From Tribonema minus (lineage: Eukaryota; Sar; Xanthophyceae; Tribonematales; Tribonemataceae), in assembly GCA_017506865.1 (NCBI GenBank), contig JAFCMP010000301.1, forward strand, positions 974,084-1,038,083: 64,000 nucleotides of DNA, written 5' to 3'. Position 1 is the first letter of the stretch, and each line of letters begins with the position of its first letter. Below are positions 1-64,000 of the stretch, piece after piece. A model generated the notes under the pieces. That model saw nothing but the letters and a program-made list of their open reading frames with translations. It was not told the origin of the DNA and did no database searches. A program made the translations under genes and the position numbers.

Positions 1-1024
1 GTTTAATTGCCTTGTTTCAACCATAATCACGTACATACAATTTTGGACGGCGTTTTTTCTGTATTCGGTTGATGCTGCAAGTCATGGCGGTCTATCAGTA
101 CACAAATGGTTCTTTGAAGCCAGCATAGCTCATGGCTGATCTGACCATGTAGTGCAGCAAAGCAGTGCTCTTCACGGCGCTGTATTGCGCAGGAGCCACT
201 GTGTCCTGCGGCATGTCTAGTGTTGTGCAGTGAGATGCCATGCATGCTTTGTTATAAATACCAGGCTGCCTCACAGGGACACGAGACGTACGCATTGGTG
301 GTGCTTGCTTTGTTCCATTTTTGTCTTGCCCAATGTGCTTGTTTACGAATATATAACTAAACATGCCCGTGCTGAAAGATGAGCCTGCATGGACATTCAA
401 GGCATCCAATGGCACAGGGGACTTGCAGCATATCACCAGCTCACACAAATGATGGCACAATTCACTGCAGCAAGGCACGCCATCGACCAACTCTGAATCC
501 GTTTATACGCCATACGCACGCACAAGTCATTACACAGGCAACATGCGCAAATGCAGCGACCGCTTGCGCCAGTGCAGCGAACGCACACAAGAGGCAGTCA
601 ATCAGCAACGCTGGCACAATCGTTTCGTGTCTGCATCAATTTAAATACAACGGGTGACCAAAGGCGGCCGACAGCGAAACCGCCCCATTTCATGCTCACT
701 AGACGTAGTGTAATAGTTGCACACATAAGACTGGGGCACTGAGAGGGCAATGCGGTCACGCTGCAGTCAACAGCGCCGCCGCAGGCACATGGATTCGGAA
801 CTGCGGGCTGCCAACAAACTCCACTCACAACGGCCGAGCGGCAGCCAGCACGAGCAAGTACCGCTGCGCTGCTGCTGCTGCTGCCGCCGCCGTCGCTGCC
901 GCTGCTGCGCCAGATGCTGCAGCTGCTGGGCAGCGCGGCGCCCGCATTCGAGCACCACGAGCCATCACGCCCCCTGCGCGTGCCACCGCCATGCTAAAAG
1001 ACTTCAACATTGAAGTTCTGGCAG
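1..1024. other. No supported gene; GC-rich CTG/GCC low-complexity patch
   Basis: I see no convincing coding region here. The longest open frames lack domain-like composition and overlap one another on both strands. Around 865-930 there is a CTG/GCC triplet-rich patch that creates poly-Ser, poly-Ala or poly-Gln type frames on either strand. The 3' end of the minus-strand gene begins at 1025. Confidence 0.5.
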
Positions 1025-2015
1025 TTACAGCCCCACGCTGGCGGCGGCCTTCCTCATGTCCTCCTCGAGCGCCGCCCACCGCTCCTTGGCTTCCGCGTCG
1101 GACTTGACGGTGGCCTCATCAAATGCCTTCTTGATGCGCTCCTTCGCCTCCATCTGCCGCGTGTGCGTACGCAGCGACAGGGAAGAAGCGCGTTGAGTCA
1201 GAGAGCGGTGTGGAGAGTGTATGTGTGCAGTGACGGCGGAGCAGCACAGAGGCGTGTGTGGTGTCAGAGAATGGCATGGAGAGCTTATGTACGCAGTGAC
1301 AGCGGAGCGGCACAGAGGCGTGCATAGTGTCAGAGAATGGCGCGGAGAGCTTGTGTGCACAGTGACATCAGAGCAGCACAGAGGCGCATGGCGTCAGAGT
1401 GCGGCGTGAAGAGCTTCGCTGACGTGGGCGTGAATGAGGTAGCGATGCAAAGCGCCACAGACGTGCCAACGCGGCACGGCGGTGGTGGCCTCCCCCAATC
1501 CAATCGGAGGGTTTTTGGGCGCAGTGCTTGGCCTGCATCTGGCATATCATCAAGTGACACGAGCGAGCATGCGGCCACAGTTAGGTCAGTGCCATCCCCT
1601 GTCAACCGCTTCATCCACAAGCGATCAGCCACAAAAGTCGGGCAGTGAACGCCTTGCAAATGAAACACAGCATCCAGCATGTCCAACTGCCAGAGTGACA
1701 AGAAATTGAGTACACCAATAGCTGAATGGTCGTTTGCCCCCTGCACATTGCCACATCTCCAGGGGCAGAGCTGCTGATGTCATTTTCCACAAAGTCAAAG
1801 TCCCACATTGTGCAGTTTTCATTGGATTTTTCTGTCCACCCCCTCACCTCCATCTTCTTGATCTGCGATTCATAGTCGATGTCCGTGGATACGGCATCCG
1901 CCACGGCAGCAGAGGCCACCTGGCACGTGACAGCAGGGACCCGTGGGGCTGCAGGCATGATGAATGCGCTGGCGCCCGCCGCTAGCAGAAGACCGAGGAT
2001 AGCTGAGCGGGCCAT
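1025..2015 (-). CDS. Small plastid-type precursor with ASAF signal, two exons
   Basis: Reconstructed from two exons, 2015-1848 and 1153-1025, with a GT donor after Lys-Met-Glu and an AG acceptor at 1154; the join is phase 0 and gives 98 residues. The N-terminus (MARSAILGLLLAAGASAF) is a hydrophobic signal peptide followed by an ASA|F junction and a Pro/Ala/Val-rich stretch. Phe just after the signal cleavage site is the known hallmark of bipartite targeting into red-lineage secondary plastids. The mature part is a charged helix rich in Lys, Glu and Ala (KERIKKAFDEATVKSD region), about 60 residues, probably a small soluble or thylakoid-associated protein. I do not recognise the family. The intron holds a 66-bp minisatellite. 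A plain secretory protein is the alternative to plastid import. Confidence 0.6.
1190..1405. repeat. 66-bp minisatellite in intron
   Basis: A roughly 66-bp unit containing CAGTGACxGCGGAGC...CACAGAGGCG is repeated about three times; anchor positions are 1228, 1294 and 1360. It lies within the intron of the ASAF-signal gene, close to the acceptor in gene orientation. The copies are diverged by several substitutions each. Because 66 is a multiple of three, frames stay open through it by accident. Confidence 0.8.
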
Positions 2016-2567
2016 TGTGCTGTTCAGTTGCTCAAATCTGGAGATCAGACGGAGGGAAACAACAGCAGCACGGTCGTGATTGTGTGATGGAGGTACAAGA
2101 AGCGTTATCGTAGCAATAACGGTGACTGGCGCTTTCCAGATCTATAAGCCAAGGTGGGGCGTAGCTGTGGCTATTTACACCAGATGCTCCCAACCAGCGA
2201 GAAAGGTCAATCAAGTCCAGGCCGTCGAACACAGATCCTCCACTCTGTATAGGCAGATGGTAGATACATTGTGCAATGAGAAGTCACTACGTCTATTTTG
2301 AGTCGCTGGCCTGCCACAAGGCTGGCCCGACCATCGTCGCATCTGCTTGGCAAAAACATGCACGCCGATAGTGCGCACACGCCTCAGCCTGCACAAACTA
2401 GGCCTACAGAGTGCTTCAAGCACGGCCTCTCCTGTCCATGATCAGCACCGAGCCCACACCGCATGCGCCTCTCACCTCGTGTCCTTGCGTCGTGTGTCTG
2501 CGGCCTAAATCACATACGTAGGCGAGTGTTTGACTCGTGAGTCGTTTTTCGAGCGACCCTCAGATGC
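2016..2567. other. Intergenic, promoter side of the plastid-type gene
   Basis: There is no coding signal. The interval should contain the promoter of the minus-strand gene starting at 2015, but I see no clear core element. Positions 2529-2554 hold a short sequence (TTGACTCGTGAGTC then TTTTTCGAG) that recurs at about 18,482-18,507; its function is unknown. Confidence 0.4.
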
Positions 2568-2884
2568 ACGTATGGACTTGTGTTTATAAAGGCCCAAGGG
2601 AGGCCGGGTTGCCTATGCAATCGAAAAGCTTGCGTCAACGCAGCAGCCTAGTCTGCGCTGTGCCCTAGGAGTTTGGATACCGGCGCCGCAACACAGCCCA
2701 GCATTCGCGCTCCACGTGTGTACGCCATGACGCGCTCCGCCAACTCCCGCGCCAGCGATATGCTCAGCTCAATGTGGATCTGACGCTTAGCTAACCCGGC
2801 CTTGCGTAACACATCTGCCTTCCCCCCCCCTGAGCACAGTGCACTTTGCACAGATGCACTTTGCACAAAAACGATTGATCTCAC
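2568..2884 (-). pseudogene. 3' fragment of a non-LTR retrotransposon (family B, copy 1)
   Basis: On the minus strand, 2884-2648 reads a C-terminal peptide (ADVLRKAGLAKRQIHIEL, then an Arg/Ala-rich tail) ending in TAG, followed by about 80 bp of 3' UTR down to 2568. The 275-bp segment 2568-2842 is about 98% identical to 8273-8547, where the upstream coding sequence is also present and resembles the C-terminus of a reverse-transcriptase polyprotein. This copy is therefore a 5'-truncated insertion. Only about 65 codons remain. The sequence beyond 2842 is unrelated between the two copies, which marks the truncation point. Confidence 0.65.
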
Positions 2885-3258
2885 CGTAACACTCTTTCAC
2901 CTGAATCTCTCATTTTTGTCATCGGCAAAGTTCTGTGCAGGGAATTCCTTCAGCGCTTTCTTCAGCAGATGCAGCTGCCTTTTGTCCCATTGCGCCAAAG
3001 CCGGTGTTGGTGCCACAATCATCGCGCTCCGGTGGTCGGCACACTCCCTCACACATCACAAACTTCAAGTTACACTTCTGGGGCGTTCATGTTGCACGTG
3101 TATGTGGATGTGTGCCGTTGTCCGAGGTGAGCGTCCCGTCCGGTGATTTAATCTCAGGGGAGACCTGAGTACTAAAGTACCCAGGAATTAGCCGGCGGGC
3201 ATCAAAGGCGACTCGCCTACTTCAAAGTTCAGTGGGCGGGTCATGCACGTGATGTGCC

Positions 3259-4237
3259 TTGACCTGCGACTGTTTCTCGAGCACATCCCAGCAGACCTCA
3301 CGGCGGCTGAGCGCGCCACCCAAGGAGATGACGCTCTTCAAAGGCTTTGGGTTCATTGCGCACATGGGCTGGTTGGCAGGCACGCCTGTCGCAATGCAGA
3401 CTACAACCAATTCACATCTCTGTAGCGAGTTTCCGGGCCCGCATATCGCTGGAAATGGCTATCCCTGCCATGCGCCCTATTGCCTCAGTGGCCCCGCCGG
3501 CAACTACACCAACTGGCTGGGTGTACCGGTGACGAGGGGGCTGGGAGCGGAGCAGGCGGTGGCACATAACGCCCTGAGCCATGTTGTTGCACTTCACCTC
3601 GGCGGCGTCGCGCCAGCAGCTGCCGCATTTCGCGTGTCCTTCGCCTTTGATCGCCGCAAGCATACAGCAAGGGGCGGCGAGATCATGCTGGGCCAGAGGG
3701 TACATCTCAACGCGTGCGCCACTCAACAGCCTGCACCTGTCGACAACCTAGATGCCTGCCATGTCGTTGAGTGGGTGCTGTACCGGGAGCTGGACCTGGT
3801 GCTCATGGCCGTCAACCGCCCCACTGCCGATGCCGCGGCTGCAGGTGCCCGAGTGGAGGTCCGATACTACGGATTTCGTGACCCCACTGCCCCTCCGGTG
3901 TGGTTTCGCCATGCGGTCGACGCTTCCGCAGGAACTTCAACCTGGCAACCCCATGGATGTCGACAGCCAATCCTCCACTCAGTCGGCTGCTGCTGCCAGC
4001 AGTGCTAGCGCAGCGGGGGACTGCAGTGGCTGCAACAAAAGCGGTGATGACAGCGGTAGCAATGGTGGCGGCAAGGGGGATGGCGCAGGCGCAGACGGCG
4101 GCCGCCGGAGCGGCTCCAGTGATGGTCCCGGTGCAGACTCTGAGGCAGCAGAGTGTTTGGTGAGTCAATCACTGGCGCTCAGTGACACTCCAACAGTCAC
4201 TGGTAACTGTGTTCTTTCAAATCCATTGGCTGGGTAG
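3259..4237 (+). CDS. Hypothetical open region, possibly a gene with a frame change
   Basis: A 249-codon frame (3259-4008) has ordinary-looking composition in its middle (about 3540-3930; for example VAHNALSHVVALHLGG and ELDLVLMAVNRP), unlike the surrounding repeats. Near 3930 the better frame switches to 3752-4237, which continues as a Ser/Gly/Asp-rich tail (DVDSQSSTQSAAAASS). An undetected short intron, a one-base indel or pseudogenisation would explain this. No family is recognised. The first about 90 codons are weak and may not be coding. It could be a remnant. Confidence 0.3.
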
Positions 4238-4826
4238 TACCTGGCAGACTGAGTGCTCATTCAATCATTTGCTGCATATTATTTTCAAATTGCTACTACT
4301 TAGTCTATAAGTTACTAGTAGACTACTAGTAGTAGCTGAGCATTTAATTGAAGAGCCAGACCCACCTCCTGTGATTCTGCAGCAGCAGCCTGTTGGGGCA
4401 GGTCAATTACGTCCGGTCCCAACAGGCTGTTACCGAGCTAATAGTATGTTGAAGTCCAAAGCAGCAAAAGCAGAAGGCAGAGCTTGACAATGTCTTCAAT
4501 GTCAAAATAGTATTACTCCATCCATTCATCTGGTGCTCCCACTGGCAGCACCCCTAGACTATCACCAAAACTCAACTGCAAAACCTACTTAAGGGCCTTT
4601 TGGAAGCAAGAAGAATCTCCCCACCAATTCTAAGACTTGCAGTCAACACTAAGCAGTTGCTGCTGACAACTGTGCAACTGCCAAACACCCTGCAAGACAG
4701 CTACTAGTACTGTAACACTAACTCATAGAATGATTAGGAGCATTACAAGCAAAATGCACACTCCCCACATAATTTATGACTATCATAATGGTCTGCAGTA
4801 CACTTACTAGTACTAATAGTAATAGT

Positions 4827-4879
4827 GATGCCAATCACTGGGCTTTTTCGCGCCCTGAGCGAGAATTAATAATAAGTAC
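4827..4879 (+). mobile_element. 3' tail of family-A non-LTR retrotransposon (truncated copy)
   Basis: This sequence is nearly identical to 24,411-24,464, just downstream of the intact retrotransposon ORF2. Both contain GCTTTTTCGCGCCCTGAGCG followed by AGAATTAATAA and AAGTAC. Only the last about 50 bases are shared, so this is an extremely 5'-truncated insertion. The TTTTTCGC...GCGAGAA portion can fold into a 7-bp stem. Confidence 0.7.
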
Positions 4880-5090
4880 TGAATTAAATAGTCTAGTAGT
4901 ACCGTAGTCCATACGTACCGTAGTAACTACTCCGAGTCACTATTACTATTACTAATAGTATGCTGCTATAATAGCAGCAACCATTGGCAAGACTGAGTGC
5001 TGTGAGTGATTCAGAAGTGCCACTGTGACAGCACGGTGCCGTGCCTTCTGAATCTGATTCAGCTGTGACAGACTGTCAGTGAGTCCCACA

Positions 5091-5111
5091 TGACGGTCAC
5101 GATGACCGTCA
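5091..5111. repeat. Perfect 9-bp-arm hairpin
   Basis: TGACGGTCA at 5091-5099 and TGACCGTCA at 5103-5111 are exact reverse complements separated by CGA. A second, longer inverted repeat follows 15 bases downstream. Confidence 0.85.
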
Positions 5112-5125
5112 CGGTCATTGTGCCA

Positions 5126-5152
5126 CAGTCACTGTGACTGTCACAGTGACTG
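5126..5152. repeat. Perfect 13-bp-arm inverted repeat with 1-base centre
   Basis: CAGTCACTGTGAC at 5126-5138 and GTCACAGTGACTG at 5140-5152 are exact reverse complements around a single T. It could extrude as a cruciform or represent joined ends of a small element. It sits in a tract of similar GTCAC/GTGAC words. Confidence 0.85.
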
Positions 5153-6989
5153 CCAGTGGGTGCTTGGCAAGTAACTGTTCAACTTGAGGTTGCTGCATTC
5201 AATGAATTCCCAAGTGAAAACCTCGAATATTATGTTGGGACGCACAGAGTCACTGGTCTGTTTAAAGTGCCTCAATTTCAAGTATACTTTTAAAGTTATT
5301 CACACACATGCACACTCACTGACAGCCTGAGTCTGTCAGGCCTGGTGATACATCATGTCAGTATGAGCTGTGTTGGCATTTCAATTGAGTCAGATGCCGT
5401 CACTGACAGTCAGACTCTGACAGTGTTCATTGACAAGTTGTATTCAAAGTTTAAACAATTGCCCATGCTGCTGGCATCTTCGTGTCACTGACAGCTGCGA
5501 TGGTGTACATGTGCCTCAGACCGTCTCAGAGAGTCTGCTGACCTGCCGTTGCCCGCTTTCAAATATTTGCACTGGCAGATGCACCCATTACGGGACAGTG
5601 TCCTTCCAGAGGCTGCCAGTGCTGCTGTCACAGGGCTTGGGAAACAGAAAAATGCAAAGCGCAAGCGCATCGTCGGCAACCACAGTGACTGGCAGCATGT
5701 GCTGAAGTCTCAGACTGGGTCTCTTCGGTTCTCAGACGGCAAGGTCAGTTGAATCAGATGAACACTATGGTAATCATAATACTACTACTACTAGTACTAC
5801 TAGTAGTTGCTTTAAGTAAGTTAGTATTACTGTCACACGGTTACTGTAACATTACTGTCACACGGTTACTGTAACTGTAGTACTAGTTGTCAAGACATCG
5901 ATGCCGCTCAACATCCGGTCCGGGCCCCCGGGAGTCCGACAGGAGTCCCTATAGACCGGTGACCGCCGGTGGATACACTGTGTGGCACCCACTGGGCCAG
6001 GCAATGGCACTCACTAAGTCCGCCGCAGCCGCTGCGGGTATACTGTCTCAGTAGTTACTGTAGTAATACTACTAGTACTAGTAGTACCTCAGGCTAGCCG
6101 CTGCGGCGCTGAGCCTCTAACTTAAAGATGTGTGGCGTCATGCTTAGTCTACTAGAGGTCAGGCGTCATACTAGTATCACTACTAGTAGTAGCCCCTACT
6201 GGTACTGACTCTGACTCAGAGTCATTATGATAGTGGATCACGACAATCAGACTGTTCAAGTGTCACTGACTTGGTCCAGGAGTGGCATTTAATACTGTGT
6301 TTTTTGCACAATGTCATCTGACTTCAAGCCTTTTTGAAAGTTGGTCGACTGCCGCAGCGGTGACGGTCACTGACATGGCATGATCGTTGTGATGACATTG
6401 TCAAATGATTGCTTCGGAATCCGACAAAACTTGCGCTGTCAGCCCATTTGTTGAACTAACTTAGTTGAACTTTGTCGAGTTCCGCAGGGCTTCGGCTGCA
6501 GCATCTTGCAGTCATCCAAGTTTGCCACGGTCCAAGCCTGGGCCTCTGGCACCATAACAGCACTGGAGAAGGTCAGGACAGTCACACGGTGTCACGTGAT
6601 ACCATGATTGTTTCAAACAAGTTCAACAAGTTGTCGCGGCCTGATCAGGCACATTCAGTCTGTAGACCTACTAGTAGTACTTGACAATGTAGTACATTAT
6701 AACTACTAGCCTAAGACTAACTACTGTGACAGTGCAATGCCATACATACACATGGCATCATGATTGTGTCACGGTGATACAGTTACTGTATCAAATATAC
6801 AATAATTACTAATAGTTGGCCCACTGTCCCAGGGGTTCAACATGCCAACCCGTGCCACGTGTACACTGTGGCAGTGTATGTATTACTTTAAAAAAATTTA
6901 ATGCATATCCGGAGTCCGATCGGATCATGATGACTCGGAGTCAGCACGCGTTGCGGTAAATCAAATACTACTAGTGGTACGTAATACAG

Positions 6990-7719
6990 TAGGGTTGGCA
7001 CATTGCGTATATTTGGATTTTGCATACCCGCATATATACGTATTTTTGGCGTACAATACGTATATACTGCGTATATTAGCGTATCTGACAAAGCCAAATC
7101 TCGCTACGACGACTTGTCGTCTTTAGATTTCTCTGAAACCAGGTGCATTCGAACGGGCTCAGGGTGCTGATTACAGACATGCAGACACTAGAAATAATTG
7201 CCTTCATAAAGTGTCATCAGAGCAACACTTGAAGTGTGGGATTTTCTTGAAGTTGGCCGAAATGCCAAAAGAAGCTTGGTTACGGCCTGAGTGCGCCGAC
7301 CGCATGGTGCCGCTGAAAAGCTGCGCCTCGTCAGAGGGCAGCGTGTCTGTCAGCATGTGCAGCGACTCCCTTCCCATCGTCCTCTTCCACATCACCGACA
7401 GAACAAGCCGTGAAGGCTCATGCAGGCTCTGCTGGCCAGGTGCGAAGCTGCCTGAGCCACTGAATTGCCAAGTTCAGGCTGTGCAGGCGCCTTCTGTGGC
7501 TTGAGACCACCGCTCAGCCCTGCCTTTCCGCTTCTGGCCCCCAGATAGCCCTAGCCACCTTACCCTTGGCATGCGCTGGGCCACGGGCAGCGCTCGTGAG
7601 CACCACAGCGGTGCAAAAGCGTATACGCGAATATACGCCCCGTTTCGGCGTCTACGCGTATATATACGCGTATGTACCAATATACCGTATATATACTATC
7701 TACGCACGTGCCAACCCTA
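6990..7719. mobile_element. Non-autonomous hAT-type element (about 730 bp)
   Basis: The termini TAGGGTTGGCAC (6990-7001) and GTGCCAACCCTA (7708-7719) are perfect inverted repeats of the general hAT type (C/T-AGGGTTG...). GTAATAC occurs directly after the right end (7720-7726) and two bases before the left end (6981-6987), a plausible 7-8 bp target duplication. Both subterminal regions are rich in GCGTATATA / TATACGC words, also inverted. No transposase is encoded; the central open frames (7204-7504) are short and unrecognised. A related element lies at 30,019-30,252, and a hAT transposase lies at 55.2-58.2 kb, although its own ends differ. Confidence 0.7.
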
Positions 7720-7973
7720 GTAATACTATATATGATCGATGCCACCACTAGCAGTACTGCATCATGATAATATGTCAGGCTGGCATAATATTATGCAGTT
7801 ACAGTAACTGTACTCGTAGCTGAGCATATTACAATTGTTCGAACTTTGATTGAATTCTGAAGAGTCTCGCACTGCAGACTGAGTCACTGAGTGTAAATCA
7901 CAGTGACTGCGCAAGCTCAGCGCTGCGATAGGATTTTTGTTCTTCATGACATTGTGTTGAGCATGGCCTGTTG

Positions 7974-8000
7974 CCCTTAGGCTAGCTAGTAGCCTAAGGG
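7974..8000. repeat. Perfect 11-bp-arm hairpin
   Basis: CCCTTAGGCTA (7974-7984) and TAGCCTAAGGG (7990-8000) are exact reverse complements with a GCTAG loop. The half-site AGCCTAAGGG recurs near 14,120, 14,892, 15,665 and 22,898. Confidence 0.85.
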
Positions 8001-8272
8001 TTCGGTGGAACTGTGAAGATGGAGTGTCACTGACAGTCGGACTCTGCTGCATATGCAATATTGCTTTCACGCGTACTATTAGTAAGGATCACTCAGAGGC
8101 TCTTGCACGCCATCACGTGGATCTCAGACTGGTGGTGCGTCACGGTGGTGTACTTGTGGACTCAGCCACTTGAAGCCATTATGTCATGATAATATGCTAC
8201 TATTACTAGACTAAGTAGTAAGCCTTGCATTCAAAGTTTAAAAGGCCCAGTGTGACACAGTGATGGTGGTGT

Positions 8273-9155
8273 ACGTATGGACTTGTATTTATAAAGGCCC
8301 AAGGGAGGCCGGGTTGCCTATGCAATCGAAAAGCTTGCGTCAACGCAGCAGCCTAGTCTGCGCTGTGCCCTAGGAGTTTGGATACCGGCGCCGCAACACA
8401 GCCCAGCATTCGCGCTCCACCTGTGTATGCCATGACGCGCTCCGCCAACTCCCGCGCCAGCGATATGCTCAGCTCAATGTGGATCTGACGCTTAGCTAAC
8501 TCGGCCTAGCGTAACACATCTGCCTTCCCCCCCCCTGAGCACAGTGCTGAGTGCATTGCCAACTCCTTAACAAAAGGCTTGTCTGCTTGCCCAGCCGTCC
8601 GTACGACTCCTGCACGAATGGCACAAAAGCCCAAGATGACGTCAAGGTGCCGGTGTGGTGCTCGACCTTCGCGTCCTCCCCCACCCCAGCAGCATAGCCG
8701 TCCGTGTTCGAGGCATTTGTTTTGCCTGTCAGGTACGAGCTCGCTGTGGGCGCGCGCACACTTGTGTCTAGCACTATTCCCTTGTTACGGTATGCACTGC
8801 TAAAGTGCAGACACCCTGGGTCAATGACTGTGTCCGCCCGGTACCCCGGTACCTTGAAGACGCTAGCGTCCTCATTGCGGACAATAGAGACATGGTGCTG
8901 TCTCAAGATGCGCTGTAGGCACCGCTTTTGGGCAGTGTGTGTCGCGTTGTGCCCCCGTATGTGCTGGCTGGGGCAGCTGATCGCATGCGTGGAGGTGGGG
9001 CTCACGTCACTGCACCGCCATGGGCACACCTCGCCCTGTATGCCCCACCCGTCTATAAAGATCGCAACCAAAATCATCGTGGCTGCTGCCATACTGGACA
9101 TGGGCGCCGCACCCGGGCGGTCATTGGCAGCGGGTGGCACGCTCATCCACGCCAT
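8273..9155 (-). pseudogene. Non-LTR retrotransposon C-terminal remnant (family B, copy 2)
   Basis: On the minus strand, 9155-8496 reads a partly preserved C-terminal region. A His/Cys-rich stretch near CPSQHIRGHNATH is followed by VRAPTASSYLTG and FVPFVQESYGRLGKQ, a pattern resembling the restriction-like endonuclease and tail that follow reverse transcriptase in many algal and oomycete non-LTR elements. After GRLGKQ the sensible frame shifts by one base (continuing KPFVKELAMHSALCSGGG), then hits TAG where copy 1 at 2568-2884 has AAG. So there is at least one frameshift and one nonsense change, and it is a dead copy. The 3' end is 8273. No reverse-transcriptase domain is left upstream; the sequence to 9400 is unreadable. 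Confidence 0.65.
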
Positions 9156-9443
9156 TGCCCCGGACGCACGCTGGCTGCGCAGCTGCGCCAGGACCCGCGC
9201 GCTAGCCTGTTGGCGGCGGCGGCTGGTGTCACGCGAGTCACCAATAAGTGTAGCCTGCGTCGGTGTACTGCTGCTTGCACAGCGCAGTACTGCTGGCCCA
9301 GAGAGGCCTTACTAGGGTTCAAATGTTTAAATTGTAACAGCTTCGACATTAGTGTGAAGAGGGGGAAGCCTGTTTGCGTTTGAGTCTCTCTTCGGAGAAG
9401 GGAATGTTCAACTCAAGGTGCATTGAGTGCACATCCAAAGAGA

Positions 9444-9485
9444 GGGCTTTTCGCGCCCCTTGCGAAGCGAAATTAATAAAAGTAC
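9444..9485 (+). mobile_element. Diverged 3' tail related to family-A retrotransposon
   Basis: GGGCTTTTCGCGCCCC, then GCGAAGCGAAATTAATAAAA and GTAC, match the tail downstream of the intact element at 24,411-24,464 with changes. The predicted stem TTTCGC/GCGAAA is kept although the bases differ, which suggests selection on structure. It is followed by two tandem copies of an ATAATAAAAGTACAACTA-like unit to about 9512. Confidence 0.55.
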
Positions 9486-9512
9486 AACTATTATAATAAA
9501 AGTACAACTACT

Positions 9513-10883
9513 AGTATTCGCCTGGAGGATTTCAACCACCACTGGGTTTTGTTCTTTAAAACAAACAATAATTTCTAAAGAAAACAATTGTGGCACCACA
9601 CATTCATGACTGTTTAAAAGCTTTGCTCCACCTTGACAACTTGAACAGGTGGCGCTCGGCTGCATGGCTCTGAGTCAGAGTTGGGACGACATTGAGGTGC
9701 AGGTTTTCAACAAGGTCCAGGAGTGTGCGTCGGATTGCTTTGACCGCCCCCGCCTACCGCCCCAACTCAAACAGGCTGGGCTTGGCAAGATGGTCAGGGG
9801 GGTGCCTCGACACGTGCCGGTGCTGCTGTGGCTGCTGATGTGCCCAAACCAACAGCACGGCTGTGTTGACAGGTGTGTGCTCTGCTGATATGAAATCATT
9901 GATTTGTTTACAAACAATTTGAAAGCGTAATGTCATGCAGAGCCTCTGAGTCAGCTGAGCATAGGCGCCCCCTGTGGCGAAGTGTGTCATGTGCCAAGTA
10001 GTACGTGATGACATGCCTTAACTTGTTCACATGCATTGAGCTTGCTTTCTGTCTCGGTGCGCGTCAATGGCACCGTCCATTCACATGTCATTGAGAAACA
10101 CTCGACTGTCATAGTCATTGGGCTGCTTCACTTGCCGTCCGTCGCAGATCCGAGTGCGACCCGAAGGTCACGACAGCTTGTGTCACCAATGCCTGCGAGG
10201 CCTTCCTGGGACATGTCTTGAGTGTCGACCATCGCAAGCCTTACCGCATCTTGCACATGAATGTGTTCGGATTATGCACACAACGGGCGGGCTCCAAAGG
10301 TGCCAGATGGCAGTGCGTCGACCACGCCCACGACAGCCCTGAGTGGAAAGCTGCAGAGGGTGTGTTGTTGGTATCCCTGTGCGCCCTCCGCTGCGCCGGT
10401 GAGCTGACATGACACCAGATTGAGCTTCAAGTTACTGCCCACGGGCCCTGATGCATGCTTGGTCTGCCATGGCACATCACGGTGGACCATGATCTGCCTA
10501 AAGTTAAACGGCATGTTGCCCGGGGTTTAACAGAAGTTCTGATTCATCACGTGCTGGTTGAGCTCTGCCAATTATCAATGCGGTTATTGACTTCACAATC
10601 GGAAGGTATCTTGGCACCACATTGAATCATCAGATGAAGCCAGCGTGAGAATGAAAGCTGCCAACCGAGAACTTCAAGCTGCCGTTACGGTAACAGTAAC
10701 CGTTGCAGTGAAAGCGCGGCGCTTTTATAATAATCACTGCCTCGCCATCATCTTTCTGCCACGTGTGGTGCAGGGTATCAGATCGTACATGTACATGCCA
10801 GCAGCAATGCTGCTCAGCGTGCGGTGACGGGACGCACCTTGGCGGGTGGGACGCCTGCTGCACCCAGAGCCCTACCCAGCCTC
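9513..10883. other. Intergenic; no supported gene
   Basis: Several 60-90 codon frames exist on both strands, but none has domain-like composition, splice-site support or a partner frame. Some may hold the promoter or first non-coding exon of the downstream plus-strand gene. I see nothing specific. Confidence 0.4.
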
Positions 10884-13800
10884 ATGCAGCAACTGCCTCA
10901 TCTGTCCCAGCAGTGCCCCATCAGCTGTGCCATGCACACCCAGTACGTCGCCAGCACAGGAGGTGTTGTAAAGAAGAGGTCCGCAGACAGCAGCGTTGCT
11001 GGCATGGGGCTGCTGGCAGCTCGCCAGGTCGCCAATGGTCTCTCAGCGTTTGTGGCGGCAACGGCACCTCACCTAGAGGCTGCCGCCAGCTCTACAGCAA
11101 CCATATTCAGCTGGCTTGCAAAATATGACGCGGAATTGCTGCAGCACTTGGGACTGCCAGGGGTACCTGAGGGGGTTGCTGGGATGTCGGTGGAGGCCGT
11201 GGCTGAGGCGGCGAGGCTCTTGAGGTTCAATGCGTCAAGCGCTGGAGGTGAGCTGGAACGCACAAGTGACTGTAACAGTTACACTCTGTGAACACTTGGC
11301 GAAGTTGGCATCACAGGCATGCTACCCGTGGGTGTTGTTAACCGGTGGCACGCTGGAGACACTTGTGCAGCGGGCGTGATGGTTCGTCTGTGCTGGCAGA
11401 CTGAGTGTATAGCAGTGCAGGCATCTTATCGTAACTTGTCGCAGAACTGAAGCACATCATGTCCAACTGATCTTTTGCAGTGGGCTTCAACTGGACCAGG
11501 TGCAAGTGTGCAGTTGAGTCTGCACACATGCCAGCAATGCTGCTCTTGGAACAACATCGCAAGCACTTGAAGTTGACCGTGCCTTCTGCTGAACTGGCTT
11601 GCACTTGAACTTGAAGTTCAACTGCGATCCGCTTCGCTCGTGTTATGTAGCAGTCGCATTTGAAGTTGAGGTTTGAGTGTCCTCTCACGATCGGTTCGGC
11701 GGCAGCAGCAGTGGAGGCGCTGACTTCTCTCCGTTTAATAGTCAGCAGACTCACACGATCGTTGCACGTATGCCACCAACTTGCTGTGGCAGTCGGGGAC
11801 TTTGAGGCTTGACTGCGTTCCTGGTTGCGACCTCTGGTGCGTCACCTCTCAGTCGACAGGCTGCCGCCGCTGCTGCTGCTGGGGCGCGCGCGGCTCCTGG
11901 CGCTGACACGGTGCGCTGCCGCTGCCTCTGCCGCTTTTTGCGCCACTGCTGCGACAGGCCTCGAGTCGACGTGGTGTGAGGGCGCCATCATTGCCCCAGA
12001 ACACCTGGACAAACTGCGCAGCAGCATCGTGCCGGAGGTCGCCAAGACAGTGGAGGGGCTGCGCAACCTGCAGCTGGACCACGCGTTGAAGGAGCACGGC
12101 GGGTACACTCTGTCCCTGCCTGACGGGCGGGGCGGGGGGGGCAGAGTGCTCGCGACGGCAACGACGTACAATGCCGTCATGGCCGCCGCGAACGCCGGGC
12201 TGGGGGAGGGTGTCTTCGCCAGCCACCACGCCAAACGCCGGGGTGAGTCACCTGGCGTTCGCAGTGGCGTACGCAGGCGCAGCATCTGCGCCGATCCACT
12301 GCGCGCCCGTGCCCCTCTACATTGAAGTTGAAGTTAGTGTGTGCGTGCGTACGTGCTCTGCAGTGCAAGCGTGGTCGGTGGTGTGCATGCGCAGGTGCAG
12401 GGTGATGGCGGCGGCGGCGGCGCTCAAGCACAGGGTTAACGGCCAAGCGCAAGGCAGGGCGCAGTGGCGTCAAGTTGAAGTTGTGTGTAGTTGGGGGATT
12501 GCATCTGAGCTGTCTGGCACGCATCACTCACGCGTACGCAGGCGCAGCATCTGCGCCGTGATCACTGACAGGTCGCACTTGAGGTTTGTGTACCAGGTGC
12601 GCAGCATCTCTTTGTGTATGTAGGAGTTGAAGTTGGAGTTAGGTGGCCCTTATATCTCGATCTGCACCTTGCTCAGCGCTGTTGCGCGCCATCTGCAGCA
12701 GCGCTCAACACGCGCTGTCGCCAGGCGTATGCTGTGGCAGTCGGGGACTTTGAGGCTTGACTGCGTTCCTGGTTGCGACCTCTGGTGCGTCACCTCTCAG
12801 TCGACAGGCTGCCGCCGCTGCTGCTGCTGGGGCGCGCGCGGCTCCTGGCGCTGACACGGTGCGCTGCCGCTGCCTCTGCCGCTTTTTGCGCCACTGCTGC
12901 GACAGGCCTCGAGTCGACGTGGTGTGAGGGCGCCATCATCGCCCCAGAACACCTGGACAAACTGCGCAGCAGCATCGTGCCGGAGGTCGCCAAGACAGTG
13001 GAGGGGCTGCGCAACCTGCAGCTGGACCACGCGCTGAAGGAGCACGGCGGGTACACTCTGTCCCTGCCTGACGGGCGGGGCGGGGGGGGCAGAGTGCTCG
13101 CGACGGCAACGGCGTACAATGCCGTCATGGCCGCCGCGAACGCCGGGCTGGGGGAGGGTGTCTTCGCCAGCCACCACGCCAAACGCCGGGGTGAGTCACC
13201 TGGCGTTCGCAGTGGCGTACGCAGGCGCAGCATCTGCGCCGATCCACTGCGCGCCCGTCCCCCTCTACATTGAAGTTGAAGTTAGTGTGTGCGTGCGTAC
13301 GTGCTCTGCAGTGCAAGCGTGGTCGGTGGTGTGCATGCGCAGGTGCAGGGTGATGGCGGCAGCGGCGGCGCTCAGGCACAGGGTTAACGGCCAAGCGCAA
13401 GGCAGGGCGCAGTGGCGTCAAGTTGAAGTTGTGTGTAGTTGGGGGATTGCATCTGAGCTGTCTGGCACGCATCACTCACCATGGGCTGCGCTCAACTTTG
13501 CTCACCCCACACTCGCACCCTTGCTCTGTGGGCGCAGTGAACACCTGGTATGAGGAGCTGCCGGACGGCAGCAAGGTCAAGCACACCGAGGGCGGGCTTC
13601 TGTCAAAGGTGAAGTGTGGCAGCGGCAAAGTGGCAGATTGCATTTGTAGCATTGTGGCATTGCGTTCATGCACATGGTGTATTTGCAAGCTTGGTGGCGG
13701 ATCAAGTTGAAGTTTACACAGTGAAGGTTTTGGTGCTAGCCTTACAAGGAACTCACTTATTGCAAGTACTTCAAGTTGACATGCCTCTTGCTGACGACTG

Positions 13801-16709
13801 GACACACAGCGTAAAAACTAAGTGCAGCAGCTGGTGCATGCACGCGCACGTGAACTGCTTGAAGCCATGGCACGCGTTTCACATGGTCGGCTTGCTGAGC
13901 AGCTGCAGCAGCAGCAGCGGCGCTCAACATGTGTAGGTGCTCATGTCCCAGCTCGGGCTCTTGGTGCCTGATACCAGCCATTTGAAGCGTGCGCAGAGAC
14001 GAGTCTGCGCATGGAACCAAAGTGACTGGCTGAAGTTCACGTACTGAGTTTCTTGTGGCAAGAGTTTTATCATGCTGTGATTATCAGACTATTACCATGT
14101 CACCAGCTAAGGGTTATCATTAGCCTAAGGGTTGGCTAGCTCGCACGCACAGGGTTAACGGCCAAGCGCAAGGCAGGGCGCAGTGGCGTCAAGTTAAAGT
14201 TGTGTGCAGTTGGGGGATTGCATCTGAGCTGTCTGGCACGCATCACTCACCATGGGCTGCGCTCAACTTTGCTCACCCCACACTCGCACCCTTGCTCTGT
14301 GGGCGCAGTGAACATCTGGTATGAGGAGCTGCCGGACGGCAGCAAGGTCAAGCACACCGAGGGCGGGGCTTCTGTCAAAGGTGAGGTGTGGCAGCGGCAA
14401 AGTGGCAGATTGCATTTGTAGCATTGTGGCATCGCGTTCATGCACATGGTGTATTTGCAAGCTTGGTAGCGGATCAAGTTGAAGTTTACACAGTGAAGGT
14501 TTTGGTGCTAGCATTACAAGGAACTCACTTATTGCAAGTACTTCAAGTTGACATGCCTCTTGCTGACGACTGGGCACACAGCGTACAAACTAAGTGCAGC
14601 AGCTGGTGCATGCGCGCGCACGTGAACTGCTTGAAGCCATGGCACGCGTTTCACATGGTCGGCTTGCTGAGCAGCTGCAGCAGCAGCAGCGGCGCTCAAC
14701 ATGTGTAGGTGCTCATGTCCCAGCTCGGGCTCTTGGTGCCTGATACCAGCCATTTGAAGCGTGCGCAGAGACGAGTCTGCGCATGGAACCAAAGTGACTG
14801 GCTGAAGTTGACGTACTGAGTTTCTTGTGGCATGTGTTTTATCATGCTGTGATTATCAGACCATTACCATGTCACCAGCTAAGGGTTATCATTAGCCTAA
14901 GGGTTGGCTAGCTCGCACGCACAGGGTTAACGGCCAAGCGCAAGGCAGGGCGCAGTGGCGTCAAGTTGAAGTTGTGTGTAGTTGGGGGATTGCATCTGAG
15001 CTGTCTGGCACGCATCACTCACCATGGGTTGCGCTCAACTTTGCTCACCCCACACTCGCACCCTTGCTCTGTGGGCGCAGTGAACATCTGGTATGAGGAG
15101 CTGCCGGACGGCAGCAAGGTCAAGCACACCGAGGGCGGGGCTTCTGTCAAAGGTGAGGTGTGGCAGCGGCAAAGTGGCAGATTGCATTTGTAGCATTGTG
15201 GCATTGCGTTCATGCACATGGTGTATTTGCAAGCTTGGTAGCGGATCAAGTTGAAGTTTACACAGTGAAGGTTTTGGTGCTAGCATTACATGGAACTCAC
15301 TTATTGCAAGTACTTCAAGTTGACATGCCTCTTGCTGACGACTGGGCACACAGCGTACAAACTATGTGCAGCAGCTGGTGCATGCACGCGCACGTGAACT
15401 GCTTGAAGCCATGGCACGCGTTTCACATGGTCGGCTTGCTGAGCAGCTGCAGCAGCAGCAGCGGCACTCAACATGTGTAGGTGCTCATGTCCCAGCTCGG
15501 GCTCTTGGTGCCTGATACCAGCCATTTGAAGCGTGCGCAGAGACGAGTCTGCGCATGGAACCAAAGTGACTGGCTGAAGTTCACGTACTGAGTTTCTTGT
15601 GGCAAGTGTTTTATCATGCTGTGATTATCAGACCATTACCATGTCACCAGCTAAGGCTTATCATTAGCCTAAGGGTTGGCTAACCCCCAAGCCCTGACCC
15701 ATCATGGAGGTAACACACGTGCGCCTGCACCCATGCTGATGCCACTTTCCGACTTGTCCAGGCAAGGCTGGCGTACAAGTTCAAGGGGTGCAGCGAGGAC
15801 CTCGAGCTGTGGGCCACAACCCACCGCCTGAAGGGGGGGGGGGGTCCCTTCATCTGTATGCAGAAGAAAAAGCTGGTTCAAGTGGCGCTGGATTTCCACC
15901 TCTGCAGCACCTCGGGGGTGCAGCACATGACGAAGCCTCGGTTGTTGGGGATGTCGAGGGCCTCCGAGAAGCACTTTGAGGAGTTTGGCGGCGGTGGCAG
16001 CGTCAGCGGCAGCGGCGGCAGCAGCAGCAGCAGCGGCGTCAGCGGCAGCAGCAGCGGCGGATCGCCATCACACGCCGAGCACTGCTGCGAATTGACTGAG
16101 GACGGCCACCATGATGCGGAGTGCCACGTCGGCGATGGCGGCGGCGGCGGCGGCAGCGGCGGCGGCACCGGCAGCGGCGGCGGCAGCGGCGGCGGCAGCG
16201 GCAGCAGCATCGGCGGCAGCAGCAGCAGCAGCGGCGGCGGCAGCGGCGGCGACGCCGCGGGCATGCTGCTGGTGGAGATGCAGCAGCTGAATGAGGCGCC
16301 GGAGCAGCGGCAGCGCGACGCGCACACGCAGCGCCAGCGCCAGCTGCTCGACTTCATGCAGCAGCAGCAGCAGCAGAGGCTAAGCGTGGGCAGCAGCGGC
16401 ATGTCGCCAGCCTCGATGGCGCTGGCGGCAGCAGCGCCGGCGCCGGCGGCAGCAGCGGCGTCGCCGGCGCTGCTGCCGCCTGCGCCGCCCATGGAGGCGG
16501 CGGTGGCGAAGCCGGCGGCGGCGCAGCAGGCGAACACGGACATCGCGCGGCGCGCGGAGGCGCTGCAGCACTACATTGCCAGGTTTGCGCGGCTGCGTGA
16601 GTTGCGCAACGACATGGCGCGCGAGGGCCTGACGGATGCGCACTACGAGGTTGTGTATGTGGAGGCGCAGCTGCGCTCCGTGCGGCTGAAGATCTGCGAG
16701 CGCTCGTGA
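10884..16709 (+). CDS. Unknown multi-exon protein with Gly/Ser/Ala-rich C-terminus
   Basis: Reconstructed exons: 10,884-11,247; 11,958-12,242; 12,906-13,190; 13,538-13,608; 15,762-16,709. Phases agree at every join and total 651 codons with the stop. The first exon has a helical Ala/Leu region (STATIFSWLAKYDAELLQHL). The duplicated exon encodes ESTWCEGAIIAPEHLDKLRS...; the short exon encodes WYEELPDGSKVKHTEGG; the last begins ARLAYKFKGCSEDLELWATT, passes through a 12-G run in frame, continues QKKKLVQVALDFH, then a Gly/Ser-rich linker, a Gln/Ala-rich segment, and a helical end with RRAEALQHYIARFARLRELR before TGA. No family is recognised. Two extra copies of the short exon (14,309-14,380 and 15,081-15,152) would shift the frame and are probably skipped. 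The start codon and any upstream exons are uncertain. Confidence 0.55.
11782..13478 (+). repeat. Tandem duplication of an exon (about 948-bp spacing, 2 copies)
   Basis: 11,782-12,530 and 12,730-13,478 are near-identical copies carrying a 285-bp exon with phase-1 ends on both sides, so either or both can be included without changing frame. The two exons differ at three positions: two silent changes and one Thr-to-Ala in the TYNAVMAA segment. Flanking intron sequence, including acceptor and donor, is duplicated too. About 200 bp of unrelated sequence separates the copies. Confidence 0.85.
13378..15690 (+). repeat. Tandem triplication of a short exon and introns (about 772-bp unit)
   Basis: Three units start at about 13,379, 14,150 and 14,922 with more than 95% identity. 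Each holds a 71-72 bp exon between CGCAG and GTGA. The first exon copy (13,538-13,608) has GGGCGGGC and ends in phase 0, matching the phase-0 last exon. The second and third (14,309-14,380; 15,081-15,152) have GGGCGGGGC, one extra G, and end in phase 1. Each unit also holds the 3' acceptor region of the next intron and the GTTAACGGCCAAGCGCAAGG word. The start of the unit is also present in the upstream duplication (12,431), so the two tandem events overlap. Confidence 0.85.
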
Positions 16710-17760
16710 GGCGGCGGAGCACGAGTTAGAGTCTTTCAAAGATCTCATCCTTTGGGTCCTTAGGAGGGTCAATAGACATGTATCTGTGTTATCAGTTACC
16801 TGAAGCTGCAGGCATGACAAAGCGTACATGCACATTTTTCCATCCATGTCTAGCGCACTCTTGCTTGTAGAAGTACACAAAGCGGTCCAGCTTCACTCCA
16901 TGTCACTCGTGTACACAACAATTGCTCATCAATGACTCGTCAACAGTTGAAGTTTTCTGCCCAACGTGAGAGGGCTTGCCATCAAGCAGCTGAGTCACAG
17001 GTCAAGCGCATCATGGCCTCCACTGCCTCAATCAAGTCATGACTGCTGAACCAGGCCAGCAGATCAGAGCACATCAATGCATGAACGAAGTCAGCATGTC
17101 AGTGTGTTCAAGCACCTCAGCCAATTCAGCACCTCAAGCGTCACATACTACAGTATTGTATCTACGCCTCGGGCAAGTCAAGCATATCTGCAGTTCAGTC
17201 GCACATCAGGCGCATCAGTCAGGTCAGCATCAGTCAGGTCAGGTCACTGCTTGGCGTGACTCTGACTCAATGACTTGCATACATAGATCGGATCGTCAGG
17301 ACAAATAGAGCAGTCGGGCGTAGAGCGTCGGCGAAAAATGGGGGGGTCAACAGCAGATCCCGGTTGTGGCTGCCCCCGTATTCTCAAATGAACATTTCAA
17401 TGTATTCAGAGTTTCATCATAGGATATGCTGGCGCTGGAGCACTGTTCTCTTGGTGTCGGAGACTCGTCAGCCTGAGTCCGAGTGGTGAGTAAGAGTGAG
17501 TGAGTAAGCAGGTGAGAAAGCACGAGTGACCGTTACAACTAAGTGACTGTTGCAACGACAAGGCATTATGGTATACGTGTGAGGCGATGCCACAGGGATC
17601 GTGTGCGAAAAAAACTCATCGCACATTGAACCTGGCATCAACACCTTGCAGGGCATGTACAGACAAGACGCAACATCATCATTGCCAGAAATGCAGCAAC
17701 GGTCTCTGTCGCCTAAGCCCCTTCAGCAACCCACAAAGTAGTGAACAACCAAGTACACAG
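16710..17760. other. Intergenic; no supported gene
   Basis: No coding or RNA signal is recognised. There is a CAGTCAGGTCAG-type simple stretch near 17,216-17,245 and short ACTCA/GAGTGAG repeats near 17,470-17,520. Confidence 0.4.
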
Positions 17761-17792
17761 ACCCGGCCTCCCTTGGGCCTTTATAAATACAA
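17761..17792 (+). mobile_element. 32-bp 3' terminus of family-B retrotransposon
   Basis: These 32 bases are the exact reverse complement of 8283-8314, the terminal part of the family-B element, in the orientation expected for a plus-strand insertion truncated to almost nothing. It lies 8 bp upstream of the MITE that starts at 17,801. Confidence 0.55.
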
Positions 17793-17800
17793 TTCCACAA

Positions 17801-18302
17801 GTACCGTATTATCTATAGTTAAGCCCATGGGGCGAGTTTTTTATGAGTTGCCGAGCCCCCACAAAATGACGCCCCACCCTTATTTTTGGCTCATAAAAAT
17901 GTGCCCCCCCCCCCCCCCGTTTCACACATGCATACGCAGCATGTATCCTCTGCGCACGTGTATTCTGCGCATTCAGTGACTCATGTTACATCACCACATT
18001 GTGTGTGCGCATGCATATGCGCTGTCAGCAACGTGCAGAGCAGACAGAAAGACAGCCAACAATGTAGACAAACTCACCACGAGGCTCCCAGAAGGAGCAG
18101 CTGGCTTTTCGGAAGTTGAACCGGTTTCAGGAACGGCGTAGAAGCATGCTGGCACCGTATGATGGTGATAGATGAGCTCAAATGGCTCAAACATAAATGC
18201 ACCCCACCCTTTTTTCCTCCATATATGAATGGCGCCCCACCCCCGTTTTTTCGCTCTCATAAAAAACTCGCCCCATGGGCTTAATTATAGATAATACGGT
18301 AC
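17801..18302. mobile_element. MITE with 47-bp terminal inverted repeats
   Basis: 17,801-17,847 and 18,256-18,302 are reverse complements at 46 of 47 positions. The ends read GTACCGTATTATC...GATAATACGGTAC; if the element starts at CCGTATT it is flanked by TA on both sides, as expected for Tc1/mariner-like insertions. The interior continues with weaker inverted similarity (ACGCCCCACCC and CATAAAxATG words) and a C run at about 17,906-17,920. No transposase is encoded. Confidence 0.8.
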
Positions 18303-19001
18303 ACAGAACAGACATGTGTGAAAGCTGAGGACGCCAGTAGTGAGTGACTTGATTTGCGAGCACATTCATCAACTAAAAGTGTCGTGCACGGAGCGCACGG
18401 ATACAAATTTCGACAGCTGTCAACCCCAAGGCACAGACAGCATCCTTCAGCACGTCGGCAGTCCCACACAACAAGTTACCTTGACTCGTGAGTCATTTTT
18501 CGAGTAATCTACCATCTCACTGTCTCTGCAGATCTGTCCTTCTTGGAGGTGCAGCGATTGCAAGAGGGACTGACGGTGTGGAGCAAGTGTGCTCTGAAAT
18601 GGCGATCTCATTGTAAATCTAGAATTCGCTACACTGCAACACAAAAATGATTACATCTGATGCCTGCGATTAAGTATGGACGTCATATGGCAGTATGTGA
18701 AAGAGATGGCTTTATGCTGGCTGATCTTTGTAAAGCACCACTATACTTTGGTGGTGTACTACTTGCCACCGATGATGCCTGCGATGCCTTACCATCAGAT
18801 GGTACGGCACTTGCGCGTGTGACGCCGTGTGCACATCGTAAACATTGTGAGCACATCTGATCATGTTTGGTGTCCGGTAGCTCCACTAAACTGGTATTAC
18901 CGCACTATGTACACGCACAAATAAAAAGTACAGTGACAGCCTGCACGAGATGCGGATAGGTATGTAGCTGTAGCATGTAGCACCATGGCGTAGCAGAGAT
19001 C
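18303..19001. other. 5' flank / possible 5' UTR of retrotransposon
   Basis: No gene is seen. 18,482-18,507 repeats the TTGACTCGTGAGTC...TTTTTCGAG word found at 2529-2554. The boundary of the downstream retrotransposon cannot be set without a second full-length copy; the 5' UTR probably lies in the last few hundred bases. Confidence 0.35.
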
Positions 19002-20489
19002 ATGAAAAGGATATCATGGCGGCGGCGGGAGGCCCGTATTGCCAGCTCTGGATCAGCGCAGAAATGCAAGGAATCCGATCTAGCGTGCGCACAAGCGCAG
19101 GATATTAGCACCAGTGCTGCAGATGGCAATGGCGCTTGTCAACAGGACGATGGCACGAGTGGCAGCAGCAGAGCAACTGGAGACGGACGCGCAGCGCACA
19201 AAAGCAAGAGGGTACAGAATGACGGTTGGTCAATTTCCGATCAAACAGGCGAAGGGGAGCACACGGGCGGGCAAAGTGCAGTCAAGCGCTCTAGAACAGG
19301 TCATAACAGTCTGGAACAGCAACGTCTGATGCTAGACGACGAAGCTGGAGGTGGAGGCAGTGCGGACCCGGAGTACAAGTGCAACTTATGCGACCTCGTG
19401 GTGAAGAAGGGCATGTCGCTGCTCTCGTTACAGCAGAGGTTAAACGCCCACATCGCGGCGAAGCACCAGCGCAAACACCACAGTGGGACAGCAACAACGT
19501 TCCTGGAGCGCTCCGACCTCAGCACCTCGCACTTGCAAACCATCTACACCGAGTGTGCCTTGTGCAAAAACCTGTTTCATGCCAACAAGACATTCAGAGT
19601 GGACAGCAGCGATGCCAGCGCGGGCAAGCACTGCCGCAACTGCAGGCCTATCACTTCACCCGCTGCAGTGGCGGCAACATTGTCAACAACAGCATCAGCA
19701 GCACCGCTAGCACCTGATGCATCGACGGCAACAGCTACCACGTCGCTGCCACAGCAGCAACCGGCGTGCACACCCATCGGCAACCCCTACGCAAAGGGGC
19801 CAGCGCACGCGCAGCAGGCACCTGCTGCTCAGGCTGGTGGCAGCAGCTCCTCCGGCAGCTCAAAGAGGCCGGAACGCGGGGGCAGCAGTGCTACACGAGG
19901 GGGTCGGGGTCGCAGTGGAGGGCGCGGACGTGGCAATGGAGGACGCGTTCGCAGCGGCAGCAATGATGCAGACATCAGCAGTAGCAGAGCGACTAGCGGC
20001 AGCAGAACCGGAGGCGGCAGCAGCAGCGGTGCCGGCGGCGGCAGTGCAGCCGGTACTAAGGACAGCGGCGCTGGCAACGGCCGCAGCAGTGATGCCAGCA
20101 GCCGCAGCGGCGGTGCTAGCAACAGCGGCAGTGGCGCGCGAACTCAAAACGGCCGCGGTGGCCGTGGCAGCGGTCGCAGCAGCGACAGCGGCGGACGAGG
20201 CTGTGGTCGTGGCGGCCGCGGCGGCGGCGGAGGGGGCCCCAGAGCGGCAGGTGCGGCGACAGCAGCGGCAGCGCCAGGCCCTGCAGGCGCAGCAGGTGGG
20301 GCAGGTGGGCTTTTCACGTGGACCATCTCAACCCCCGCAGTCGCAGCAGTGCTTGACAGCATCAGCCTCGATGAGCTGTGCAAGCTGCAGTTCGCGACAA
20401 CTAGAAGCCTTGCTAGACCACGCAATCGTCGCTATGTGGGAGCTGCACTGGAGAACGCAGCAACACATCTGTTGGCACACACACAATGA
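19002..20489 (+). CDS. Retrotransposon ORF1: zinc-finger, RGG-rich protein
   Basis: 495 codons from ATG. Residues about 127-160 contain CNLC...LNAHIAAKH, a C2H2-type finger, and about 186-215 hold a second Cys cluster (CALC...HCRNC). A 130-residue Gly/Arg/Ser-rich region follows (about 285-430; RGGRGRSGGRGRGNGGR-type repeats), then a short hydrophobic C-terminus. Nucleic-acid-binding ORF1 proteins with zinc fingers and basic tails are typical partners of non-LTR reverse transcriptases, acting in the RNA particle. The stop codon overlaps the ORF2 start (ATGA at 20,486-20,489), which points to coupled termination-reinitiation. No disabling change was found. Confidence 0.75.
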   Translation: MKRISWRRREARIASSGSAQKCKESDLACAQAQDISTSAADGNGACQQDDGTSGSSRATGDGRAAHKSKRVQNDGWSISDQTGEGEHTGGQSAVKRSRTGHNSLEQQRLMLDDEAGGGGSADPEYKCNLCDLVVKKGMSLLSLQQRLNAHIAAKHQRKHHSGTATTFLERSDLSTSHLQTIYTECALCKNLFHANKTFRVDSSDASAGKHCRNCRPITSPAAVAATLSTTASAAPLAPDASTATATTSLPQQQPACTPIGNPYAKGPAHAQQAPAAQAGGSSSSGSSKRPERGGSSATRGGRGRSGGRGRGNGGRVRSGSNDADISSSRATSGSRTGGGSSSGAGGGSAAGTKDSGAGNGRSSDASSRSGGASNSGSGARTQNGRGGRGSGRSSDSGGRGCGRGGRGGGGGGPRAAGAATAAAAPGPAGAAGGAGGLFTWTISTPAVAAVLDSISLDELCKLQFATTRSLARPRNRRYVGAALENAATHLLAHTQ

Positions 20490-23400
20490 CGATGTTCGTC
20501 AATGCGGCGCGGGAGCCAGATTCCGCAGGGCGGGTGCAGCGACTGCAAAGATCCACGATTCTACACCACCTCATGCCATCACTCATCACCTCCACCGATG
20601 GCGCACCTGGCATTACTCGCTCCGACAGAATCAGAATGTTGGCACGCGGTGAGCTTGACCGGTTGGTGCCAGCGCTCCTCGCACACGCGCGTGCGCACCG
20701 GCGCTGGCGCGCGCGCCAGCAAACGGAGGCAGCGATCAACGCCTACGTCCTACAGTGCATGGGCACACGGGGGGGGCTACAGCAGGCAGCGCGTTTCCTT
20801 CAGCCCAAAACGGTGGCGATACCTGATGATGACTGCTTTGCCGCCATGCAGTCCAAACACCCCCCCGCTGCGCCAGGGGAACAACTCCATGAGCTATCCG
20901 GCATGGTTGATCAGCTTGTGGCGAAAGCAGCCGACATGCCAGCAGAACTCAGGCTGTTACAGGGGGAGGGAATTGAGCCAGAGACGGTTGCCAAGCTCAT
21001 CCAGCGAGCAAGCCCTTACAGTGGAGCAGGCCCATCGGGGCTGCGCTACAGCCACCTGCAGGATGCGCTACGCACAAGCTGGGGACGGCATGAGTTTGCT
21101 GCTGTCCTCACACGGTGGCTTCAGACCGTTATGCGGGAGGCTGCGCGGCTGCCGGATGCCTTCTGGCAGTTGCATGGCGCGGGGCGCCTGACGCCACTTG
21201 CAGAACAACAGGAAGATGGTACAGCTAAGCAACGGCCCATCGTTTGCGGCGAGGTGCTGCAGCGACTATGCACTTCGGTGTACGTGGCAGACCGCAAAGA
21301 CTTCCTGGCGGAGCTCCTTGAGCCAGACGGGCAGTATGGGGTAGCCATCTCAGCAGGAGCGGAGAAAGCGGCCATGGCCGGCAAACTCGCGTATGAGCTC
21401 GGTCACTGGCAGTTCATGCTGGACCTCAAGAATGCCTTCAACATGGTGTTCGTCCTGGCGGCAGCGGAATGGGTAGCAGCACAGCTGCCGGACTTCCTCG
21501 ACTACTTCATCGGCACATACGTTCGCACTCGGCCACGCCTGCTGTTCCAGCACGTCGACGGCTCCACGCGCATCATCATGTCTCAGCGCGGGTTTAAGCA
21601 GGGGGACCCCGCGGCACCGATGCTCTTCTGCGGCGCCATTGCTCAGTGCTTGCAACGGTTCAATGAGGCGGCGGCCGCGCAGCGCGCGCGGAGGCGGATG
21701 GGCGCCTACATGGACGATGCCAACGTCCGAACAGGCGCTTGCACGCTGACTCAGGATGACATACAGGCGGTGGCGCAGCTCAAACAACACTTTGCGGAGG
21801 TGGGGCTGGAGCTAAACCTCACCAAGTCACGCGCGCTGCCTGGCAGGGGGCATGTGGTGACAGACCACGAGCGGCAACTGCTGCAGCAGCTGGGCGTTCA
21901 GCTAGTGGGGGATACGGATGAAAATCAGAACCGTGGAGCTGTGTTGCTGGGGGTGCCGGTGGGCCACAGCAGCTTTGTGGACGCATGGCTGCGCAGGGAA
22001 GCGGGTGCAGGCGGGGCAGGGGCTCGATTTGCAGAGCGATGCGCGCGCCTGACATCTCCGAGGGCTATGTTCAGGTTCCTGCGCTACTGCGTGGTGCCTC
22101 GCATGACGTACTGCCTGCGCACCATTCCCGCTACGCAGACAGCGCCAGCCGCCAAGGAGTGGGATCGGGTCACGCAGTGGGTGCTTGAGCACTCAATGGG
22201 CCTGCAGCCACCAGGCCAGACCTGGCGCCAGTTTGAGCAAAGTGGGGCCCACTTCCATCTGGCAGCGCACGGCCCAGCCTTACAGCAAGCGCGACTCCCA
22301 ACACGGCATGGCGGCCTTGGCATTACCAGCGCCTGCGACATCGCTGATGCTGCGTATGTGGCGGGCACGTTGCAAGCGCTGCAACCAGCACTCTCTGGAT
22401 GGGCGGGGGTGCTGCAGCAGGCGGCTCCTCAAGCGGCTGCAGACAACGCTGCTGAGGATGCGGCAACACAAGCGGCACCGGCAGCAGCGGCAGCAGCGGC
22501 AGCAGCACCAGCACCAGCAGCATCAGCAGCGGCAACTGTTACAGCGGCAGCGGCGGTTGCAAGTGGAGGCGCGACCGCTCCGGCAGCGGCAACTGCATCA
22601 GCGGCTGGCCGCGCTTATGGCGCAGCCATTCCGGCAACACACGACGCAGCTGCCGCTGGATCAGGGGCCGCGGCGGCAGCACAGGCGGCACCAGCGGCAG
22701 CAGCAGCAGCGGCGGCGCACGGCGCAACTACTCCGGCGGCAGCAGCAGCGGCGGCAGCAGCAGCTGCTCCAGCATCAGAGGCTGCTGCAGCAGCGGCAGC
22801 ACATGTTGCACCTCAAGTGGCCTCGGCGGCATCACTAACTGCAGCATCAACAGCAGCGGCTGCGGGCATAGGCAACACAGCTGCTACAGGCCCTACTAGC
22901 CTAAGGGCTGCTGCAGCACCTGCAACAGGAGCAGCGTCGGCAGGCGGCGCCGCAACCGTGCCGGCTGCGACAGCGGCAATGGCGGTGGCAGCGGCCAATG
23001 CGGCAGGTGCTGCACCAACACCTGCGGCAGCAGCAACACCACTGGCAGCAGCAGCAACGGCAGGCGGCGCAGCTGCAGCACCAGCGCACGCAGCAGCGGC
23101 AGCCGTCAATGCAGGCGCTGCGCGTTCCACAACAGCAATGCTACAAGGCGCAGCAGCAGCAGAGGTGGCGCGCCTGCCCCTCATGCGGACGATCGCCACA
23201 GCTGCCACATCTCTATGTGCAGCAACAGGTGACAAGCTGGAACATATACTGCCACCAGCGCTAACGCCACTGCAGCAGCAACCACCTACGCAGCAGCCGC
23301 CGCTGCGGCCGACAGCAGGTGGTGGCACTGGTGCGGATGCTGCTTGCGTACTTGACGCCAGTGCTCTGCAGTTGCAGTGTAGCCTGAAGCGCCCCAATCA

Positions 23401-24352
23401 GAGTGCGCTTGCAGATGCCGTCGCTACCGAGCTTGCAGATAAGGTGGAGGCGGACCTGCAACAGCTGCCGCAGGGCACGCAACGCACGCAAGCACTTGCT
23501 CGATTCCGGTCGCAGCGCCACATGCACTCGATCGGCATGGCATTCCTCAACGAGCCCATGTACTCCACAACGGCTTCGTTCGATGGCCTATCCTGGCAGC
23601 TGGCCGTCAAACGCGCCATCGGAGTAGAGGAGCAGACGGCAGGCTGCAAGCTGTGCGGGAAGTCGCCGGGCGGCACCCTGCATGCACGGCTGTGTCAAGC
23701 GCCACGCGTCAAGGCGCACGACACCATTGTCCACAATAGCGTCAAGAGGGCCACGCAGCGCCTCCTGCGGCAATACCTCAAAATGGGACTGGTGGACGAG
23801 GACTACACGCCGTTTCTGGGGTCCGCCGGGCCGCCGGGGAGTCGCAGGATGGACATCGTGCTGCCTGCCGACGCCTTCCCGGTGACCGGCTACGACGACC
23901 CGACACGCCACCTACCGCTCATGGTGGACGTTACCTGCTTCGAGGCACAGGTGGCGTCGCGGGCGGCGAAGACTGCAGCAGACCCCGAGCGATGCTGCCG
24001 CGACCAAGAGGCCGCCAAGACTACCCACTATTCTGGTCATTATGATCAGAATTGCTACAAACTTGCCACTTTGGCAATAGGGTCATTTGGCAGCATCGGG
24101 GAGCAGGGGCGGAAGCTGCTGGAGGCTGTGGCGACGGAGTATGCCAGCAGGATGTCAGTGCCCGGAGGAGCGCGCCCTAAAGCTCTCAAGGGCATCGCCC
24201 TGGCGCGCTTACGCTCGGCACTGTCGGCAGCGCTCCACATGGCGTACTCTGGCCGTGTCATGACACACATGGCAGAATCCAGGGGGGGGGGGCACATGGA
24301 GGAGGACAAAGGGGAGGACCCCGAGATGCCATTTGGCGGCGGCGGCGTTTGA
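20486..24352 (+). CDS. Retrotransposon ORF2: reverse transcriptase plus RLE-type endonuclease
   Basis: 1288 codons, uninterrupted. Reverse-transcriptase blocks in order: SGAGPSGLRYSHL (about 178), RPIVCGEVLQRL (about 251), motif A with Asp313 (LDLKNAFNMV), motif B FKQGDPAAPM with Asp374, motif C YMDD with Asp410/Asp411, then LNLTKSRALPG. About 250 residues of nearly pure Ala/Pro/Thr low complexity (about 650-905) split the protein. The C-terminus has a CxxC...HxxxxC knuckle (about 1054-1071), then MDIV (Asp1123) and MVDVTC (Asp1148) with downstream Glu/Lys, matching the restriction-like endonuclease layout of R2-like non-LTR elements. No RNase H is seen. The catalytic residues look intact, so the copy may be young. 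Clade assignment needs a tree. Confidence 0.85.
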   Translation: MTMFVNAAREPDSAGRVQRLQRSTILHHLMPSLITSTDGAPGITRSDRIRMLARGELDRLVPALLAHARAHRRWRARQQTEAAINAYVLQCMGTRGGLQQAARFLQPKTVAIPDDDCFAAMQSKHPPAAPGEQLHELSGMVDQLVAKAADMPAELRLLQGEGIEPETVAKLIQRASPYSGAGPSGLRYSHLQDALRTSWGRHEFAAVLTRWLQTVMREAARLPDAFWQLHGAGRLTPLAEQQEDGTAKQRPIVCGEVLQRLCTSVYVADRKDFLAELLEPDGQYGVAISAGAEKAAMAGKLAYELGHWQFMLDLKNAFNMVFVLAAAEWVAAQLPDFLDYFIGTYVRTRPRLLFQHVDGSTRIIMSQRGFKQGDPAAPMLFCGAIAQCLQRFNEAAAAQRARRRMGAYMDDANVRTGACTLTQDDIQAVAQLKQHFAEVGLELNLTKSRALPGRGHVVTDHERQLLQQLGVQLVGDTDENQNRGAVLLGVPVGHSSFVDAWLRREAGAGGAGARFAERCARLTSPRAMFRFLRYCVVPRMTYCLRTIPATQTAPAAKEWDRVTQWVLEHSMGLQPPGQTWRQFEQSGAHFHLAAHGPALQQARLPTRHGGLGITSACDIADAAYVAGTLQALQPALSGWAGVLQQAAPQAAADNAAEDAATQAAPAAAAAAAAAPAPAASAAATVTAAAAVASGGATAPAAATASAAGRAYGAAIPATHDAAAAGSGAAAAAQAAPAAAAAAAAHGATTPAAAAAAAAAAAPASEAAAAAAAHVAPQVASAASLTAASTAAAAGIGNTAATGPTSLRAAAAPATGAASAGGAATVPAATAAMAVAAANAAGAAPTPAAAATPLAAAATAGGAAAAPAHAAAAAVNAGAARSTTAMLQGAAAAEVARLPLMRTIATAATSLCAATGDKLEHILPPALTPLQQQPPTQQPPLRPTAGGGTGADAACVLDASALQLQCSLKRPNQSALADAVATELADKVEADLQQLPQGTQRTQALARFRSQRHMHSIGMAFLNEPMYSTTASFDGLSWQLAVKRAIGVEEQTAGCKLCGKSPGGTLHARLCQAPRVKAHDTIVHNSVKRATQRLLRQYLKMGLVDEDYTPFLGSAGPPGSRRMDIVLPADAFPVTGYDDPTRHLPLMVDVTCFEAQVASRAAKTAADPERCCRDQEAAKTTHYSGHYDQNCYKLATLAIGSFGSIGEQGRKLLEAVATEYASRMSVPGGARPKALKGIALARLRSALSAALHMAYSGRVMTHMAESRGGGHMEEDKGEDPEMPFGGGGV
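22440..23290 (+). repeat. GCA/GCG-repeat low-complexity insert in ORF2
   Basis: About 850 bp of imperfect GCAGCAGCGGCA-type triplets inside ORF2. The used frame gives poly-Ala with Pro/Thr; the other frames give Gln/Arg or Ser/Gly runs, which creates long shadow ORFs. It separates the polymerase from the zinc-knuckle/endonuclease part. It also contains CCTACTAGCCTAAGGG (22,892-22,907), a word seen in non-coding repeats elsewhere. Confidence 0.8.
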
Positions 24353-24410
24353 GTGGTTGTCGTTGCGACACTTTCAGACTGTCATACGACATGTAGATTC
24401 CTTACAGCTA

Positions 24411-24464
24411 GATGCCAATCATCTGGGCTTTTTCGCGCCCTGAGCGAGAATTAATAAAAAGTAC
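24411..24464 (+). mobile_element. 3' terminus of the intact family-A retrotransposon
   Basis: It lies 59 bp after the ORF2 stop. It shares its last about 50 bases with 4827-4879 and, more distantly, 9444-9485, which defines the element's 3' end at about 24,464. The TTTTTCGC/GCGAGAA stem-loop followed by ATTAATAAAAAGTAC is a candidate recognition structure for target-primed reverse transcription. The whole element then spans about 18.9-24.46 kb, with the 5' end undefined. Confidence 0.7.
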
Positions 24465-24737
24465 ACGCACATCATTCCGGATTTGAAAAGTTGAGGTTCA
24501 ACTTCAACGTTTGGGGTCGCGTGAGCAGTTCGTGCGAAGAGAGGAGGCACAGTAGGCTAACAGTGCGCTTTTCACCAGCGCGCTGGCAAGCAGAGTGATG
24601 CCGGAAGCAGCGCACAGCTCTTCAGCACCTACATGCATGTGGTAGGCAGTGGCGCGTGAAGGACAGACAGTTGCTCTGTACAATACTGAAAGGACCATTC
24701 GTGATTAGTCGGAAGCCGTATTCCTGCAGCTGCTGCG
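24465..24737. other. Short intergenic, likely promoter of the PH/Sec14 gene
   Basis: Only 273 bp separate the retrotransposon 3' end from the inferred start codon, so the element sits in or next to the promoter. A GAGGTTCAACTTCAAC word (24,491-24,506) lies here, one of many such words in the window. No clear TATA element is seen. Confidence 0.35.
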
Positions 24738-27700
24738 ATGGGGGATGCGTTGGAGGAGCCGTGCATCAGGTCGGCGCACCTCATCAAGTGCCATCGTGGA
24801 GTCTCGAAGCTCTACAACCGCAAGCATGGCCAGTTTGTCGTGCTCACCCATGTGGAGCTGCGCTGGAGCAATGATGAGGCGAGCGACGGTGCTGGCTATC
24901 ACCGAGGTCAGTGACCTGCGAGTAGTGTCGCTTCCGCTGCCGCGGTGCTCGGCAACCTTCGAGTGGTTTTTGCGCGTGGCATTCACACAGTGGCTGATGG
25001 CATCATCAGTACATCAGGAAGCAGGCTTCCATCTGTTGAGTCCGAGAAGCATACGATCAGCGCTCGGCAGACTTCACCCCACTAGGTCCAACACCAGGTG
25101 CAGCAACAGGCATCCACACTTTCACACAACACGCACAGACCCACCCCCCCCTTCCCCCCCTGAACCCCCCCCCCCCCCATACTGCAGGCAGCTGCCACTT
25201 GCTCAACGTCTCCGGCGTGCGCCTCTCGGAGTCCCACCCCGACCGCTTCCACGTTACCCTCGAGGCGGACGGCCGCTCGCGCGTGTGGCGCGCCGAAACC
25301 GCCGACGACGCCCAGGAGTGGGTAACTGCCATCCAGGCGGCGATCGCGGCGGTGCGCAAGCGCGCCTCGGAGGACGGTGCTGAAGATGACAAGGCGCTGG
25401 ACTGTCTGGAGAAAGTGGGGGGCGCGGGGGGCGTCGCAGAGCCGGTGACGAACGCCGCAACCGCGCTGTGGGGCGAGCCCATCGACGTGGGGGTGGTGCG
25501 CGAGGGCGAGACGCTGCGCTGCAGGTATGTATGTATGTATGGTGCGCGTGTGCATTTCCATGTTGCGTTGTAGTGCGTTGTACTTGAAGTACCACTTAGT
25601 TAATTGTCGCTCGGGCACCAGGCTGAGGTGCGTGCACTGTTGTTGCTATTGATTGTCGCCAAGGGCGCATAACCCTCTGTCTGTGCGCGCGGTGAGGGTG
25701 ACGCTGCGGCGTGACGCTGAGCACTGCCACCATGCCCGCAGGCAACCCTTGGGACGTCGAGTTTATGTACTGCAAGAGTGTACCGTTGCCTACTGTGATG
25801 TCAAGGTATGCTTGACTCGAGACGTGACACGACGACCAGTGAATGTGCACACACGTCATGAGCGAATAGGGTAGCATGGCGCCGAGCGCTGCCACCAGGC
25901 TGTGGAGGAACCCATAAATGTCATACTGGTGCACGCTGCCAGCTAAATGTACCGTGTTTAAAAGTACATGATGCACCGTACAAAGCACACTTTCCAGTGT
26001 TGAAGTATTAGTTTATGAGGTATAGGCAGCACCAGAATTGCATGCACTGCGCACAAGGATGCAAAGCCGTGGACATCTTGCGAGCTGTCACTGTGTCATG
26101 CAGTGATGCGCCGCCCGTCAGTGTGTGAGTGACGCGCCCTACGGTTACGAAGCGTGTACCGCGTGTCGATGTGAGAAGCCACAGCAAGACAGTCAGTGCG
26201 CTGCTGCAGTTTTGTGCACTTGCTTGGCGATTGAGGCATTACCGATGCTAGGGGCGTGTCTGCTTAAAGCGCCGGAGAACAGTGTGCCAATCGCAAACTT
26301 CAAAGTATGTGGTGTGTGTGCTGGTGCAGCAGCCAGCATCCAGCGCATTTGCCATTGTGGTTGCATGCCAGCAGCACCGCAACAGGCCACCAGCAGAGAC
26401 AGAGATGAAGCAAGCTTGCTGCGGACTTTTTTCCCTGCTGGACCAGGAGCCTTGTGAGCACTGCGAGTCATCCTGTTACGCTTGAAATGGCAGCATGCAC
26501 CTTTTGCTGGGTCACAGTCTCATGCCAATCTTGCCATATGTCTGTCGATGTATATCACATTTGACAAACACCTGGTCACTCTACACCTCGAGGGGTGTCC
26601 CCATAGCACGACAGCGCTGCTGTGACGATCCGTGCATACGTGCCTACGCGCCAAAGCAGCACTTGCTTGCCCCCCCCTCCCCCCCTCCTCCCCCCCTCGC
26701 ATGGTCAGCCCGCCCCTGCATTGCGCTCACGCACATTGCGACGGACGTCCTCACGATCTCAGCCTGTCGACCTCGCCGCCCAGCCCCCATCACCACGCAG
26801 CAGCTCACACCAACGCACCATACCCATACCCTGCGTCAGCGCGCCCCCGCACTCCACAGCACTGCCACATGCGCGTGCGTTAAGACAGGGGCACTTCCAA
26901 CTGTACCACAAGAGGTGGCAGGTTGCACACGTTCCGGTCAGACTCTCTCAGCTGCCTCACATGCACCCTACCTCACCGCTCGCGACAACGCACCGTGCCC
27001 ACACCCTGCCCATACCATTCCCTGCCCATACCGATACCCTGCGGCAGCGCGCCCCCCTCACACCTGAGCGCTGCCACTACACACGCGTGCACTCGCACGC
27101 AGGCCCCGCGACGGCGGTGTCGTGCTCCTGCACCTTGCTTGAGCACAATTCGACGCATGCACTCGCCATTCCTGTCCAGCTCGCCCAGCCCCCCAACACC
27201 ACGTAGCAGCCCCTGACAACTTGTACTTCTACTACCCTACGGCAGCGCGCCCTCCCTCACACCTGAGCACTGCCACATACACACGCGCGCACGCGCGCAG
27301 GCTGCGCGACGGCGGCGTCGTCACCATCACGCGCGCGCACCTCAGCTCATGACAACGCACCATTCATGTGACCCGGCCTGTCAAGCTTACCCGGCGATGC
27401 AGCAGCTCATAACAACGCACCACATGACCCTGTCCCTGAAACCTGAGCACTGCCACTTCACACGCGTGCAGGCTGCGCGACGGCGGCGTCGTGGTCATAA
27501 CGCGCGCGCACCTGGAGAGGAGCGCCGTGCGCGTCCCCGTCTCCTACCCCGCCCCCCGCCCCCCCGGCCAGGTTCAAGTCACCGCCGCCTACACCACCCC
27601 CGCGCAGCACCGCCGCCCCGCCTCCCCCCAGTCCAGCGCCGGCAGCAGCAGCAGCGGCGGCGGCGGCAGCAGCCTCTTCTTCCCAAGTCCTGGCGGCAGC

Positions 27701-27992
27701 GCTACCGCTGTCAGTGTGCCTGCGGCAGCGCGGAACAACCTCAACTTGAAGTACCTGCTGGTGGCGGACGGCGCGGCGCGCGTCGCGGCGGCGGCGCTGT
27801 GCGCGGGCGCGCTCCTGGCGAGCGAGCCGGCGTGGCTGCCGGCGCTGCTACTGCGTGCCACCATCATGGGCCCGCACCCGCGCGGCTACGCGCCGCCCGC
27901 GCTCTCCGCGCCCGCCGCCGCCGCGCTCGCCGTCGCCGCCGCCGCCACCGCCGTCGTCCTCGCCGCGCTGCAGCTGTACCTGCGCAGCGCGA

Positions 27993-28023
<31 letters not shown>

Positions 28024-31000
28024 GGCGGGCGGCGCCAAGCCCGTGGCGGCGGCGGCGGCAGCGGCGGTCAGCAGCAGCGGCGGCGGCGGCGGCAGCGCGC
28101 AGCACGTGCGGCGCGCGTCGCACGCGCCGTCGCCGCTGTCGGAGTGGGTGATCACGCTGCAGCGCGCGGAGGAGGCGGACGCCGCGGCGGCGGCGGCGGC
28201 GCGGCCGCAGTCGCCGCAGATGTCGTGCGGCTCGCTGGCGAGCCTCGCGACGGTGGACCTGCTGGACGCGAGCAGCAGGAGCGGTGTTGTGCCAGGTATG
28301 TATTTATGCATGTATGTAAGGTACAGCGGGCCGGTCGCTTAGGGTTAGGGCTGGAGCTTCAAGCCAGGTGTGTATGCCTACCGAACACGTGAGACCTTTC
28401 CATACTGAACACCCATGCCTTGAACGCAAAAAAAAGCTTCCACACAGAAGTCTTTTTGACCATGTGGATACGGTGGAACTGCTGGACGTGAGCAGCAGGA
28501 GTGGCGTCGCGCCAGGTATGTATGTATGTATGTATGCATGGTTCAGCGGGCCGGTGACCAGGTATGTATGTATGTATGAATGTATGTAGGGTACAGCGGG
28601 CTAGCCGCCTTAGGGTTGTGTGTATGCATTAATGTAGGGTACAGCGGGCTAGCCGCTTAGGACTAGGCTAGCGCTTGGAGTGCGTCAGCGGTGCACGCGC
28701 CGCAGGGACTTTGTGCAGGGGGGCGGGCGAGTACGGTGAAATGGCTGCTGAAGTCGGGGTCTGAAACGATGCGTGCCTACCGCAGGCTCGTGGATGTTAG
28801 TATAACGTGCTCTTTTGACTTTGGCATGCAGTTGTTGACACATACCTTGAATGTAACACGGTCTTGTGCACTCGCTCGCGTTTTGCGCTGCGAGCGGCGG
28901 CAGGCGCTCGTCGCTTAGGCATTCATTGTACCGAACACCCGTGCACTGAAGCATGAGGTCTCGTGACCTTTAATCTTCAAATTGAAGTTGAACCCACCAC
29001 AGCGTGCTGCCGTTCGTCGCATCCCCCATATCAAGTAATTTGATCTCGAACTCACCAGAGTTGCCTTTTGTTAGTCACATTTTGCATAGCAGGCGGCGGC
29101 AGGCGCGCATCGGTGAGGAACTGTTGTTGATGCGATTGCCGATTTTCAAGTTGAACTCACGACAGCGTGCTTCCGTTCATCGCAATCCGCATAGCAGGTG
29201 GCAGCAGGCGCGCATCTTACCGAAGCCTCTTGCACCAAACCATGCATCTTCAACAGTTGTGCGAACGCTGTGATCTGATCTCGAACTCACAACGCGTGCT
29301 TTCATTTGTCGCATTCCACATAGCAGGCGGCGGCAGGCGCGCATCGGTGAGGCGCGCCTCGGCAGCGGGCACCGCCGCAGCGGGCGCTGCTGCTGCGCCC
29401 CCCGCGTTCACTGCCGACGACATCAACGAGGGGGACGTGCCTGTGCGCTACCTAAAGGGATGCAAGGGCGACATGGCAGAGGTATCAATTTTGAGCTGCA
29501 GTGGTTGTATTCAGATATTTGTGGAAGTACTGTGGTGCACGCCGAGCGCAATGAGGCGTCAAATTCAACTGGCAACTGCAAATGTAAGGTGGCCTGGGTC
29601 ACATGAGGAGCACTTGCTTGTGCGCTACATCAAGGGCTGCAAGGGCAACATGGCAGAGGTATCGCCTTTGAGCAGTAGTAGTTGTGTGTGAATATTTTGG
29701 CAGCGCTGTACTTGTATGCGAGAAGGATGAGGCGCCCCGTTTCAACTGTCCACGTCAACCGCAAGGCATGCTCAGGACTGCGGCAAAGTTACATAATCGT
29801 CAGGCTAGGGAAGGGTAGCTTGCACAGCATATGCTGGACTATAAATGCTCAGATAAGCTCGATTTGATGAAGCTTTGAGTCCTACTTCACCCATGTCCCT
29901 GTACTGCAAAACTGCTACCTCATTGCTGCCAGAGGCAACAGGGTACCGTGCGGCGCTGCTGTCATTGCGCTGGTGCCATACTCCTGCAGCACCCATATGC
30001 CCACCTTCACCTATGGGGCAGGGTTGCCAAAATCGTACCTTTTTTACAAATATACTCCGTAAATCGTACCGTAATTTGACCGTAACTCCTGCCTATTGAG
30101 GTTTTGGAGAACTTCGATACCATTTTTGCGTCTGGCACAGTAAGCCCAAAGATAAACGTTAGGGCACCCGAAGCTGTGGTCAAGATCAGCATGGTTTACG
30201 CTACAAATACCGTTGACCGTATTTTTTCAATAATACCGTTTTGGCAACCCTACGGCTATGGCATCTAGCACATGATACTGGCACACACTACTGACCAAAA
30301 GCAGATGCTTCACCATGCATCTGCCAGTGTTCCTTCCTTCAACTACTTGTAAAGGGCAGCGCTTGACGCCACTGTAGCTGCTGGTTTATCTCCTTCCAAT
30401 TGCTTGTTGACAACAGCTTTATATATTTGGTGCCACTGCTGCAGGCCAAACGGCGCTACGCGGGGACGCTGTACCTGCCGTTTTTACTTCCTCCACTTCC
30501 ATGTCAATAAACTGCCCTTTTCCTGTTCTTGGCGCTACTGGTGCAGGCCAAGCGGCGCTACGCGGCGACGCTCTCGTGGCGCAAGGCTGAGGGCATTGAC
30601 TCCATACTGGCGCAGCCGCAGCCGCACTTTGACCTCATCAAGCGACACTACCCGCACTTCTACTGCGCGCGCGCCAAGAGCGGCAACCTTGTCTACTGTG
30701 AGTAATCAGCTAACCCCAACCCTATCCCTGACCCTAGCCTAACCCTAACCCTACTGTGAGTGGTGACTGGCATGTCGCGGTGGCCTTTGCTGGTCCCCAT
30801 TCAAGTATGAAAACGAATCCAAAGATCGTAGAGCTTCAGGTGACAAGGGATGGTTAGCCGCAGTTGCCTTCCACCAATAATCATGGTCGCCGCTGCTGCA
30901 TCAATTGGCCACGAGTCAAACAGTACCACCATATCCACAGTAGTCAAAAAGACTTATGTGTGCAAGCTTTTAGCGTTCGAGGCATCCTTTATGTATTCTT

Positions 31001-34000
31001 AGTGCACTGTGCTGACTGCGTAGCTCACAGTTAACTGTTCAAGAAAAACAAAAGCTGACCAGTAGTCTAGCGTTTGCTTGTTAAGCTTAGCTGTGGTGCA
31101 CACGTGCGTGTGGTACCATACTGAGGCGAATTAGGCATTGCGGGCGCGTGGGTGCGAGGAAGCAGACAGAAGGATGTCGCGCTGACGGCAATTTTGTCCA
31201 GTACATCCGTGCGCCCAGATTTGCCACTGTGTACGCCCATCAGCCGCAACAGCGTTGCGCTTTGGTATTCAAACTGTCAGTTTGTGCACTGGTGTCCCTA
31301 CAGACGAGCGTGCGGGGGGCGTTGACATGAAGGCCCTCCTGGGGGGCGGCGTTGAGATGTCTAGGGTTGTTGTTAGGACCCAACTCGACACTGACATTGT
31401 AATGTGGTTTGTTCACCTTTGCACCACGATTTTCAAGCAAAACTCAAGTTCGAGTATACGCCATGACTCATGTGGTTGCAGACGAGCGCGTAGGGGGTGT
31501 TGACATGAAGGCCCTCCTGGGGGGCGGTGTGGAGATGTCTGGGGTTGTTGTCATGGCCCAAAGTTGACATTGACATATTGACATATACTGTGGTATGTCA
31601 CCCACCCCCCCTCGACCACCGTCTTCAAGCAAATCTCAGATCTGAGCACTTCCTGACATCTGTGTGCTTGTGCACTGATGTCACTTTAGATGAGCGCGTA
31701 GGGGGTGTTGACATGAAGGCCCTCCTCGGGGGTGGTGTGGAGATGTCTGAGATGGTGCGCTACTACGTCTTCCAGACCGAGTTCCTGTGGAAGGTTCTCG
31801 ACACACGCGAGGACGACGGCAAGCTCATCACCGTCTTTGACATTGCGGGCTGCAGGTGAGAATATTCATATACCTCTACATCTTATAGAGCATTGCCTAG
31901 GTGATGCACTTCAGCAAAGACATGATGTGAATGAAAGCGTTGTGCTGCCTGCACTGCAACGATCGCACTGCAACAAGTACGTGAGCACCTGTACAAAGGT
32001 GTTCAACGTCTTCGACAGTGAGCACCTGTGGAAGTAGGGCTGCAGGTGATAATACAAGCATTGCATTGATGCCAGGCACGTCAGCAAAGACATGCTGTGC
32101 AACGCAGTGTAATTGGTGTTTTCTGGCATATAGAAGATCAAATTCAAGGCAAGATGCAAGATGAGAGCTGGAGCTGGTAAGCTGTGCGAGAATAGTGACA
32201 AGTCGTGAATAGTACAAAAAAGACATAGCCATGAAGAATATAGGCATGGACAGGAGCATGCCTCAGCTGCCTGCCACATACGCAATGCAAGCACTACCTC
32301 CTGTCGCGTAAAAGCCATGGCAAGCTTGCCGCCCTGCTGAGCAATTGGGTGTCACACTTCCCTAATTTCAACTCCTTGTCACACATCTATCTCATGTCAC
32401 CCCCTCCCCTCCCAAATGCTTACATGCTTACGCTACGCAGCTGGCGCAATGCCTTTGGCTGATCTCTGTATTGAACTCTTGCAAACTGCAGGTGAGGTGT
32501 ATACAGTTGATCACTGGTGAGAACAAGAACTGGCGTGGGGGGTGTCACAGTCCCTGACTTCAACTCATAGCCCCTTGATGGCGACGTCAGCGCCTGTCGC
32601 CGCATCGCACGCTTGCAGGTGCCGCGGCCCTCGCCAGCCAACAAAAAGTGCCAGTTTGAGCTGCTCCCCTACAAGTGAGGCATGAACTTCAAGCGCCGAC
32701 CCACCGGCCCGCCCGTAGATATAGTAATCGCAAAGCCCGTTCATCGTGTGCTCAGCCCATGCGGTCCAGGACATAACGTACAACTTTAACTCTTTGCAAG
32801 CCCCTCACTAACTTCAACTCTTATCACATCAATAACCCCCTCATATCACCCCTACCAATGCTCACCCTGCGCAGCTTCCGTGATGCAGCCCCTAATGAAC
32901 TTCCACATTCATCACATCAATCCCCCCTCATCTTATCACACTCAATGCTTACATGCCTACCCTGCGCAGCTTCCGCGATGCCTTTGGCGATGCCATGGGG
33001 TTCATCAAGCAGGCCAGTGCCACAGCGGGCCAGCACTACCCGGAGAGGTGTCAGGTACAAAGCGCAAACCCTACATGAATTCAACCGTAATCTAACCCTA
33101 ATTCAATATGTATACATTGCCACACGCAGTAAAGGCAACAAAGCTTGCACACAGAAGTCTTTCTGACTACTGTGGATATGGTGGCACTGTCTGACTCGTG
33201 GCCAATGACTGCAGCAGCGGCGACCACGGTCAGTGGTGGAAGGCACTTGCGGCTAACCAATCCTTGTCACCTAGAGCTCTACGATATTTGAATTCGGGCC
33301 CATGAAGCGCACACCCTAATTCCAACCCCTATCTAACCCTTATTCAAGTAGCACCCGCGGAGAGGCGTCAGGTAAGCAGCGCAAACCCTAACCCTAACTC
33401 TAGCCCATGTGGGACTTGCACAGCGACAACCCTACCATGTACAGTGTGCCAGTACCATGCAGTGTCGTCCCGACAGCATGCACCAAGGGGAGGCAAGAGC
33501 TGCTGCTACAGTTGCAGACGCCAGGGCTGTTGCAGTACACTGCATTTATCGTAATGTGAAAGCAATGATCAACCAGTTCGCTTGTAACTGCAGTAATGCA
33601 AGGCGCGCAACTGCTCACCGCAATTTGTTAGGCGTACACGTGTGCGACCGCAGCTTACTTGCGGCCGCAGAAGTGCTGCTGGTATCCCTATGTTCTTGGG
33701 CATGACTGAAGTGACATCACATGTACGGTAGCAGGCAAGCGTCTCTGAGTAAATAGCACTCTTTCATCAACACGTTCTGCACTGCGTTCTCTGTGCCATG
33801 TACCCTGATGTTGCAATCCCAGAACCCCGGACTCATTGCACCTTCAACGTCAATACTTCACGTGCCCCCTCAAAGCCAAACGTCGATACAAACGGTCAGT
33901 GATGGACGCCTTCTGCGGCTAACCACACCTTGTCACCTGGGGCTCTACGGTCTTTTGATTCGTTTCCATGAACGTGCGCCCCCCTCCGCCCCTCCGCTCA

Positions 34001-36184
34001 GATGATCATCATCGCCAACGTCCCCTCCTGCCTTGAACTGCCTTCTTGCCATGTACCCTGATATTGCAACTCAGTCAACCCAAACTCATAGCACCCTCAA
34101 CGCCAATACTCCACGCGCCCCCCAATATCTCACGTCGGTGTAAAACATGCCCCCCCCCCCCACCCCACCCCCCCCTCCCCCCTCAGATGATCATTATCCC
34201 CAACGTCCTCTCCTAGTTCAACGTAGCAACTCAGAAATCCTGCACTCATCGCACCCTCAACGCCAATGTTTCACCTACCTCCCCAAGTCCAAGCATCGGT
34301 ATAACCATGCGCCGCCCCCCCCCCCCTCCCCCCTCCCCTCAGATGATCATCATCGCCAACGTCCCCTCCTGGTTCAACGCGCTGTGGAAGGCCATCAAGC
34401 CCTTCATAGACCCCGCCACGCTCGACAAGATCAAGATACTCAAGTCGGGCGCCATATTTGCGGAGCTCGCGCAGCACGTGGATGCCGCTAACATCCCCAC
34501 TGAGTATGGCGGCACGTGCTTGTGGCCTGGGGACTTTGGCGACGAGGGACCGGGATCCTGCAGGTATGTACTTGATCAACTCTCGGTTGAGGATGAAAAA
34601 CAAAATTTGCAGTCAATGTACACATGTGCTGTGTCAATCAAGCAGGTATGTACATGGCAATTCTGAAACGTTGCATGTTTTGCCATCGGCACACACGGCA
34701 TATGGGCTCTCATTTACGCTGGTCGATGCCCCCATACCAACGCTTGCTGTGGAAAACGCGCATCCATATCAGAAGCAACGCCTGGTCTTGCCGCTGTGAA
34801 AGTTTGAAACTCTTTGGCGGAGCTCAACCGCAAAATGATTGATGTCACCCGCGGCACCACCATCAGCATCAGCGCTCAGACACGAGCAGCACCCACCATA
34901 TCCAGTCCCGTGTCATACACTTCTAAACCCAGTCTCTTGGCCTGCACCTCTCACGCTCACTTGCTTTGCTGCAGCACCCGCATCAGCATTAGCGCTCAAA
35001 CTTCAACAGCACCAATGAGATTCAGTCGTAGAAGTATGTGTTCCCTACCCCTCTCACGCTTTTACGCCTTTCTGTAAACGATGCGACGCGCGCGCCGCAG
35101 GTGGAACTCTCCGCAGGAAGTTCAACTCCGCCAGTTCGTGGACGAGCTCAACCGCAAGACTACTACCGCCGCCACCTCCGCCGCTGACGCCACCAGCTTC
35201 GGCGCTCTCACGCAGCCGCAATCGCCCGTAACGCCGCTCTCCATTGCGTCGCCGCCGCCGCTGGTGAGTTCCGCAGCGGCGGCAACGCCTGCTGCGGGCG
35301 GTGGCAGCAGGGGCAAGCCGGCGGCGCACAGCGGGGGGTCGCGGTCGCTCGTGGGGGACAGGGGCGCGGGGCTGCGCGCGCTGCAGGTGCGGTTGACGCG
35401 CCACACAGAACTTCAAGAAGGCATTGAACTTCGAGAACGTATGCAGACACGCATAGTATTCAGCGACACGCTTGCTCACAGGGAGGTTTTCTCAGCAGCA
35501 GCCGCTGAGAGCGAGCACAATGTCCTGTCTCGATGCGTGCAAATAACAGGGGCGCGGGGCTGCGCGCGCTGCAGGTGCGGGGGTTGACGTGCCACATTGA
35601 ACCTCAAGAAGGCATGGAACTTCAAGAAGAACACATGTAGCAACACGCGGAACTGTGAGAAAAGCGTCTGTAGCGACGCGCAAATTCAGCAATGCGTCTG
35701 TAGCGGCACGCATTTACAGCAACGCGCACGTTCAGGAAGGCTCTCTGCCGCAGCTAAAGTGTACGCGCTTGGTGGCTGCAGCTGCGCGATGCGATACTGT
35801 CTCATGTGTGAGCGTCCTCGACGTGCGCAGATCATCTGCTCGCGCGCAGGTCAAGTGTGCTCAGAGGACCATATGCGACAGACTGGCCAACCGCCAGTCG
35901 CGGAATCTTTAGTTTCACATGCTTCACCCGACCCTGGTGAAGGTGATTGATCACCACGTTTGCGGCATCGTGGGGGCAGCGCGCACCTACACTGAGCAAC
36001 TTCAAACCGTCGCTATGCGCCGCTGCTTTGCGCGCAGGTCTCGGACGACGAGCTTAGCCCCTCGGGCATCACATCGCGCCCCCCCAAGCACACCAAGGCG
36101 GCGGCCAGCGCCACAAGCAAGCGCCGCTCGCTGAACCAGCAGCACGTCTCAACGTTGTCGTCCGCATCCACCGCGGCCATGTGA
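24738..36184 (+). CDS. PH-domain plus CRAL-TRIO (Sec14-like) lipid-binding protein, ten exons
   Basis: Exons: 24,738-24,906; 25,188-25,524; 27,472-28,295; 29,327-29,481; 30,547-30,697; 31,690-31,855; 32,970-33,054; 34,343-34,563; 35,101-35,386; 36,038-36,184. All phases agree: 847 codons with the stop. Exons 1-2 give a PH domain (HLIKCHRGVSKLYNRKHGQFVVLTH... to AQEWVTAIQAAIAAV, ending in the expected Trp helix). Exon 3 is Ala/Ser-rich with two hydrophobic segments that may be membrane helices (around ALLLRATIMG and AVVLAALQLYL). Exons 4-8 give the CRAL-TRIO fold: YLKGCKGDMAEAKRRYAATLSWRKAEGID, HYPHFYCARAKSGN, LITVFDIAG, IIIANVPSWFNALWKAIKPF, IPTEYGGTC. Such proteins bind or exchange phosphoinositides or other lipids at membranes. 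Exons 9-10 are a low-complexity basic tail. The ligand cannot be read from sequence. Confidence 0.85.
27060..27520 (+). repeat. Triplicated acceptor and start of exon 3 (PH/Sec14 gene)
   Basis: A block containing ACCTGAGCxCTGCCAC, an ACACGCG(T/C)GC tract, CAG and GC(T)GCGCGACGGCGGCGTCG occurs three times, with the putative acceptor before 27,102, 27,301 and 27,472. The second copy would translate like the real exon for about 14 residues and then reach a stop. Only the third copy continues into the full exon. Confidence 0.75.
28243..28640 (+). repeat. Duplicated end of exon 3 with donor, plus TATG repeats
   Basis: The last about 50 bases of exon 3 (ending 28,295; GGAC(C)TGCTGGACGxGAGCAGCAGGAG region) and the GTATGTAT donor are repeated with changes, ending at 28,515. 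Both donors run into (TATG)n tracts, and a third and fourth TATGTATG block follow with GTACAGCGGGCTAGCCG at 28,594 and 28,637. Confidence 0.75.
29060..29345 (+). repeat. Triplicated acceptor and start of exon 4
   Basis: CATAGCAG followed by GCGGCGGCAGGCGCGCATC occurs with coding start at 29,093, 29,198 (slightly changed) and 29,327 (the real exon). Upstream TCGAACTCAC words are repeated as well, so the unit is about 105-130 bp. Confidence 0.75.
29590..29690 (+). repeat. Echo of exon 4 end and donor
   Basis: GTGCGCTACxTxAAGGGxTGCAAGGGC, then GACATGGCAGAG and GTATC, at the end of exon 4 (to 29,481) is repeated to 29,658 with synonymous-looking changes (Leu to Ile, Asp to Asn), including the donor and the following TTTGAGC words. 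Confidence 0.75.
30019..30252. mobile_element. Small hAT-type MITE in intron 4
   Basis: The termini CAGGGTTGCCAAAA (30,019-30,032) and TTTTGGCAACCCTA (30,239-30,252) are inverted repeats of classic hAT form, and the subterminal regions share ACCGTA/TACGGT words. The length is about 234 bp with no coding capacity. No clean 8-bp target duplication is seen, although CTATGG occurs on both sides. It lies in an intron of the PH/Sec14 gene. Confidence 0.7.
30430..30570 (+). repeat. Echo of exon 5 acceptor and start
   Basis: GCGCTACTGGTGCAG-GCCAAGCGGCGCTACGCG at the real exon start (30,547) is preceded by a diverged copy, GCCACTGCTGCAG-GCCAAACGGCGCTACGCG, starting at 30,445. The upstream copy loses similarity after about 25 coding bases. 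Confidence 0.75.
31290..31760 (+). repeat. Triplicated acceptor and start of exon 6
   Basis: Three copies begin at 31,304, 31,482 and 31,690, each with AG then A(C/T)GAGCGxGxxGGGGG and TTGACATGAAGGCCCTCCT, encoding the same YERxGGVDMKALLGGGVEMS. They keep the frame for about 20 residues before the first two run into stops. TTGACATTGACAT-like words follow the first two. Only the third reaches the GCAG|GTGAGA donor at 31,855. Confidence 0.85.
32425..33005 (+). repeat. Triplicated acceptor and start of exon 7
   Basis: CTACGCAG-CTGGCGCAATGCCTTTGGC (32,441), CTGCGCAG-CTTCCGTGATGC (32,875) and CTGCGCAG-CTTCCGCGATGCCTTTGGC (32,970, real). The CACATCAATxxCCCCTCAT pyrimidine tract is duplicated between the last two. 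Confidence 0.8.
33030..33400 (+). repeat. Echo of exon 7 end and donor
   Basis: ACCCGGAGAGGTGTCAG-GTACAAAGCGCAAACCCTA at the exon 7 donor (33,054) is matched by CCGCGGAGAGGCGTCAG-GTAAGCAGCGCAAACCCTA ending at 33,371. Both are followed by CCCTAA-type repeats. The echo donor GTAAGC is closer to consensus than the real GTACAA. Confidence 0.75.
33985..34385 (+). repeat. Triplicated acceptor and start of exon 8
   Basis: Copies at 34,002, 34,187 and 34,343 each carry a C-rich tract, CTCAG, ATGATCATxATC and CCAACGTCC(C/T)CTCC. The first two diverge after the TCCT of the Pro-Ser codons. The third encodes IIIANVPSWFNALWK, the conserved CRAL-TRIO segment. Text such as CTTGAACTGC...CATGTACCCTGATxTTGCAA is repeated in the spacers too (33,790 and 34,030 regions). 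Confidence 0.85.
35363..35640 (+). repeat. Echo of exon 9 end and donor
   Basis: The last 24 bases of exon 9 (to 35,386), the donor and about 45 bp of intron (GTGCGG...GAACTTCAAGAAGGCATTGAAC) are repeated with the echo donor after 35,574. AGCAACACG-type words continue to about 35,720. Confidence 0.75.
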
Positions 36185-38355
36185 GGCGGCGCTGCAGTGC
36201 TCAGCAATGAGGGCCAGCGCAACAAATCACATGCGATGATGCTCTGAAGCGCAGCAATGCCGCCTGGCATTGTAGTGGTACCGCAAAGGCTTCAAGCGCA
36301 TACGGAGAGATCCGCACTGTCTGAGCGCAAAGCGGTGGCATCAGCGCTCAGCACTAGAGCCGTAACTGTAGAAAGCGCGGCGTTGAGAGCGGGCGAGCGC
36401 CTCACTTGAGGTTGAGGTTGGGCAAGTGCCTTTGAGAGCGGGGGGGGGGGGGGCGGTCGCTCTTGCGGGAGGGTTCATTCATTACACCAACAGTATGTAG
36501 CGGAACGGAGGCGGCAGCACCGCCGCAGCAAGGCTGCCATGCGCGGAAGCTGTGTAGCGCTACAGTACACGTTGCGTCAGCCATGTCAACGAGCAAAGAG
36601 CCGGTCAGCAGGCACAGGAGACGACGGACAGTGTGTGACATGTGGTGATCTACCATGGCGACCTTCTCAACTGTTGTATATAAGGTATGTAGTGTAGGCA
36701 GGGAGGGGCCCCGCGGGATGTATGTTGTGTGATTTGATCTTGCTGCTGCGTATCGCAGTGTGTATACACAACACCTAACGATTTGTCTCTCAATGGCTGT
36801 CTCGGTGCTCTGCTCCGCTGCCTCCACTTGCCCCGAGCAGTGACTCAGATATCATATGAATGCGCAGAATTCCACTGGTCTGAGCCCCGCGTCAAAAGCA
36901 TGTGGTAGCAATGCGCTGTCTGTACTGCATGACAGCGTGAGGCGCACATGAACGTCAGTGCTCCTACACAGTTGAATTAAGCTGAGATTTACTGGACACA
37001 CCCACCCGTACCACGGACATACTGTTCTCAAGGTGGCATAGGAATGCGCAGGATTCTACTGGTCTGAGCCCCGCGTCGAAAGCATGTGGCAGCAGTGCGC
37101 TGTCTGTACTGTATGCACACACCAACTGAGGGCTCATGCACACTTCTACGCAGCTGAGATGCTGCTGGATGCGACCGATCCAATCCACACAACAGCTGTT
37201 GAGGGTGGAGGTGCACCACAATTACTAATAGAGGAGAGTTTGTCAACAAGTTGCAACACAGCTCCGCATCGTTGCCCCCGCTACGGCACCACGTTTGTCG
37301 TCTGCAAAACAATGTGACACTTGGGCTTTCCGCGTCGCAGGGGCAGAAGCTGCTGGCGGCCGTTGGCCATGTACCTACGGAGTACGCAAGCAGTGCTCAA
37401 AGCATTACAGTAGAACGTGCAGGACTTGGCGTGCATACACTCAGCTCTCTTGGCAGCGCTGCAACGGGCGTCCGCTTTGCTTACACTTTTTAAAGAAGTG
37501 CAGTGTAGATCCAGATGCAATTGATCAACACACACACATCCGACATTATGGCGGGCTTTCTTGTCGGCAGCACAGGACGCAGGACACAACACATGTACCA
37601 GGTCAATTTTCAAGCGCAAGCAGCGCATATATATGCAAGCAAACAGTTCACATACTTCGAAGTACATGCATACTTGCACCGGCACGGCAGTCGAAGCACA
37701 GTCAAGGGCCCCAAGCAGAACCAGCAAGACAAGACATAAGACACACCAGCGCAAGCAGCACATCAGCAAGCAAGCGGTTCACCTGCATATGAATCTACAC
37801 AGGCACTGCAGTCAAGCACAGCACAGTCAAGAACACCAAGGGCCGAACCAGAAACGGCGAGACAACTTGAATACATAGATATTCGTCTGAGTACGTGGTG
37901 TCTCCAACTGGGAGATGTGGCGAGGTCCGGCCCTTCCAGGTGTTGGCGAAAGAGTGGGACTCATGGGACACGAGTCGACTCTGCCGCTACAGGCCAGTAA
38001 TACAGAGGCAAGGGCAAGGATCCGGAAATTCCACAGTGGGACGGACCTAGGTCTCGGACGCGGGAGATACGAGTGGAAACGAAACGTTACAAAAAGAGTG
38101 GTAGGGGCCAAGAGAAGATTGCAGTGGGGACGCTCCCCCACTTCAACTTGAAGAAAGAACCCCCGCGCTCAGGCAGCGGGGGGCGTGGAGCTGGACTGCA
38201 GCCCGCACTGAGAGACTGGCTAGTGGTACGATGATCGTCAGAGCTGAGCACTGAGTAGAAGTTGAGAGGGCTAATAATAAGGCCATTCTAGCCGAAGAGG
38301 CAGTGCTCAGCTCCGAGTAAATGTTACGCGCGATTCAACGCGGCAGCGGGGGGGT
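36185..38355. repeat. Convergent intergenic region with a direct repeat
   Basis: This lies between the 3' ends of the PH/Sec14 gene and the urea transporter gene. About 70 bp around AATGCGCAG(A/G)ATTC(C/T)ACTGG and TCTGAGCCCCGCGTC is repeated at about 36,860-36,930 and 37,045-37,115. A 13-G run sits at about 36,440. No gene is recognised; the open frames at 37.3-37.9 kb overlap on both strands and lack domain features. Confidence 0.5.
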
Positions 38356-41300
38356 TCAGGAGGTCATGGCGACCGCCTCCACGTCGTCTATCTTCTTGGT
38401 GGGCTTGATGATGGTGTTGCCCTCGAGCGCGCTGATGCGCGCCTCCATGTCGGCGAGGGTCTTGCTGGTGGACTTGTACTCGCCCAGGCCGAATAGGCCG
38501 TACACAACGCTGCAGGGCACACAAAAAGGGGTGGGGGCGGTTAGCGGTGGTTTGTTTGTGCTTGTTACAACACTTACTCAAGGCGCAACGCCCAGGTTGA
38601 TCTATAGCACTAACATTCACATGTCGTGTGACGATCTGCAAGTGGCCAGCAGGCCCAACAGTCCGTACACGTGGCATTGGCATAGGAGTGGCCAGCGGTA
38701 GTTATTTACTTGTACCTGTAGTTCAAGACTCCATGCGCAGAAAGGGCGCGCAAGAGCAACGACCACTTAGCATTCTGCTACTGAACCATGTGGCATACAT
38801 GACCGCCCTGAAGGATAGGGCAGGGCCCGGTGTGTGTACATGTAGTATACACAACTTTACCAACTATGCATGGTTATTGTATATCTCTGGTCAGGCAAAT
38901 GACTGCGGCGCATGCAGCTACAAGACGCACACGTATAAGAGTGTGAATGGGCACTCACTGCATGATGTCAGCCCAGGACTCGATGAGGGGCATGAAGATG
39001 AGGTAGGTGCACGCGATGAGGCCCCACGCGGCGGAGATGCCCACCCAGAAGCTGAAGTAGCCGCTGCTGAACACGCCGGCAGCGAGCGACAGGATGGGCC
39101 ACAGCACCACAATGACCAGCGTGAAGAGGCCGCCCCACTTGAGGATCCAGGACTTGGCGTGCGCCAGCTTGTCCTCGTCGTAGTCGCCGTTCTCCAGCCA
39201 GTCGGTGTCCTGTTAGAATGGTGCAGGGGTAAATAAATTAGGGTTGATAGGGTTAGGTTTAGATGCAGAAGCATATAGTGAGATGCAGAAGTACGGGTGA
39301 GCACTGCTGGTGTGACAGGCACAGGGGCAGCGCACAGTTGAAAGCACCGTGCCCAGGCTCTTCAGCACACAAAGGCAACTGATGCAAACAGTCAACGGTG
39401 CCATATGAATGCCGTCCTACCTCAGAGCCCAGCTAGTCATGCAGACATAAGCTTTCAAGTACAAAAAAAACAGAGAGGTGCAGCCGGATGCTTCTGCTAA
39501 TGTATCACGCGTGCATCGCCCTATGCGCCCATGCCTACAGAGCCGTACAAATGCGCAAACTTCCCACTGCAACACTGAAAAACTCAAGTGATCTGATGAA
39601 CGCAATGTTATGTGGATATGAACGGGGCTCGCCTGGTCGAGCAGGGCGATCTCCTTCATGGAGACAAAGTCGTAGTTGTCGGGCGCCATCATGGACATGA
39701 CGAACGTCACGAAACCGCCAAACAGGATGGCCACCAGGTTGCCCGCGAGCGCAGAGTAGTTGGCGCCCAGGTTGTCAATGTTGACTGCGCCGTAGTACGC
39801 CTTGGCGGTCACGATCCACGCGATGATGGCACCGATCTGACCAGCAAAGAGACCAGCGATGGCCGCCTTGCCAGAGGCCTTCTTCCAGAAGAGGAGCATG
39901 GTGACGGGGATGACACCGGAGCCGATGAAGTTGCCCATGGACACGTACACCCAGCCAAGGTTGACGCCGACTGTCATTTGGTAGGGGGGTAAAGGGGGAA
40001 CAGAGGGGGCGAACAGGACTTGTCAGCTGGCTGATGACTGTCATTTGGTAGGGGGGTCAAGGGAGGCGAGCAGGGCTGTCAGCTGGCTGATTGACTGTCA
40101 TGCAATGCATTGGCGGGGGTGAAGGGGCGGGAGCGGGGGTGTCAGCTGGCAGATTGGCAATTGTGAATGACACATTGCTGACGATGTCAGTCACGGTTAC
40201 AGTCGAGGGCAGCTTGAAGGGGCATAACCAGGACTGCAATGCATGTGGATAGCAGTCTCAAGTTTTCGGCTGTGTGGGTTGAGCTGAGAGCATCCTCAAA
40301 GCGGCGAGTGCATAACACACATGATGATAATCGTGTACAGAGCTCAATCAACTGCACAACCGCCCCACTAGCAAGGGGAGGCAGCAACTGCGACTTTGTA
40401 TCTCACATCTCCCGCAAGATCAAACTCATTGCCCTCATATCACCCGCAAAACCAAATCCAAAAGAAAGCAAATATAAGGTGGCGAGGCGCACTCACTTTG
40501 GTTGAGGATGATAGCCAGGAGGCCAGAGACGATGCCGAAGAAGAGGCAGCAGTAGTGCGAGAACCGCAGGATCTGGTCGCCGGTCGCGTTGGGGTAGAAG
40601 TAGACCTTGTAGATGTCGTACGTGATGAGCGACGACACGGCGATGATTTCGTGCGAGCCGGATGCGGTGATGGCCATGTAGAGCATGATGCTGCGGGGTA
40701 GGTAGGTACAGTAGGAAGGGTGAGGGCCAGGCAAGGTTGGGTGATGTTCAGCATAAACCAGTACACGTCTCGCTCAGGATGCAAAAAGCGCTGTCAAATG
40801 TATTGAAGTTGCAAACTGGTGTTGTGTAGAGTCAAGCGGGTAGCTGCGCAGGGAAAAACTAGTCACAGATCGCATTACTGCCGAAGATGAAACGCTAGCC
40901 AGTCTCCAATTCAACAACCTCAGAGTGACAACACTTGTGATGATAAATACTCACAGGATAGCGGTGGCGCCGCCCTTGCCCATGATGAAGTAGGCGGTGG
41001 CGGCGGGCACGAGGCCGGACCCAGCCTCTCCGTGCGTGACGGGCAGCTGCATGGCAACGGCAGCCAGACCCAGGGAGGTGGCGAGCGCGAAGGGGATGGT
41101 GAACCAGCAGAGGCCGCCGATGAGGTAGCCCTTGTGTGAAGCGGAGGGCTTGGCAGCGATGGCAGCCTGCCAGTAGCCCTGGTCCAGGAAGACGGTTCCG
41201 AAGTTGCCAATGACGTTGATGACGCCGAAGATGAAGCCGTCCTTGGAGAGCATGGTCAGGTAGGAGCCGTCCCTGGCGAGGGGGGGGGATTGAGGTAAAA

Positions 41301-43775
41301 TGGGTTAGGGTTAGTTGTTTTACCTCACAACGACCAGGCCTACGTCAACAGAACATCAAACATGACAGCCTCATCAACAGGACCCAGAATCAAACCCTAT
41401 GTGCCAAGTTGAACTATGTCATGACATCGTTTGCAGCTGCAACAGGCCGTTGAGCTATAAAATGAAGGCACCGGCGTTGGTTGAGAAGGATTCCGTGATG
41501 CAAAAAGATAGCTTTTCGAAGTCCACTTTCAAGTTCAACCTCTCTGCTGCGCAAAAGTCTACAATTGAGGTTAGAAAATTAACCAAGCTAATAGTTTTTG
41601 ACAAAGTGCAACGTTGAGTGTTATAATGTCCAGAGCGAGAAAATTTTCAGTATTTACTGCTGGTCACGACTATCATATTTGAATAACATGAATCTCTAGC
41701 AGAAGTCCATCCAAAAAGTTGTTATCATTCGCAGTTATGTACAAACGTCTGGGCAGTGGCAAGGCTGGCAAGATTTGTACTGCAGCGTCACTTTTAGTTA
41801 CACATGACCAGCATGCGGTTTCAGCAGCAAATACTCACTTGTTGCCAGAGACGGGGCCGCACGCCGTCAGCGTGAACTGGCACTCCGGTCCGTACTTGCA
41901 GTTCTCAATCTCGGAGACCTCGCTGAGCATGTCGTGCATGGCAGTGGGGGAGCCAACATACGCAGAGTCGCCGGCGTAGATGGCGAAGACAAACATCACC
42001 AGGATGACCATCTGAGGCGGGGACAAAAGGCACTTACTGTCGTTAGCTCCCTGATGTCTAATGCATGGTGAGCATGTTGTGAACAAAAGGGCAAAATAGC
42101 ATTTCACGTCGTGAGCTCCCTTCTGTTGACTGTGTGTCTTAATGTTCTGCTGTGGCCCACAGTCTGCCGCTGCATGAATTGCGCAGTTACTTGTCACATT
42201 GCATGCATGATCTCACATCTACTCGACGCTACGGCATAATTATTTGGACATTGTAGAGAGGAGTAAGGCGCAGTCTGCATGTGGTGCAACCATCTGCACA
42301 CACGTGCTTATGCATCCAGCGGTCGTGCATGTTTCTCAGAACCGTTCATGCTGGCGCTACAGTACATGCGCATACTTACTTGCACTGCACAATTAATTTC
42401 AGTAGGAGTTCTGCACAGTGCACAATGTCGACATATGCACAGGCCCCACCAGCTGCCGCACTGCGCATAGTCAGCCCTTTTCTAGCTTTGATAACCCTAA
42501 CCCTGGTCCAAAACCCACACATTGCATCACCCGCATGCCGCCACTCACCAGGAAGCATGTGTGCGTGTAGTCGACCATGTAGGCCGCCTTCAGGCCGCCC
42601 GCGACGGTGTACGCGATCACGCCCCACGGGATGAGGAAGCACGCCAGGTTGAGGTCCATTCCCGTCAGCGCGCTCGTGACACTTGCGCCGCCGAGCAGCA
42701 ACATGGACGTCACGATGATGTTGGTGAGGAAGCCAAAGTAGAGGAAGGAGATGTGCGCGGCGGTGCCCCAGCGCGCGCGGACGATCTCGCAGAAGGTGTG
42801 CGCGGTGGGCGCTCTGCGCTTAATCTCGATGGCGAGGATGCCGAAGAGGAGGACCTGGATGGTGGCGCCGGAGGCGTACCAGAAGGGCCCAGAGACTGCA
42901 GCAGCGAAGGGGGGGGGGGGGGGGGGGGGGTGATGGGAGTCAGTTTGAAGCAAGTAAATCTACAAGTGAGACTACCGACAAAGATAGAGAAGAGCTTGTC
43001 AAACATTCAACGTTGCAAACAATCAGTCAAGGCGTACCAAGCGCCCATAGACTGGTAACGAAAGGGGGAGAGGGGCATGAGATGACATGGGCAATATCAC
43101 TGGGATGCACGAGACTTGAGAACATGGGCATCGCCGTGGTGCAAGGTCATGAAAAGAGACTACCGACAAAGAAGGAGACTACCGTGGCAAACATACCATG
43201 TCGCAACAATCAGTGACTGGATCGTGCTCGGCTCATCTCAAAAAGATATTGACACTTGTATTTCTGAAGCGCGCACATCGGGCGAGATGTTGCCGCAACC
43301 GATGCTCGACACCGCATCACAGCAAACTGGCGAGCGAGTTGCACATCCTATCTGCAATTGACATGATATCACAAAGATTTCGCGAGGTACATCACAGGAG
43401 ATATCATGAGCAAAAATTGTGTCAAAACGCTGCACAGGCGTCCAATCAAAGTCAAGACTTACCGCCGTACTGCCAGGCAACGTTGGAGGACTGCAGCAGT
43501 GTGGCGGCCCAGGTCCACATGGAGACGATGTTGGACGCTGTCAGGCCTGTCTTGATTGAGCGACCGGCAGTGTTGAATTCCTCGCTGGATATCGTCTTGA
43601 CGCTGCTGTATCGCTTCTCCAGCCACACCAGGAACATGGTGAGGAAGGTGAAGAAGACGCCAAACCCGACGACGACGGCATAGCCGACGCCCAGAGGCAG
43701 AGGTGTCTTGCCTTCAAAAAAGGATCCCTGGTCCTGGTACTCCAGGGGCACGCTGGTCTCCGTGCACGTCGCCAT
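38356..43775 (-). CDS. DUR3: Urea/proton (sodium-solute) symporter, DUR3 type, eight exons
   Basis: Exons (minus): 43,775-43,463; 42,895-42,549; 42,011-41,839; 41,272-40,955; 40,690-40,497; 39,970-39,633; 39,209-38,959; 38,509-38,356. All phases agree: 695 residues, the usual DUR3 length. About fifteen hydrophobic segments are visible; diagnostic stretches are [94 protein letters not shown] and [18 protein letters not shown]. The protein belongs to the solute:sodium symporter family and would import urea across the plasma membrane. Exon 6 appears to end at CAG|GCGAGC, a GC-AG intron; the others are GT-AG. The C-terminus is short and charged, ending [10 protein letters not shown]. The substrate is inferred from similarity only. 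Confidence 0.9.
42909..42930. repeat. Long G homopolymer (C tract of an acceptor)
   Basis: A run of about 22 G on the plus strand lies just upstream (minus sense) of the exon 2 acceptor of the urea transporter, so it is a poly-C polypyrimidine tract in gene orientation. Similar C runs precede the acceptors near 25,187, 34,187 and 34,343 in the PH/Sec14 gene. Confidence 0.8.
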
Positions 43776-46700
43776 GGTGTCCGGCGCCTACAGAGCTGCG
43801 CAACAACAGCAGCAGCAGCAGCAACGAGCGCTGCGGCCGAGCACGTCTACGTGCAATAGACTCGTGCTGGCTGCGCGGACTGAAGTAAATGGACAGCCCA
43901 TCGTCCATCATGCAAAGGGCGCCAGGATCTCTGGTTATGCTACTTTCGGAGATGGACCATCCCATTATTTCGAAATAGCGGAGACCGTCACACCTGCGGC
44001 CGCCAGTGCAGCCTGTCCTCGGCGCTGAGGCAGGAGGTGGCAGCTTTAAACAAGCCTATCACACGCTGCTATACTTAACTCGCGCCTACGCCTACAAGGA
44101 ATTTGTTCTCATTGCACATCAAACTTCAACTCCCATCCCTGCGAAACGACAGCGATTTCAGCGAGGACCGAACACGCTGTGGACGCGCGCGTAGACAATG
44201 GCAGGCACCGACGGGCAGCAGGAATGACGCAAATCAGCCGCAAAGTCATTGTCGATCCAGCATGCCAGTTTTGGAGTCCTGGAGAACATAGCAGAGAGGT
44301 GCAGAGAGCAAGCCTGACAGTTGCAATTCTACGTCACGTGCGGAAGCTGAAGACACACATGGCGGAGTCCAAAACGGGTTGAGAGATGGGCAATCTGTAG
44401 TGTGTGCTGGGGAAGATGCCATTTGGCGATTGCTTTCAGAAGATTGTCAATGCGCACTGAAACAAATGTTTCAAACATGGTGTCACAAGGTATGTGCAAG
44501 CATCCTCTTGAGTTTTTTGCGCTCCAAGCAAGCAATACCACAATGTCAGTTTTCAATCAGATATACCATAGTATTGGGCATGAGTGCGTTGTATCAGGCG
44601 ATTGGCTGCGTTTGGCGACACGAAGCAATTGTTGCCTTTTTTTTTTTAGCAATCCTGACTTATGTGTCAACTCAGGAGAAGATTGCGGACTGTGACTTCA
44701 ATGAGCACAAATTCAGATTTGATGAGCGACGATCTTCTTTAGCTTGCAGAGGCTGAACCGATATGAACACAAGGCAAATGCAGGTGGTGCCACCGGCGTC
44801 GCCAAGCTCAAGCAGCACGTATGTAATGGTTGCTGCTCCTGCTTCTGCCCGTGCCAAACATCAAGGCCGTTTAGATGCCCATGGGCACTTCCACAGCTCC
44901 GCGTGAAAGATGACAACAGTCCAGTCCAGTGCAGTATGCCTCTTTGTGGTACAGCGATTGTTACGCGCCTCCTTGTGCTCCTGTATGTCCAAGGTTACTG
45001 CACACTGGTCAGACGGCACAACGCAAGTCTGCACATGCAGCGCATTGCTTTGACAGATGTGCTGCTACACATGTCGTACAGCGCAGTTCTTTTGAGAAGG
45101 TGGTGCATGCTACATGGGTCTTTCTTCGCAATCGGTGGACCCTGAAGGCCTCACAGCAGGAATTCTTCTTTGAAGCATTGCATGCCAGATCAATGCTAGG
45201 TCAAATGAGGTGTGCAAAGTTGGTGTGGTGTCTTTGCGGATCTTGCTTAAAACTTTTACTTGTTGGGATCTTTGAATGCCCAAATACGTTTCATTATCCA
45301 GCGTACTCATGCTAGCTTACACCATTCAGCTGCCATGCATGCTGAACCCCTGCTTAGGAGTACTTTGGGTGCAAGACATAGCATGCTACGCTAGGCAATC
45401 CGCTCAACACTCTCCTCTCATGCGTTTGGGAGCGCACGCGATTGCCATAAAACAATATGGTTGAGAGATATGCAATGCATTTGAGGTGCTGACACACAAC
45501 TCCTTAAAGCTTGTACCAATCACCAGCCCTGCATAACATTGTGATAAGGGTCACTGCTGACGCTAATGAGTTGCCCAACTCCTGTGTTGGTGTTCAAAAC
45601 CTCCAAGGAGCCTGACAGGTCGGCGCTCGCAGCGTCGAACTTGTTTCACATGTTTTGTTCTTTGCACAAGAGTTGGACGCAGTCAGCTTCGGACACCATT
45701 TTGGCAATCTGATGCTCAGCATGCTGGCGGTATGACGCGCTGATGAAAACTGGCATTCGTAGCAGCGGACGGTGCCACACAGCAGCCACAGCAACAGCAG
45801 CAGCACCAGCAGCAGCACCAGCAGCACCAGCAGCAGCAAACCACTGATATGATCTCACTTGAGTTTGGTTTAGAAGGGGTGTTATTCATGAGCGGCGCTT
45901 GCTGGTCCCTACTCGTATTCAATATCCTGACTGCACCATGCTGATTGCATAGCTTTTCAATGTTGAACGCGCTGAAAAGCAGCAGTGAATGACTCTAGTC
46001 CAGCTCTTGGCTTTCTCCAATGCGCAGCAGCAGTCAACCGAGTCTTGGTTGTGGCTGTGTCAAAAACAGCTTCAAAGCTGATGAGTTCCAGCAGCGCGTG
46101 AACGACTCTGCAAGACAAAGCCCGAGCAGAGAAACAAGAAAAGAAGAAGTTTAAGCCACTTACTTTCTAATAACTCATTCAACGTGGTCACTGGCGCAGC
46201 ATGATCAAAGCACAACGAGGTGATCACGCGCTAGTGCTTTGGCTGCCATGATTAGTATGGCATACGTGCATGCAACCAGGAATATCTACATGCCCCCCTT
46301 ATCTGCAAGCAAGGCCACATATGTTGCTGATGCGCCGCATGCGAGCTGCTGCGCCGCGCGGAGTGTGCAGTGCTCCTCACGTTGCTGAGCACTGCTACGG
46401 CCTGGAGCAGGGGACGTGGCCAGTGTAGCCGGCGATTTGGGGGGGGCGTCATGGGGGGAATTGGACGTCAGCCTGGTTGGTAGCGCGCGGGAACTCGGGC
46501 CATATGTCATGAGACTGACCGCAGCCGAACTTCCAGCCTCTTTCCTGTAACGTTCAAGGAAACGCGGGGAGAGTAGGCGCCAGGTGTATCGTTTTCTCCA
46601 GCAGGTGCATAGTCGCGTCTACCAGCGCGCACCTTAAGGCACCGCCAACGTTATGGTGACCTTTTAGGGGTTGGGGAGGGGTTATATCCCTATCACAGGG

Positions 46701-47629
46701 CGTGCATGACACGGGCTGTAATGGGGGGTTGCGCGAGTGCCTCAAGCGGGAGCGCAGTAGTGTGGGGGTTGCGTGAGTGCCTCAAGCGGGGGCGCAGTAG
46801 TGTGGAGTGCTGGTTTGCATCGCAAGTTGTGCGTTTGTTCGCTAGTGTAGGCAATTACCGGGGCGTATGTAAGTGGTGCAGCCTCTTTGACCGGTGCAGC
46901 ATTAGAGGCATATAGCCACACACTGGCAGTACTCCCCTCTGTTATTTCAGTACCATGACGTCAACATATGGTGCTGCTCTGCCGCTGCCGGTGTCGCCGC
47001 CACCGTGTAGCCGCAGCCGCCGCCTAGAGGGGTAGTATCTGCTTGTGATGCGCAATCAGGTGTTGCAATCGCATCGACAACACTTGGCGCGCAGTAAAGT
47101 GGTGCCAGGCGTGCTGTATCTGCTGAGGATTTGCATTGCTTATTTGCGGTAGGCCGGGCTTGCAGTAGCTCCTTGCACGCTTCACTGTTATTTGATCCAG
47201 ACGGTCGATGACGTCATGGATGGGGGCGTATGTCGTGAAGCGGCCGCCATTAGCGTGCATTAGGATGATAGATGTGTGTTGGCAGCACGTAGCACGCCTT
47301 GAGGTGGCCAGGGCTCAATTGGAGAGTTGTGCCCGTATTTGTCAACAGTCACCTCAAGTTGAATGGCAGCAGCGCTCAGCTGCATTTGTGCTTGTGTTCG
47401 CCTAATGATCAGAAACCGATCTACATGCTTTAAGGAAGGCTTTTGTCTGCTTTTGCACCGCCACGTTTACCGGCGCCATGGCACTTGGTATCTGGAGAGA
47501 GTAGTTGCAAGCGCCGCTGCTTTCTCAAGGCAACATTCGCAGGCTTTAGGCTGTAACTGGAGCAATGGAGCAGTTCCTCACTCCTGAAGAGTCAACACTG
47601 TGAGCTGGGACACCATCCAGTCACCACAA
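43776..47629. other. Gene-poor region 5' of the urea transporter
   Basis: The first about 300 bp should hold the transporter promoter and 5' UTR, which includes a CAG/CAA run at 43,803-43,823. Another CAG-rich tract lies at 45,778-45,838, and a 42-bp unit is duplicated at about 46,727-46,807. The frame at 44,330-44,382 ends THMAESKTG, weakly like the end of the retrotransposon ORF2 (THMAESRGGG), and GATGCCATTTGGCG follows in both, so a decayed remnant is possible. No convincing gene is present. Confidence 0.4.
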
Positions 47630-47908
47630 TGTCATCATAAGCATGAGTTGCCTCACTGCTGTGTTTATGAACTACGCTAGAAACTACACACCTTACGACT
47701 CCTGAGACCTCAGTTCCACATGCCCATGTGCTGTGTGCAAACCCATATCAAATGAGAGCATAGCCAGCGGCCAAAGGCAGTGGAGAGAAGTCCTGTCAGG
47801 AAGTCATGGTGTTGGGTATCTTGTATAGAGCACAAAAGGCATGTCGTGTACCAAGCGGTTACACAACCCTACTTCAACAACGGCTCCACCTAGGGTCGCC
47901 TCACCACA
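47630..47908. repeat. 279-bp direct repeat, left copy (LTR-like)
   Basis: It matches 50,733-51,011 at all but one position by eye (third base T versus C). Both copies begin TG and end CA and contain TAGAAACTACACACC and CACAAAAGGCATGTCGTG. TG...CA ends and near-identity suggest long terminal repeats of a recent element, but the bases outside (CACAA left, TTTTC right) are not a target duplication. Confidence 0.7.
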
Positions 47909-48389
47909 CACGCCCCCTGCATGGCTCTTCTGCTCCGCAAGTGGAAAGACATGCACACATGTGAGGTGCCCTAGGTGCTACACACTCAGTATCTCTACGA
48001 ATGCAAGAACAGCAGCCCTCCGCTACCGCCGAAACTCTCGAAGAGAACGCGGGCGTCTGGCATATACCACTAACCCTCCGCTACCACCAAGTCTCAGAAA
48101 GACTGCAGCGCGTCTGGCCGGAGTAGTACCTGCGTTGCTGCAAACAATACAATCTTACTGCTGCAGCACAAAAACAAGTTTGAGCAAGCAACTTGCTCCG
48201 CTGCTATATGCGCCCCCGACATGTTGGCACTGCGCAATCAACGCAAGCAAACACACCACCATTCTACTTCAACGTACGCCCCCGACATGTTGGCACTGCG
48301 CACTAATCCCCCCCCAGCGTTTGTGTCGAACACACGCGCAAAACAAGTGCGCGGTGGCCGAAACAATCTTTAGGGTGGGCGGGTGGGTT

Positions 48390-48449
48390 TGTGCGTCCAG
48401 GTGTTGTCGACACTTGTGCCATGCACGTGTCTCGGTACCTGTACGACAT
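48390..48449. repeat. 60-bp fragment identical to part of the hAT transposase gene
   Basis: It is identical to 58,003-58,062, which lies inside the N-terminal exon of the hAT transposase. Outside these 60 bases the two sites are unrelated. The right edge coincides with the middle of a 22-bp palindrome at the hAT site. Confidence 0.8.
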
Positions 48450-48626
48450 CGCCCCCAGACACTACACTGCTGAGCCTATACCGAAGTAGTGTGGTGTCTA
48501 AAACGTACAGGCCCAGAGATAGACCTGCAAAACGCCTCCTGTCACGTCATTGCTAACGTGCAATATGCCAAGCGCTGTCATGTGTAACTGACCGAGCTGA
48601 GCAGGCCTAGCTACTCCGAGTAGTAC

Positions 48627-50735
48627 TCAAGGTGTATCTGTAAGACACATGGCACAGAGAAGAGCTGCTGCTGTGTGTGTCTCACAAACATCAGCGCAAT
48701 ATGCGCTATGATGAGGAGCCTGATTGCTGCGGAGCGCCACAGCTGCGCTTGAGTGTGCGCCGCTGTGCGCACCTGCTGCTGCCAAGTCTGGCGGCAGCTG
48801 CGCGCCATCGCTGCCTCCCGCCTTGCTGACGCAGCGCGTGAGCATCACCTTGCGCCTCGCCTGGCGATCGCGCAGATGCTGCTGCTCCTCAGGCGTGTAA
48901 GCCGCCCAATACTCCCTCCTTTTCTGCTGCCGCCGTGTGAGCGGCCGCCCGACACTGCCGCCGGCCGCCGCGCTGTACGCCCGCCTGATGCCGCGTCCTC
49001 CCGCGTGCGCCGGAACGTGCAGCGCTGGCGTGCCGCTGTTGCGCGGAGCGCTGCTACCGCGCATGCAGCAGCTGCTGCTGTTGCCGATCGCGCCGCCGCC
49101 GCTGCCGCTGCTGCCGCTGCCGCCGCGCGTGCTGCCGCCAGTACCGCCGTGCCCGCCGCTGCCGCACATGCTTCCGCCGCTAGCACCGCTGCCGTGTGCA
49201 TCGCCGCGCGCGTCGTTGCAGCGAGCATCGCTGTGGCTGCTATTGCTGCGCGCGCCGTCGCTGCTGTTGCATGCGCCGCTGCTGCTGGGAGTGTCGCCGC
49301 TGCCCCCGCACATGACTGATGTAAGCGCCGCCATGGGCGCTAATGTTAGCGCCGCCGTGGGCGCTGATGTTGCAGCGATATCAACACCGCTGATAGCATC
49401 TCCACCGTTAGCACCCGTGTTTGTGGGCACACGCGCTGCCGCAGCGGCCGCCTGCGCACAAGCAAGCTGCTCACGCAACGCCGCGCTCGCACGCGCTCCC
49501 GCATCGCACACCATGTGTAGGTGCACGCTTTGAGCGTCAGCTGCAGCAAGCCGCTGCTGCAGACCTTCCGCAAACGCTCTGCTGCTAGCAGCATCCTGCT
49601 CCAGCTCCGACACCCGCCTCCGCATTTGCGAAAGCAATGCTGAATCGTCAGCTGCTGCACCCTGTTGCTCACGCTGACGAGCGGGTGCTGGGATGCTGCT
49701 GGCCGCTGGTGTCACGGTGCTGGCTGATGAAGTGGTAACCGACGCAGCCTGCACTGCAGCACGCAGGCCAGCATTCTGCGCTTCCAAACGCTGAACCTGC
49801 TGCTGCAGCTCCACTGCAAGCATAGCTGCTGCAGACGACTCCAGCTCCAGCACTCGCGCCTCCAGCGTACCTCGACGCGCTGAGCCCTCTGCTAGCTCCT
49901 GCTCCAAGTGCGCTTCCCCCTGCTCTAGCGCCTTGATGCGAGCCCACAGTCGGCCCTCTCGCCCGTCCGCCTCCTCCATCTGCTGCTCTAGGCGCTCGTT
50001 TACGCCTGTAAGCTGCTGCTGCAGTTGTTGCTGTTGCTGCTGGTGTAATTGCTGCTGTTGCTGTAGCCGCTCTTGCATCTGCTGCTGCATGTGTAGCTCC
50101 GCCAGCCTTGCCGCTACCGCTGCCTCCTGGCTGCTCACTGTACGATCTTGCAGCTGCAATACCCTCAGGTTTTCCTCAGCGACCCTTTCTTCTGTCTCCG
50201 CTAGACGCGTTTTGAGTCGTCGCTGAACACCAATTAGGCGCTCGCTGTCTGTATAGAAGTGCTCCAATGCATCGCATACACTCCAGAACTGCGGCTCAAT
50301 CTGCGATCCCTTCATTTCCTCCATTCGCTGCCAGCTGCTGTATGGATTTCGTCCAACTGTGACAAGCCAGTTGTGAATTTCCAATGCCTCCTCACGACTT
50401 ATAGCAGCACGTTCCTCCCCCCACACCATTTTGCTGCAAGCAAGAAGGTGTGCACGTGCTGTTGTTGAACCGATGCCGGCGTGCACCTACGGTTAGGCAC
50501 GTCGCTGCACGCCAAAGCAGCGTTGCTGCTGCTGCTGCTGAACTGAAGGTGGCGCAGTAGTGTCGCTGTAGCTCGCCACAACTAGCACACGTCCCCAGCT
50601 GTTGAAATCCCGAAGCTCCGCCGACTGCCCCTGCTTGATGCTGCAGCACGAGCTCAACGGAGCTTGGCGCCGCGTACTGCTGCGCTAAGCCTTCCCAGAG
50701 TGTCTCCTGGCTGGCTAAAGACTGCCGAGATCTGC
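48627..50735 (-). CDS. Coiled-coil, Gln/Ser/Gly-rich protein between the direct repeats
   Basis: The main frame is 50,486-48,627. Met at 50,429 (MVWGEERAAISREEALEIHN) is the likely start or lies just after an acceptor (TTGCTTGCAG, about 50,434). An upstream open frame (50,735 to about 50,500) with LWEGLAQQYAAPSSVE and a CASCGELQRHYC zinc-binding-like pair could be a first exon. The protein has a helical N-terminus, a Gln-rich coiled coil (about residues 85-240), a second coiled coil, a Ser/Gly-rich linker and a basic patch near the end (LTRRQQKRREYW...RDRQARRKV), suggesting nucleic-acid binding. No catalytic motif, protease or reverse transcriptase is seen. It may be the sole product of a non-autonomous LTR element or a captured gene. 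Confidence 0.5.
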
Positions 50736-51011
50736 CATCATAAGCATGAGTTGCCTCACTGCTGTGTTTATGAACTACGCTAGAAACTACACACCTTACG
50801 ACTCCTGAGACCTCAGTTCCACATGCCCATGTGCTGTGTGCAAACCCATATCAAATGAGAGCATAGCCAGCGGCCAAAGGCAGTGGAGAGAAGTCCTGTC
50901 AGGAAGTCATGGTGTTGGGTATCTTGTATAGAGCACAAAAGGCATGTCGTGTACCAAGCGGTTACACAACCCTACTTCAACAACGGCTCCACCTAGGGTC
51001 GCCTCACCACA
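50733..51011. repeat. 279-bp direct repeat, right copy (LTR-like)
   Basis: Near-perfect copy of 47,630-47,908. It directly abuts the histidine kinase frame, which is open from just after TAG at 50,994-50,996; CCACCTAG|GGTCGC could be a splice acceptor. So this copy may act as promoter or first intron for the kinase. Confidence 0.7.
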
Positions 51012-52829
51012 TTTTCAACCCACGACGTGTCCTATGCATCTGACTCAAATGTTGATAGCTGTGACTCAGAAGACGAGGAATATGACCATGTGCACAATGA
51101 CCCGTACGTTGAGGTCGTCATGCTGCGGCGCCAGCAGAGGCGGCAGCTGCATGATCGAAGGTCGGCAATGCGAAAGTCATACGATGCTCAGACTGCTGTT
51201 CTGCGCAAATCGCAACACAAGGAGCGAAAGAAGATGATGGACGTCATGAGAGGTGATATAGACAGACTGCACAGGGTGCAGGTCGAAAAGCACGATGAGC
51301 TGAAGCGGAGTCGTGAAAGGATACGGACCATTCTAAGCGACGCCCATCGCGCGGCCGTGCACGTCCTGCGGGAGAAGCAGAGGCTTGAGTTGTACAAGCT
51401 TGCAGAAGAGAAACGTAGGAGTGTAGCTTCGAGTGTCATCAGCAATGCAAAGGCTCAGGAGGCCATGTCCAACCACGTCTTTCACGAGATGCGCAATGTC
51501 CTATCCTCCATGTTGGCCATCGCTGACACCATGGCAGATGACCCGGAGCTGCGAGATATGGCGCTTCGTCAAAGGTCCATGTGTCAGTATGCTGTTGAAA
51601 CGATGGACACCATGCTGGATGTGACGCTGTACCAGGGGGGTATGTATAAGGTGAGAAAGGCACCTATGAAACTGACAGACTTGTTGGATAGTGCTATTAT
51701 GCTGCAAGGCGACAGAGTCGCGCACGGCGTGACTTTGAGCCGGTCCGCCCCAGACTCCGAGTTTGATGTAGATGCGCATGTGCTCACGCAGCTACTCGTC
51801 AACCTTCTCTCAAACTCGTCCAAGGTGGTCAAAAGCGGGCAGATACGTCTCGTTGCGCGTGAAGCCCGACCTTGTCACATGGAGCTGGGCGTATCAGACA
51901 CGGGACCAGGAATGGTGACATTCCCCGCCGATCCCGATGAGTACAAGCGCAGGAGCTGCGGATACGGTCTCTACCTGGTGCACCTCATTGCAAAGTCCAT
52001 GGGCGCGGACCTCACGGTGCTCACACCCGTGCCGGCAGAGCACTGGACACGGCAGAGCTCGCTCGGAGGGCCGGGGGCGTATGTGTCCCTCAAGTTTGAG
52101 TGCGCGCGAAGCGTCCTGTCTGCCCCGAAGGCAGCTGATAGCAGTGGCAGCACTGATGGTGCAGGTGCGGTGAATGAGAACACCTTCAAATTCAAACCTT
52201 CAGGACGCTGGAGGGCTATGGTCGCAGATGATCAGCGGCTTGTGCGTGTTTTCTCACTGCAGCTGCTCGCGCGCCTGGTGCAGGCGAATCCCGCCCTCAG
52301 CTTGGAGGTCATAACGGTGCAGAGCTGTGAGGAAGCTGAGAGGATGGCAAGGCAATGGAAGCCGGACCTGATCCTCATGGACGCTCACTTCGACCAGACT
52401 TTGCTACAGTGTCAGAACGAAGGCGGGCACACTGACTTTGAGCGGCCCACGCTGTATCTCGACTTCCACACTGATACGAGCGCTGTGATCCGCGACTTCA
52501 GTAAGAGAGAGCAGTTCGACATGCAGACTGGCGATGGCGTGGCATTGGGAACAGACTTCGTGTACAATTATGAGGAGGCAGCGCTATGTGTCCTCGCCAC
52601 CGGTTCACCGATTGCTGATCTAGGCAAGCGAGCGAGCATATTAAAACCTTACAGCTTGGAAAGCCTTTGCAAGGAGATGGAGCGCGCCCTTGCCGAATGC
52701 GATGCCTTGAAGCAAAGAGTGGAGAGGGACGAGAGCGGCAACATCGTAATGAAGGGACGAGGAAGTGGCATGGTGGTGTTCGCTCTTGAAGGCGGCTACA
52801 AACCTGACACGGACGGCACCAGAGCTTGA
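50997..52829 (+). CDS. Hybrid histidine kinase (HisKA-HATPase-receiver), phaeovirus-like
   Basis: The open frame runs from 50,997; there is no early in-frame ATG before about 51,120, so the true start may be spliced from upstream or be VVMLRRQQRRQLH. Counting from GTG 51,027: residues 30-150 form a basic coiled coil; His153 in FHEMRNVLSSML is the phospho-acceptor; the N box LLVNLLSNSSK has Asn259 and Asn263; the G boxes are DTGPGM (291) and GYGLYLVHLI (312). A receiver domain follows, with the Asp401/Asp402 acidic pair, Asp452 (LILMDAHFD), Thr525 and Lys540 (LKPY). About 60 extra residues lie between Asp452 and Thr525. No membrane segment or sensor domain is seen, so it is cytosolic. It is intronless, unlike the host genes nearby. 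Intact hybrid kinases are characteristic of phaeoviruses as well as algae; viral origin is inference. Confidence 0.8.
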   Translation, partial: GRLTTFSTHDVSYASDSNVDSCDSEDEEYDHVHNDPYVEVVMLRRQQRRQLHDRRSAMRKSYDAQTAVLRKSQHKERKKMMDVMRGDIDRLHRVQVEKHDELKRSRERIRTILSDAHRAAVHVLREKQRLELYKLAEEKRRSVASSVISNAKAQEAMSNHVFHEMRNVLSSMLAIADTMADDPELRDMALRQRSMCQYAVETMDTMLDVTLYQGGMYKVRKAPMKLTDLLDSAIMLQGDRVAHGVTLSRSAPDSEFDVDAHVLTQLLVNLLSNSSKVVKSGQIRLVAREARPCHMELGVSDTGPGMVTFPADPDEYKRRSCGYGLYLVHLIAKSMGADLTVLTPVPAEHWTRQSSLGGPGAYVSLKFECARSVLSAPKAADSSGSTDGAGAVNENTFKFKPSGRWRAMVADDQRLVRVFSLQLLARLVQANPALSLEVITVQSCEEAERMARQWKPDLILMDAHFDQTLLQCQNEGGHTDFERPTLYLDFHTDTSAVIRDFSKREQFDMQTGDGVALGTDFVYNYEEAALCVLATGSPIADLGKRASILKPYSLESLCKEMERALAECDALKQRVERDESGNIVMKGRGSGMVVFALEGGYKPDTDGTRA

Positions 52830-52910
52830 TGTGTATACCATGCAGTAGAAACGTGTGTATAATGATGAGGAACAGGCACTGGCTCGGTGTTATTGATGTG
52901 ACAGACCCAC

Positions 52911-54143
52911 TCAACGAAGCATGCTGATCTTGACCTTTACGGCCCGTATAGCCGTGCCCATCGCCGCAGCGGTGACGGCGGGGCTGTTGGTCTCCATAGA
53001 GGTGGCTATTTCGCGAGTGTAGTGGGTCATGGCTCTGCGCTCATTTGTGGTGTACGCCACCAGGCCGATCGCAGTGATGTCATGGACAGCGTCCACAGGA
53101 AACGTCTCAACAGCTACGCCGTTGTGCGCGACGAAAAAGTTCGTGTGGAGACCAGCGACAGCCCTGGATGCTCCTTCACTGAAAGTCTGCCCTTCCACCA
53201 CCGTCTCCTGCCACTCCGTGATCTTTTCCTCCGTCAGCGCATACGCCATCACCTCAACAGGGCGGGGTGACGCGCAGCTGTGCACCTGGCAGCGCATCTC
53301 AAACTCGCCGCTCTCTCTGCAAAGCGACAGCAGGAAGTTGAAGTCACCATCAATGCACACCTGAACGTTCTCAAAATCTGCTCTCTTGAGCCAGATCGCC
53401 TCATCCTCATTGTTCTGATTGAGCTGCAAGTGATGAGTTGTGTCTTGTGACAGCGACATCACCGCCGCCTTGATGACAATCTCTGCTGGACTGTTGAGAT
53501 TCTGTCCTTCGGCGCTCCAGTCTTTGGTGATCAGTATCGGAACCCCGTCGAATGAAACATTCTGGCCGAGCGCATCTTCGCCCACTTGCGGCGTGATCAT
53601 CTCTGTCTCACCCCACTCAACATGTACTCCCCATCGCTGCAATGCCACGGACCGAAACAAGTCTGGGTAGCACTGCAGGTACTTGTAAGCTTCCACTGCG
53701 ATATCCCACCTGTCGCGCAGCACGAACCTCTCGCACGGCAAGTACACCTCCCACAACGGGCCGGCATCGCCTGACTGCTGGGCCAAGCAGAAAGCCTGCA
53801 CCAGGAAGTCAATGAACACCTCTGTGTCGAGTCGGATCTCACGAGCGCACGGCCCTTTCAGGTGTTCTGAAGCGGGTGCTATAGGTGACGCACCCCAGAA
53901 CATTGCTTCCTCAAATACAGCGTGCACGCGTTGTATGTCTGCGGGCAGCACATCGTCTGCAAGCCACGACACGAACATGGCGAAGATTGCCGCATTACGG
54001 TCAACCTTGAGCGGCTCCCCTTTTGCCGCCTTGAGTCCGTCAAGGTAGGGGCCCTCAACTTTCGCTTTCAGCGCTGGCGCCTTGGCGATGGCGTCCATGG
54101 GCGCAGCCACCATGATGCCCCTGCAGTCAAATGTGACCTCCAT
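52911..54143 (-). CDS. BTB/POZ (KCTD-type) domain protein
   Basis: 410 codons from ATG at 54,143, intronless. Residues 1-75 fit the T1/KCTD class of BTB fold: VTFDCRGIMVAAPMDAIAKAP, then the conserved PLKVDRNAAIFAMFVSWLADDVLP (the usual Asp-Arg followed by Phe and a Leu-Pro turn). The remainder has no domain I can name; around residues 235-330 it reads like a beta-rich binding region (VQVCIDGDFNFLLSLCRESGEFEM). BTB proteins oligomerise and often recruit cullin-3 ligases. It is convergent with the kinase, stop to stop, 81 bp apart, which is tight for this genome. BTB proteins are abundant in giant-virus genomes, which fits an endogenous viral block. A host gene is possible. Confidence 0.65.
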   Translation of the reverse strand: MEVTFDCRGIMVAAPMDAIAKAPALKAKVEGPYLDGLKAAKGEPLKVDRNAAIFAMFVSWLADDVLPADIQRVHAVFEEAMFWGASPIAPASEHLKGPCAREIRLDTEVFIDFLVQAFCLAQQSGDAGPLWEVYLPCERFVLRDRWDIAVEAYKYLQCYPDLFRSVALQRWGVHVEWGETEMITPQVGEDALGQNVSFDGVPILITKDWSAEGQNLNSPAEIVIKAAVMSLSQDTTHHLQLNQNNEDEAIWLKRADFENVQVCIDGDFNFLLSLCRESGEFEMRCQVHSCASPRPVEVMAYALTEEKITEWQETVVEGQTFSEGASRAVAGLHTNFFVAHNGVAVETFPVDAVHDITAIGLVAYTTNERRAMTHYTREIATSMETNSPAVTAAAMGTAIRAVKVKISMLR

Positions 54144-54248
54144 CGTTCCACCTTTGCGCGTACCGTCGTGTATGTGCTATGCCTGACTGATGTGTGGTCT
54201 GGTGTGTACACTGGTGCAATATCCTGCTTATTTCACCGTCCGTCTGAC

Positions 54249-54496
54249 TATATTCAACTTCAACTGTGCTCGTCCCCGAATCTTTTGATCTGAAATAGTT
54301 TCTATAGCGCGAAAGCAAAACGCGCAGCGTACGACGCTCTCCCAATATCTGTAACTTACATTCATTAAACTTCAAGTGGATTATATTCAACTTCAACTGT
54401 GCTCGTCCCCGAATCTTTTGATCTGAAATAGTTTCTATAGCGCGAAAGCAAAACGCGCAGCGTACGACGCTCTCCCAATATCTGTAACTTATATTC
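54249..54496. repeat. 134-bp tandem duplication
   Basis: A unit beginning TATATTCAACTTCAACTGTG and containing TCTATAGCGCGAAAGCAAAA is present at 54,249-54,382 and again from 54,383 to about 54,494. The second copy ends where the hAT element begins. It lies upstream of the BTB gene, so it may be promoter DNA. Confidence 0.85.
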
Positions 54497-55199
54497 CAGA
54501 CATTGCTGAATCAAGAGTTTTGACCCCCGAGTGCGATTATGGGGGTCACCTGCCAAAACCGAGTCGACTCTTGACCGAGTAAGGTCAATCGCCAGAACAC
54601 CGAGTCGCGAGTCAAGTAGCTGAGCTTGCGACCGAGTCGAGTATTTGGTGACCGAGTCGAGTTTCTGGTGGGCCCCGAGTAACTGGACACCATGTCACCA
54701 GGCGAGTATTGACCGAGTTTTGGGCAAGTTGGAACCAAGGTCTAGCTTGCATTGTTGGCGTAAACGTAAACGTTGTTGGCTAAGCAGCACTGCTGAACAA
54801 GGCAAATGCTGTGCAGCGATTTGGCAAAGTCCTCATTGCGATTGCGGCAAGTGATGCATGGAGTATGATGCCTTGTCACCACACAGCAACACATGGCGTG
54901 CTGAGCATACTCTCATTATGCTCGAGTCACAAACAGCATCTTCTGCTAATGACGCAGTATGCCATGGCACGCAAGGTGCACACAATATAAACAGGGAATA
55001 TGTATCAAGAGACGCAAACGATCATCATGTCCATATGCATACAAGAGATGCAGACAGAGGAAAGATGGTACAAACAGGACTCAAGGAAACCAGTGGCGAA
55101 AAAGAACGTCGCAACATTGTAGTCCAAACACACAAGCTACTGCCTTACTCGACGCACCCCCTGCCAATTGGCTCTATCAGCAGTTACCATAGCCACACT

Positions 55200-58100
55200 T
55201 TACTCCGCATCAGGCTCATCTGACTCACTGCCGCTAGTGTCTGCGGCACCTGCATCGTCAGACTCATCCCCAAACAGCTGAGGCATCATTGACCGTACCT
55301 CAGCACCAGACAGCTTTGGAACATCATTGGGATCAGTGATGAGGTCACTGTTGCTTTTGATCATCAGCAGCACCTCTGCCATGACAGGCGATAGCCTGGA
55401 GCGCTTGGCAGTTATGGTGTTGCCAGCATCTGAAAAGTTCCGCTCAGGGTCGACTGAGGTCGGGCGCACACCCAACAGGACACGCGCTACCTGCCCCAAG
55501 TGCTCATACTTGCCCTTGCTTGTGGCTACTTTCCACCACTCAAACAACTTATACCCCTCAGGTGGTGAAGCAGCTGCCTGTGCAGCATCCTTATCGTATG
55601 CATGTAGCTCCTCAAGCTGGTCAACTACAGCCTGTGCAGCGCTGCCAACTACTGGTGCAGCATTACCAGCTAGGCCCTGCGGCAGCGAGAGCATGCCGTA
55701 ACAACCACCAAGCTTCTCCACACACTGCCGCTTTGCCGCTGGCTCTGCCGCTGCTGGCATCCCGACAACACGCTTCAGCAGCTCGCCGATGAGCGAACGT
55801 GCGCGCTCGTAATACACCGCAGCTGCTGGCTCAGCGGGGATCGTGGCCGTCGCTTCAGACAGAAGCGCTTTTACGTAGCTGTAGAACTGCAACACTGACG
55901 CGCCCGCCACGGGGTCGAGGTAAATGGCTGCTAAGGTTGTGGCTGGCAGCTCAGGCCTAATGAAGCGCTCGTCAAGTTCGACCTTAAGGCGTTCTAAGAT
56001 GCTGCCAGCCACAAAGCAAAGGTCCTTAGCGCAGATGTCGACTGTGGCGCCGGACTCTGCGTTAGGCGACACATCGCATACCTTGTACACATGCTCATCG
56101 CTGAGCAGAGGCAGGTACACCTTAAGCAGCCCGTTCCAGGCCTCCGCCATGCAGAGGTCACGACGCTGAAGCTCCTTGGTGTAGGCGTGCAATGGCTGCA
56201 GAATGGCAACGACCTGCGCCAGCGCCTCCCAGTCATCAAACTTCTTGGCGCGGATCTTGTGCTCGCGGCCGAGGTTGCGGTAGTACGTGATGACTGCGGT
56301 TCGCAGGCGAAGCAGGCGGGCGTACATCGCGTACACGCTACCCCAACGCGTCTTGACTGTTGTCTCCGGCTTCACCGGGCTGCTCCCTTGCGCCTGAAAA
56401 AGCTTCTCCAGCTGCTTTGGCGACTTGGTGAAGACGCCGTTCTGCTTGGTGACGGCGTTGAGCAGGTCGCGTCCGATGATGTTGATGTTGGCGGCCTTCT
56501 TGTCGACGCAGCCCAATGCAGCCGTCACGGCCAGGTGGAGACGATGGGCCATGCAATGGGTCCAGTCGTTGCCCACAAACTCCTTGGTGAACAAGGCCCT
56601 GCAAGTGAAGGTGGGATGATCAAAGCGTAAAGCAATATACAAAGTACGTGAGTTGGTGAACAACTTGAAGGCCCTGCAAGTAAAAGAGGCATTACAGCGC
56701 GGAGAAATACATTAAGTACATAAGGCTCCCACTTACTTCTTTTACGTGCAACCTGAGCTCTGCTTACCACAGCTGACGAATGCAGCATACAACTGAGTCA
56801 CGTGAGACAAAAACATCATTTGTAGGACAAAGATATTGCAAGATATCCTGAAGCTTTTGGCGCACTACGTTACACCTGTCATTGCATCACGCTGCCCCAA
56901 GCAATGCCATGCGCTAAGGCCTAATAACGCACAGCATTGCGACGGTGCTGCTCTCCGAAGTTGGGCTGGCAGGGTGGTAAGGAACAACAAGACAAAGCTT
57001 TCAAGCAGACGCACTATCAAGCTTACCTCATGTCACTGGCGCCGTCCGAGGTGCAGGACACAACGTGATCCATGCTAAGCCCCGTCGATTTGCGCAGCAC
57101 GAACTCCACCCAGCGGGCAAGCCTGTCCGCTGTTTTGCTCCCCCCCATCGAGCAGGTCCCCAGTGTGCGGACGCACAACTCCCATTTGCTGCTCACGAAC
57201 GCCACCACCACAGTCCCGTACGCCTGATTCTGGTGCTTCGCGGTCCAGAAGTCGCAGGTCAGGTGCATAAACGGGAGCTTCCGCCCGTAGTTGAGCTTCT
57301 TCACCTCGGCAGCAGCTTGCTGGACGGTGGCTCGGAGCCGCGCAGAAGAATGCGAGTACACCTCTACAAGGCGTTTGTGGAAGGTGTGGCGCGACGGCAG
57401 AGAGAACTTGCTGCCAGCAAGCCGCAGCAAGGAGTCCAGGCCGATGGAGATGCAGACTGCGAACGACAAGTTCTGCGTGGCGCAGAACACCACCAGACCC
57501 CAAAGGAACACAGCCTCGGAGACGGCTTTGGCCTGCACAATAGCAAAAACAGAGCAGACAAATAAACAATGCGAAAGAAATAACAAAGTCTCAGCAAGAC
57601 ATCATACAAAACACACACCACAAGTTGGTGTATTTTATTATTCGAGCAACCAACTGCCATTTTCACACATTGCAAAATGTTACCTGGTGTTGCGCCAGCT
57701 GCGCCCAGGCCTCCAGAGTGCCTTGCCCGCGTGGCAGTGGCGCAGGCTTGCTGCCAGTGGTCCCCTTGGCTGCTGCTGCTGCATCCTCATTCTCCTTCTT
57801 GAGCCGTGCGGCCAGGGCCGGAAACTTGGTCCTCAGGTGCCTTCACAGGTTACTGTTGCTCGCCTTGTCGAACTTGACGTGATGAGTGATGTCGCGCGTC
57901 TTGGTCAGCTTGAATTGCTGCAGCTTGCAAAAGCCCAGCAGCTTATCCTTGTCCGTCGGATCCTCCACAACGTGATAGTACTTGTAGATGTTGCCTTCCC
58001 GCTGTGCGTCCAGGTGTTGTCGACACTTGTGCCATGCACGTGTCTCGGTACCTGTACGACATGTCGTACAGGCGCCGATACGCCTAGACGCACACCGCAC

Positions 58101-58244
58101 AGCAGCGGTGTAAGGCGCCAGCAAATCATCATCCTGCCACACGATGGGCGGTTCTGTGGAGGTAGCTGCTGCTGCAGGCACTGGTTCCTCTGCCGGTTCA
58201 TCTACCTCTATGACATCTGCTGCTGCTGCTGCAGAGGCCTCCAT
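55200..58244 (-). pseudogene. hAT transposase with one internal stop codon
   Basis: Exons (minus): 58,244-57,684; 57,532-57,027; 56,598-55,200. Phases agree, giving 821 sense positions interrupted by TGA at 57,845-57,843, where the frame reads ASNSNL-stop-RHLRTKFPAL, the end of a BED-like N-terminal finger. Catalytic positions are visible: Asp in LTCDFWTAKHQNQAYG, Asp in CTSDGASDM, and Glu in SVDPERNFSDAGNTITAKRSRL, followed by the conserved hAT dimerisation tail (WWK...YEHLGQVARVLLG before it). It would cut and paste the element using the terminal repeats. With a single lesion, either the copy was recently inactivated or the stop is bypassed. The acceptor of exon 3 is echoed at about 56,667. 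Confidence 0.8.
58051..58072. repeat. Perfect 22-bp palindrome inside the transposase exon
   Basis: CCTGTACGACA joined to its exact reverse complement TGTCGTACAGG, with no spacer. The left half plus 49 upstream bases are what is shared with 48,390-48,449; the right half is unique to this site. Confidence 0.85.
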
Positions 58245-58533
58245 GCGAGCGAGGTGTTTGTGAGTGAAAGCAGCAGGACCAGATGCTCAGCAGCTGCTGC
58301 TCAGCAGGCAGCAGCAGCAGCAGCAGCAGCAGCAGGCGCTCAGCAAGGCAGGCAGACTCGGTGCCGGCACTCGCCACTGAGTGCTAGACCGAGTGAGTTG
58401 TTGACAGGCCGACCGGCAGACCGAGTGAGTAGCAACCGAGTATACTCGGTGTGTCGAGGGCACCGAGTAGCGAGTAAAACTCGGTATGACTCGGCTCATA
58501 ACTCGGACGCCCCGAGTGATTCGGCAATGTCTG

Positions 58534-59331
58534 CTCAATATTGTCATCAACGTCCTGATTGGTCAATCTGATGCGACGTCGAAGGATACTCACACACACA
58601 CCTGCCGACGAGATCTCGAGCCGGAATCTGACAGGGCGAACAGCGTCTTGCAGCAGTGCTGGTGCAGGCCTCTCTCACCCTACACAGAAGCGAATTTTCA
58701 GGTCAGGCTCGCGCGTTTCGAATGATCCTTGCCTGCAGACAAGTCCAGTACTCTTGTCTTCCGGCATTAGCGTCGTGTTAGCGCTGACTGAGATGAACCG
58801 CGTTACATCGAAGAAGCCCAGCCGCACTGATCATGTTCTTCAACTTGAAGGTCTTGGTCAGCTCAGGGCAGGAGGCGCTGTGATGCGTGCCTCCAGTTCG
58901 TCTGGACCTGACTACTTACCTGCTTGACTCAGTAGTCGGTTGTCGCTTTTTCGGCTTGTGTTTGCTAGGCTACCTCACGCGGTAATCGAGGTTCGTTGGA
59001 TGATGTATTCTGCAAATTCATGAGGATGATGCTCATGTGATTTGACGAACGTGGTGCTCTGTCAGGAGAGGAGCAGCTGGAATCGGACCGAGCACAGGTT
59101 GCCCGGCGGTGTTAGGGAGGGGCAGAGCAGCGATTGCGGGACTCAGTGCTGCAGGACAGGCGGAGGCGCTTTTGGAGGCCAAAGTTGCAGAGGCTCGACA
59201 AGGTGAGGAGCAGAGTTTTGATGTTGATGCTCGATGTAACACACACCACGTGCTGCTGGACGAGCTCGAAGGGCTGAAATCAAGACTGAACGAGGATAAT
59301 CGTAGATGCTCAGGATTCTGAGCCGATGTTA
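58534..59331. other. No firm gene; short plus-strand open region
   Basis: A frame at 59,109-59,321 reads like a charged helix (AGQAEALLEAKVAEARQGEE...LLDELEGLKSRLNEDNRR), possibly part of a coiled-coil gene, but it has no clear start. Otherwise nothing is recognised. Confidence 0.3.
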
Positions 59332-59811
59332 TCAAGGGTGTATGTCGCACTGGGCTTTGATGTATGCCAGTAACCTTCTGCCCTCATGCAGATCGCCTAT
59401 TGCGGTCAGTAACATTTTCAGAGCACCAACGATGACAGTGTAGTCTCGACCTCCCTGTATTGATTTCTGACGGATCATGTCGGCAAACTCAGGATTGGCT
59501 TCGAAGTACTCTCTTAGGAATGCTTGTACACGCAAGTCGGTGGGGTCCGGCTCATACACTGGGTGCATCCTGCGAACAAGAGAACCACAGAGGTCATAGC
59601 AGAGTACTGGCTCCCCCGCTCTTAGCCGGGCGAGATTGCGGAACGCAACATCGGACCATGCAGTTATCCTGTAGAGGTCAGCATCCTGTTCGTGCAGGCG
59701 CAGCTCATAATCAGAGTGGTTCTGAGGGGCGCCCCAGTAGCCCCATGGCTGCGCTAGGGTCGCAAGTTGATGCAACGAGCGCTGCGCACATCGAGAGAGT
59801 TGGGCTGCCAT
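59332..59811 (-). CDS. Hypothetical 159-residue protein
   Basis: Intronless frame from ATG at 59,811. Composition is that of a folded globular protein: YELRLHEQDADLYRITAWSD, VLCYDLCGSLVRRMHP, LREYFEANPEFADMIRQKS, GALKMLLTAIGDLHEG. It has no signal peptide or membrane segment, and I recognise no family. It starts 2 bp from a divergent 96-codon plus-strand frame (59,813-60,103; residues MSWTYRETDLACSHMADD...), which may be a second small gene sharing the promoter or the antisense of a 5' UTR. The intronless style matches the kinase/BTB block. Confidence 0.5.
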   Translation of the reverse strand: MAAQLSRCAQRSLHQLATLAQPWGYWGAPQNHSDYELRLHEQDADLYRITAWSDVAFRNLARLRAGEPVLCYDLCGSLVRRMHPVYEPDPTDLRVQAFLREYFEANPEFADMIRQKSIQGGRDYTVIVGALKMLLTAIGDLHEGRRLLAYIKAQCDIHP

Positions 59812-60696
59812 AATGTCGTGGACCTATAGAGAAACAGACCTAGCTTGCTCTCACATGGCAGATGACAGCCTGCACGCAGAGGATGCCGTCTTGGAGCATT
59901 GCGCGCAATGGGGCGCATGTGCTCAAGCTTTTGTGGCACGGAATGCGTTTTCCACACACTGTGAAGCACACTTCGGAGCGACAGGCGATATGTGGGATTG
60001 GTTGAGAAAGGACATACTATTCATCCAATCCAGTCAGGCACTTATATTGTCATATCCAGCCACTGTGGCAATACCTCTAAACGGGTGCAATTGCCTGAGT
60101 TAGGCAGTAGGTGCAATGCCAGGCACCCGTAATAATGCAGTATCCCATGATGTTGGCCCATCGACGGTCGATTGAACTTCAAACCCTCTTTTGACGCCCA
60201 TGCAGCCAATGTGAACAACCGACCACGAATCAAGAATTGAGTCCGAGGAGCGTGGGCGTCTGTGGTCCATAGGCAAGGGCAAAGGGTTTGCAGCAGCATA
60301 TGCCGAGGTCATAAGGCTCTAGCCGTCCGCCGAGAGCAAGACATCGTTATCGTGCCCTTGGCTGTAGGGACTTTCAGAGGTTAGGGGACCTTTGCGCAGG
60401 CCTTCTTCTGTAAGTTGGACCAGTGCATCCTGCAGAGGTCTAACTGTACCGATTTAAAAGGGGCAAATAAGTCACGGCGTACCCAGAAAATTCCGACCCT
60501 CCAGCACCCGGGGCCCTGGCACACCACGTCCTTCACACCTTGCATTAGCCCCGCCATCCAACAAGCAAGGTGAGAAAGCACCGGGGACGGTATCTGCTTC
60601 TTTTGCCACGCTCTGGCGTGTGTCTTCGATCATCATCAGCCTTCACGGGTGCTGTCTGCTTAATCAGCCCTGATCATTGCTGCATCGTCCACGCAG

Positions 60697-61104
60697 ATGA
60701 GCTCGGAGCGCAACGGCGTCAGCTGCACTTACTGTGGCTGCGGTTTGCCGCCGAACAATTGGAGATTTGTGCACTGCGGGGACGGCGGACACGTCTTCCT
60801 CTTCTACTCTTTCAGGTCAGATGATGTGCGGGTCACCAACAACCTGGGGTGCAGCGTGAGCAACAACTCATGGAGCTTCAACACGGGCCAGACCGTGTCC
60901 GCAACTCGCGTCAACGTCATGTCATACATCCGTCATCAATACGCCAGCGGGGCCTACACTTGCCTCAACTGCATTGTGAGGAAGTACCATCTTGGCCAGG
61001 ACCGTAACCTGTGGATAATTATCCTGAACGAGATCAACAATCTGCTGCGCCACCACGGCATCAAGGTCGAGACGGCGGCCTTCGACGTCAATGCCACCTT
61101 CTAG
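60697..61104 (+). CDS. Hypothetical 135-residue Cys-rich protein
   Basis: Starts with ATG at 60,697 directly after ACGCAG, so an upstream exon is possible. Cys/His pairs CTYCGCGLPP, VHCGDGGH and YTCLNCIV suggest one zinc site, RING- or ribbon-like but not matching a standard spacing. The middle reads VTNNLGCSVSNNSWSFNTGQTV; the C-terminus is an amphipathic helix (DRNLWIIILNEINNLLRHHGIKVE). No family is assigned. It is in the intronless 59-64 kb stretch. Confidence 0.5.
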   Translation: MSSERNGVSCTYCGCGLPPNNWRFVHCGDGGHVFLFYSFRSDDVRVTNNLGCSVSNNSWSFNTGQTVSATRVNVMSYIRHQYASGAYTCLNCIVRKYHLGQDRNLWIIILNEINNLLRHHGIKVETAAFDVNATF

Positions 61105-62538
61105 CCGATGGATGTGGATCACCCATGCAGATCCACCATCAGTTTAGATTTGACGAGATATTGATCCCGTCCATAGTGGGCGCTCGCATTATGTCAACAG
61201 CGAGCTTTGTGGAGATAAGTGTGTTGTGCATGCAAGATGTTGACACATGCAAGCAGGTCTCGCGACTAGGAGAAGACAGTAGTCATCCCCACCACTGCAG
61301 GGGCTGGGACGATCATAATGAAAGTCATTCTTCGCTCAACACTCTTGGGAATAGGCCTGCTGTCAGCCTCCCCCGTTTGCATGTGATCGGCTTGCTGAGT
61401 TATATAGGCTATGCTGTGGTTGTCTTGCAGTCTTGACGTAGGCTACACTGGGCTGACGCGCAGCAACACTCTGGGCTAGAGTCCAAGCTACTGCACAGCA
61501 AATCACTATGACGCACAGCACATTCAAGACCTCTCATGTATCTTAAGCTATTGAGTGCTTGAAGAGTGCGTGGGTGTTCACCCTCTATGGCGCAGTCTCG
61601 CATCCATCCAAGACCCGCACGTGTCTCGGATACCTGCGGTCATCTGACTATCATCTGACTGTCTGACACTCGACGACAGTTCAGAAGTGCAGTGAAATCG
61701 CGCATTTTGGGGAAGCAGCCCTGGCGGAGATAGGGCAATGGTGGCTCCAGCCTGCGCCGCATCAATCACGTTCTCGATAGTGGTGACCGATGCGTTATCC
61801 CACAGAAACCGCAGGGACTGCAGACGCAATTGTTGTTCATCAGCAATGCCAGTGAGGTTCCAATGTCTGAGGATGCACACCGTCCAGACTGCCTGCATGT
61901 GCTCCTTGATCAAGATCTTGTATTTTCAGTTGCTGCAAGCCCCTGTCAGCATCAGGGCTAGACTGAGCCCCCTCAAGCTATCTTGACTAAGTCTCCGTCG
62001 TCTAATGCTCTTCTTGCTGCAGTGGCTCATATCGGATACAGTTGTCCCGTAGAGAAGCTGAATCAATACAGATGTGTGTTGCGCATCACTGTCTTGTCGT
62101 AGCGCGTACGCCACTGCCTCCACATCACGGTGACTGCAAAATTGTCGTGCCTCGCAAGCTCCTGCTAGAGAGCCCACGCTTTTTCAGGTCCATGGCTGCA
62201 GCTCGCCCGAATAACTTTGCTGCGCCAAGCTGCGCTGCAACCAGTCACAAAAAAGCTGTTGCTGGGACTGTGTGGTGACACTGGATGTTGGAGTGTCACC
62301 TGTAACTGTTACGGTTGGCAGTTACGAGTTGTTCGTTGTTGTTTGTTTGGCTCAGACAAGAGCAGCAGCCCCAGAATACACATTGCACAGTTCGGTCAGC
62401 TGTGTTGTGTGTGGGTGTCTTCTCTGCATTGTTCCCTGCACTTGCTGAAGTGTAGTACGGAGATTAGTTGTTTCATCAGTTGGTTCCCGAGTACGAAAAG
62501 ACGACCTTTGACCAAATCCACCAGGCGATAGCGGTACG
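61105..62538. other. Intergenic; no supported gene
   Basis: Short frames only. 62,225-62,538 should contain the promoter of the downstream coiled-coil gene. No repeats of note are seen apart from clustered GACTGTC/CATCTGACT words near 61,640-61,665. Confidence 0.4.
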
Positions 62539-64000
62539 ATGGCGCACGAGCAGGACTCGGCGCGTGCTGCATCAGGAGTAAACTCTCGCGCAATGCGGAG
62601 CTCTGGAGTTGTGTTGGCCAAGCTGCCCTATGGCCACAACCCGGAGCCGAGGCGTGTGCAGAGGTCACGGAGTTTGTCCGTGGGACGCGCAGCATCACTG
62701 GCAGATGCTGTTGCGATCAAGGCTGGAGGCGCTGCTGGTGGCGCAGTCGTACCAGCCCAGAGTGCGAACGAGCTAGCAAGCGGCAGCGCAGTGAGAACAG
62801 AGCCTGTGCCAGGGCCTGCAACTGACGCTGCTGCGGCGGCTCCGCACCACTTGTCCACCATCGGGAGCAGCGACACCACTTCAGGTCCAGTATCTGTCGC
62901 TGACCACGCTTTGGTGGAGTGGGCAGACAGTGCTGCTGCCGACTGGGGGCACGAGTCTGGCGGCAAGCCTTCTGGACCCACAGGACTTCTTGGCGCCCTC
63001 GCCGACAACCCGAAGCACCTGGTCATCCGCCCGATGGGATCTGGGCCCGCAATGGACGCGGTGCCCTCTCCTAGGGAGCGTGAAATGGAGCAGGAGGAGC
63101 AGCGAAAGGAAGCTGCGACGGTGGGGCATATGACTGCCGAGGAGGACTTGGACTTGCAGCTCAACATGGAGTTGCAGTACCTGCAGTCCGAGGTAACCAG
63201 CCTCAAAGGGGGGCTCGCAGGGGTGGCCAACACCACCTCTCTCATGGGGCAGGATCTGTGCATGGTAATTACGCACAACTTGCCCGGTATCGACACATCG
63301 CTGCGCAGGCACCAGATGCAGCTGGCGGAGCACGCTAGTGCACTGGCGCAGATGGGGAGTGGCCCCACCATCGCAGGCGGTGCAGCATCACAGCGCGACA
63401 TGGACGCGCTGGTACAGGATGTGATTCCTGTCATACAAGGAGACATGGCGGCCATCGCGGAGAGCATCGCGGAGGTCGGTGAGAGGGTCGCGACTGCGGA
63501 GTTGCGGCTGATCCACATGGGTGAGCGCCTGTCAGGAGTGGCAGCGGAGGTTGCGCAGGGGCAAAAGCGCATGGAGGAGGTGATCGCGCGGCAAGAGGAT
63601 CTGCTGCGGCGGCACAACAACGCTGCAGCGGGCGTGGGGGACATGCGGCGCCAGCTATTTGAGGTGGGCACTAAAGTTGCGATGCTTGATGCGCAGCGTC
63701 GTACCACAACGGCGTATGAGACATCCTTCCACTCTGTGGGTAGCAACTTTGCAGCGCAGCACCCAGTGTGGCTCCCGAGGACAGCGTGTCAGTAGCAGAC
63801 TTCAGCACCAGCGGCCCGGCAGTGCCGCTTAGTACGATCCGCAGCAGCAGCGTGGCACGACCGCCTATTGCGCCATACGCTGCACCATTGGCTGGGCCTG
63901 GAAAGCACGTGTCGCCGAGCGCATCGGCGGCGCCGACCATTCCTGCTGGCGGCGCTGACGCCCGGCCCACTGCGTCAACAACTGGAACGTGTAACAAGCA
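62539..64000 (+). CDS. Coiled-coil protein, runs off the window with a frame change
   Basis: ATG at 62,539 opens 418 codons to TAG at 63,793-63,795. The N-terminus is low complexity (Ala/Gly/Ser). From about residue 195 it is helical with heptad character (EEDLDLQLNMELQYLQSEV, SLRRHQMQLAEHASALAQM, IAESIAEVGERVATAELRL, KRMEEVIARQEDLLRRHNN), typical of a trimeric or dimeric coiled coil such as fibre, tail or gag-like proteins. Near 63,750 a different frame becomes the sensible one: it reads APEDSVSVADFSTSGPAVPL and stays open to the window end with Pro/Ser/Ala-rich sequence. An indel, an intron or a frameshift between two ORFs would each explain this. No family is recognised. Confidence 0.5.

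Follow-up and report, generated by a model that had tools for sequence, protein, structure and literature searches.

The window analysed here is a stretch of 64,000 nucleotides from Tribonema minus, whose genome assembly comprises 158.2 Mb in 554 contigs. It contains a gene whose product is a CRAL-TRIO (Sec14-like) protein (Pfam PF00650, E = 2.2e-26). The best database match is an 842-aa Tribonema minus hypothetical protein, here termed P0001, with 99% identity over the full query. The introns of this gene hold copies of the edges of the adjacent exons, which we refer to as echoes. P0001 follows the exons downstream of the last copies, except that exon 6 starts 12 nt later. A two-strand hidden Markov gene finder written for this study placed exons 3, 4, 5, 7, 8 and 9 exactly and started exon 6 at 31,702. 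The exons are as follows.

27,472-28,295, plus strand: exon 3, real copy (P0001; gene finder)
29,327-29,481, plus strand: exon 4 (P0001; gene finder)
30,547-30,697, plus strand: exon 5 (P0001; gene finder)
31,690-31,855, plus strand: exon 6 from the acceptor given in the earlier note (P0001 and gene finder start at 31,702)
32,970-33,054, plus strand: exon 7 (P0001; gene finder)
34,343-34,563, plus strand: exon 8 (P0001; gene finder)
35,101-35,386, plus strand: exon 9 (P0001; gene finder)
36,038-36,183, plus strand: last exon (P0001; gene finder ends 3 nt short)

Exon 6 has two in-frame acceptors 12 nt apart, at 31,690 and 31,702 (TTTAG and GCGTAG). The start at 31,702 fits P0001 and the gene finder, and the echoes align through the first acceptor. 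The gene finder also predicted a spurious exon after the last exon and called the echo at 31,482-31,526 an exon; echoes of this kind are thus a hazard for gene prediction. By reading of the deposited protein, no echo sequence was found within P0001.

Self-BLAST of the window and pairwise alignments recovered all of the repeats listed in the earlier note, at the acceptors of exons 3-8 and the donors of exons 3, 4, 7 and 9. One start position given there needs correction: the first exon-3 copy begins at 27,103 and not at 27,102. The statement that the last copy always leads into the full exon is correct, but true by definition. The echoes are as follows.

27,055-27,127, plus strand: exon-3 acceptor echo 1 (exon part 25 nt; pairwise alignment)
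27,253-27,342, plus strand: exon-3 acceptor echo 2 (exon part 42 nt; self-BLAST and pairwise alignment)
28,470-28,555, plus strand: exon-3 end and donor echo (exon part 46 nt)
29,035-29,118, plus strand: exon-4 acceptor echo 1 (exon part 26 nt, identical)
29,153-29,216, plus strand: exon-4 acceptor echo 2 (pairwise alignment)
29,605-29,709, plus strand: exon-4 end and donor echo (exon part 54 nt)
30,427-30,470, plus strand: exon-5 acceptor echo (spacing 102)
31,274-31,362, plus strand: exon-6 acceptor echo 1 (pairwise alignment)
31,480-31,541, plus strand: exon-6 acceptor echo 2 (pairwise alignment)
32,037-32,099, plus strand: exon-6 end and donor echo, diverged (GT at 32,046; absent from the earlier list)
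32,415-32,459, plus strand: exon-7 acceptor echo 1 (pairwise alignment)
32,802-32,886, plus strand: exon-7 acceptor echo 2 (abutting tandem copy, spacing 88)
33,358-33,390, plus strand: exon-7 end and donor echo (self-BLAST and pairwise alignment)
33,979-34,030, plus strand: exon-8 acceptor echo 1 (pairwise alignment)
34,066-34,223, plus strand: exon-8 echo 2 unit (121 nt intron and 37 nt exon)
35,546-35,628, plus strand: exon-9 end and donor echo (exon part 29 nt, identical)

The second exon-3 echo belongs to a tandem match of 27,035-27,342 with 27,233-27,513 (spacing 198), and the exon-8 unit is followed, after a gap of 2 nt, by the real copy at 34,226-34,379. Each edge (40 exon and 60 intron bases) was compared with the rest of the intron, with 60 edges of other genes as controls. 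A diverged intronic copy was present at 11 of the 16 edges tested (6/8 acceptors and 5/8 donors above all controls). The exon-6 donor echo scored 130, the highest of its controls 104. Controls were not exceeded at the donors of exons 2, 5 and 8 or the acceptors of exons 9 and 10; the exon-8 donor and exon-9 acceptor showed weak similarity in pairwise alignment, below the control threshold.

The copies are contiguous, unspliced genomic units that consist of intron tail plus exon head or of exon end plus intron head. Clean tandem copies were seen for exons 7 and 8 and, running over more than one period, for exon 3 (315 columns at spacing 198) and exon 6 (271 columns at spacing 178); the full unit could be aligned for exons 3, 6 and 8. 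For exons 3, 6, 7 and 8, the copies are adjacent and unit length equals spacing. Edge-crossing alignments in the gene extended only 4-60 nt into the exon, and no echo was a full exon copy with both splice sites, as found in mutually exclusive exons. Dispersed copies, of the kind produced by introners or transposon-borne repeats, were not found for the two units tested. The stretch 31,274-31,480 had three matches in the 158-Mb genome, all in the exon-6 intron and exon. The exon-8 unit had 2 local matches and 5 matches of 35-43 bp on other contigs, the latter within its C-rich part; its one other genomic match longer than 43 bases was the real copy.

Two readings of these copies can be weighed at this point. 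The first takes the echoes for remnants of introns that arose when exon segments were duplicated (AGGT model); gain of introns by tandem duplication is itself accepted (PMC3443670, PMC4974935). However, the copies span the intron-exon boundary contiguously, and the intron therefore predates the duplication. P0001 fits a single intron, not two, at each echoed place of the CRAL-TRIO gene, where no new intron from duplication was found. This origin is very improbable here. In the second, the echoes are an artefact of assembly, which is hardly credible: the copies differ by 9-17% on average and carry indels at many separate places, and the same pattern occurs on other contigs.

Divergence was counted in 18 comparisons, of which 15 have both exon and intron bases and score above 28. 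Echo and real copy of the CRAL-TRIO gene differed at 47 of 515 exon-part positions (9.1%) and at 102 of 608 intron-part positions (16.8%). Where the echo is free and the exon constrained, the exon part is expected to show about half to two thirds of the divergence of the intron part, and ~50% of differences should fall at third codon positions. The exon-part differences by codon position were 10, 11 and 26; the third-position share (26/47) did not depart from the ~50% predicted for an echo under free drift and an exon that changes at its third positions alone (P = 0.56). The echoes thus diverge as expected for free copies next to constrained exons. In the two exon-6 echoes, 11 of 12 differences fell at third positions; coding selection on these echoes was considered and dropped, this bias being treated as an outlier because of the gene-wide share.

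The genome was sampled in 254 kb, made up of the window and 19 stretches (190 kb) from 11 contigs, in which the gene finder predicted 32 genes and 172 introns. It also overlooks exons, and 50 predicted exons scoring below 8 were left out of the exon-end test and of every later analysis. The window carries a tandem array at 11,782-15,682 (771-bp period, ~98% identical) inside a predicted gene. The array gene was included in the 50-nt exon-end test, the local-pair counts and the first simulation and excluded from the coverage, cluster, later simulation, splice-score and 100-nt window tests.

Local repeat pairs at distances of 40-800 bp numbered 204 direct and 10 inverted in the 254 kb, against none after dinucleotide shuffling; such direct, nearby copies are what small tandem duplications leave. 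Spacing was 60-260 bp in 126 of the 204 direct pairs. Their median aligned length was 0.44 of the spacing, which is expected after decay and is no proof of adjacency. Among 12 pairs with identity of at least 92% and length of at least 45, three had 3-15 bp between the copies, one overlapped by 2 bp, and eight did neither; these junctions are compatible with end joining and too few to decide. Local direct repeats took up 13% of intron bases. Outside the CRAL-TRIO gene, coverage was 0.11-0.15 in the 400 nt nearest to exons, compared with 0.059 deeper in introns and 0.051 in intergenic DNA, and introns at 200-400 nt from exons were ~2.7-fold denser in duplications than intergenic DNA (90% interval 1.6-4.8).

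In introns of 150-3,000 nt, the terminal 50 nt of exons matched their own intron at 7 acceptors and 8 donors (90 of each examined). The sample includes the CRAL-TRIO gene, which contributed 7 of these 15 matches; 1 lay in the 771-bp array. Unrelated exon ends gave 0/339 and 0/336 matches. These zeros, together with the shuffled sample (0 pairs vs 204), bear out the earlier view that the echoes do not arise by chance. In the same test, exon interiors gave 0/71, segments 50-100 nt into the exon 1/138, and intron interiors 11/136.

The genome-wide scan of exon edges proposed in the earlier note was run on the 254-kb sample. The 100-nt windows covered 74 of 92 introns, those below 300 nt and exons below 40 nt being excluded. 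Among 20 other genes, 33 of 132 edges were echoed (acceptors 19/66, donors 14/66 above all 60 controls), vs 48 of 279 regularly spaced windows of intron interior (P = 0.08). Edges and interiors showed no difference in introns shorter than 1,200 nt (24/90 vs 20/84, P = 0.73) and no significant one in longer introns (9/42 vs 28/195, P = 0.25); a smaller random draw of interiors gave 11/46 (P = 1.0 against 33/132). The edge tests disagree in strength, and we took the larger interior set (279) as the basis. When a score of 1.15 times the highest control was required, 11 of the 20 other genes had an echoed edge, and a second echo-rich gene (C51 g2) had 5 of 6 edges echoed. The CRAL-TRIO gene, which was picked for its echoes, exceeded the other genes (11/16 vs 33/132, P = 0.0007) and less clearly its own interiors (14/36, P = 0.07). 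A boundary hot-spot outside the CRAL-TRIO gene is not supported by these counts; a weak edge excess there is possible.

When local pairs were grouped into clusters, duplications spanning an intron-exon boundary, as in intron gain, were found in 10 of 13 clusters of the CRAL-TRIO gene and in 16 of 45 (36%) in other genes. Random shifting of clusters gave 1.7 or 2.9 expected for the CRAL-TRIO gene and 5.3 or 8.3 for the others; the excess in the other genes is less striking against simulations that include the slower decay of exon parts (25-32%), a bias that shifting ignores. The separate tandem units and clusters support the earlier claim of many independent events rather than one duplication. 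One edge cluster of the 26 is a pair of 84 identical bases, 6 bp apart, at L004 (6500-7000); the alignments to the five best-matching related loci cover a single copy of this unit. This locus belongs to a multi-copy gene family, probably mobile, with inverted copies of one segment nearby. We rejected the pair as a new-born echo on account of the multi-copy family, the lack of a Pfam match and the unproven exon model, and gave it no separate weight.

A process tied to splicing or transcription, such as reverse transcription of lariat intermediates or breaks at R-loops, might copy exon edges preferentially. The excess at CRAL-TRIO edges over interiors, the non-significant excess elsewhere (partly masked by overlooked exons), the higher duplication density within 400 nt of exons and the shallow exon parts of the echoes all point in this direction. 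However, edges and interiors show no difference in the introns shorter than 1,200 nt, where overlooked exons are less likely, and intergenic DNA also has local duplications (coverage 0.051). Edge contacts were nearly equal for donors (14) and acceptors (12); lariat intermediates carry the acceptor and downstream exon only, so this near-equality is evidence against them. No copy of a spliced exon-exon junction was found in 92 introns at the threshold used. Such a process is therefore distinctly unlikely, and two suggestions of the earlier note lose ground: splicing-tied mutation through these counts, and reverse-transcribed lariats through the reasoning that, in the splicing pathway, lariats cannot carry exon ends with donors. 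Exon-edge echoes are not special to the CRAL-TRIO gene and are not clearly tied to splicing.

A gene for casein kinase 2 alpha (CK2-alpha) in the sample provided an anchor independent of the gene finder, with exons fixed by homology; 303 residues align without gaps to chain 2pvh_A.

L015:6240-10000 and L016:1-1732, minus strand: CK2-alpha gene (homology to 2pvh_A)

It has three echoed edges, one donor and two acceptors. One acceptor echo lies at the acceptor preceding VLYPTLTDYD. At the donor after RYDHQ, the echo copies 59 exon bases; the last exon, which the gene finder overlooked, has ERLTAKQAMDHPYF in frame after AG, and the donor after RYDHQ is therefore supported. At the third edge, a second AG followed by ERLTAK lies 83 nt upstream, and the 20 exon bases that follow the AG are identical. 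Because the gene finder overlooked this exon, the last edge pair had been counted as intron interior; further overlooked exons would likewise hide an edge excess.

A neutral simulation placed uniform duplications on the sampled gene structures (CRAL-TRIO gene in, array gene out) and removed a duplication only when it fell within an exon or spanned an entire exon or intron. Simulated clusters touched an edge in 16% of cases at the lowest rate (24 clusters per replicate) and in 25-32% at three higher rates (46 to 140 clusters per replicate). The 16/45 of other genes did not differ significantly from these values (P = 0.08 vs 25%, 0.35 vs 32%). The 10/13 of the CRAL-TRIO gene did (P = 0.001 vs 0.319), the gene being one chosen for its echoes. 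By a hand count from the cluster lists, only 3 of 26 edge clusters extended more than 62 nt into the exon, vs 50-61% in the simulation (P ~2e-6 against 0.57). By reading, three deep copies were perhaps masked as exons by the gene finder; P was 7e-5 when they were counted. In the first simulation, edge coverage was below deep-intron coverage, opposite to the data. In the real genome, inserted elements may dilute the deep introns, and coverage beyond 400 nt resembles that of intergenic DNA. We think that selection against deep, exon-like copies, alongside this dilution, may explain the shallow depth and the density near exons. The CRAL-TRIO excess, the shallow exon parts, the higher coverage near exons, the mostly intact copied sites and a possible weak edge excess do not follow from the simple model and count against it.

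The splice sites carried by the echoes were compared with the real sites in 35 echoes. The mean change in site score was -0.33, whereas neutral decay predicts -1.27 (P = 0.0015). The change was +0.30 (expected -1.23) in 15 echoes of the CRAL-TRIO gene and -0.81 (expected -1.30, P = 0.14) in 20 echoes of other genes. Much of the effect comes from one exon-7 donor and from two copies at exon 6, where the real site is weak. AG/GT core bases had changed in 2 of 70 with exon 6 at 31,690 and in 3 of 70 with the annotated start, against ~5 expected from the mutability of CAG and GT in intron interiors (P = 0.12 for 2/70). The copied splice sites are mostly intact, with their conservation unproven. 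In 10 of 11 cases, splicing to an echo acceptor would introduce a stop or shift the frame, so that regular use would be costly; the second exon-4 echo, if used, would insert 43 codons without a stop.

These observations bear on the earlier suggestion of decoy sites that regulate splicing, under which retained echoes would compete with the real sites. In its favour, the copied sites keep much of their strength, above all in the CRAL-TRIO gene, and GT/AG is intact in nearly all copies. Against it, the core bases are not significantly better kept once mutability is controlled for, and the strength test leans on exon 6 and the exon-7 donor. The third-position share gives no sign of coding constraint on the echoes, P0001 as read is free of them, and use of their acceptors is mostly disruptive. 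Decoy function is accordingly quite improbable. A composite reading seems unlikely too, if somewhat less so: that edges are copied preferentially, that near-equal sites are tolerated or kept with site choice set elsewhere, and that the echoes are live competitors that tune splicing as well as a main route of intron growth.

The reading that we prefer, with a probability of roughly three in four, is that tandem duplications arise along the whole genome and that those crossing a boundary survive, the extra copy becoming intron. The copies are local, direct and contiguous across the boundary, occur in other genes, are nearly as frequent in intron interiors, and have diverged as expected; the CRAL-TRIO gene is an extreme case of a pattern present in many sampled genes. 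Direct orientation, adjacency and the lack of spliced junctions are consistent with tandem duplication through break repair or slippage, the most likely molecular cause. Short direct tandem duplications would arise from repair of DNA breaks or from replication slippage. Wholly exonic ones would mostly break the protein and be purged, and intronic ones would be free to persist. A duplication crossing an acceptor would leave two copies of the intron tail with its exon head; use of the downstream acceptor would restore the normal mRNA, and the upstream copy would turn into intron. A duplication crossing a donor would be the mirror image. Boundary-crossing duplications would thus survive because one working boundary remains, and we infer that RNA uses only the last acceptor or first donor. 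Repeated rounds would lengthen the intron and produce two or three echoes, and the echoes would afterwards decay as intron sequence. The earlier idea of intron growth is thereby upheld, as a by-product of tandem duplication.

The closest known case is in potato, in which intron gain is described as arising from tandem duplication that spans an intron-exon boundary (PMC4974935). As in Tribonema, the unit takes in the 3′ part of the intron together with the 5′ part of the exon that follows, with splice signals copied along, and the potato gene also shows a purely intronic 83-bp tandem duplication. In potato, however, the outcome is a new intron plus an inserted exonic piece, whereas in Tribonema the whole extra copy lies within an existing, lengthened intron, and echoes recur at many edges in many sampled genes. 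PMC3443670 reviews tandem duplication of exon segments as a real mechanism of intron gain. Small tandem duplications from break repair, through CST/Pol alpha-primase fill-in and end joining, are described in PMC8355091. They are likewise short, direct, tandem and common in genomes; that work concerns small-overhang breaks in human and mouse cells, and Tribonema spacings are often longer. Introners are a source of intronic repeats in some eukaryotes (PMC9860276); they are dispersed, whereas the exon-6 echo unit is local.

Intragenic duplications that cross exon-intron boundaries have reportedly been studied with emphasis on new introns; the Tribonema case is one of intron lengthening. No description of exon-edge echoes in Tribonema was found among the literature titles and abstracts surveyed. 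Two things set Tribonema apart from known cases: the outcome, a lengthened intron that retains leftover splice sites, and how often this is seen among the sampled genes of this one genome. If about a quarter of edges have a nearby copy, often with a similar site score, the alga offers a natural experiment on how the spliceosome chooses sites, and another on intron lengthening via tandem duplication.

Repeats of other kinds were seen as well. Repeats of 81 bp (27 codons) occur at L010:4715-5405, in predicted exons, and at L011:1952-2830; the former probably represent repeat proteins rather than echoes, and the latter may do so too. The introns of the CRAL-TRIO gene also contain a dispersed 157-bp element at 33,140-33,296, inverted at 30,814-30,970, with parts at 33,892-33,972 and 28,432-28,460. 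Forty of 1,924 candidate genomic sites were scored, its own among them, and all 40 matched with at least 91% identity. By its appearance, the element represents a short interspersed or MITE-like family.
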